This document shows positions 1 to 31,815 of a stretch of DNA of 31,815 bases, one piece after another. Origin of the DNA: a virus; the IMG/VR virus record IMGVR_UViG_3300023170_000113, positions 1 through 31,815 of that record; one strand, given 5' to 3'. Numbering within the stretch: the stretch's first letter is position 1; every line of letters begins with the position of its first letter. The position numbers and the translations under genes are program-made. A model generated the notes under the pieces. That model was not told where the DNA came from and did no database searches. It was given only the letters and a program-made list of their open reading frames with translations.

Positions 1-687
1 CCTAACGTTGGGCTTAAAGGAGATTACTATGTGGCTCCTATGTACACAAGTCCTGAGTTCACGCAATTTGAGGGCTCTGTGATGTCTATAGACCCCTCTG
101 GAAGAGGAGAAGACAAAACAGCTTACTGTGTATTAAAGATGTTACACGGTGTGTTATACCTGACTGCTATCGGAGCATTAGATGGTGGTTACTCAGAGGA
201 TACTATGGCTAGATTGGCTAACATTGCGAAGAAACAAGATGTTAACTATGTAGTTATTGAGAGTAACTTTGGTGATGGTATGGCTACACAGCTACTAAAA
301 CCTATTATGGCACAGATACATCCGTGTGAAATAGAAGAAGTTAGACATAATATACAGAAAGAAAAGCGTATTATTGATACTTTGGAACCCATTATGAATG
401 GACATAGGCTAATTGTTGATGATTTACTTATCAAAGAAGACTTTAAATTAGAGCCTGACCACCAGTTATTTAGACAAATGACTAGAATAACTAGGGATAA
501 AGGTGCTCTAAGGCATGATGACCAGATAGATGCGCTAGCAATAGCTGCTAACTACTGGGTAGAACGTATGGATAGAGACCAAATTATGTCTTATAATCAA
601 CATAAAGAGGACTTATTAAACGAAGAATTAGAACAATTTATGGAGTCTGCTATTGGTAGAACTCCGAGAGAGGACAGATGGATATAA
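1..687 (+). CDS. Terminase large subunit, C-terminal part (T7 gp19-like), 5' truncated by window
   Basis: The frame is open from base 1 and ends at TAA 685-687, giving about 228 residues of a protein that starts upstream of the window. A GTG lies at base 31 but is not a credible start, because the frame continues to the left. The visible part matches the RNase H-like nuclease half of a phage packaging terminase. An acidic motif, IDPSGRG, lies near the beginning, and HDDQIDALAIA near the end supplies late acidic residues. The nuclease cuts concatemeric DNA at packaging, while the ATPase half lies outside the window. The gene overlaps the endolysin by 10 nt, so the two are probably coupled. The T7 equivalent is also the last large gene before the genome end. 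Confidence 0.88.
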   Translation, partial: PNVGLKGDYYVAPMYTSPEFTQFEGSVMSIDPSGRGEDKTAYCVLKMLHGVLYLTAIGALDGGYSEDTMARLANIAKKQDVNYVVIESNFGDGMATQLLKPIMAQIHPCEIEEVRHNIQKEKRIIDTLEPIMNGHRLIVDDLLIKEDFKLEPDHQLFRQMTRITRDKGALRHDDQIDALAIAANYWVERMDRDQIMSYNQHKEDLLNEELEQFMESAIGRTPREDRWI

Positions 688-1148
688 ATACTAAATATCC
701 TTTTATGCAGAATGTTGCTAACAGGATTAAAAAGCATGAAGGATATAGACTATTACCCTATAGTTTATCTTATGATACAACAGAAGGTAAAACTGTAGTA
801 GAAAACTTTAAGACAGGTGGTTATGGTCATAGAATACAAGCAGGAGAAGAAATACCTACTACTAGAGAAGGGTGGGAAAAAGTATTTCAAAGTGATTTAA
901 ATAAGGCTGTAGGAGCCACAGAGAAGCTCATAGACGCTGATAAAGTACATCCAGTAGCATTTGGAGTCATTACAGAAATGGTTTACCAAATGGGAGCTAA
1001 GGGAGTGTCTGGATTTAAGAAGACATTAGAACATATTAACAATGGTGAATACCAAATGGCTTCTAAAGAGATGTTAAATAGTAAGTGGGCACAGCAGACA
1101 GAAGGCAGAGCTGTATATTTGTCTGACTTAATAAAGAATATCAAGTAA
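678..1148 (+). CDS. Endolysin, GH24 (T4-type) lysozyme
   Basis: This is a 156-residue muramidase expected to hydrolyse the glycan strands of peptidoglycan at lysis. The catalytic Glu is E21 in KKHEG. A candidate Asp is D33 in YDTTEG, and T46 precedes GGYGH, matching the Glu/Asp/Thr triad layout of T4 lysozyme but with a longer insertion between E21 and the Thr. Near the C-terminus, SKWAQQTEGRA fits the family's usual W-A-x-Q-x-x-x-R-A helix. No signal peptide or membrane segment is visible, so it should need a holin, which is not in this window. The start at 678 overlaps the terminase end by 10 nt. The gene probably takes over the lytic role held by gp3.5 in T7. Confidence 0.88.
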   Translation: MDINTKYPFMQNVANRIKKHEGYRLLPYSLSYDTTEGKTVVENFKTGGYGHRIQAGEEIPTTREGWEKVFQSDLNKAVGATEKLIDADKVHPVAFGVITEMVYQMGAKGVSGFKKTLEHINNGEYQMASKEMLNSKWAQQTEGRAVYLSDLIKNIK

Positions 1149-1244
1149 GATATATACACATAGTTTAACCTTAGTTATATCACATACGGGAACCTTAGTC
1201 GGAATATTTGGTAGAAAAATATGAGATGGTATATCGATATATGA

Positions 1245-1291
1245 CCGTGCGGTTTCCCCCGTAGGCATCCCCAAAAATAGGCCGCACACGG
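1245..1291. other. GC-rich hairpin in the junction
   Basis: CCGTGCGG (1245-1252) can pair with CCGCAC plus GG (1282-1287 and 1290-1291) across a 2-nt bulge, with a loop of about 29 nt. It stands out in very AT-rich surroundings and lies between the arms of the larger inverted repeat. No U-rich tail follows directly, so it is not a clear terminator. Confidence 0.45.
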
Positions 1292-1398
1292 ACAAAAAAG
1301 AAGGCATATAGGCAAAACTCATGGCATATACAGGGGTAATGCAGGCTTTTTGTTTTGGCGTGAGTGTGTGCTAGTCTGTTTTTTTACCTTTGGCCTAA

Positions 1399-1422
1399 CA
1401 CATAGCCAAACACATAGCCAAA
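1399..1422 (+). repeat. Tandem 12-bp repeat, two perfect copies
   Basis: CACATAGCCAAA occurs twice back to back (1399-1410 and 1411-1422). TTTGGC at 1389-1394 can pair with the GCCAAA of either copy, giving two alternative hairpins. Short tandem repeats next to the terminal repeat are known in T7, so this supports placing the genome end here. Confidence 0.6.
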
Positions 1423-1463
1423 CTCTTAGTTAATACTCATTAACATTATACAACCTATGCACT

Positions 1464-1485
1464 AAGGTTCCCATATTAGATATAC
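1464..1485 (+). promoter_or_regulatory. Candidate phage RNA polymerase promoter (diverged copy)
   Basis: The sequence AAGGTTCCCATATTAGATA has the framework of the motif found upstream of the RNA polymerase, SSB, structural and tail-fibre blocks (AARGTACCCNTNNTAGA), with one change in the GTACCC core. It lies in the right arm of the inverted repeat and would read into the early small-gene block. Confidence 0.45.
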
Positions 1486-1595
1486 TAAAGCTTCAACTAT
1501 GTGTATATAGTAATAAGCTTACTACCTAAGTTATACTTACTTAATACCTATTACCTAGTCTTATACTTAAAGATTAAACTTAAAGGGATTACTAC

Positions 1596-1706
1596 ATGAA
1601 TAAACTATGGTTTATATTAAAGTTACTAATAGTAATTAATATATTCTTAGTATTAATTATTATTGTATCTATTATAAGTAGTCACTTAGGACTTATAGTA
1701 GGTTAA
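1596..1706 (+). CDS. Small single-span membrane protein (36 aa), unknown function
   Basis: ATG 1596 follows a purine-rich ribosome-binding site (AAAGGGA at 1582-1588) and the frame stops at TAA 1704-1706. The peptide begins MNKLWFILK and then runs almost entirely through Leu, Ile and Val to about residue 27, a clear transmembrane helix with a short basic N-terminus. It is the first gene of the early block. Small hydrophobic early proteins are common in podoviruses, but no family is recognisable and no function is assigned. The ribosome-binding site and uninterrupted hydrophobic stretch are the only support for it being real. Confidence 0.55.
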   Translation: MNKLWFILKLLIVINIFLVLIIIVSIISSHLGLIVG

Positions 1707-1775
1707 TGCCTGTTTTTTTTAAAAAGACAATAAATAAGTTATTGAATACAAGTTATTATTTCTTATGCGTAACTA

Positions 1776-1803
1776 TTGCTTTTATTATTTATTTATGCAT
1801 AAT
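1776..1803 (+). promoter_or_regulatory. Weak candidate host sigma70-type promoter
   Basis: TTGCTT (1776-1781) and CATAAT (1798-1803) are separated by 16 nt in a very AT-rich gap (1707-1836) before the small early genes. T7-like phages need host-type promoters here to transcribe the RNA polymerase gene. AT-rich DNA produces such matches by chance, so support is weak. Confidence 0.25.
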
Positions 1804-1836
1804 GCATTAAACAAACAAATAACAAATGGAGTTAAA

Positions 1837-1932
1837 ATGACAACATTTCTAGGAATAACAATACTAATAGTTATGAATGTCGTAGGCTATTTAGTATTAA
1901 CCAAAGTAGACAAGAAGTTTAAAAATGATTGA
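1837..1932 (+). CDS. Small single-span membrane protein (31 aa), unknown function
   Basis: ATG 1837 is preceded by AAATGGAG (1824-1831), a good ribosome-binding site, inside a leader that recurs before three other early genes. The peptide starts MTTFLGITILIVMNVVGYLVL, one transmembrane helix, and ends with a short charged tail (KVDKKFKND). It overlaps the next gene by 8 nt, so the two may be translationally coupled. No family is recognised. The shared leader makes this more convincing than an accidental short frame. Confidence 0.6.
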   Translation: MTTFLGITILIVMNVVGYLVLTKVDKKFKND

Positions 1933-2242
1933 GTGTAAGTTAATACTGCCTGTTAAGGACAATGAGGGTAAAGACTTGCTGGACACTCATAGAGACTTAA
2001 AAAATCTACTTGTAAAGAACTATGGTGGCTGTACCATTTCCAATGCTGTAGGCTGCTGGGAAGATAAACAGAGCGGTAAAGTGTTTGACGAAGCTGTTAT
2101 TATCTATCAAGTAGCTATTACAAATAGTCTTATTGAGAAAGCGCAGTTTAAAAGCTTTGCGATTGAGTATGGCAAAAAAGCGGGTCAATTAGCTGTTTAC
2201 TATTGTATTAATGGAAAGCCTTTTATTCAAGAAATAGATTAA
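1925..2242 (+). CDS. Hypothetical early protein (105 aa)
   Basis: The start overlaps the end of the preceding 31-aa gene (ATGATTGAG), and the stop TAA 2240-2242 is followed immediately by the ATG of the next gene. The protein looks like a small soluble alpha/beta domain: a first beta strand (IECKLILPV), a helix around THRDLKNLLVKNYG, a CWEDKQSGKVFDEAVIIYQVAI strand pair and a C-terminal helix plus strand (AQFKSFAIEYGKKAG, LAVYYC). No catalytic motif is recognisable. It is part of the early small-gene operon, and a host-takeover role is only a guess from position. Confidence 0.75.
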   Translation: MIECKLILPVKDNEGKDLLDTHRDLKNLLVKNYGGCTISNAVGCWEDKQSGKVFDEAVIIYQVAITNSLIEKAQFKSFAIEYGKKAGQLAVYYCINGKPFIQEID

Positions 2243-2398
2243 ATGGGTATTTACTACGATAGGAAACAAAGCTGGCAAACTGAGATGTTAAAAAGAACTC
2301 AGAGACAACGCAGGATGGCCAGCCAAAGGAAGCTAAAAGAGGAAGAGAAAATCTGGCTTGAAAATATGAGAAAGCGGGGCGGGTGTTTTCCTCAATAA
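2243..2398 (+). CDS. Small basic helical protein (51 aa), unknown function
   Basis: ATG 2243 directly follows the stop codon of the upstream gene, with no spacer, so translation is probably coupled. The peptide is rich in Arg, Lys, Gln and Glu, with a central helix-forming stretch (RTQRQRRMASQRKLKEEEK), and ends GGCFPQ. Such composition is compatible with nucleic-acid binding or a short coiled coil, but no family is recognised. Its TAA (2396-2398) lies directly before the first base of the hammerhead ribozyme at 2399, so self-cleavage would leave this message with a structured 3' end right after its stop. Confidence 0.6.
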   Translation: MGIYYDRKQSWQTEMLKRTQRQRRMASQRKLKEEEKIWLENMRKRGGCFPQ

Positions 2399-2464
2399 GT
2401 GACACTGAAGAGACTTCAATAGTCGAAACAAGGGCGACATATTTTTGCCGCCTTTGTATGTCAC
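2399..2464 (+). ncRNA. Hammerhead ribozyme, type I, copy 1
   Basis: All core elements are present in order. Stem I GUGACA (2399-2404) pairs with UGUCAC (2459-2464). The core strand CUGAAGA (2405-2411) fits CUGANGA. Stem II is GACU/AGUC (2412-2415, 2421-2424) with a UCAAU loop, followed by GAA (2425-2427). Stem III runs from A2428 to G2436 and pairs with C2449 to U2457, including one G-U. The cleavage triplet is GUA, predicting a cut between 2458 and 2459. Stem I is the open helix, so the type is I. The element lies between a stop codon and the next gene's leader. Confidence 0.93.
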
Positions 2465-2500
2465 ACAATGACAAACAAACTATTAACAAACGGAGCAAAC

Positions 2501-2923
2501 ATGAATAGACAAAATAAACAAACACCAAGACTTCAAGTGACTGATGAGCCTGTAAAGGTTTGGAAGTATGCTAGAGGCAATAACAACCAAGCCATTTACG
2601 TTGATTATATGAATGTAACTTTTTACATGTCTTATAATACTTGCGTAGCTTTTAGCAGCATATTGACTGGCCTTGTAGTTCAGCAAAATAGCTGGGGAAC
2701 GACTACAGGCGCCCATTTAAATGCTATTGATGGCGGTGACCATTCAAACAGGGTTACAGCTAAAGAGTTTGAAGCTAAATTAGCAGAGATGGAGCAAAAC
2801 CAACGCAGGTCAACTATTGCAGTCTATGAAGTTCTAAAAGAGAAAAAAGAGAAGGAATTTAGAGACTATAGACTTGCAGAGCGTAATAGGCTTAATGCTG
2901 GTTACACTAAAGCAGGCCACTAG
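2501..2923 (+). CDS. Hypothetical early protein (140 aa)
   Basis: ATG 2501 is chosen over the in-frame ATG at 2468 because ACGGAG (2490-2495) sits just upstream and the same leader layout precedes neighbouring genes; the 2468 ATG has no such site and lies only 4 nt past the first ribozyme. The N-terminal half is beta-rich and polar (KVWKYARGNNNQAIYVDYMNV). A middle section, GTTTGAHLNAIDGGD, may be a loop. The C-terminal third, from about residue 88, is strongly charged and helical (KEFEAKLAEMEQNQRRS). No catalytic motif or known family is recognised. The stop TAG (2921-2923) shares its last base with stem I of the second ribozyme. Confidence 0.7.
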   Translation: MNRQNKQTPRLQVTDEPVKVWKYARGNNNQAIYVDYMNVTFYMSYNTCVAFSSILTGLVVQQNSWGTTTGAHLNAIDGGDHSNRVTAKEFEAKLAEMEQNQRRSTIAVYEVLKEKKEKEFRDYRLAERNRLNAGYTKAGH

Positions 2924-2982
2924 CAACACTGAAGAGCTCTTATTGAGCGAAACTGGCAGCCTCAGGGCTGCTAGTCTGTTGC
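2923..2982 (+). ncRNA. Hammerhead ribozyme, type I, copy 2
   Basis: Stem I is GCAACA (2923-2928) with UGUUGC (2977-2982). The core CUGAAGA (2929-2935) is identical to copy 1. Stem II is GCUC/GAGC (2936-2939, 2945-2948) with loop UUAUU, followed by GAA (2949-2951). Stem III pairs 2952-2961 with 2966-2975, including one G-U. The triplet is GUC with the predicted cut between 2976 and 2977. Stem sequences differ from copy 1 but pairing is preserved, which is strong support for a selected RNA fold. Confidence 0.95.
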
Positions 2983-3017
2983 AAAAAGCAACCTAACAAA
3001 TAAACAACGGAGTAACT

Positions 3018-3164
3018 ATGATATGTTATGACTGTGAAAGTATGGAAGGAACCATACTAAAAGAGGCTCAAGAAGAGCCAGAGAAAAACTACAGCTATGC
3101 AGACTTAATGAGAATGACTGAAATTTGCGCCAGCTGCGGTTCTGAAAATATAAAAACAAACTAA
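3018..3164 (+). CDS. Small two-CxxC zinc-ribbon-like protein (48 aa)
   Basis: ATG 3018 follows AACGGAGTAACT, the recurring early-gene leader, and ends at TAA 3162-3164. Two pairs of cysteines, C3-x2-C6 near the start (MICYDC) and C37-x2-C40 near the end (CASCGSEN), are spaced as in a zinc ribbon, with an acidic helical linker between them (KEAQEEPEKNY). The likely fold is a small zinc-stabilised knuckle that could bind nucleic acid or a host protein. Function is unknown. It lies between the second ribozyme and a 70-aa gene with which it should share a transcript. Confidence 0.72.
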   Translation: MICYDCESMEGTILKEAQEEPEKNYSYADLMRMTEICASCGSENIKTN

Positions 3165-3181
3165 CAACGAACGGAGTAAAT

Positions 3182-3394
3182 ATGTACTTTGACAATGTAG
3201 AAATAAAAATACTTAGTAATGACTATGACCGCAAAGGTAAGCCATTTACTATCACAAGCCATGAATTTAATTTTAAAGATGGCGTTAAAGCTAAAGACTT
3301 AGCTAGGTTCTTAGAGGATAGTACGGACTCTTTAGGTTATAGGGCACAAGGCAAAGTCTCAGTTAAAATTGAGATTGATAGCAGGGAAGAGTAA
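3182..3394 (+). CDS. Hypothetical early protein (70 aa)
   Basis: ATG 3182 has the leader AACGGAGTAAAT. The sequence suggests a small beta-alpha-beta domain: strand NVEIKIL, a hairpin with KGKPFTITSHEF, helix VKAKDLARFLEDS and a final strand KVSVKIEID. No family or active site is recognised. The stop TAA (3392-3394) is inside stem I of the third ribozyme, so a ribosome ending translation here would cover or melt that stem. This could link ribozyme folding to translation, an inference from the overlap. Confidence 0.7.
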   Translation: MYFDNVEIKILSNDYDRKGKPFTITSHEFNFKDGVKAKDLARFLEDSTDSLGYRAQGKVSVKIEIDSREE

Positions 3395-3452
3395 CACTGA
3401 AGAGCCTTCAATAGGCGAAACTAGGCGGGCTATTGTCTGCCTAGTCTGTTAC
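3391..3452 (+). ncRNA. Hammerhead ribozyme, type I, copy 3
   Basis: Stem I is GUAACA (3391-3396) with UGUUAC (3447-3452). The core CUGAAGA (3397-3403) is again unchanged. Stem II is GCCU/AGGC (3404-3407, 3413-3416) with loop UCAAU as in copy 1, followed by GAA (3417-3419). Stem III pairs 3420-3428 with 3437-3445, including one G-U. The triplet is GUC and the predicted cut lies between 3446 and 3447. It overlaps the stop codon of the gene before it. Confidence 0.95.
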
Positions 3453-3562
3453 AGTCATAGGACTTGACGGTGACTTTTAAACTTAATATAGGAGTTATTG
3501 ATTTATGCTAGAACTATTCTTACAAATGCCGTTAGAATGTAAAGTCATAGGACTTAGCGGTG
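3453..3562 (+). repeat. Direct repeat, copies 3453-3472 and 3543-3562
   Basis: AGTCATAGGACTT plus CGGTG occurs twice, 90 nt apart, differing only at two bases (GA against AG). AGTC and GACT within each copy can form a small hairpin. The first copy follows the third ribozyme directly; the second is inside the 34-codon gene, where it encodes KVIGLSG. In the corresponding frame the first copy reads VIGLDGDF then stop, which looks like the remnant of a duplicated gene piece. Confidence 0.6.
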
Positions 3563-3609
3563 TTATTTTTTATTTGTGTTTAATAATAGCAACAAAGGAG
3601 AATAATTAA
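3505..3609 (+). CDS. Small membrane protein (34 aa), unknown function
   Basis: ATG 3505 is preceded by ATAGGAG (3488-3494), somewhat far at about 10 nt. The stop TAA (3607-3609) overlaps the ATG of the next gene in a TAATG arrangement, which implies coupling. The peptide begins MLELFLQMPLECK and then has one hydrophobic segment (VIGLSGVIFYLCLIIA) that could span a membrane. Part of the gene is the second copy of a direct repeat. No family is recognised and it could be a leader peptide that feeds ribosomes to the next gene. Confidence 0.45.
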   Translation: MLELFLQMPLECKVIGLSGVIFYLCLIIATKENN

Positions 3610-3815
3610 TGTCTAAAATGCCTAAAAATAAAAAGCAAGAGATAATAAGTTTTTTACAAAAAGTATTTAACCCTGAACAATTTACAGATGAGCTATCACC
3701 TAATCAAGTGGCTTTTAGAGCAGCTACGTTGATTGAACGTGTTATTGAAGGTGAAGATACACCCATAGTTAATCTTGAAAAAGAACTTATGGTGTCTGTA
3801 CGTGAACCAGACTAA
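3609..3815 (+). CDS. Hypothetical early protein (68 aa)
   Basis: The start at ATG 3609 is supported by AAAGGAG (3595-3601) and the TAATG overlap with the gene before. The protein is mainly helical: KKQEIISFLQKVF, then NQVAFRAATLIERVIEG, then an acidic end. No motif gives a function. It is the last early gene before the RNA polymerase. Its TAA (3813-3815) runs into the promoter-like motif that begins at 3814, so it closes the early transcription unit. Confidence 0.72.
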   Translation: MSKMPKNKKQEIISFLQKVFNPEQFTDELSPNQVAFRAATLIERVIEGEDTPIVNLEKELMVSVREPD

Positions 3816-3835
3816 GGTACCCATAGTAGATACTA
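3814..3835 (+). promoter_or_regulatory. Candidate phage RNA polymerase promoter before rnp gene
   Basis: AAGGTACCCATAGTAGATA matches the window's recurring motif at every core position (GTACCC, T two bases later, TAGA). The ACCC-N2-A-N-TA spacing also resembles the T3 promoter core. It overlaps the preceding stop codon and lies 37 nt before the RNA polymerase start, so the enzyme may drive its own gene. Confidence 0.65.
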
Positions 3836-3871
3836 ACAACATTAACCCAATTATATACAAAGGAGTTAACA

Positions 3872-6319
3872 TTGGCTAAACTAATTGAAAGCATGCCTAC
3901 CTACCGTGATGAGCTAGCACATGAAAAAGAAATGGCTGAGCTAGGTAAAAATAGAACTAATAAAAGACTAACATCACATGTCCAAAGAGAAGAGGAAAGT
4001 GTAACCAGCTATGGTAAAGTTATGGTTGCAAACACAATCAGGCCTTTAGCTATGGCTATTGGTGAATGGCTTGAAGAGACATCTAAAAAGACTATTGGTA
4101 AACCACCAATTGCTTTTATGAAACTAGCTGAAGTGGAACCAGAAGTATTAGCATTAATCACTGGTAAACACATTATCAATACAATAACGCAGTACAAACC
4201 ATTGACTGCTACGTGTATATCTCTTGGCGGTAAAATAGAGACTGAGATTTCATTAAGAAATTTTAAAAGTTTAAATCCTGAACTTTACGAAACAGTAAAG
4301 GCAGACTTAGACAAACGGTCTTTTAATTACACCTACAAAAGAAGGAAGCTAAGAGAAAGCGCTAAGCGTGATGAAGTGATGAAATGGGAAGAATGGACTA
4401 CACCTGTTAAATTACATGTCGGTATCAGACTTGTTGAACTTATGATTTATGCAACAGGTTTAATTGAAATAGGAACGGAAACAGTTAAACATAAAAAAGC
4501 TAAAATCATAAAACAAACTGAGAAGACCAGAGAGTGGATTAAAAATAGAAATGGTTTTAATGAACTATTAAACCCAGAGTATCTACCCACAGTGATGCCG
4601 CCAAAGGCGTGGTCAACTGTAACAGGCGGTGGGTATTGGACTAAAGAGTTACCTGAGCTGGACTTGGTAAAGCAAAAGAACAAGTTGTTTAAAAAAGAAC
4701 TTGAGAATTTTGACATGCCAGAGGTTTACAGTGCAGTTAACACAATGCAAAACACTCCATATAAAATTAATAAGTTTATTTTACATGTTATGCAAGAGGC
4801 TTGGGACAAAGGATTAGCTGTAGGGGGTATGCCGCCTAATGTTAATTATGATATTCCAAACAAACCACATGACATTGAGACAAACTCTGCGAGCAGAAAA
4901 GAATGGAAGAAGAAAGCAGTCATGGTGCATACTGAAAATGCTAGGATGTTTTCTAAAAGATTACTTTATGCTAAAATTATGTGGCTTGCTGATAAGTTTA
5001 AGGACTATGCAACATTATACTTTCCACTGCAATTAGATTTTAGAGGAAGAGCATATTGTGTACCAGCCTTTTTAAACTATCAAAGTATTACAGGTGCTAA
5101 AGCTTTATTGTCGTTTGCACATGGTAAAGAAATCACAAAAGAAAACAAAGGTGATTATTGGCTTGCTATTCATGGAGCCAACATGTTTGGTGAAGATAAA
5201 ATATCTTTGCAAGAGCGTGTTGAATGGGTAAACAAAAATGAAGACTGGATATTAAAATGTGCTGAAGACCCAATGAATAATAGAAAATGGGAAGATGCAT
5301 CAAATGCATATCAGTTCTTAGCTTTTTGTGATGAGTGGAGTAAGTTTAAAAAAGAAGGCTATGGATTTGTGTCTCATATTCCAGTGAGTGTTGATGGTTC
5401 ATGTAATGGACTACAAGTTTACTCATTGATGTTAAGAGACAGCAAAGCTGGTAAGCTAGTTAATTTATTACCTACAGATAAACCACAAGACATCTATCAA
5501 TTAGTTGCTGATGCAGTTATTGAAAAACTAAAAGTTGATGCAGCAGAGAATAAACCGTATGCTCAGTTGTGGCTTGATTATGGTATTAAACGTTCAACAA
5601 CAAAACGTAGTATTATGACTATTTGTTATGGTTCAACAAGATACTCATGTACAGACTTTGTGATTGAAGATTTAACTAAACGAAAAGACAAGGGTGAAAA
5701 CCATCCATTTACAGATGACCTTTTTAGGCCTGCAAGTTATCTTGCTGGTGTTATCTGGGAAAGTATTGGTGACAATCTTAAGTCTGCTAGAATTGGAATG
5801 GATTATTTACAAACCATTGCAAGAGTAGTGGCTAGAGAACAATTACCTGTACACTGGGTTACACCTGTTGGCTTTCCTGTTTATCAGTCTTATCCTGAAA
5901 TGAAATCAAAAAGGGTTAAGGCAATGTTAATGGGTGAGGTGATTAAACCTAGAATAAACACTGAGACAGACTTAACAGATAAGTTAAGAATGGGTAACGG
6001 TGTTGCACCTAATCTTGTGCATAGTGTTGACAGCGCAGCAATGATGAAGACTGTTAACATAGCACATAAAAATGGTATCAAAAACTTTTGCAATGTGCAT
6101 GACAGTTTTGGTACTACGGCTGGTGATGTGGAAGTTTTAAACCAGTCGTTAAGACAGGCATTTATTACAATGTTTACTGAACATGATATTTTATCAGAGT
6201 TTAGAAATGATGTAATGAAACAACTACCTGTTGAACTTCATGCTAAATTACCAGAAGTCCCTAACAAGGGTGATTTAGACATTAACCAACTTAGGGACAG
6301 TGAGTTCTTTTTTGCTTAA
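3872..6319 (+). CDS. Single-subunit DNA-directed RNA polymerase (T7 gp1-like)
   Basis: This 815-residue enzyme transcribes the phage's middle and late genes. The palm and fingers motifs are intact: DFRGRAYCVP, motif A VDGSCNG with D508, motif B KRSTTKRSIMTICYGS with K578 and Y586 in the same 8-residue spacing as T7 K631 and Y639, and motif C VHDSFGT with D744. The C-terminus EFFFA corresponds to the FAFA foot of T7. T7 RNA polymerase has 883 residues, so this version is shorter, mostly before motif A. The start is TTG 3872, chosen because AAAGGAG lies 7 nt upstream; a TTG start may limit its translation. A promoter-like site precedes it and another follows. Confidence 0.97.
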   Translation: MAKLIESMPTYRDELAHEKEMAELGKNRTNKRLTSHVQREEESVTSYGKVMVANTIRPLAMAIGEWLEETSKKTIGKPPIAFMKLAEVEPEVLALITGKHIINTITQYKPLTATCISLGGKIETEISLRNFKSLNPELYETVKADLDKRSFNYTYKRRKLRESAKRDEVMKWEEWTTPVKLHVGIRLVELMIYATGLIEIGTETVKHKKAKIIKQTEKTREWIKNRNGFNELLNPEYLPTVMPPKAWSTVTGGGYWTKELPELDLVKQKNKLFKKELENFDMPEVYSAVNTMQNTPYKINKFILHVMQEAWDKGLAVGGMPPNVNYDIPNKPHDIETNSASRKEWKKKAVMVHTENARMFSKRLLYAKIMWLADKFKDYATLYFPLQLDFRGRAYCVPAFLNYQSITGAKALLSFAHGKEITKENKGDYWLAIHGANMFGEDKISLQERVEWVNKNEDWILKCAEDPMNNRKWEDASNAYQFLAFCDEWSKFKKEGYGFVSHIPVSVDGSCNGLQVYSLMLRDSKAGKLVNLLPTDKPQDIYQLVADAVIEKLKVDAAENKPYAQLWLDYGIKRSTTKRSIMTICYGSTRYSCTDFVIEDLTKRKDKGENHPFTDDLFRPASYLAGVIWESIGDNLKSARIGMDYLQTIARVVAREQLPVHWVTPVGFPVYQSYPEMKSKRVKAMLMGEVIKPRINTETDLTDKLRMGNGVAPNLVHSVDSAAMMKTVNIAHKNGIKNFCNVHDSFGTTAGDVEVLNQSLRQAFITMFTEHDILSEFRNDVMKQLPVELHAKLPEVPNKGDLDINQLRDSEFFFA

Positions 6320-6326
6320 TGGAGTT

Positions 6327-6346
6327 AAGTACCCATAGTAGAATAG
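6327..6346 (+). promoter_or_regulatory. Candidate phage RNA polymerase promoter before SSB
   Basis: AAGTACCCATAGTAGAATAG shares 13 consecutive bases (GTACCCATAGTAG) with the site before the RNA polymerase gene. It occupies the short gap after the polymerase stop and lies 22 nt before the SSB start, with the ribosome-binding site AAGGAG between. Confidence 0.65.
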
Positions 6347-6367
6347 AAAAACTAAGGAGTAGATAAA

Positions 6368-6991
6368 ATGGCGAAGAACAATTACGTCAAAATTGTAAGT
6401 CCAGAAGGTGTATCTAAATACGCATGGCTTACAAAACCTGATACTAAGTTTGACAAAGATGGACATTTTAAAGTTAATCTTGTCGTTAGTGCAGAACAAG
6501 CTCAGCCATTAATTCAACAAATTGATGCTGAGATGAAAAAGAGTGCTGAGATAGCTAAAGAAAAGAATAAGAAAGCTGTTAAGCTCTCAAACCCACCGTA
6601 CGAACTTGAAACTGATGACACTGGTGCAGAGACTGGTAACGTTGAGTTTAAGTTTAAACGTAAGGCACAAATAATTTCAGCAGACGGTAAAGTAATACCT
6701 TTTAAGGTAGCTATCTTTGATAGTTCTGGAAAACCTATGACTGATGTTAATGTTTGGTCGGGTAGTAAAATGAAAGTCAGTGCGGAACTAGTACATTGGT
6801 TTACCGCAATGGCAGGTGCTGGTGTGTCTCTTAGATTAAGAGCTGTGCAAGTTACTGAACTTGTTGAAGGCGGAGCAGACAATGCGTCTGGTTACGGCTT
6901 TGGTAAAGTAGATGGTGGCTATGTAGCACCAGAAAGCGTAGTAGAAGATGTGGCAACAACGTCTCAAGAAAACGAAGCGTCTGACTTCTAA
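6368..6991 (+). CDS. Single-stranded DNA-binding protein (T7 gp2.5-like)
   Basis: This 207-residue protein should coat ssDNA at the replication fork and recruit polymerase and helicase. It has an OB-fold-like pattern: an N-terminal YVKIVSPEGVSKYAWL, a middle section with FKRKAQI and PFKVAIFDSSGKPM, and a strand ending VSLRLRAVQVTEL. The low-complexity C-terminal tail becomes acidic and ends NEASDF, keeping the terminal aromatic that gp2.5 uses to contact its partners. AAGGAG 11 nt before ATG 6368 supports the start. The last 44 nt overlap the endonuclease gene, whose N-terminus is read in another frame through the tail-coding DNA. Confidence 0.85.
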   Translation: MAKNNYVKIVSPEGVSKYAWLTKPDTKFDKDGHFKVNLVVSAEQAQPLIQQIDAEMKKSAEIAKEKNKKAVKLSNPPYELETDDTGAETGNVEFKFKRKAQIISADGKVIPFKVAIFDSSGKPMTDVNVWSGSKMKVSAELVHWFTAMAGAGVSLRLRAVQVTELVEGGADNASGYGFGKVDGGYVAPESVVEDVATTSQENEASDF

Positions 6992-7370
6992 GGAAGTTGG
7001 ATTTAAATATGGCTTTCGTTCTGGACTTGAAGAACAAATTGCTACAGAACTAAGAAACAGTAGTGTATTGTATGAGTTTGAAAAGACTAAACTTAAATAT
7101 GTTAAGCCTCAGAAGGCTCATACATACACACCTGATTTTTATTTGCCTAAACAAAATATTTATATAGAAACTAAAGGATTGTTTACTACACAAGATAGAC
7201 AGAAGATGAGACTTGTAAAAGAACAACATCCAGAATTAGATATTAGATTTGTATTTAGTAATTCAAGAAGTAGAATTACAAAGAAATCAAAAACAACTTA
7301 TGCAATGTGGTGTGAGAAGTATGGTTTTAAATATGCTGATAAACATATTCCAAAGGAGTGGTTACAATGA
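6948..7370 (+). CDS. Endonuclease I, Holliday-junction resolvase (T7 gp3-like)
   Basis: The 140-residue protein aligns closely with T7 endonuclease I: FRSGLE (E28), TYTPDFYLP (D63), IETKG (E74, K76), REQHPELDIR-like VKEQHPELDIRFVFS and CEKYGFKYADK. The spacing of the four catalytic residues equals that of T7 E20, D55, E65 and K67. It resolves branched DNA and, with the exonuclease, breaks down host DNA. ATG 6948 is the only in-frame start before the conserved region; it lacks a good ribosome-binding site, so translation is probably coupled to the SSB gene it overlaps by 44 nt. It has about 8 extra residues at the N-terminus compared with T7. Confidence 0.95.
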   Translation: MWQQRLKKTKRLTSKEVGFKYGFRSGLEEQIATELRNSSVLYEFEKTKLKYVKPQKAHTYTPDFYLPKQNIYIETKGLFTTQDRQKMRLVKEQHPELDIRFVFSNSRSRITKKSKTTYAMWCEKYGFKYADKHIPKEWLQ

Positions 7371-7792
7371 GTAACGTAAGAAAAGAAACTAAATATATTG
7401 TCATACATTCTTCGGACACACACCCTAAACAAAATATTCAAGTTAAAGATTTAGAATTACAGCATAGAAAAGAAGGATTATTTTCTTGTGCGTTCCATAA
7501 AATTATAACTAGAGATGGACAAGTCCAAGATGGCAGAGATATTCAGATAGCTGGTGCACATATAGATACAAGTGCTCAGTTGTCTAACAAAAATTCTATC
7601 GGTGTGTGTTTAATTGGTGGATTGACACCTGATGGACAACATGATTGTAATTTTACTTTTAAACAATATGAGAGTTTAGTAAAACTTATAGATGTTTTAA
7701 AGGACAGTTACGAAGATGTTGAAGTTGTTGGTCACAGAGATGTGACTAGCTCCAAAGCTCCGCATTTCAATGTTAAAGAATTGCTGAGTTAG
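7367..7792 (+). CDS. T7 lysozyme (gp3.5)-like protein, amidase residues altered
   Basis: This 141-residue protein matches T7 gp3.5 along its length (IVIHSSDTHPKQN, HKIITRDG, NSIGVCLIGG, GHRDV). T7 gp3.5 is both a zinc amidase and an inhibitor of the phage RNA polymerase. Two zinc ligands are kept (H14, H123), but the third, T7 C130, is absent: the segment reads SSKAPHF, with Ala at the aligned position. T7 K128 aligns with Ser and T7 Y46 with F43. The enzyme is therefore probably inactive, leaving transcription control as its likely role. ATG 7367 is chosen over GTG 7358 because AAAGGAG ends just before it. It overlaps the endonuclease stop by 4 nt. Confidence 0.88.
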   Translation: MSNVRKETKYIVIHSSDTHPKQNIQVKDLELQHRKEGLFSCAFHKIITRDGQVQDGRDIQIAGAHIDTSAQLSNKNSIGVCLIGGLTPDGQHDCNFTFKQYESLVKLIDVLKDSYEDVEVVGHRDVTSSKAPHFNVKELLS

Positions 7793-7805
7793 TTTGTTTG
7801 TTAAG

Positions 7806-7827
7806 CTCTGGGTGTAACAGCCCAGAG
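7806..7827 (+). terminator. Hairpin between gp3.5-like gene and primase-helicase
   Basis: CTCTGGG (7806-7812) pairs perfectly with CCCAGAG (7821-7827) around an 8-nt loop, directly after the gp3.5-like gene. A run of A and T follows but there is no clean U tract, so it may be a weak terminator, an mRNA-stabilising stem or a processing site. Confidence 0.45.
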
Positions 7828-7857
7828 TGAAACCAAAATATTTTAGGAAAAAAATTT

Positions 7858-9459
7858 ATGCAAGAAAATGACAGTAACTTTTTATATCACACACACTGCG
7901 ATAGTTGTGGTTCTAGTGATGCAAACTCAGTTTATGATGATGGACACACATATTGTTTTTCATGTAACACACTAACAAAAGGAGCAGAAGATTTGAAACA
8001 ACAACAAACAAATACAGAAGGTAATGCTGAATTTATATCAGGTGAAGTAAAAGAATTATCAAAAAGAAATATAGATTTAAATACAGTACAAAAATTTAAT
8101 TATCAAACTGGTAGTTGGTTTGGCAGACCATGTCAAATAGCAAACTACTACAACAAAGATAAACAATTAGTAGCACAAAAATTAAGGTATCCAGATAAAA
8201 CTTTTCAATGGCTAGGTGATGCAAAACAATCAGGTTTGTTTGGTCAACATCTATGGCGTGACAAAGGTAAGATGGTTATTATAACTGAAGGTGAGATAGA
8301 TTGTTTGTCAGTCTCAAAAATAAATCAAAATAAATTTCCAGTAGTAAGTATTAAGTCAGGCGCACAAGGAGCAAAAAAAGATATTCAAAAAGAATTAGAA
8401 TGGCTTGAAGGTTTTGAGTCTGTTGTGTTTATGTTTGACCAAGATGAGCACGGACAGAAAGCTGCTGTTGAGTGTGCAAAATTATTGTCACCTAACAAAG
8501 CAAAGATATGTACGTTACCATTAAAAGATGCTAACGAAATGTTATTACAAAACAAAGCAAAAGAACTTACAGATTGTATCTGGTCAAGCAAAGCTTACAG
8601 GCCTGATGGTATCATACTTGGAGCAGACTTGTGGGATGAGATACAAAAAGAAGACAAAACAATTAGTGTAGAGTATCCTTTTGATTGTCTTAATAAAAAA
8701 ACACATGGACTAAGAAAGAGTGAGTTAGTTACTATCACTGCTGGTAGTGGTGTAGGTAAATCTAGTTTTTGCAGACATGTAGCATTACATTTATTAAAAA
8801 AAGATTATACTGTAGGTTACATTGCATTAGAAGAAACTAATAAACGAAGTGCACTTGGCATCATGGGTGTTGAGTTAAAGAAACCATTGCACTTAACTAG
8901 AGAAGGCGTTGAAGATAAAGAGCTACAAGAAGTATTTAAAACTACAGTTGGTAACGGTAAGTTTTATTTATACAATCACTTTGGTTCAACCGCTGCTGAT
9001 AATTTATTAAACAAAATAAGATACTTTGCAAAAGGATGTGGAGTTGACTTCGTTATCTTAGACCATTTACACATGGCACTATCTGCAATTGGTGATGAGA
9101 CTACGAATGATGAAAGAAAACTTATTGATTACTTTGTCTCTAAACTAAGAGCATTAGTAGAAGAGACTGGTATTGGTTTAATACTTGTATCACATTTAAA
9201 AAGACCTGAAGGTAACAAAGGATATGAAGATGGAGTGCAAGTATCTATGAATAGTTTAAGAGGCTCTGCATCTATTGGACAGCTATCTGATATGATTATA
9301 TCTTTATCAAGAGACTTACAATCTTCAGATAATATATCTAAAATAAATATTTTAAAAAATAGATTTAGTGGTGAAACAGGACATGCTTGTAGTTTACATT
9401 ATGATTTAGCTACTGGATGTTTAACTGAAACACAATCGGAAGTAGCTAATGATTTTTAA
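7858..9459 (+). CDS. DNA primase-helicase (T7 gp4-like)
   Basis: This 533-residue bifunctional enzyme makes RNA primers and unwinds DNA as a hexamer. The N-terminal zinc domain has C14, C17, C33 and C36 (HCDSCGSS, YCFSC). A TOPRIM primase domain follows with ITEGEIDCLSV and FMFDQDEHG. The RecA-like helicase half has Walker A GSGVGKS at residues 296-302, Walker B VILDHLHM, and LILVSHLKRPEG with the sensor His. T7 gp4 has 566 residues, so all parts are present in slightly compact form. AGGAAAA upstream of ATG 7858 is a modest ribosome-binding site. The end overlaps the next small gene by 11 nt. Confidence 0.96.
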   Translation: MQENDSNFLYHTHCDSCGSSDANSVYDDGHTYCFSCNTLTKGAEDLKQQQTNTEGNAEFISGEVKELSKRNIDLNTVQKFNYQTGSWFGRPCQIANYYNKDKQLVAQKLRYPDKTFQWLGDAKQSGLFGQHLWRDKGKMVIITEGEIDCLSVSKINQNKFPVVSIKSGAQGAKKDIQKELEWLEGFESVVFMFDQDEHGQKAAVECAKLLSPNKAKICTLPLKDANEMLLQNKAKELTDCIWSSKAYRPDGIILGADLWDEIQKEDKTISVEYPFDCLNKKTHGLRKSELVTITAGSGVGKSSFCRHVALHLLKKDYTVGYIALEETNKRSALGIMGVELKKPLHLTREGVEDKELQEVFKTTVGNGKFYLYNHFGSTAADNLLNKIRYFAKGCGVDFVILDHLHMALSAIGDETTNDERKLIDYFVSKLRALVEETGIGLILVSHLKRPEGNKGYEDGVQVSMNSLRGSASIGQLSDMIISLSRDLQSSDNISKINILKNRFSGETGHACSLHYDLATGCLTETQSEVANDF

Positions 9460-9676
9460 TGATGACTTTAATAAAGACCATCACTCAGAAGCTGTTAGCT
9501 GGACTGAATATCTTATGGGACATTTACTCAAAGCTAAATACAAACCAGAAGAGGATATTATAGTTATGGTTCCAAACGAAACAGTACAAGAAATGATTGA
9601 CATAGCGATAAGTGAACTATGCACACAGTCAACAGAAGCTTGGCAACTTAAAACTAAAATATGTACGGTACACTAA
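9449..9676 (+). CDS. Hypothetical protein (75 aa) between helicase and DNA polymerase
   Basis: The gene starts at ATG 9449 within the last codons of the helicase gene and stops at TAA 9674-9676, so translation is probably coupled. It is acidic at the N-terminus (MIFNDDFNKDHHSEA), with a helical core (WTEYLMGHLLKAKY) and a segment DIIVMVPNETVQEMIDIAI that suggests a strand plus helix. No motif gives a function. Its position inside the replisome gene string suggests a replication-related accessory, but that is inference only. Confidence 0.7.
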   Translation: MIFNDDFNKDHHSEAVSWTEYLMGHLLKAKYKPEEDIIVMVPNETVQEMIDIAISELCTQSTEAWQLKTKICTVH

Positions 9677-9677
9677 T

Positions 9678-9956
9678 ATGAAAATTCCAGATTTAAAAGT
9701 TAAGATGCCATTCAAAATAATATGGTGGAAAGATATAAACTCTGATGCTTCATGGCAAACTATGGAAGCAGCTAAGAAAAGTAAACCTACTATTTGTGTG
9801 TCAACTGGATGGTTATTATTAAAGAACAAAGATGTAACTATTATTTGTTCTGATTTTAATTATGATGAAAGTGATAACGCAAGTATATCTGATGTAGGTA
9901 ACGTAACAACCATACCAACTTGTAATATATTATCAATGAAAGATGTAAGAATATGA
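9678..9956 (+). CDS. Conserved-type small phage protein (92 aa) before DNA polymerase
   Basis: ATG 9678 is preferred to the in-frame ATG at 9612, which would place 22 extra residues over the previous gene; 9678 comes right after that gene's stop. The layout (FKIIWWKDINSDASW, then PTICVSTGWLLLKNKDVTIICSDF, ending VGNVTTIPTCNIL) is of a kind I associate with small proteins next to replication genes in T7-like marine phages: beta strands with a Trp-rich start. Its biochemical role is unknown. The stop overlaps the DNA polymerase ATG by 4 nt. Confidence 0.7.
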   Translation: MKIPDLKVKMPFKIIWWKDINSDASWQTMEAAKKSKPTICVSTGWLLLKNKDVTIICSDFNYDESDNASISDVGNVTTIPTCNILSMKDVRI

Positions 9957-11689
9957 GATATGTTTTTGATATAGAGACTGATGGCTTTATAGATGTAGTT
10001 ACAAAAATGCATTGTATTGTATTAAAGAATATAGACACAAATGAAATATTAAAACTACCAAACTATCAAGCTTTATTAAAATTAGAAGAAGCTGATTTAA
10101 TTATAGGACACAATATTATTAAATATGATTTACCTGTAATACATAAACTATTTCCGTCTTTCTCTTTTAAGGCAAAGATATTTGATACATTAGTTGCAAC
10201 TAGATTATTGTTTCCCGATGTAACAGAAAAAGATTTTCAAAGAAAAGACTTTCCTAAAGATTGTATTGGAAGACACAGTTTAAAAGCATGGGGTAACAGA
10301 ATAGGTACATACAAAACTCCGTTTCAGTCTGACTTTAAAATATTTACTGATGAGATGTTGGAATACTGTGTCCAAGATGTTGAAGTAACACACAAGTTAT
10401 ATGAGATGATACAGAAAAAAGGTTACTCAGAACAATCTATGGACTTAGAACATGATGTTGCTTTCTTAATACACAAACAAGAACAACATGGTTTTGCTTT
10501 TAATGTAGAAGCAGGACAACAATTATATTCTAAATTAAATGCTAGAAGATTAGAGTTAGAAGATGAGTTACAAAAACTATTTCCACCTGAAACAGTTGAG
10601 AAAGTTTTTATTCCTAAAGTAAATAACAAAGCAAGAGGTTATGTTAAAGGTGAACCATTTATTAAAAAATCTACTGTTGTCTTTAACCCATCAAGCAGAC
10701 AGCACATAGCACAAAAGTTAATTGATAAATATAATTGGAAACCAACTGAGTTTACTAATGATGGTAAACCAAAGTTAGATGAAACTATATTAGAAAGTTT
10801 AGAATATCCAGAAGCTAAAATACTTTGTGAACATTTTTTATTAGACAAAAGAATTGGACAGTTAGCTACAGGCACACAAGCTTGGTTAAAGCATGAGAAG
10901 AATGGTAGAATACATGGTACATGTAATACTAATTCTACTGTTACAGGAAGAGCAACTCATTCTTATCCTAACATGGCGCAGGTACCAAGTGTATCAGTTC
11001 CATACGGTAAAGAATGTAGAGCGTTATTCACAGTTCCAACTAATAAAAAACTTGTAGGCGTTGATGTCTCAGGTTTAGAGGTGAGGATGTTGGCTCACTA
11101 TATGGCTAAGTATGACAACGGTGACTATGCAAAGGTTGTGTTAGATGGTGACATACACACAGAAACACAACAGCTGGCTGGTTTAGATAGCCGTGACTTA
11201 GCCAAGAGATTTTATTACTGCTTCCTATATGGTGGTGGTGTAAAAAAGATAGCGTTAGTCACAGGCAAGACAGTTAAAGAAGCGGGTCAAATTAAGAAAC
11301 GTTTTTTAAATAACTTACCTGCATTAAATAAATTAATAACACAAGTTCAAGAAGCTGCAACACGTGGATACTTAATCGGTTTAGATAAAAGACAAATTAA
11401 AGTTCGTTCGCCACATGCAGCATTGAATACTTTATTACAATCAGGTGGAGCCATTGTATGTAAACAATGGTTAGCTGAGTTTGATAAAGTAGTAGGTGAA
11501 AGTGCAGCTGGAATACAGCAAGTTGTTTGGGTGCATGATGAAATACAAATAGAATGTCCTGAAAATCTTGCTGACAAAGTTGGCCAGATAGCTGTTGAAG
11601 CTATTAAAAAAGCAGGTAAGCATTTTAAATTACGAGTACCTTTAACAGGGGAATACAAAATAGGAGACAACTGGAGTGAAACACACTAA
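9953..11689 (+). CDS. DNA polymerase, family A with 3'-5' exonuclease (T7 gp5-like)
   Basis: This 578-residue replicative polymerase has all exonuclease motifs: Exo I FDIETDG (D6, E8), Exo II GHNIIKYD and Exo III YCVQDVE. Polymerase motifs are A DVSGLEVRMLAH (D371), B RDLAKRFYYCFLYGGG and C VHDEIQIEC (D529). It is shorter than T7 gp5 (704). Between the palm-proximal thumb and VVFNPSSR it has about 30 residues, where T7 has about 76 that form the thioredoxin-binding domain, so that clamp is probably missing. A segment before VRSPHAALN is also shorter. ATG 9953 overlaps the upstream stop by 4 nt, and the 3' end overlaps the next gene by 14 nt. Confidence 0.97.
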   Translation: MRYVFDIETDGFIDVVTKMHCIVLKNIDTNEILKLPNYQALLKLEEADLIIGHNIIKYDLPVIHKLFPSFSFKAKIFDTLVATRLLFPDVTEKDFQRKDFPKDCIGRHSLKAWGNRIGTYKTPFQSDFKIFTDEMLEYCVQDVEVTHKLYEMIQKKGYSEQSMDLEHDVAFLIHKQEQHGFAFNVEAGQQLYSKLNARRLELEDELQKLFPPETVEKVFIPKVNNKARGYVKGEPFIKKSTVVFNPSSRQHIAQKLIDKYNWKPTEFTNDGKPKLDETILESLEYPEAKILCEHFLLDKRIGQLATGTQAWLKHEKNGRIHGTCNTNSTVTGRATHSYPNMAQVPSVSVPYGKECRALFTVPTNKKLVGVDVSGLEVRMLAHYMAKYDNGDYAKVVLDGDIHTETQQLAGLDSRDLAKRFYYCFLYGGGVKKIALVTGKTVKEAGQIKKRFLNNLPALNKLITQVQEAATRGYLIGLDKRQIKVRSPHAALNTLLQSGGAIVCKQWLAEFDKVVGESAAGIQQVVWVHDEIQIECPENLADKVGQIAVEAIKKAGKHFKLRVPLTGEYKIGDNWSETH

Positions 11690-12080
11690 TAAAACATGGA
11701 CTAAAGAATATGATTTAAAAAACAATTTTAAATATTGTTTAGAAAAAGGTAAACTAGGTGAAAATTTAGTAAATAAACTTTTAAATAACGAACTTTCGCA
11801 TGAGGTTAAGACAGATTTTATGTGCAAAGACACAGGTAATGTTTTTGTAGAATTTCAAAGTAGAGGAAAAGATAGTGGAATAAGAAAAAGCACTTCTGAT
11901 TATTGGGAATTTGTTTTACCTTATAATGGAGATGATTTGCCTTGTGTAATTTTTATTCCTTTAATTAAATTAGAAAAATTAATTAAAACTAAAAAATACA
12001 AAAGTGTAAGAGGTGGTGATGCATTGACATCATTAGGTTATTTAATACCAAAAGAAGATTTAATACAATTAAACAAATAG
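11676..12080 (+). CDS. Putative PD-(D/E)XK nuclease-like protein (134 aa)
   Basis: The start is GTG 11676 inside the DNA polymerase end, with TAGGAG 9 nt upstream; no in-frame ATG comes before the conserved part. E29 in GKLGEN, D47 in VKTDF, E59 and Q61 in FVEFQSRGK are spaced like the acid-acid-ExQ pattern of Holliday-resolvase-type PD-(D/E)XK folds. SGIRKSTSDYWEFV is a substrate-loop-like segment often seen in such small phage proteins. A role in DNA repair, recombination or host DNA breakdown would fit its neighbours. The nuclease assignment rests on a weak motif and could be wrong. Confidence 0.6.
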   Translation: MKHTNKTWTKEYDLKNNFKYCLEKGKLGENLVNKLLNNELSHEVKTDFMCKDTGNVFVEFQSRGKDSGIRKSTSDYWEFVLPYNGDDLPCVIFIPLIKLEKLIKTKKYKSVRGGDALTSLGYLIPKEDLIQLNK

Positions 12081-12088
12081 GAGATAAC

Positions 12089-12844
12089 ATGGCTAAGAAA
12101 AAAGTATTACTAATTGATGGTGATATTCTTATTTATAAAATAGCTACACAAAATGAAGTTGCGACTGATTGGGGTAATGATTTATGGACATTACACTGTG
12201 ATGCTGCACAATGTAAAGCAGAAGTAGATGCAACAATAGATGACTTAGGTTCTAATCTTGAAGCTGATGATTACATTGTAGCATTAACTGATAAGAATAA
12301 TTTTAGAAAAGATGTATTACCTACATACAAAGACAATAGAAAACAAAAACGTAAGCCTATGGTTTTAGGTGTGCTGCGTGAATATGTTATGGAAAAACAT
12401 AATGGTGTTATCTATAAAAACTTAGAAGCTGATGATGTATTAGGTATCATGGCAACTGAACCTAATCAAGAAGATAGAATTATTGTCTCTATTGATAAGG
12501 ATTTAAAACAAATACCATTATCAAATGTAAGTGGAGATGGTGTGAATGTAGAATACATACCTGAAAAACTAGGTAACTATCATTGGATGATACAGGTATT
12601 AGCTGGTGATGCAACTGACGGTTACACTGGTATTCCAAACGTGGGTGTTAAAACAGCAGAGAAACTTATTATGAAGTATAGTAATGTACCCCTCTTAGAC
12701 CTATGGAAAATTGTTGTAGGTATTTATAAAGACAAAGGCTTTACTGAGAAAGAAGCTTTACAACAAGCTAGGGTTGCACGTATCTTACGTCATGGTGATT
12801 ACAATAAGAAAACAGGTGAGGTAAAACTATGGCAGATACAGTAA
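12089..12844 (+). CDS. 5'-3' exonuclease, FEN-type (T7 gp6-like)
   Basis: This 251-residue nuclease removes RNA primers and degrades host DNA. The FEN metal motifs are present: LLIDGDILIY at the N-terminus, NLEADDVLGIMA, IVSIDKDLKQIP and the helix-hairpin-helix part LAGDATDGYTGIPNVGVKTAEKL. T7 gp6 has 300 residues, so the C-terminus is shorter. The start is ATG 12089 with AGGAG just before. The gene's last 16 nt overlap the DUF3310 gene. A promoter-like motif lies inside it at 12684-12703. Confidence 0.92.
   Translation: MAKKKVLLIDGDILIYKIATQNEVATDWGNDLWTLHCDAAQCKAEVDATIDDLGSNLEADDYIVALTDKNNFRKDVLPTYKDNRKQKRKPMVLGVLREYVMEKHNGVIYKNLEADDVLGIMATEPNQEDRIIVSIDKDLKQIPLSNVSGDGVNVEYIPEKLGNYHWMIQVLAGDATDGYTGIPNVGVKTAEKLIMKYSNVPLLDLWKIVVGIYKDKGFTEKEALQQARVARILRHGDYNKKTGEVKLWQIQ
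12684..12703 (+). promoter_or_regulatory. Possible internal phage promoter (low support)
   Basis: GTACCCCTCTTAGA inside the exonuclease gene differs by one base from GTACCCCTTTTAGA before the tail fibre. It would supply transcripts for the DUF3310, decarboxylase and ribonucleotide reductase genes. It also encodes VPLLD, so chance is possible. Confidence 0.3.
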
Positions 12845-13035
12845 AGAAACCTAAGCACTATGCTAAACATAAAATTGAACCTATTGATTTTATCACACAA
12901 AACAAATTATCTTTTTGTGAAGGCAATGTAGTTAAATACATTTGTCGTTGGAAAGATAAAGGTGGCATAGAGTCTTTAAGAAAAGCTAAACAATATATTG
13001 ATTTCATTATAGATAAGGAAAGTAAAATACAATGA
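12829..13035 (+). CDS. DUF3310-family protein (68 aa)
   Basis: The sequence PKHYAKHKIEPIDFITQN, then GNVVKYICRWKDKGG and LRKAKQYIDF, is the signature layout of the small DUF3310 domain found in many phages and in T7 gp1.7, a nucleotide kinase-related protein. The domain is likely involved in nucleotide metabolism, which suits its place before the decarboxylase and ribonucleotide reductase genes. Here it is a single-domain protein without a kinase P-loop. AGGTGAGG before ATG 12829 supports the start, and both ends overlap neighbours (16 nt and 4 nt). Confidence 0.85.
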   Translation: MADTVKKPKHYAKHKIEPIDFITQNKLSFCEGNVVKYICRWKDKGGIESLRKAKQYIDFIIDKESKIQ

Positions 13036-13451
13036 TATTAAAACATGAGCATGTAATTATTAGAGCAGAAGTTATGAACCCACCAGTAACTACAGAAGAT
13101 ATTAAACAATGGGTAATAGATTTAGTACCTAAAATAAATATGAAATTGATGGGTGAGCCACAAGCTTATTACTCTGACATGGTGGGTAATCAAGGAGCTA
13201 CATGCGCTGCTGTTATAGAAACATCACACATAGTTATTCATGTATGGGATGAAGACTCACCATCATTAGTACAGCTAGATGTTTATAGTTGTAAAGAATT
13301 AAATATTAATACTGTGTTAAAACATTTAGAAGTATTTAATCCAACTAAAATACAATACAAATTTTTAGATAGAGAAAACAATTTAGAAGTGGTGCCTGAT
13401 TTTGCCAGTCATTTTAAAACAACAAAAGATTTATTAGAGGAACTAACATGA
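13032..13451 (+). CDS. S-adenosylmethionine decarboxylase-like protein (SpeD/SpeH type)
   Basis: This 139-residue protein resembles prokaryotic AdoMet decarboxylase proenzymes, which self-cleave to form a pyruvoyl group and supply decarboxylated AdoMet for spermidine synthesis. The key stretch reads IETSHIVIHVWDE: S65-H66 matches the cleavage-site Ser and H70 the processing His (S+5 in bacterial enzymes). LDVYSC supplies the catalytic Cys, C87, two residues further along than in the usual form. GATCAAV precedes the site as GVTGVAL does in the family. It overlaps its neighbours by 4 nt on both sides. Host polyamine supply for DNA packaging is the likely role, an inference. Confidence 0.8.
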   Translation: MILKHEHVIIRAEVMNPPVTTEDIKQWVIDLVPKINMKLMGEPQAYYSDMVGNQGATCAAVIETSHIVIHVWDEDSPSLVQLDVYSCKELNINTVLKHLEVFNPTKIQYKFLDRENNLEVVPDFASHFKTTKDLLEELT

Positions 13452-15214
13452 ACATAGATTATAGTAGAGATGATTTACTAACACACTTTGGTAAGAAGAC
13501 ATTAAAAGATAGATACTTATTACCAGAAGAGAAATCACCACAAGATGCATTTGCTAGAGCAGCAACAGCTTTCTCTGATAACCCAGAAATGGCACAAAGA
13601 ATTTATGATTATGCATCTAAGCTATGGTTTATGTATGCAACACCTGTGTTGTCTAATGGTGGTTCTACTAGAGGCATGCCTATTTCATGTTTTCTAAATT
13701 ATGTAGGTGACAGCAGAGAAGGATTAACAGGCCATTACACAGAGAACGCTTGGCTTGCATCAGTTGGTGGTGGCATTGGTGGTTACTGGGGACACGTACG
13801 TTCTGATGGCACACCTACATCAGGTGGTTCACAATCTTCAGGTTCAATACCATTCATGCATGTTGTTGACAGTGAGATACTTGCTTTCTCTCAAGGTAAA
13901 ACTAGAAGAGGTAGCTACGCATCATACATGGATATATCACACCCAGAGATAATTGAGTTTATTGAAATGAGAAAACCTACTGGTGGTGATGCACATAGAA
14001 AGAATTTAAATTTACATCATGGAATAAATATAACTAATGAGTTCATGGAGTTAATTGATAAGTGTATTAAAGAACCAACTTATGATGACACTTGGAAACT
14101 TATTGACCCACACACAAAGAAAGTTGTCCGTACTATTTCAGCAAGAGATTTGTGGTTAAAAATATTAGACACAAGAGTACAGACTGGTGAGCCCTATATA
14201 TCTTTTATTGATACAATCAATGAAGCACTACCTGAAACACAGAAGAACTTAGGATTAAAAGTACATCACTCTAATTTATGTAGTGAAATAACTTTGCCTA
14301 CTTCTGAAAACAGAACAGCTGTTTGTTGTCTATCTAGTGTTAACTTAGAAAAGTATGATGAATGGAAAAACGATACATTGTTTATACCAGACTTAATTAG
14401 ATTTTTAGATAATGTGTTACAACATTTTATTGATTATGCTCCTGAACAATTGTTTAGAGCTAGGTTCAGTGCATCACAAGAACGTAGTCTTGGTTTAGGT
14501 GCTATGGGTTTTCATGCATACTTACAATCTAAAAACATACCGTTTGAGTCTGCTATTGCTAAGTCAATTAATTTAAAAATATTTAAAAGTATTAAAGAAC
14601 AAGCTGTAAGAGAAAGTGAAAGACTTGCAGTTAAAAGAGGTGTGGCTCCAGACATGGAAGGTACTAAGCTACGTAATGCACACCTGTTAGCTATTGCACC
14701 TAATGCATCTAGTTCTATTATTTGTGGTACAACATCACCTTCAATAGAACCATACAGAGCTAACGCTTATGTACAGAAAACAATGTCAGGTTCATTCTTA
14801 GTTAAGAATAAACATTTAGAAAAACTATTAGAAAAGAAAGGATTAAACAATGATGATATATGGACATCCATTATCTCTCAAAGAGGTTCGGTCGCTCATG
14901 TCAAAGGCTTGTCTGAGACTGAGAAAGATATTTTCAAAACTGCAATTGAGATAGACCAGAGATGGTTAATTGAACATGCGGCTGACAGACAACAATACAT
15001 TTGTCAAAGCCAAAGTTTAAACATATTTATACCAGCTGATGTGCACATTAAAGAGTTACATAACTTGCACATGATGGCTTGGAAAAAGAAAATTAAAACA
15101 TTATACTACTGTCGTTCTGAAGCAATTAAAAGAGCGGAATTAGTATCACAAAAAGTAAAGCGAGATGTTATTCCTGAGTGGAAAGAGAATGATTGTCTTG
15201 CTTGTGAAGGATAG
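13448..15214 (+). CDS. nrdA: Ribonucleotide reductase large (alpha) subunit, class I
   Basis: This 588-residue subunit reduces ribonucleoside diphosphates to feed phage DNA synthesis. Active-site features are visible: SNLCSE with the thiyl-radical C278, the redox-pair cysteines in MPISCFLN and AVCCLSSVNL, the radical-transfer tyrosine pair in TLYYCRSE, and the C-terminal CLACEG. An N-terminal ATP cone is absent, so regulation by dATP should be reduced, as in many phage enzymes. It is shorter than the E. coli protein (about 760). ATG 13448 overlaps the preceding stop by 4 nt and has AGAGGAA upstream. nrdB follows 11 nt later. Confidence 0.95.
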   Translation: MNIDYSRDDLLTHFGKKTLKDRYLLPEEKSPQDAFARAATAFSDNPEMAQRIYDYASKLWFMYATPVLSNGGSTRGMPISCFLNYVGDSREGLTGHYTENAWLASVGGGIGGYWGHVRSDGTPTSGGSQSSGSIPFMHVVDSEILAFSQGKTRRGSYASYMDISHPEIIEFIEMRKPTGGDAHRKNLNLHHGINITNEFMELIDKCIKEPTYDDTWKLIDPHTKKVVRTISARDLWLKILDTRVQTGEPYISFIDTINEALPETQKNLGLKVHHSNLCSEITLPTSENRTAVCCLSSVNLEKYDEWKNDTLFIPDLIRFLDNVLQHFIDYAPEQLFRARFSASQERSLGLGAMGFHAYLQSKNIPFESAIAKSINLKIFKSIKEQAVRESERLAVKRGVAPDMEGTKLRNAHLLAIAPNASSSIICGTTSPSIEPYRANAYVQKTMSGSFLVKNKHLEKLLEKKGLNNDDIWTSIISQRGSVAHVKGLSETEKDIFKTAIEIDQRWLIEHAADRQQYICQSQSLNIFIPADVHIKELHNLHMMAWKKKIKTLYYCRSEAIKRAELVSQKVKRDVIPEWKENDCLACEG

Positions 15215-15225
15215 GAAAGAAGACT

Positions 15226-16176
15226 ATGCCACTATTTAAAGAAAGAGTACATTATAAACCATTCGAATATGACTGGGCGTTTGAAGCCTACGACATGCAA
15301 CAGAAGATGCATTGGTTACCAAGTGAGGTACCATTACATGAAGACGTTAGAGATTGGAATGAAAGATTAACACAAGAAGAAAAGAACTTAATAAATCAAA
15401 TATTAAAATTCTTTACACAAGGTGATGTAGATATAGCGCAAGCATATTTAGATACTTACATTCCTAAATTTAAACCACCTGAAATTAGAATGATGTTGTC
15501 TGCTATTGCTACATCAGAAGCAAACCATGCACATAGTTATTCATTATTAAATGATACTATTGGTATGCCTGAAAGTGATTACAAAGCATTTCAAGAATAC
15601 AAAGAAATGGCAGACAAACATAACTATTTGTTTTCTAAAAAAGGAACTGGAGTAGAAGGACTTGCTAGAGACATGGCTTGTTTCTCTGCCTTTGGTGAAG
15701 GCCTACAACTGTTTGCATCTTTTGTTATGTTACTAAACTTTCAAAGATTTGGTAGAATGAAAGGTATGTGTCAGATTGTAACTTGGTCTATTAGAGATGA
15801 GACACACCATGTAGAAAACATGATTAAGTTGTTTAAAGAACTAATAAAAGAAAACCCAAATATTTGGACAGAAAAATTTAAAGCAAGTATCTATCAAACA
15901 TGTAGAGATATGGTTGACTTAGAAGATAAGTTTATTGATTTAGCTTTTAACATGGGTGGTATTAGAGGTTTAAAACCAGAAGAAGTTAAACAATATATTA
16001 GATATATAGCTGATAGAAGACTGTTACAGTTGTCTCTAAAACCTAATTATGGTGTAAAAGATAACCCATTATCATGGTTAGACTGGGTTCTTAATGGTGT
16101 AGAACATGCTAATTTCTTTGAGAATAGAGCAACAGAATACAACAAAGGTACTATAACAGGTTCATTGTGGGACTAA
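15226..16176 (+). CDS. nrdB: Ribonucleotide reductase small (beta) subunit, class I
   Basis: This 316-residue ferritin-like subunit makes the radical used by the alpha subunit. Metal ligands fit the class I pattern: D67, then E98-x2-H101 in TSEANHAHSY, a Glu in FGEGLQLF, and a final E-x2-H in RDETHH. Y105 sits four residues after H101, as the radical Tyr122 does in E. coli, so a tyrosyl radical is expected. AGGAAAGAAG before ATG 15226 gives the ribosome-binding site. It ends the metabolic block, and a promoter-like motif begins at its last base, separating it from the structural genes. Confidence 0.95.
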   Translation: MPLFKERVHYKPFEYDWAFEAYDMQQKMHWLPSEVPLHEDVRDWNERLTQEEKNLINQILKFFTQGDVDIAQAYLDTYIPKFKPPEIRMMLSAIATSEANHAHSYSLLNDTIGMPESDYKAFQEYKEMADKHNYLFSKKGTGVEGLARDMACFSAFGEGLQLFASFVMLLNFQRFGRMKGMCQIVTWSIRDETHHVENMIKLFKELIKENPNIWTEKFKASIYQTCRDMVDLEDKFIDLAFNMGGIRGLKPEEVKQYIRYIADRRLLQLSLKPNYGVKDNPLSWLDWVLNGVEHANFFENRATEYNKGTITGSLWD

Positions 16177-16197
16177 AGTACCCTTTTTAGAAGAATA
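16176..16197 (+). promoter_or_regulatory. Candidate phage RNA polymerase promoter before structural block
   Basis: AAGTACCCTTTTTAGAAGAA shares the GTACCCNTNNTAGA core and is very close to the site before the tail fibre. It fills the 25-nt gap after nrdB. The following ATG (16202) has no other ribosome-binding site, so AGAAGA may serve both purposes. Confidence 0.65.
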
Positions 16198-16201
16198 AAA
16201 T

Positions 16202-16384
16202 ATGAATGATTTAGACGACATAGTGTTACCAACTACGGTTGATGACTTAGTTAAAATGCTTAATAAAATATATCCAGAGAAATCACCTTCTTTAGAAGAT
16301 GATACTAAGACAATATATTTTAAAGCTGGTCAACGTGATGTTGTTAATTTCATTAACACTTTAAAGGAAAGGTCTGAGAAATAA
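16202..16384 (+). CDS. Hypothetical protein (60 aa) at start of structural block
   Basis: The gene begins a few bases after the promoter-like motif, with only AGAAGAA as a weak ribosome-binding site. The protein is acidic (MNDLDDIVLPTTVDDLVKML) with a first helix followed by a Pro-rich turn (YPEKSPSLEDD) and a second helix (GQRDVVNFINTLKERSEK). No family is recognised. In T7 the same position holds small genes of the 6.5-7 group, some of which become virion parts, so a similar role is possible but not shown. Confidence 0.65.
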   Translation: MNDLDDIVLPTTVDDLVKMLNKIYPEKSPSLEDDTKTIYFKAGQRDVVNFINTLKERSEK

Positions 16385-16386
16385 AT

Positions 16387-16605
16387 ATGTGTCTATCAAC
16401 ACCTAAAGTACCAGAAGTAAAGCCTGCTCCACCACCTGTGCCACCGTCACCGATTGGTGAAGAAGTAGCACCAGAGATTAAGACAGCAGTAGAGGATACT
16501 TCGTCTGAATCAAGAACAAAGAAGGCTAGAAAAAGAGGTACTTCTGCTTTACAAACTACATCTGGTTTGAATATACCTACTACATCTGGTTTAAATATAT
16601 CATAA
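16387..16605 (+). CDS. Small virion protein, T7 gp6.7 / gp7.3-like (72 aa)
   Basis: The N-terminus MCLSTPKVPEV resembles T7 gp6.7 (MCFSPKIKTPK), and the C-terminal part KKARKRGTSALQTTSGLNI resembles the end of T7 gp7.3 (KKARAGGKKSLS then GGGINI). Both T7 proteins are small virion components needed for adsorption or ejected with the DNA. A Pro-rich linker (PAPPPVPPSP) follows the start, and TTSGLNI is repeated with one spacer at the end. The single protein may combine features of both. It starts 2 nt after the previous stop. Confidence 0.7.
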   Translation: MCLSTPKVPEVKPAPPPVPPSPIGEEVAPEIKTAVEDTSSESRTKKARKRGTSALQTTSGLNIPTTSGLNIS

Positions 16606-16608
16606 TCT

Positions 16609-18177
16609 ATGGCGTACAGCAACATTAACATGTTACAAGATACCGCTAAAGAAAGATATGAGAAGTTAAAACAAGATAGAGAACACTTCTTAGACAGAGC
16701 TCAAGAATGTAGTGAGCTTACTATCCCATCATTATTACCACCAGATGGATTTCATTCATCTAGTGATTTATACAATCCCTTCCAATCAGTTGGAGCAAGA
16801 GGAGTAAACAATTTAGCATCTAAATTATTACTTTTATTACTACCACCTAACTCCCCATTTTTTAGATTATCAATAGCAGGAAATGCTAAGAAAGAATTAG
16901 AAACTCAAAAAGATTTAAAATCAGAAATAGAAAAATCATTAGCAACTATTGAAAGAGAAGTCTCTGCTAAAATTGAACAACTTGCTCTTAGAGTATCTGT
17001 GTTTGAAGCATTAAAACATTTGATTGTCGCTGGTAATGTGTTAACTTATTTACCTAAAAAAGGTACAATGAGAGTTTACCCATTAACTAACTATGTAGTA
17101 CGAAGAGACGCTAGTGGTAGTGTATTAGAAATAGTTATTAAAGAAAGCATTACTCCATTAGATTTAGATGAAGAAATTAGAAATCAAGTTATCGCTGATG
17201 CAGATTATAAATCAGATGAAGATGTAGATATTTACACACATATCTATAAATTAAATCAAGACAAATATTATGTGTGTCAAGAAGTTAAAGGAATTAAAAT
17301 ACCTGAGTCTATTGGTAATTACTCTTCAGACAACATGCCATATCAAGCATTAAGAATGGTGAGAGTTGACAATGAAGATTATGGAAGAGGTTACGTAGAA
17401 GAATTTTTAGGAGATTTAAAATCATTAGAAGGTTTATCTCAATCACTTGTAGAAAGTGCTGCTGCATCTTCTAAAGTAGTATTTATGGTAAAACCTAATT
17501 CAGTTACAAGAAAAAAAGATTTATCAATGACTAGAAATGGTGACATCATTACTGGTTCAAAAGATGATGTAGCTGTATTGCAAACAGAAAAACAATATGA
17601 TTTACAAGTAGTTGAAAGAAGTATTGCAAAGTTAGAAGAAAGAATGTCTTATGCTTTTTTATTACACACAGCAATACAAAGAAATGCAGAAAGAGTTACT
17701 GCACAAGAAATTAGATATATGGCAGAACAATTAGAAACTTCTATGGGCGGTATTTATTCTTTATTGTCTCAAGAATTTCAATTACCTTTGGTGACCATAT
17801 TAATGAAAAGAATGTCTCAATTAAATGAGATACCTTCTTTACCTAAAAACTCTGTAAAACCAACAATCATTACAGGTATAGAAGCTTTAGGTAGAGGAAA
17901 TGATTTACAGAAATTAAGAGAATTTGTTGCTGAGGTTGCAAACCTAGCGCAAGTAAATCCACAGATTGTTCAGTCATTGAACACTCAGGATTTAATAAAA
18001 CGAATTGCTACTGGACTTGGTATAGACACTGAAGGTTTAATGAAAACTGAAGCAGAGTTAGAAGCTGAGCAAGATGCAATGATGAGTCAAATGCAAAACC
18101 AGCAAATTATGGGTATGGCTGAAAAAGCTGTAGCTCCTATTGCTAGTGGCATTATGAAACAACAAGAGGAACAATAA
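16609..18177 (+). CDS. Head-tail connector / portal protein (T7 gp8-like)
   Basis: This 522-residue protein forms the dodecameric portal through which DNA is packaged and ejected. The start (AKERYEKLKQDREHFLDRAQEC and LTIPSLLPPDGF) follows the T7 gp8 pattern, as do GARGVNNLASKL, LPPNSPFFRL and the late LEERMSYAFLLHTAIQRNAERVTA-type segment. T7 gp8 has 536 residues, so it is full length. The C-terminal end is Gln- and Met-rich with a helix (AEAEQDAMMSQMQ-like), typical for this family. Two nucleotides separate it from the scaffold gene. Confidence 0.94.
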   Translation: MAYSNINMLQDTAKERYEKLKQDREHFLDRAQECSELTIPSLLPPDGFHSSSDLYNPFQSVGARGVNNLASKLLLLLLPPNSPFFRLSIAGNAKKELETQKDLKSEIEKSLATIEREVSAKIEQLALRVSVFEALKHLIVAGNVLTYLPKKGTMRVYPLTNYVVRRDASGSVLEIVIKESITPLDLDEEIRNQVIADADYKSDEDVDIYTHIYKLNQDKYYVCQEVKGIKIPESIGNYSSDNMPYQALRMVRVDNEDYGRGYVEEFLGDLKSLEGLSQSLVESAAASSKVVFMVKPNSVTRKKDLSMTRNGDIITGSKDDVAVLQTEKQYDLQVVERSIAKLEERMSYAFLLHTAIQRNAERVTAQEIRYMAEQLETSMGGIYSLLSQEFQLPLVTILMKRMSQLNEIPSLPKNSVKPTIITGIEALGRGNDLQKLREFVAEVANLAQVNPQIVQSLNTQDLIKRIATGLGIDTEGLMKTEAELEAEQDAMMSQMQNQQIMGMAEKAVAPIASGIMKQQEEQ

Positions 18178-18179
18178 AC

Positions 18180-18950
18180 ATGGTAGATAAAGTAGAAATA
18201 ACGGCAGAACAAACTACTGCTGAGAAACCTGTTGTAGAAGAAACACAACAGACAGAACAAACAAACGAGACACAGTCCACACAAAGTAAACCAGAAGGTT
18301 TGCCAGAAAAATTCACTTCAGTTGAAGAGCTGGCTAAATCATATTCTGAGTTAGAAAAGAAACTTGGTGAACAATCTCAACAAAGACCATCACCTTCTAA
18401 ACCAAATCCTAGTAATGATAAGGCAACTTTAGAAGTAGCTGAAAATGCTGTACAAGATGCAGGTTTAGATATGACTACTCTTCAACAAGAGTATTCAGAA
18501 AAAGGTGAATTAGATGCTAAGTCATACGAAGCATTAGAAAAGGTTGGCATCACAAAACAATATGTTGATAATTATATTGCTGGTCAGCAAGCGTTGGCTG
18601 AACAAACGGCATCAGAAATAAAAGAAACTGTAGGTGGTAATGAAGCATACAATGAGATGGTTCAATGGGCTTCTACAAATATGACTGATGGTGAAAGACA
18701 AGCATATAACAAAGCTGTAAACAGTCCTGATAAAGAAACTGTTAAACTTGCAGTCAATGCACTTAAAGCTCAATATGAAAGAGCAAATGGTGTTGAACCT
18801 AGATTAGTAGAAGGTAAAGCTGCACCAACTGCTGAACAAGGTTTTCAATCTTGGGCTCAAGTTACTGAAGCTATGGCTGACCCTAGATATGCTAAAGATA
18901 CAGCATACCAAGCGGAAGTAAAATCTAAATTAGAAAACTCTAACTTATAG
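18180..18950 (+). CDS. Capsid assembly scaffolding protein (T7 gp9-like)
   Basis: This 256-residue protein should guide capsid assembly and leave the prohead before maturation. The N-terminal 60 residues are Glu, Thr and Gln rich and probably disordered (EQTTAEKPVVEETQQTEQ). KFTSVEELAKSYSELEKKLGE is the usual scaffold motif that follows. The rest is helical and acidic (GNEAYNEMVQWASTNMTDGE), ending with the basic and helical SWAQVTEAMADPRYAKD region. T7 gp9 has 307 residues. Its place between portal and capsid fits. Confidence 0.9.
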   Translation: MVDKVEITAEQTTAEKPVVEETQQTEQTNETQSTQSKPEGLPEKFTSVEELAKSYSELEKKLGEQSQQRPSPSKPNPSNDKATLEVAENAVQDAGLDMTTLQQEYSEKGELDAKSYEALEKVGITKQYVDNYIAGQQALAEQTASEIKETVGGNEAYNEMVQWASTNMTDGERQAYNKAVNSPDKETVKLAVNALKAQYERANGVEPRLVEGKAAPTAEQGFQSWAQVTEAMADPRYAKDTAYQAEVKSKLENSNL

Positions 18951-18960
18951 GAGACTAATT

Positions 18961-19077
18961 ATGCCAATGACTAAAAAAGCAAAGAAAATGAAAAGTGCCA
19001 TGAGTAAAACTTATGGTAAGAAAAAAGGTACAAAAGTATTTTATGCTACTGCTAAGAAAAGAGGCATGAAAGCATAA
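18961..19077 (+). CDS. Lysine-rich micro-protein (38 aa) between scaffold and capsid
   Basis: ATG 18961 has TAGGAG 12 nt upstream and the frame ends TAA 19075-19077. The peptide is very basic (MPMTKKAKKMKSAMSK) with YGKKKGTKVFYATAKKRG at the end, a pattern I recall from small proteins of marine phages. The ATG of the next gene overlaps its stop (TAATG). Such basic peptides may be packaged or bind DNA, but the function is unknown. Confidence 0.65.
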   Translation: MPMTKKAKKMKSAMSKTYGKKKGTKVFYATAKKRGMKA

Positions 19078-19226
19078 TGGCTAAACGTGGATTATACGCT
19101 AACATACATGCTAAACGTAAAAGAATAGCAGCTGGTAGCGGAGAGAAAATGCGTAAAGTTGGTAGTAAAGGTGCACCAACTTCAAAGCAATTTAAAAAAG
19201 CCGCTAAAACAGCAAAGAAAAAATAA
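19077..19226 (+). CDS. Lysine-rich micro-protein (49 aa) between scaffold and capsid
   Basis: The gene starts at the ATG overlapping the stop of the 38-aa gene, so the two are coupled. The sequence MAKRGLYANIHAKRKRI, AGSGEKMRK and KGAPTSKQFKKAAKTAKK is of a type common in marine phage genomes, highly basic and Gly/Lys rich. It has about 20 Lys/Arg residues in 49. Its likely role is DNA or RNA binding, or a virion component, unproven. It ends 261 nt before the capsid gene. Confidence 0.7.
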   Translation: MAKRGLYANIHAKRKRIAAGSGEKMRKVGSKGAPTSKQFKKAAKTAKKK

Positions 19227-19487
19227 TGTCACCTTTAGGTAAAAAAATATTTAGACTTAAGAGTCTAATAATAAAATGTCGGGAGAGAGGAAAATTCTCT
19301 CTCGCCATTAAGTTAGCTAATAGGTTAGCTAGCTTATAGTTGTGCACTCTTATTAGAGGGCAACTGCCAAAACATAAACAAAGTCTAACGACTTGACCGC
19401 TTGCGGGCGACAATCTTGTTTGTGAAACTGGAGTATATGTAGAGGCTTTTATAAACCTAACGTCAAACCATAAAAAGGAGAACTATT
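19227..19487 (+). promoter_or_regulatory. Structured leader before the capsid gene
   Basis: This 261-nt stretch holds no gene but a series of hairpins: TTAGACT-TAAG-AGTCTAA (19251-19268); a 9-bp GA/CT stem (19280-19288 with 19296-19304); an 11-bp stem with loop TAGG (19310-19335); a two-part stem GTTGT/GCAAC plus CTCT/AGAG (19339-19364); and AAGTC-TAAC-GACTT (19381-19394) inside a possible AAACAA/TTGTTT outer stem closing at 19421. A ribosome-binding site AAGGAG lies just before the capsid ATG. The function may be mRNA stabilisation, processing or translation control of the most abundant protein. No known riboswitch or ribozyme core is seen. Confidence 0.6.
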
Positions 19488-20474
19488 ATGGCAAACGCAA
19501 CCCCTGTTAGTGTTGGTAAAATCAACGCTGGTGGTAGTGAAGACGCTCTGTTTCTGAAAGTTTTTGCAGGTGAGGTACTTACTTCATTTGAAAGAGCTTC
19601 AGTTACTGAAGGTGCTGAAATGGTAAGAAGCATTGCTTCTGGTAAATCAGCAACTTTCCCAGTAATGGGTAGAGTAGGAGCGTCATATCATACTGCTGGT
19701 GCAGAAATTACTGGCTCTGACGTAAACCACAATGAGAAAGTCATTACAATTAATGACCTTCTATTATCTTCAGTATTCTTATCGAATATCGAAGAAGCTA
19801 AAAACCATTGGGATGTAAGAAGTGCATATTCTACTGAAATCGGTAGAGCACTTGCTTTCCAAAAAGATAAGCATATCTTACAAACTATTGGTCAAGCAGC
19901 ACAAGCATCTGCAAACGTATCTGATTCAGGTTACGGTGCAGGTACTGTATTAACAAATACTTCAATTGCTTCTGCAACAGCTGCAACAGCTGCTGACGCT
20001 ATGATTGAAGAGTTGTTCAATGCAGCTAAAGCATTAGACGCAAACTACGTTCCAAAAGAAGGTAGAAAAGCGTTCATTAGACTAGAAGAATACTACAAAC
20101 TAGCTAATGGAACTAATGTAACTAACGTTGACTTTAGTGGTCAGGGTTCAATCGCAGAAGGTAAAGTAATGAAAGTTGCTGGTATTGAATTAATACCAAC
20201 TGCTCATTTTATCACTGCTGACTACTCTGCATCAACTGATGTAAACGGTGGTTCTGCTACAGCTGGTGGTTCTAACCCACAACAAGTTGACCTATCAAAC
20301 TATGTTTGTTTAGTGTCTCACCCAAGTGCGGTAGGAACTGTTAAATTAATGGACTTGGCAGTTGAGTCAGAATATGACATCAGAAGACAAGGAACATTAA
20401 TGGTAGCTAAATATGCTATGGGACATGGTGTCCTAAGGCCTGAGGCTGCTGTAGGAATTAGAGAAGCTGCGTAA
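19488..20474 (+). CDS. Major capsid protein (T7 gp10-like)
   Basis: This 328-residue protein forms the icosahedral shell. The assignment rests on gene order after portal and scaffold, a length close to T7 gp10A (345) and the family pattern: KVFAGEVLTSFERASV near the start, SGKSATFPVMGR, an ALAFQKDKHIL helix, NYVPKEGRKAFI and SHPSAVGTVKLMDLAVE near the end. AAAAAGGAG before ATG 19488 is the strongest ribosome-binding site of the window. A structured leader precedes it and a terminator-like hairpin follows, as in T7. Confidence 0.93.
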   Translation: MANATPVSVGKINAGGSEDALFLKVFAGEVLTSFERASVTEGAEMVRSIASGKSATFPVMGRVGASYHTAGAEITGSDVNHNEKVITINDLLLSSVFLSNIEEAKNHWDVRSAYSTEIGRALAFQKDKHILQTIGQAAQASANVSDSGYGAGTVLTNTSIASATAATAADAMIEELFNAAKALDANYVPKEGRKAFIRLEEYYKLANGTNVTNVDFSGQGSIAEGKVMKVAGIELIPTAHFITADYSASTDVNGGSATAGGSNPQQVDLSNYVCLVSHPSAVGTVKLMDLAVESEYDIRRQGTLMVAKYAMGHGVLRPEAAVGIREAA

Positions 20475-20494
20475 GCTTTTTTAACCAAATTGAT

Positions 20495-20525
20495 GAGGGG
20501 ATGGGAGACTGTCCCCTTGTCTTTA
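20495..20525 (+). terminator. Terminator-like hairpin after capsid gene
   Basis: AGGGGA (20496-20501) pairs with TCCCCT (20512-20517) around a 10-nt loop, and a T-rich stretch (TTGTCTTTAT) follows. It lies 20 nt after the capsid stop, the same place as T7 terminator T-phi, which limits transcription past the capsid gene. Confidence 0.72.
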
Positions 20526-20547
20526 TCTAAAATATTATTAGGAGATT

Positions 20548-21156
20548 ATGAGCACAAGAATTACACCAACGACTGAATTACAGGCGATAAACATTATGTT
20601 GTCAACTATTGGTGAAGCTCCAGTTAACTCAATAACAGGAACTACAACAGTTGACGTATCTGTCGCTAAAAATATTTTAGATGAAACTTCAATGTCTATC
20701 CAATCACAAGGATGGCATTTCAATACCCACTATAAATACACTTCATTATCTTTAGACCAAGATAACAAAGTACCCCTTCCCGTAAACTGTGTTAAAGCTG
20801 ACGCTAGTGCAGATTATAGATATTTAAATTACACAATCAGAAATGGTTATTTATATGATTTAGATAGACATACAGATGTATTTACTTCTGCTCCAGCTGA
20901 AGTTGATTTAGTTTTAGTACAACAGTTTGAACAATTACCAGAATATGCAAGACAATACATTGCAATAAAAGCAGCTAGAAGATTTGCTGCTAGATACATT
21001 GGTGATAAAGCTATTATTGATTTAATTGCTGCTGATGAAAACGAAGCATTAATGTCTTTCCATCAAGCAGATAGCCAAGAAGCAGATGTTAATATGCTTA
21101 ATGGTGACTCAAATACTTTCTCAATTATAAATAGACCAACTAGAAGGACTTACTAA
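20548..21156 (+). CDS. Tail tubular protein A (T7 gp11-like)
   Basis: This 202-residue protein joins portal to tail nozzle. The family features visible are ELQAINIMLSTIGEAPVNSI at the start, ILDETSMSIQSQGWHFNTHY, LPVNCVKADAS and QYIAIKAARRFAARYIGD near the end. T7 gp11 has 196 residues. TAGGAG precedes ATG 20548. The stop overlaps the start of tail tube B by one base (TAATG), so the two tail genes are coupled. Confidence 0.94.
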   Translation: MSTRITPTTELQAINIMLSTIGEAPVNSITGTTTVDVSVAKNILDETSMSIQSQGWHFNTHYKYTSLSLDQDNKVPLPVNCVKADASADYRYLNYTIRNGYLYDLDRHTDVFTSAPAEVDLVLVQQFEQLPEYARQYIAIKAARRFAARYIGDKAIIDLIAADENEALMSFHQADSQEADVNMLNGDSNTFSIINRPTRRTY

Positions 21157-23660
21157 TGGGTGGAGTTGTTTCACAGAGTATTCCTAATTTTCTAAATGGT
21201 ATATCTCAGCAAACTCCAACACAAAGAGGTGTTAACCAAGCTGAAGACCAGATAAACTTTCAGAATAATATTGTTGATGGTTTATCTAAAAGACCCTCTT
21301 TAGAATACATAGCAACATTAGATGCTAGTAATGTGTTTCCAAACACAACTAAATTTTGGTCTATACAAAAAGATGAAAACAATCAATACATTGTTGCTTT
21401 TTATAATGGCGGTGTTAAAGTTTATGATTTATTAGGTAATGAAAAAACTGTAACTGTTTCAAGTGGTGCAAGTTATCTTACATCTACAAATCCAAAAAGA
21501 GATTTTAAATTAGTTAACATTGCAGATTACACTTTTATTGCAAACAAATCTAAAACAGTATTAGCAGACAGTACAACAAGTGCTGCTAAGAATGAAGAGT
21601 TTTATATTAATGTTGTTGTGACAAATTATGGTAGAGAATACACTGTAGAGTTAACACATCCTGACATGCAGTCTGCATTAGGTTATGGATTAAAAGCTGC
21701 ATTACAAATGCCATCAGGCTCTAATGCAACACATGATAGTGCATTTAGAGATACAGCGCATGTTGCTGATATATTAATGTATGGTGAATCTAGTCAATAT
21801 TTTGATAGTTCATCAGATGCTTCATTTAAAGTTGTTAGAACTGATACAGGCGCAACTTTAACTACAACACAAGGTTTAGGTAGTTATTCTGGATTTACTA
21901 CATACTTTGATTTTACTTTATATAACTCAGTTATTTATGGTGAACCAAAAGATAATGACCCTGATTACACTGTAACAACAGGTGATGGTTCTGGTAATAG
22001 TGGTATGTACTCTATTAGAGATGAAATATCAGATTTTACTAAATTACCTTATCATGGTAAAGTCGGAACTAAAATAAAAGTTACTGGTGATGAAGGTGAT
22101 ACATTGTCTGATTATTGGGTAGAGTTTGAAACTGATGGTGTATGGAAAGAAACTATAGCACCAAACACAAGCGTAGGATTAGATAATTCTACAATGCCAC
22201 ATGCATTGATTAATAACAATGATGGTACATTTACATTTCAAGAAATAGATTGGAGTGATAGAACTTGTGGTGATACTGATAGTAATGCTGACCCAAGTTT
22301 TGTAAACAAAAACATTCAAAACTTAACTTTCTATAAAAATAGATTAGGTGTGTTGTCAGGAGAAAATTTAATCTTTACAGAAAATGCTAGTTTCTTTAAC
22401 TTTTTTTCTAGTACAGTTACACAAGTTTTAGATACAGACCCAATTGATATTTCTGCGTCTGGTACACAAGTTAATACATTAAAAAACTCTGTGTCATTTA
22501 ATGAGTCTTTACTTTTATTTTCTGATACAGCACAATATAAATTAAATAGTACAGGAGAAGCAGTTACACCAACCACAGCCATACTTAATGAAGTATCAAG
22601 TTTTGAACATGATGATGCTGTGAGGCCTGTGTCTGCTGGTAAGTTTGCTTACTTTGCACAATCAAGAAATAACAACACAGCTATTAGAGAATACTTTGCT
22701 GATGATGATACATTAACAAATGATGGGTTAGATATAACTGTATCTGTTTCTAATTTAATACCAACAAATGTATATCAACTTATTAGTAATACTACAGAAG
22801 ATACGCTGATTGCTTTAGCTTCAGACACTGATGATACACAAACAGCACCGTATGCAGCAGGTAGTGCAGTAAGTCCTACTTATGCTAACACAATGTATAT
22901 TTATAAATACTTCTTTGATAGAGGTGAAAAAGTACAAACAGCATGGTCTAAATGGACATTTGATGGTGTTAAGATTTTAGGTGCAATGAGTGTAGATAGT
23001 TTTATTTATTTATTAACTGCTGAAAATACTGACACAAAATTATTTAAATTAGATTTAAGAAATTTAAAAGACCAAACAATAGGCTTTGGTGTTTACTTAG
23101 ATTTTAAAAAACAAGTTACTGGTACTTATGATAGTGGAACTAATTTAACAACACTAACATCCCCGTATGGTGTTAAAGCAGGTTTGATTGCTATTGATGC
23201 AACGAATGGTAATAACTATTCATTAACAAACACAACAGGTTCAACTTACACATTAGAAGGTGACCACACTGATATTTACATTGGTGTACCTTTTACATCT
23301 ACATATAGACTATCAACACAATATATCAGAGAAAGCTCTGGTAGAGGTTTAGTGTCTATTACTTCTGGTAGATACCAGATTAGAAACATAAGATTTAATT
23401 TTGAAAACTCAGGTTTCTTTCAAGTAGAAGTTACACCTACAGGAAGAAGCAAGAGTACAACAATTATGAACGGTTATATTATAGGTACTGCAACAAGTAA
23501 AGTAGGCGTACCTGCAATAAGCTCAGGCAGCCTTTTGGTACCCGTTATAGCTAGAAACACAGACTTTGTTTTAGATATTAAGAGTAGTTCACATCTACCT
23601 GTATATATTGCAAGTGCTGAAGTTGAAGGTTATTATCACACACGTTCAAGAAGGATTTAA
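21156..23660 (+). CDS. Tail tubular protein B / nozzle (T7 gp12-like)
   Basis: This 834-residue protein forms the tail nozzle. The N-terminus (SQSIPNFLNGISQQTPTQRG and QINFQNNIVDGLSKRP) is the standard gp12 beginning, and the middle has FYKNRLGVLSGENLIFTENASFF. The protein is beta-rich throughout, as expected for propeller and nozzle domains. T7 gp12 has 794 residues, so it is slightly longer. It overlaps tail tube A by 1 nt and is followed by the gp13-like gene after 1 nt. Confidence 0.95.
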   Translation: MGGVVSQSIPNFLNGISQQTPTQRGVNQAEDQINFQNNIVDGLSKRPSLEYIATLDASNVFPNTTKFWSIQKDENNQYIVAFYNGGVKVYDLLGNEKTVTVSSGASYLTSTNPKRDFKLVNIADYTFIANKSKTVLADSTTSAAKNEEFYINVVVTNYGREYTVELTHPDMQSALGYGLKAALQMPSGSNATHDSAFRDTAHVADILMYGESSQYFDSSSDASFKVVRTDTGATLTTTQGLGSYSGFTTYFDFTLYNSVIYGEPKDNDPDYTVTTGDGSGNSGMYSIRDEISDFTKLPYHGKVGTKIKVTGDEGDTLSDYWVEFETDGVWKETIAPNTSVGLDNSTMPHALINNNDGTFTFQEIDWSDRTCGDTDSNADPSFVNKNIQNLTFYKNRLGVLSGENLIFTENASFFNFFSSTVTQVLDTDPIDISASGTQVNTLKNSVSFNESLLLFSDTAQYKLNSTGEAVTPTTAILNEVSSFEHDDAVRPVSAGKFAYFAQSRNNNTAIREYFADDDTLTNDGLDITVSVSNLIPTNVYQLISNTTEDTLIALASDTDDTQTAPYAAGSAVSPTYANTMYIYKYFFDRGEKVQTAWSKWTFDGVKILGAMSVDSFIYLLTAENTDTKLFKLDLRNLKDQTIGFGVYLDFKKQVTGTYDSGTNLTTLTSPYGVKAGLIAIDATNGNNYSLTNTTGSTYTLEGDHTDIYIGVPFTSTYRLSTQYIRESSGRGLVSITSGRYQIRNIRFNFENSGFFQVEVTPTGRSKSTTIMNGYIIGTATSKVGVPAISSGSLLVPVIARNTDFVLDIKSSSHLPVYIASAEVEGYYHTRSRRI

Positions 23661-23661
23661 T

Positions 23662-24138
23662 ATGAAAGAAGCTTTTGTAAGAAAAGCAAAATTAATAGAT
23701 GCTATTGAGTTAGCACCTAGATTAAGAAAAATAGATAGAGAAGAAATAAAAGCAGCCAGTAATATTTCTTGTCTTGAAGCTTTGGTTACACCGTTTACAT
23801 TTGATAATGCAAAAACATATTCTGTAGTTAAAACTGAAACAGATGAAGTCTTAGGTATGTTTGGTTCAGCACCTGCTACTGACCCTGAGTACGGTGTAGC
23901 ATGGTTATTGTCTTGTGAAGATTTATATAGACATACCAAAGAGTTTGTAAAACAATCACCTCATTGGATAAATGAGATGGGACAAGGTTATACTTATTTA
24001 TATAACTTTGTAGATAAACGAAATTGGAAATCACTTAAGTGGTTACAATATTTAGGGTTTGAACCCAAAGAACAAATAGATAATTATGGTTTTGGAAACA
24101 CACCATTTTTATTAATGATAAAGGAGATACATAATTAA
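23662..24138 (+). CDS. Internal virion protein / gp13-like (158 aa)
   Basis: ATG 23662 is preferred to the in-frame ATG at 23608, which would lie inside the tail tube B gene; AAGGA (23651-23655) supports 23662. The fold looks like an acetyltransferase relative: DAIELAPRLRKIDREEI start, TDEVLGMFGSAP strand, WLLSCEDLYRHTKEFVKQSP, then YLYNFVDKRNWKSLKWLQYLGFE. T7 gp13 (138 residues) has a similar order and is needed for virion assembly. Enzyme activity is not implied. Confidence 0.78.
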   Translation: MKEAFVRKAKLIDAIELAPRLRKIDREEIKAASNISCLEALVTPFTFDNAKTYSVVKTETDEVLGMFGSAPATDPEYGVAWLLSCEDLYRHTKEFVKQSPHWINEMGQGYTYLYNFVDKRNWKSLKWLQYLGFEPKEQIDNYGFGNTPFLLMIKEIHN

Positions 24139-24141
24139 ACT

Positions 24142-24645
24142 ATGTGTGATGTAGTTACTGCGTTAAAGATAGGTACAGCGATATATGCTCACCAGTCTAA
24201 AAGAGCTGTAGCTAAAGGTCAAATGAGAGCTAATGAGCAAACAAGAAAAAACTCAGACCAAGCGTACCTTAATGACATATCTAAAATAGATAATGAAGCA
24301 GTATCAGCTAGTAGAGAAAAAGCAGCAGCTAGATTTGAATTAAAACAAAAACGAAATAAAGAATTAGCAAAGTCATTAAATTTAAATGCGGGTAATGCTG
24401 ATAAAATAATACAAGACATAACAGGAGATTATGATGATAATTTCCTAGATGTTGCAAGAGATTATGAAACTGATACTATTAAATTAGATAGGCAAACAAC
24501 AGAAGCTTATGCAGCACAGCAAAAAAGATACAATAGTATTAAACCTGTATCTATGCCAAGTAATACTGGTTTATTCTTAGAAGTTGCAACAATTGGTGCT
24601 GAAGGTTATCAGAAACATACAAACGCACAGAAACCAACGGTATAA
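24142..24645 (+). CDS. Internal virion protein B (T7 gp14-like)
   Basis: This 167-residue protein starts MCDVVTALKIGTAIYAHQSKRA, like the MC start and Ala-rich helix of T7 gp14, and continues as a mostly helical, Lys/Glu/Ala-rich chain (REKAAARFELKQKRNKE). In T7 the protein is ejected and forms the outer-membrane part of the DNA channel. T7 gp14 has 196 residues. AAGGAG lies 15 nt upstream of ATG 24142, a rather long gap. Confidence 0.82.
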   Translation: MCDVVTALKIGTAIYAHQSKRAVAKGQMRANEQTRKNSDQAYLNDISKIDNEAVSASREKAAARFELKQKRNKELAKSLNLNAGNADKIIQDITGDYDDNFLDVARDYETDTIKLDRQTTEAYAAQQKRYNSIKPVSMPSNTGLFLEVATIGAEGYQKHTNAQKPTV

Positions 24646-24650
24646 AATAT

Positions 24651-26558
24651 ATGGCATATAAATCAAGAGTAAGTAATAAATACATGGGAGCAACATTTGC
24701 TGGACAAGTAAATGCAGCTTCTGACTCTGAAGCTATGGATTTAGCTAGAACATTACAAAGAACTGTTAATCCTGCTTTAGAAAGAATATATGATAGAAAC
24801 GTTGAGAAACAAAAAGATGAAGCTAAAACAAAAATAAATCAATTATTTTTAGAAGGTAAAAAGTCTGACCAAATTCAATCTGAAATATTAGAAGGAAAAC
24901 ATCCAGAATTATCTGGTAGATACGTAGAAAAAACTGTTTCTTATCACACAGGTAGGCAAGAAGCAGTAGATGCTATTGCTAATATAGAAGCAAATAAAGA
25001 TAAATACGACCATAGAGAAACTAACTTACCAGCTTTTTATAAAGAATATTTACCAAGTTTTGCAGATAGAGATGGTTCTTACACACTTGGTTTTGCTGCT
25101 GTATTTAATCAGTATAAAGCTAAAGATGCTATTGCTGATGCAGAAGTAAGAGCTAAATATGCTAAAGAACAAAAAATAAATCAAGGTTCTAAAATTATAT
25201 CTGCTGTTCCAACTGCTGAAGTTTGGGATACAGTTAACTCTCTTAATGTTCCACTTCCCCCAGAAGAAGGTGATACTAAACCTAGACAATTTTATTCTAA
25301 CGAAGAATTAAATCAAGTCGTAATTCAACATGCAGGAAATTTATTAAATGAAGCAACATCAACAGATGAAATTGATAGAGCAATAAAAATACTGTCTACA
25401 GACAGAGGTATTAAAAAAGATGGTACTAAATTAGGGTCTTTGATTGATACTAATAGAAGTGATGTTTCTACTTTAATAGGTAAGTTAAATAGAAAAAGAG
25501 TTACCTTAGAAACTCAAGAAAGAATTAATAACGATTATAAAGAAAAACAAGAAATTAAAAGTATATTTTCAGATGCTTTTGCTGACAACGAAGATGGCAC
25601 ACCAAAAACACATGAACAAAAAATGAAATACCGAGAAAGTTTAGAAAAATATGGTGAGCCTAAATTATTAACAGCATTTGATAATGTTATGAAATCTAAT
25701 AGATTTGCTGAAACCGACCCAGCTAAAGTAGATGGTTTCTTAATAGAAATATTAAGTGGTGGTTTTACTGACCAAACTGAAATGATTGATGCCTTTAGTA
25801 AAAGAAATATTCCAACAGCTGAATTAACTAAAGCATTAACATATTGGGAAAAATGGAACACTAATAATAACAAAGGCGTAAAACCTATTCACCAAAGTAG
25901 TTCTACATACTCACAAAGTATGACACAAATTAAAGCTGCTGTACAAGGTAACTTTACAAGAAATGGAATTTTGTCTTCTAATGGATACACAGCTGTGTTT
26001 AATGCAACTAATTACATGATAAAAGAAATTAATGATTTTGAAGATAGATTTGAATTAGAAAATAAACGTAAACCTAATAACGTTGAAAGACAACAGTTTA
26101 TACAGAATTTAGGTAAATATGTTATTGATACATACAAAGGTGGTGCTATAGACCCAAAAACTTTAACAGTTACACAACAAGAAGAAAAAGCAAAAGAAGA
26201 TGAATTAAAAAGACAAGAGACTATGAAGTTATATGAAGACTTAGGTGTTACTAAGTTATTAGATAATTTAAATAAATCTTTAGAACAAGGTGGTTTTGTG
26301 AAACCTCAAATGACATCTGATGATACTTCATTTTTTAAAAGCAGAGCAACTGAAAGAAAAGAATTTGACACAGCTAAAGTTGTACCTGCATTACAAGAGT
26401 ATTTAACACAATCTTTTGGTGTTCAATTTACACCTGAAATGTATAAAGCTATGACAAATCAAGATGTTGAAGCTATGGTATCTAATGTTGCAAAATCATT
26501 AAAACTTGACCAAACGCTTGTTAAACAAGCACTTAAAAATATAGTAACAGGAAAGTAA
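24651..26558 (+). CDS. Internal virion protein C (T7 gp15-like)
   Basis: This 635-residue protein is mostly helical, begins VSNKYMGATFAGQVNAASDSEAMDLARTLQ and contains repeated Lys/Glu-rich segments. Gene order between gp14-like and gp16-like genes fixes its identity; sequence similarity to T7 gp15 (747 residues) is not obvious by eye. In T7, gp15 forms the periplasmic tube during DNA ejection. The ribosome-binding site is weak (AAAATAT), so coupling to the previous gene, which ends 5 nt before, is likely. Confidence 0.82.
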   Translation: MAYKSRVSNKYMGATFAGQVNAASDSEAMDLARTLQRTVNPALERIYDRNVEKQKDEAKTKINQLFLEGKKSDQIQSEILEGKHPELSGRYVEKTVSYHTGRQEAVDAIANIEANKDKYDHRETNLPAFYKEYLPSFADRDGSYTLGFAAVFNQYKAKDAIADAEVRAKYAKEQKINQGSKIISAVPTAEVWDTVNSLNVPLPPEEGDTKPRQFYSNEELNQVVIQHAGNLLNEATSTDEIDRAIKILSTDRGIKKDGTKLGSLIDTNRSDVSTLIGKLNRKRVTLETQERINNDYKEKQEIKSIFSDAFADNEDGTPKTHEQKMKYRESLEKYGEPKLLTAFDNVMKSNRFAETDPAKVDGFLIEILSGGFTDQTEMIDAFSKRNIPTAELTKALTYWEKWNTNNNKGVKPIHQSSSTYSQSMTQIKAAVQGNFTRNGILSSNGYTAVFNATNYMIKEINDFEDRFELENKRKPNNVERQQFIQNLGKYVIDTYKGGAIDPKTLTVTQQEEKAKEDELKRQETMKLYEDLGVTKLLDNLNKSLEQGGFVKPQMTSDDTSFFKSRATERKEFDTAKVVPALQEYLTQSFGVQFTPEMYKAMTNQDVEAMVSNVAKSLKLDQTLVKQALKNIVTGK

Positions 26559-26561
26559 TAA

Positions 26562-29500
26562 ATGGCAGATTTATCTATACTTGGTGGCGCACCAACAGTA
26601 TCTGAAAACAATTCTAGTTTAGTATCACCAGATGATATGATGCTAAATGTAAATGTTGAAGCTGATTTAAAAAAAGCATCAGATGCTAAAGCTGCATTAG
26701 AAGAAATACAAACTCAAAAATTTTATGACACACTAAGAAGCTACTACTCTTATAGAGAAGCTGATGATAAATTTAATAATTTGTCTCATGCAGACTTATT
26801 AGAATATTTTTACTCAGATAGAAGTTGGAGAAATAATAACACTATATCTATGAGTAAAGATATGTTTAATGTAGCAACAGAAGAAGATGATGAAAGATTA
26901 AAACAATTTTCTTACATACAACAAACATACCAACAACTTCCATCATGGTGGGATGACCCAAATAGAAGCTTTGGTGGATGGTTAATGGATAATGGCGGAG
27001 CATTATTAGCTGACCCAGTTAACTTAATTGGTTTTGGTATTGGTGGTCAAACTGCTAAACAAGCTTATAAGCAAGCATTAAAAGAAGCTTTAAAAGGTAA
27101 AGTCGCTTCTGAAATTAGTGAGATGACTATTAGAGAAGCTGCAAAACAAGCTGAAAGAGCCGCTTTAGGTCAAGCAGTTAAGAAAGGTGCTTTGTATGAA
27201 GGCTTTATTGGAGCTGGTATATCGGGTGCACAAGACGCATTGTTACAAGGTATTGCTATTGAAACTGGTGTACAAGATGAATTTAGTTTAAAACAAACTG
27301 GTATTTCTAGTGCTGCTGGTTTTGGTTTTGGAACTTTGTTTGGTGCAGGATTTTCATACGGAGCTTTTAAATTAACAAATAGAAATTTACAAAATACATC
27401 TGTAAAACAACTTATTGATTTACAAGATTATGGCAGAAGTGAAATCACAGGTAGAAGATTATTTGAAGATATAGGTGTTAAAAAAGAAAAAAAGAATTAT
27501 TACCAAAATCTTAAAAAAGAACAAATTGATGAAATAGAATTAAAAAGTAAAATTATCGGTGATACTGTAGATGATAGAATTAAGAATTTAAGAAACACAG
27601 CAGACTCAAATATATCTACTGCTGACAAACCCCCAATCACTCCTTTTAACTACACCAGATATAAGCGTGGTGCAGCTCTCACATATTTAAGAAATGCAGC
27701 AAAAGAACTTTCAGGAGAATTAGGAACTGAAAAAATTACTCTTGAACAAATGACAAGAGTGGCTGAACAATTAAATCTTGACCCAGTTAAATTAAGAAAG
27801 CTTGCTAAATCTAAAGCAAAAGAAGATAGAGAATTATATGGATTAATTATAGCACATGGTGACTCTATGATTAAAGAAGCTGATGATATTGTTAAACTAG
27901 CAAATGAATTAAATAGAGTTGATTTAACAGATGCTGAAAAGATAAAAATTAAAAAAGAATTACAATTAAGAAATGATATCTTAACTGAGTTAATGGGTGT
28001 TCAAAAATCTTTACAAGAAAACTATGCTAGAGCAACCACTGCTGGTAGAGTTATTAAAAGCAAAGAAAGAGCAGCACAATTAATTATTGAACCAGAAGAC
28101 ATTGAAATGGTTAAATTAAAGAAAGATAATCCTGATGAATTTTGGAGATTAGTGTCACAACTGGATGATAGTGACCAAGTTATACTTGCGTTACAAAATG
28201 CTAGAAAAGTTGACAAGTGGGATTTAGCATCAGAATATATTAACAATAACTTATTGTCTTCACCTGATACACATTTATTAAACATTATTTCAGGTTTAAC
28301 ACAAACGCAATGGAAACCTTTTGTTATGTTACTTAGAAGTGCTAACATGGCTACAACAGATTTAAACAGAGCTAAAGTAATAGCTAGAGAAGCATTACAA
28401 ACTTATATTTATCAGTATGCATTTACAGGTCATGCATTAAAAAGAGCCTTAAAAAGTTTTTATTTAGGAAGACCTATTTTAGATGCTACACAAATGAAAT
28501 ATGATAGTAATATTAGACAAGGACAACTTCAAAGATTTATAAATGAAACTGGTAAATTATTAACGGAACCTTTGGGTGTTGTTGGCACAGGTTTACAAAA
28601 AGCTGTTGTACAACCAACAGCGTATATCACAAGTTTACCTATGAGAGTGTTGTCAGCAGGTGATGAATTTCTTAAAACAATGATGTTTAAGGGTAGAGCC
28701 GCTGCAACTATTCACTCAAGAATACTAGCAGAAACTCCTGATATTGGTATATATGGATGGAAAAACAGAGCTAAATATAAAGCTAAATTTAAAGAATTAG
28801 AAGCTGATTATATGAACAGCAAAGGACAGGCATTAGAAACAGATGATTTAATTAATGACCCATTACAATATGCTAGAGAAGGTTCATACACACAATCTGC
28901 TTATTCTATAAATCCAATTACAGGTAAAAAAGAAGGTGGTATAACAGGAAGTGTTTTATCATTTACTAATAAACACAGATGGTTAAGAGCTTTTGGTATG
29001 CACTTTATTAATACACCATCAAATTTATTAAGATGGACAGCACAACATTTTCCAATGTTAGGTCGTTTTCAATTTCAAATGAGACACATGTTAGCTAAAG
29101 GTTCTGATGGTAAATATTTAAATCCAGAGGCCGCAGCAGAAGCAAATGCAAGAATACAAGCAGGATGGTTAATATGGTCTGCTGCTTTCTTGGCTGCTAT
29201 TAATGGGAGAACTACTGGTGGTGGTTCAAGAGATTGGAGAGAAAATAGAGAAAGAGAAAGAAACACAGGATGGCAACCATATTCTATTGTTGACAGTGAA
29301 GGTAATCATATTTCAGCAAATAGACTTGACCCTATAATGACTCCATTTTTTATTGCTGCTGATATTGTAGATGCAGTTAATGATTTTTTAAAACACAACA
29401 AAGACTTGCCTGAAGAAGTAGAAAACAAATATACAGAGGCTGTTATGGCGACTATAGCTAGTATTACTAGAAATATTACATCTAAATTTTATACTAAAAA

Positions 29501-30272
29501 CATTTTAGAAACAGCTAACTATTTCTTTAGTGATGATTTTATGAAAGCAAGAGCGCCAGATAATATTGGCTCATCTATATTAGCTAGAGCTATATTTAAA
29601 ATAACTCCATTATCAGGTGGTCTTAGATATGCAAATAGAGTTTCAGATGATTATTCAAGAGAGTTATTTACTTTCATGGATAGACTTAGAACATTAAATC
29701 CATTTTCTGACAAAGATAGAACAATGCCTCAGCGTAATATGTTAGGTGAAAAAGTAGATAGAAAAAGAGGTTGGTTATTTGGATTAGGAGATGATGATGG
29801 ATTATGGTCTTCACCTTTTGCTATGACTAAATTTAAAAATACAGAAACAGCTAAATTCTTTCAAGACAGAGACTTAAATTATAAAGCACCACAAAAAGTA
29901 GATAGATATACAAATATTGATTTAAGAACTATTAGAAATGCTAATGGTCAAACTGCTTATGATAGATGGTTGGAATTAAAGATGGATGTTAAAGTCCCAT
30001 ATAAAGGTAAAGAATATAATTTAAAAGATGTTATAGAAACAATAATTGCAGATAAAGGTAGTAACTTATATAAATTACCAAAAGATGTTGTAGCAGGTGA
30101 CGATTACAGGCAAAAATATATCTTGGATATTGTCCACCAAGTTGAAAGAGAAGCTTATAGAAGAATGTGGAAAGAATTTCCTGTTCTTCAAAAAACTTTA
30201 GAAAACAGAGACTTATTTATCAGGGAAAAAGCTCAGGAAGCTTTAGATGACTTTATGAAAGCAATTCAATAA
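26562..30272 (+). CDS. Internal virion protein D (T7 gp16-like), no visible transglycosylase domain
   Basis: At 1236 residues this is the largest gene, comparable to T7 gp16 (1318), and follows the gp15-like gene by 3 nt. In T7 gp16 the N-terminal 150 residues form a lytic transglycosylase and the rest an inner-membrane channel. Here no SLT-type Glu motif is visible in the N-terminal 150 residues. Small hydrophobic Gly-rich segments (LLADPVNLIGFGIGGQ and SSAAGFGFGTLFGAGF) around residues 140-270 could insert in a membrane. The remainder is long helical sequence. Identity is from order and size more than from motifs. Confidence 0.87.
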   Translation: MADLSILGGAPTVSENNSSLVSPDDMMLNVNVEADLKKASDAKAALEEIQTQKFYDTLRSYYSYREADDKFNNLSHADLLEYFYSDRSWRNNNTISMSKDMFNVATEEDDERLKQFSYIQQTYQQLPSWWDDPNRSFGGWLMDNGGALLADPVNLIGFGIGGQTAKQAYKQALKEALKGKVASEISEMTIREAAKQAERAALGQAVKKGALYEGFIGAGISGAQDALLQGIAIETGVQDEFSLKQTGISSAAGFGFGTLFGAGFSYGAFKLTNRNLQNTSVKQLIDLQDYGRSEITGRRLFEDIGVKKEKKNYYQNLKKEQIDEIELKSKIIGDTVDDRIKNLRNTADSNISTADKPPITPFNYTRYKRGAALTYLRNAAKELSGELGTEKITLEQMTRVAEQLNLDPVKLRKLAKSKAKEDRELYGLIIAHGDSMIKEADDIVKLANELNRVDLTDAEKIKIKKELQLRNDILTELMGVQKSLQENYARATTAGRVIKSKERAAQLIIEPEDIEMVKLKKDNPDEFWRLVSQLDDSDQVILALQNARKVDKWDLASEYINNNLLSSPDTHLLNIISGLTQTQWKPFVMLLRSANMATTDLNRAKVIAREALQTYIYQYAFTGHALKRALKSFYLGRPILDATQMKYDSNIRQGQLQRFINETGKLLTEPLGVVGTGLQKAVVQPTAYITSLPMRVLSAGDEFLKTMMFKGRAAATIHSRILAETPDIGIYGWKNRAKYKAKFKELEADYMNSKGQALETDDLINDPLQYAREGSYTQSAYSINPITGKKEGGITGSVLSFTNKHRWLRAFGMHFINTPSNLLRWTAQHFPMLGRFQFQMRHMLAKGSDGKYLNPEAAAEANARIQAGWLIWSAAFLAAINGRTTGGGSRDWRENRERERNTGWQPYSIVDSEGNHISANRLDPIMTPFFIAADIVDAVNDFLKHNKDLPEEVENKYTEAVMATIASITRNITSKFYTKNILETANYFFSDDFMKARAPDNIGSSILARAIFKITPLSGGLRYANRVSDDYSRELFTFMDRLRTLNPFSDKDRTMPQRNMLGEKVDRKRGWLFGLGDDDGLWSSPFAMTKFKNTETAKFFQDRDLNYKAPQKVDRYTNIDLRTIRNANGQTAYDRWLELKMDVKVPYKGKEYNLKDVIETIIADKGSNLYKLPKDVVAGDDYRQKYILDIVHQVEREAYRRMWKEFPVLQKTLENRDLFIREKAQEALDDFMKAIQ

Positions 30273-30294
30273 AGTACCCCTTTTAGAAGAAATA
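30272..30294 (+). promoter_or_regulatory. Candidate phage RNA polymerase promoter before tail fibre
   Basis: AAGTACCCCTTTTAGAAGAA begins at the last base of the gp16-like gene and lies 10 nt before the tail fibre start. It differs at one position from the site before the structural block. No separate ribosome-binding site is visible. Confidence 0.65.
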
Positions 30295-30304
30295 AAACAT
30301 AAAT

Positions 30305-31815
30305 ATGGCTAATTCATTTGTAAGATATACGGGTAACGGCTCCACAGCCGCATACGCTATCCCTTTTTCTTACAGAAGTGCTGATGATTTATCAGCTACA
30401 GTTAATGGTGTAAATGTCACAGCTTACACTTTAGACGCTGCTGGTACTACATTAACATTTGATACAGCGCCTGCTGACCAAGCAGCTATTGAAATCAGAC
30501 GTACTACAAGTCAATCTACTAAATTAGTTGACTATGTATCAGGCTCAGTATTAACTGAGAATGATTTAGATACAGATTCTGACCAAGCATTTTATATGTC
30601 TCAAGAAGCTATTGACAAAGCTGGAGACGTTATCACACTTGATAATGCTGACTTTCAATGGGATGTACAGAACAAAAGATTAAAAAATGTTGCGGCACCT
30701 ACGGCCGACACAGATGCTGTTAACAAAGCATTTATTTCAACAAATTTACCTAACATCACAACGGTAGCTAGTATCAGCAGTGATGTTACTACAGTTGCGG
30801 GCATTAGCTCTGACGTAGAGACGGTAGCCGATAATGACACAAATATTACTACTGTTGCTGATAACATTAGTTCTGTTAACACTGTAGCAACAAATATATC
30901 TGACGTTATAAAAGTCGCTGATGACTTAAATGAAGCAATATCTGAAGTAGAGACTGTTGCTAACGACTTGAATGAAGCTACATCAGAAATTGAAACAGTT
31001 GCTAATAATATTGATAATGTTAATACAGTCGGAACTAACATTGCCAATGTTAACACAGTAGCTGGTAATGATACAAATATTACAACAGTTGCTGGTAATA
31101 ATGCTAACATTTCTACAGTAGCAGGTATTTCAAGCAACGTAACAACAGTTGCAGGTATTTCTTCAGACGTTACAGCAGTTGCAGGTGATGCGACTGATAT
31201 TGGAACTGTTGCCACAGATATTTCAAATGTAAATTCAGTTGCTACTAATATCGCTGATGTAAACACAGTAGCAGGAAATAATGCTAACATTACAACGGTA
31301 GCAGGAGTAAACGCAGACGTTACGACTGTTGCAGGTATTTCTTCTGATGTAACTTCAGTTGCAAATAATAATGCAAACGTAACCACAGTTGCAGGTTCAA
31401 TCGCTAACGTAAACAATGTTGGTGGAGATATTGCCAACGTAAATACAGTTGCTTCTAACTTAGCATCAGTCAATAATTTTGGAGAAGTTTATAGAATTTC
31501 AGCAACTGCACCTACTACATCTTTAGATGATGGAGATATGTGGTTTGACACTACAGCTTCTAAATTAAAAATATGGAATGGTTCATCATTTGATTTAGCG
31601 GGTTCATCAATCAATGGTACTTCAGCAAGATTTAAATACACAGCAACAGCAAGTCAGACAACATTTACTGGTGCTGATGATAACGGAAACACTCTTGCTT
31701 ATGATGCAGGTTATATTGATGTCTATTTAAACGGAGTACACTTAGACCCATCAGATTATACAGCAACAGACGGAAGTACAATTACACTTAATTCTGGTGC
31801 AACTTTAAATGACGA
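30305..31815 (+). CDS. Tail fibre protein (T7 gp17-like), 3' truncated by window
   Basis: The frame is open from ATG 30305 to the window end, giving about 503 residues so far. The N-terminal ~140 residues are the T7 tail-fibre attachment domain: SFVRYTGNGSTAAYAIPFSY, the AYTLDAAGTTLTF strand, then LTENDLDTDSDQAFYMSQEAID and NKRLKNVAAPTADTDAVNK. A run of 10-residue repeats follows (residues 147-394), then DDGDMWFDTTASKLKIWNG, a beta motif frequent in phage fibres. The C-terminal receptor-binding part is outside the window. The promoter-like site just upstream suggests separate expression. Confidence 0.92.
   Translation, partial: MANSFVRYTGNGSTAAYAIPFSYRSADDLSATVNGVNVTAYTLDAAGTTLTFDTAPADQAAIEIRRTTSQSTKLVDYVSGSVLTENDLDTDSDQAFYMSQEAIDKAGDVITLDNADFQWDVQNKRLKNVAAPTADTDAVNKAFISTNLPNITTVASISSDVTTVAGISSDVETVADNDTNITTVADNISSVNTVATNISDVIKVADDLNEAISEVETVANDLNEATSEIETVANNIDNVNTVGTNIANVNTVAGNDTNITTVAGNNANISTVAGISSNVTTVAGISSDVTAVAGDATDIGTVATDISNVNSVATNIADVNTVAGNNANITTVAGVNADVTTVAGISSDVTSVANNNANVTTVAGSIANVNNVGGDIANVNTVASNLASVNNFGEVYRISATAPTTSLDDGDMWFDTTASKLKIWNGSSFDLAGSSINGTSARFKYTATASQTTFTGADDNGNTLAYDAGYIDVYLNGVHLDPSDYTATDGSTITLNSGATLND
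30743..31486 (+). repeat. Decapeptide repeat array in tail fibre (about 24 units)
   Basis: The coding sequence has a 30-bp period that encodes units of the type xxxVxTVAxN. There are 22 units of 10 residues and two of 14 (DLNEAISEVETVAN and DLNEATSEIETVAN). The Val/Ile and Ala positions are strictly spaced, which suggests a regular beta-solenoid or trimeric shaft. Repeat number is likely to vary between relatives. Confidence 0.85.

Follow-up and report, generated by a model that had tools for sequence, protein, structure and literature searches.

The window, by which we mean the whole 31,815-nucleotide stretch of DNA analysed here, is a 31.8-kb virus record from a T7-like Pelagivirus phage infecting SAR11. 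The product of its T7-type single-subunit RNA polymerase (RNAP) gene is 84–87% identical to the RNAPs of HTVC168P, Eistla, HTVC031P and HTVC142P, which are listed in GenBank under Autographiviridae, Pelagivirus, with Candidatus Pelagibacter as hosts. An earlier note on this DNA had placed the locus in the early region of a T7-like phage, and this placement is supported. The locus is arranged as follows, with the hammerhead ribozymes referred to as HHR1–HHR3:

2243–2398, plus strand: 51-aa ORF; its stop codon ends directly before the first base of HHR1
2399–2464, plus strand: HHR1, type I hammerhead; H17 is A2458, predicted cut 2458/2459
2459–2473, plus strand: strand-switch hairpin after HHR1, TGTCA-cacaa-TGACA, which reuses the 3′ strand of stem I
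2501–2923, plus strand: 140-aa early protein with a weak match to PHROG 5643 (unknown function); the gene starts 42 nt past cut 1 and its stop codon ends at the first base of HHR2
2923–2982, plus strand: HHR2, type I hammerhead; H17 is C2976, predicted cut 2976/2977
2978–2992, plus strand: strand-switch hairpin after HHR2, GTTGC-aaaaa-GCAAC
3018–3164, plus strand: 48-aa Cys-rich small protein, starting 41 nt past cut 2
3182–3394, plus strand: 70-aa ORF; its stop codon, TAA, lies within stem I of HHR3
3391–3452, plus strand: HHR3, type I hammerhead; H17 is C3446, predicted cut 3446/3447
3447–3468, plus strand: weak strand-switch hairpin after HHR3, GTTA (3448–3451) with TGAC (3465–3468)
3505–3609, plus strand: 34-aa hydrophobic small ORF, starting 58 nt past cut 3
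3872–6319, plus strand: RNAP gene

Protein-family searches returned no function for the early genes between the window's ribozymes, and scans for host promoter and terminator consensus sequences gave no more matches than in shuffled sequence. Downstream of HHR3, a predicted hairpin at 3469–3499 (GGTGACTTTT...AGGAGTTATT) pairs the Shine–Dalgarno (SD) sequence AGGAG of the small ORF at 3505, and an imperfect direct repeat, GTCATAGGACTT(GA/AG)CGGTG, occurs at 3453–3474, after HHR3, and at 3541–3562, inside the 34-aa ORF. At the far end of the window, a tail-fibre-like gene (30760–31470) contains degenerate repeat units of the GTTGCAGG/AATGTTAACACAGT type; the window ends inside this gene.

HHR1 consists of stem I (2399–2404/2459–2464, GTGACA/TGTCAC), the core strand CTGAAGA (2405–2411), stem II (2412–2415/2421–2424, GACT/AGTC) with loop TCAAT, GAA (2425–2427), a 9-bp stem III (2428–2436/2449–2457) and GTA. 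HHR2 has stem I GCAACA/TGTTGC, CTGAAGA, stem II GCTC/GAGC, an 11-bp stem III and GTC, and HHR3 has stem I GTAACA/TGTTAC, CTGAAGA, stem II GCCT/AGGC, an 11-bp stem III and GTC. All three thus have the hammerhead core, made up of CTGAAGA, GAAA, a paired A15.1–U16.1 and an H17 (A, C and C, respectively) that is not G, surrounded by three stems of 6, 4 and 9–11 bp, with stem I open. The earlier note had placed three type I hammerheads at these positions, and we found every element present and in order, with the predicted cuts after 2458, 2976 and 3446 in agreement. Three matches to the core pattern occur in the window, against none in 100 dinucleotide shuffles, and the full hammerhead scanner gave no matches in 1.05 Mb of shuffled sequence. 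When the RNAs were folded, the minimum-energy structure of each was the three-way junction (z = −4.1, −3.9 and −4.4 for HHR1, HHR2 and HHR3).

A covariance search with the Rfam models, which the earlier note had proposed both as a check and as a possible refutation, gave no match in the window at gathering cut-offs. The best family below threshold was RAGATH-1-hammerhead (RF03152), at 29.0 and 26.6 bits; membership in this family was rejected, its gathering score being 56.3. Among 15 related loci with dozens of complete hammerheads, one copy passed (L097, RF00163, 36.1 bits; cut-off 34). Since only one of dozens of equally complete relatives passes, we attribute the failure to match the window copies to the Rfam cut-offs, and since that sole pass is to Hammerhead_1, we take the family to be the type I hammerhead, with most phage copies falling below the cut-off. 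The gathering score of RF00163 is a database cut-off and not a biochemical feature. The window copies and their relatives have the same core and open stem I as RF00163, but the window copies and most relatives score below its cut-off and have in common a UNAAU loop II and a stem I of 6 bp with an A at either flank.

Because Rfam yielded almost nothing, the motif was tested with our own scanner and our own covariance model. This independent model was trained on 11 hammerheads, all from other phages, in which 176 of 176 cells were paired and 10 of 16 pairs had changed on both sides. Stem sequences also differ among the window copies, with pairing kept, so the compensated stems described in the earlier note stand. 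Searched against the window, the model found exactly HHR1–3, with rough E-values of 4.6e-12, 3.1e-7 and 4.5e-6; the score of HHR2 was 48.6 bits. The same model (R1) scores too low for copies with a long stem III or GTAACA stems, and for this reason the hammerhead counts given below were taken from the strict scanner. The shuffles, the scanner null and the independent model together rule out a chance origin, and on sequence and predicted fold HHR1–3 are real type I hammerheads. No type III hammerhead was found in the window, even when relaxed cores were included.

Contig scans and named phage records yielded 339 type I matches, 171 of them nonredundant; many of the loci are related, and these counts do not represent independent events. 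In every locus with more than one copy, all copies lie on the same strand (99/99). To sample without reference to the motif, contigs were chosen by their RNA polymerase, giving 27 with at least 2.3 kb upstream of the gene. Type I hammerheads were present in 20 of these, type III in 13 and either type in 23, all upstream of RNAP and on the RNAP strand, with none on the minus strand. Cultured phages gave a similar picture: 11 of 12 Pelagivirus genomes or early regions checked contain a hammerhead, in the early region and always on the coding strand, including a type I copy at 2297–2359 in HTVC022P (MH598798; predicted cut 2353/2354) and type I copies in HTVC168P, HTVC142P and Eistla; all are unannotated in their records. 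The strict scan found no hammerhead in HTVC105P, none in the early regions of four other marine T7-like phages and T7 (0/5), and no type I copy outside the early region in six cultured genomes scanned in full. A search of openly available papers found no report of hammerheads in pelagiphages.

Some individual copies depart from the common form. Those at 6164–6224 in L200, 1288–1348 in L201 and 5039–5071 in L184 look decayed, with a mismatch at the base of stem II or a lost core; in L200 and L201, a perfect TTTTGC-aaaaa-GCAAAA switch hairpin is still present. The type I copy at 2070–2154 in HTVC031P (L126) has a loop II enlarged to 28 nt with an inner hairpin, which could be a sensor or a mere insertion. 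A 5.8-kb contig from an Aliivibrio MAG (L323), probably phage-derived, carries eight to nine type I hammerheads, all on the same strand.

The type I copies share a characteristic anatomy. Of 171 copies, 152 have a stem I of exactly 6 bp, with A at the two flanks in 143 and 139 of these 152. Loop II is UNAAU, with U1 and U5 present in 108 of 109, and together with the A flanks it suggests a contact between loop II and stem I. The ribozymes are also strictly placed relative to the genes. An upstream stop codon ends between −10 and +9 of stem I in 108 of 166 type I copies (null 11.5). For start codons that have an SD-like motif and lie 15–80 nt past the cut, the count is 110 of 166 (null 25.8). 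The window follows the same plan, with stop codons that overlap or abut stem I. The complete order of stop codon, ribozyme, SD motif and start codon occurs in 77 of 166 copies, where 2.2 would be expected (max 6). This anatomy fits the mRNA processing system proposed in the earlier note; the note's further suggestion, that the hammerheads replace the host RNase III cuts, may be taken as a fair analogy.

The same observations bear on whether the ribozymes might play no part in expression and be decaying passengers of some mobile or selfish RNA. Retroelements elsewhere commonly contain hammerheads, and the patchy loss, seen for example in HTVC105P, and the broken look of some copies would suit such an origin. 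However, the stems keep compensating, the copies hold a strict position with respect to stop and start codons, they are always on the coding strand and, in the contigs and complete genomes covered, confined to the early region, and there is no mobile-element gene beside the window's copies. We consider this explanation extremely unlikely.

Immediately downstream of many type I copies, the 3′ strand of stem I can pair with a second partner, a further copy of the 5′ strand, and a strand-switch hairpin was counted where at least 5 bp could form with a loop of 3–8 nt. After HHR1, this hairpin is the minimum-energy structure of the 42-nt product (−3.5 kcal/mol) and would form the 5′ end of the next mRNA. 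For HHR2, the switch hairpin and the intact hammerhead fold are about equal in energy in the uncut RNA. The weak hairpin after HHR3 encloses an inner hairpin, AGTC-atag-GACT; it is not significant alone, and the minimum-energy structure predicted for the uncut RNA lacks it. Among the 171 copies, 45 have a switch hairpin, compared to 7.5 (max 14) when copies exchanged strands and 5.5 when the flanks were shuffled, and a mirror control upstream of the same 171 copies gave none. The downstream strand follows the stem: GCAAC occurs after 15 of 29 TGTTGC stems and GTAAC never, while GTAAC occurs after 11 of 34 TGTTAC stems and GCAAC never. Likewise, TATTGC stems are followed by GCAAT in 4 of 4 cases and TTAGAC stems by GTCTA in 5 of 8. 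Strict deduplication lowered the excess to 15 of 83 versus 2.7 (max 9), but the effect held, and within TGTTAC and TGTTGC stems it was 13 of 27 versus 0. The three strands, that is, both strands of stem I and the downstream copy, thus covary far above controls. In copy 2 of the close relative L105, which is homologous to HHR2, all three strands have changed such that the hairpin is kept and cross-pairing is lost. About three quarters of the nonredundant copies have no clear switch hairpin.

The uncut RNAs of L105 and L124 have the switch hairpin, rather than stem I, in their minimum-energy fold, and the hairpin could therefore also lower cleavage. The main rival to a reading in which the RNA is cut and then refolds is that the hairpin acts mainly as an off-switch, taking stem I apart unless the ribozyme cuts at once, so that cleavage would hang on the speed of transcription or on a ribosome terminating on the stop codon at stem I. 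The balance of the two folds in HHR2 and the stop codons in or beside stem I or the core are in keeping with this. On the other hand, stem I is synthesized before the 3′ strand of the hairpin, so the hammerhead folds first, and hammerheads with loop contacts usually cut fast. We regard the off-switch as unlikely. Given this order of synthesis, the simplest interpretation is that the RNA cuts rapidly and then refolds, and the downstream RNA probably refolds after cleavage into a 5′-terminal hairpin resembling that of RiboJ.

Tandem type I copies on one strand are also the layout of retrozymes, and a segment of 518 or 470 nt released by two neighboring cuts might be re-ligated via a hybrid hammerhead into a small circular RNA. 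The 3′ strand of HHR2 (TGTTGC) does pair with the 5′ strand of HHR3 (GTAACA) at 6 of 6 positions, one of them G–U, but the corresponding strands of HHR1 and HHR2 pair at just 4 of 6. Moreover, the copies lie between different genes and have three different stem I sequences, with no repeats of one element, and the switch hairpin would mask the ligating strand. In retrozymes the hammerheads lie within the repeats of one mobile element; with different stem I sequences beside different phage genes, the window copies were not assigned to them. A 2011 study of prophage hammerheads looked for RNAs that had been spliced or circularized and found none (PMC3088659). We consider circular RNAs very unlikely.

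Type III hammerheads, which are circularly permuted so that stem III is the open one, were sought with a second scanner in the same loci as type I; it found 72 distinct copies, compared to one in 3.08 Mb of shuffled sequence. In cultured phages these lie, unannotated, in the leader or the first intergenic gaps of the early region:

HTVC168P (L125), 39714–39775: type III, at the genome end, just before gene 1
HTVC142P (L127), 39623–39676: type III, at the genome end, just before gene 1
HTVC031P (L126), 40979–41033 (genome end) and 291–341: type III
HTVC019P (L129), 972–1028: type III
HTVC021P (L344), 464–521: type III

Positions 308–359 of HTVC031P were considered as a broken type I copy, which was rejected in favor of the intact type III copy at 291–341. 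In the 68 loci with both types, many of them related, all copies are on the same strand, and every type III precedes every type I in 63 of the 68; of the five exceptions, three are explained by the copies at the genome ends of HTVC168P, HTVC142P and HTVC031P. None of 49 type III copies lies at a stop codon, versus 108 of 166 for type I, and type III copies end a median of 22 nt before the next start. With a type III cut the ribozyme stays with the downstream RNA, whereas with a type I cut it stays with the upstream RNA.

Taken together, we think it likely that type I hammerheads cut the early polycistronic transcript at gene boundaries and that the strands then refold. The transcript would be cut during its synthesis. 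At each cut, the upstream message would keep stem-loops II and III as a hairpin that caps its 3′ end, and the downstream message would gain a 5′-OH end a short way ahead of its ribosome-binding site. Once released, the 3′ strand of stem I would pair with the nearby copy of the 5′ strand; this refolding should drive product release, block re-ligation and give the new message a 5′-terminal hairpin. In many related phages, a type III hammerhead would cut in the leader, so that the first message would begin with this ribozyme and its stem I hairpin. The layout suggests that the RNA would in this way divide itself into messages of one gene each, with protective hairpins at the cut ends. The sequences themselves show the motifs, how they are conserved, where and on which strand they lie, and the covariation of the three strands. 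Cleavage in cells, the order of refolding and the effects on stability and translation are what we infer from the sequences.

The early polycistronic mRNA of T7 is cut between genes by host RNase III, which leaves hairpins at the 3′ ends. The pelagiphages are likewise T7-like, with predicted cuts between early genes, but processing in T7 depends on a host protein enzyme, whereas here it would be done by self-cleaving RNA. Clustered hammerheads in bacterial prophages were described by Perreault et al. in 2011, who proposed processing of long transcripts and showed that three tandem arrangements cleave themselves in vitro and that the one from A. tumefaciens also does so in E. coli (PMC3088659). 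As in the pelagiphages, several hammerheads there flank single genes or gene blocks. Those cases are prophages of other bacteria, and the sections consulted mention no SAR11 phages, strand-switch hairpin, stop-codon placement or type III-then-I order. The same paper describes a variant hammerhead in haloviruses HF1/HF2; it lies in the early region, and a transcript 5′ end was mapped within three nt of its predicted cut. Like the window phage, HF1/HF2 are lytic and have the hammerhead in the early region, but they are archaeal viruses with a variant core, as opposed to the canonical core and tandem copies found here. Tandem prophage hammerheads and the processing idea have thus been known since 2011; the phage group, the division between types I and III and the strand switch are new. 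The earlier note had included neither the strand-switch hairpin, the type III copies in relatives and the wide distribution, nor the 2011 prophage report.

The closest likeness to the hairpin itself is a synthetic insulator, RiboJ, composed of a hammerhead, a hairpin and a ribosome-binding site, which raises transcript level about twofold (PMC6206723). The pelagiphage copies have the same order of elements and a predicted hairpin on the 5′ end of the message, but RiboJ was engineered from the sTRSV satellite ribozyme and has its hairpin added as a separate element, whereas the pelagiphage hairpin reuses the 3′ strand of stem I.

The role of natural phage hammerheads has been in question since 2011, and as late as 2023 a paper described their gene associations as unexplained (PMC10085705). 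Pelagiphages of the HTVC019P type are prevalent in the ocean, and HTVC022P has been followed through infection of HTCC1062 by an RNA-seq time course (PMC12753301); with such phages also in culture, the processing idea is therefore testable now. The strand-switch hairpin offers a specific mechanism, one that base changes can disrupt and then repair, and a natural counterpart to a widely used synthetic insulator. More tentatively, and as something we hold to be possible rather than probable, SAR11 phages and their relatives may mature their mRNAs without enzymes, by means of a single ribozyme in two circular permutations: a leader type III hammerhead would form the 5′ end of the first message, type I hammerheads at stop codons would form the 3′ ends, and the 3′ stem strand would be handed to a prepared partner as a 5′-terminal hairpin on the next message, making the reaction irreversible and one-way.
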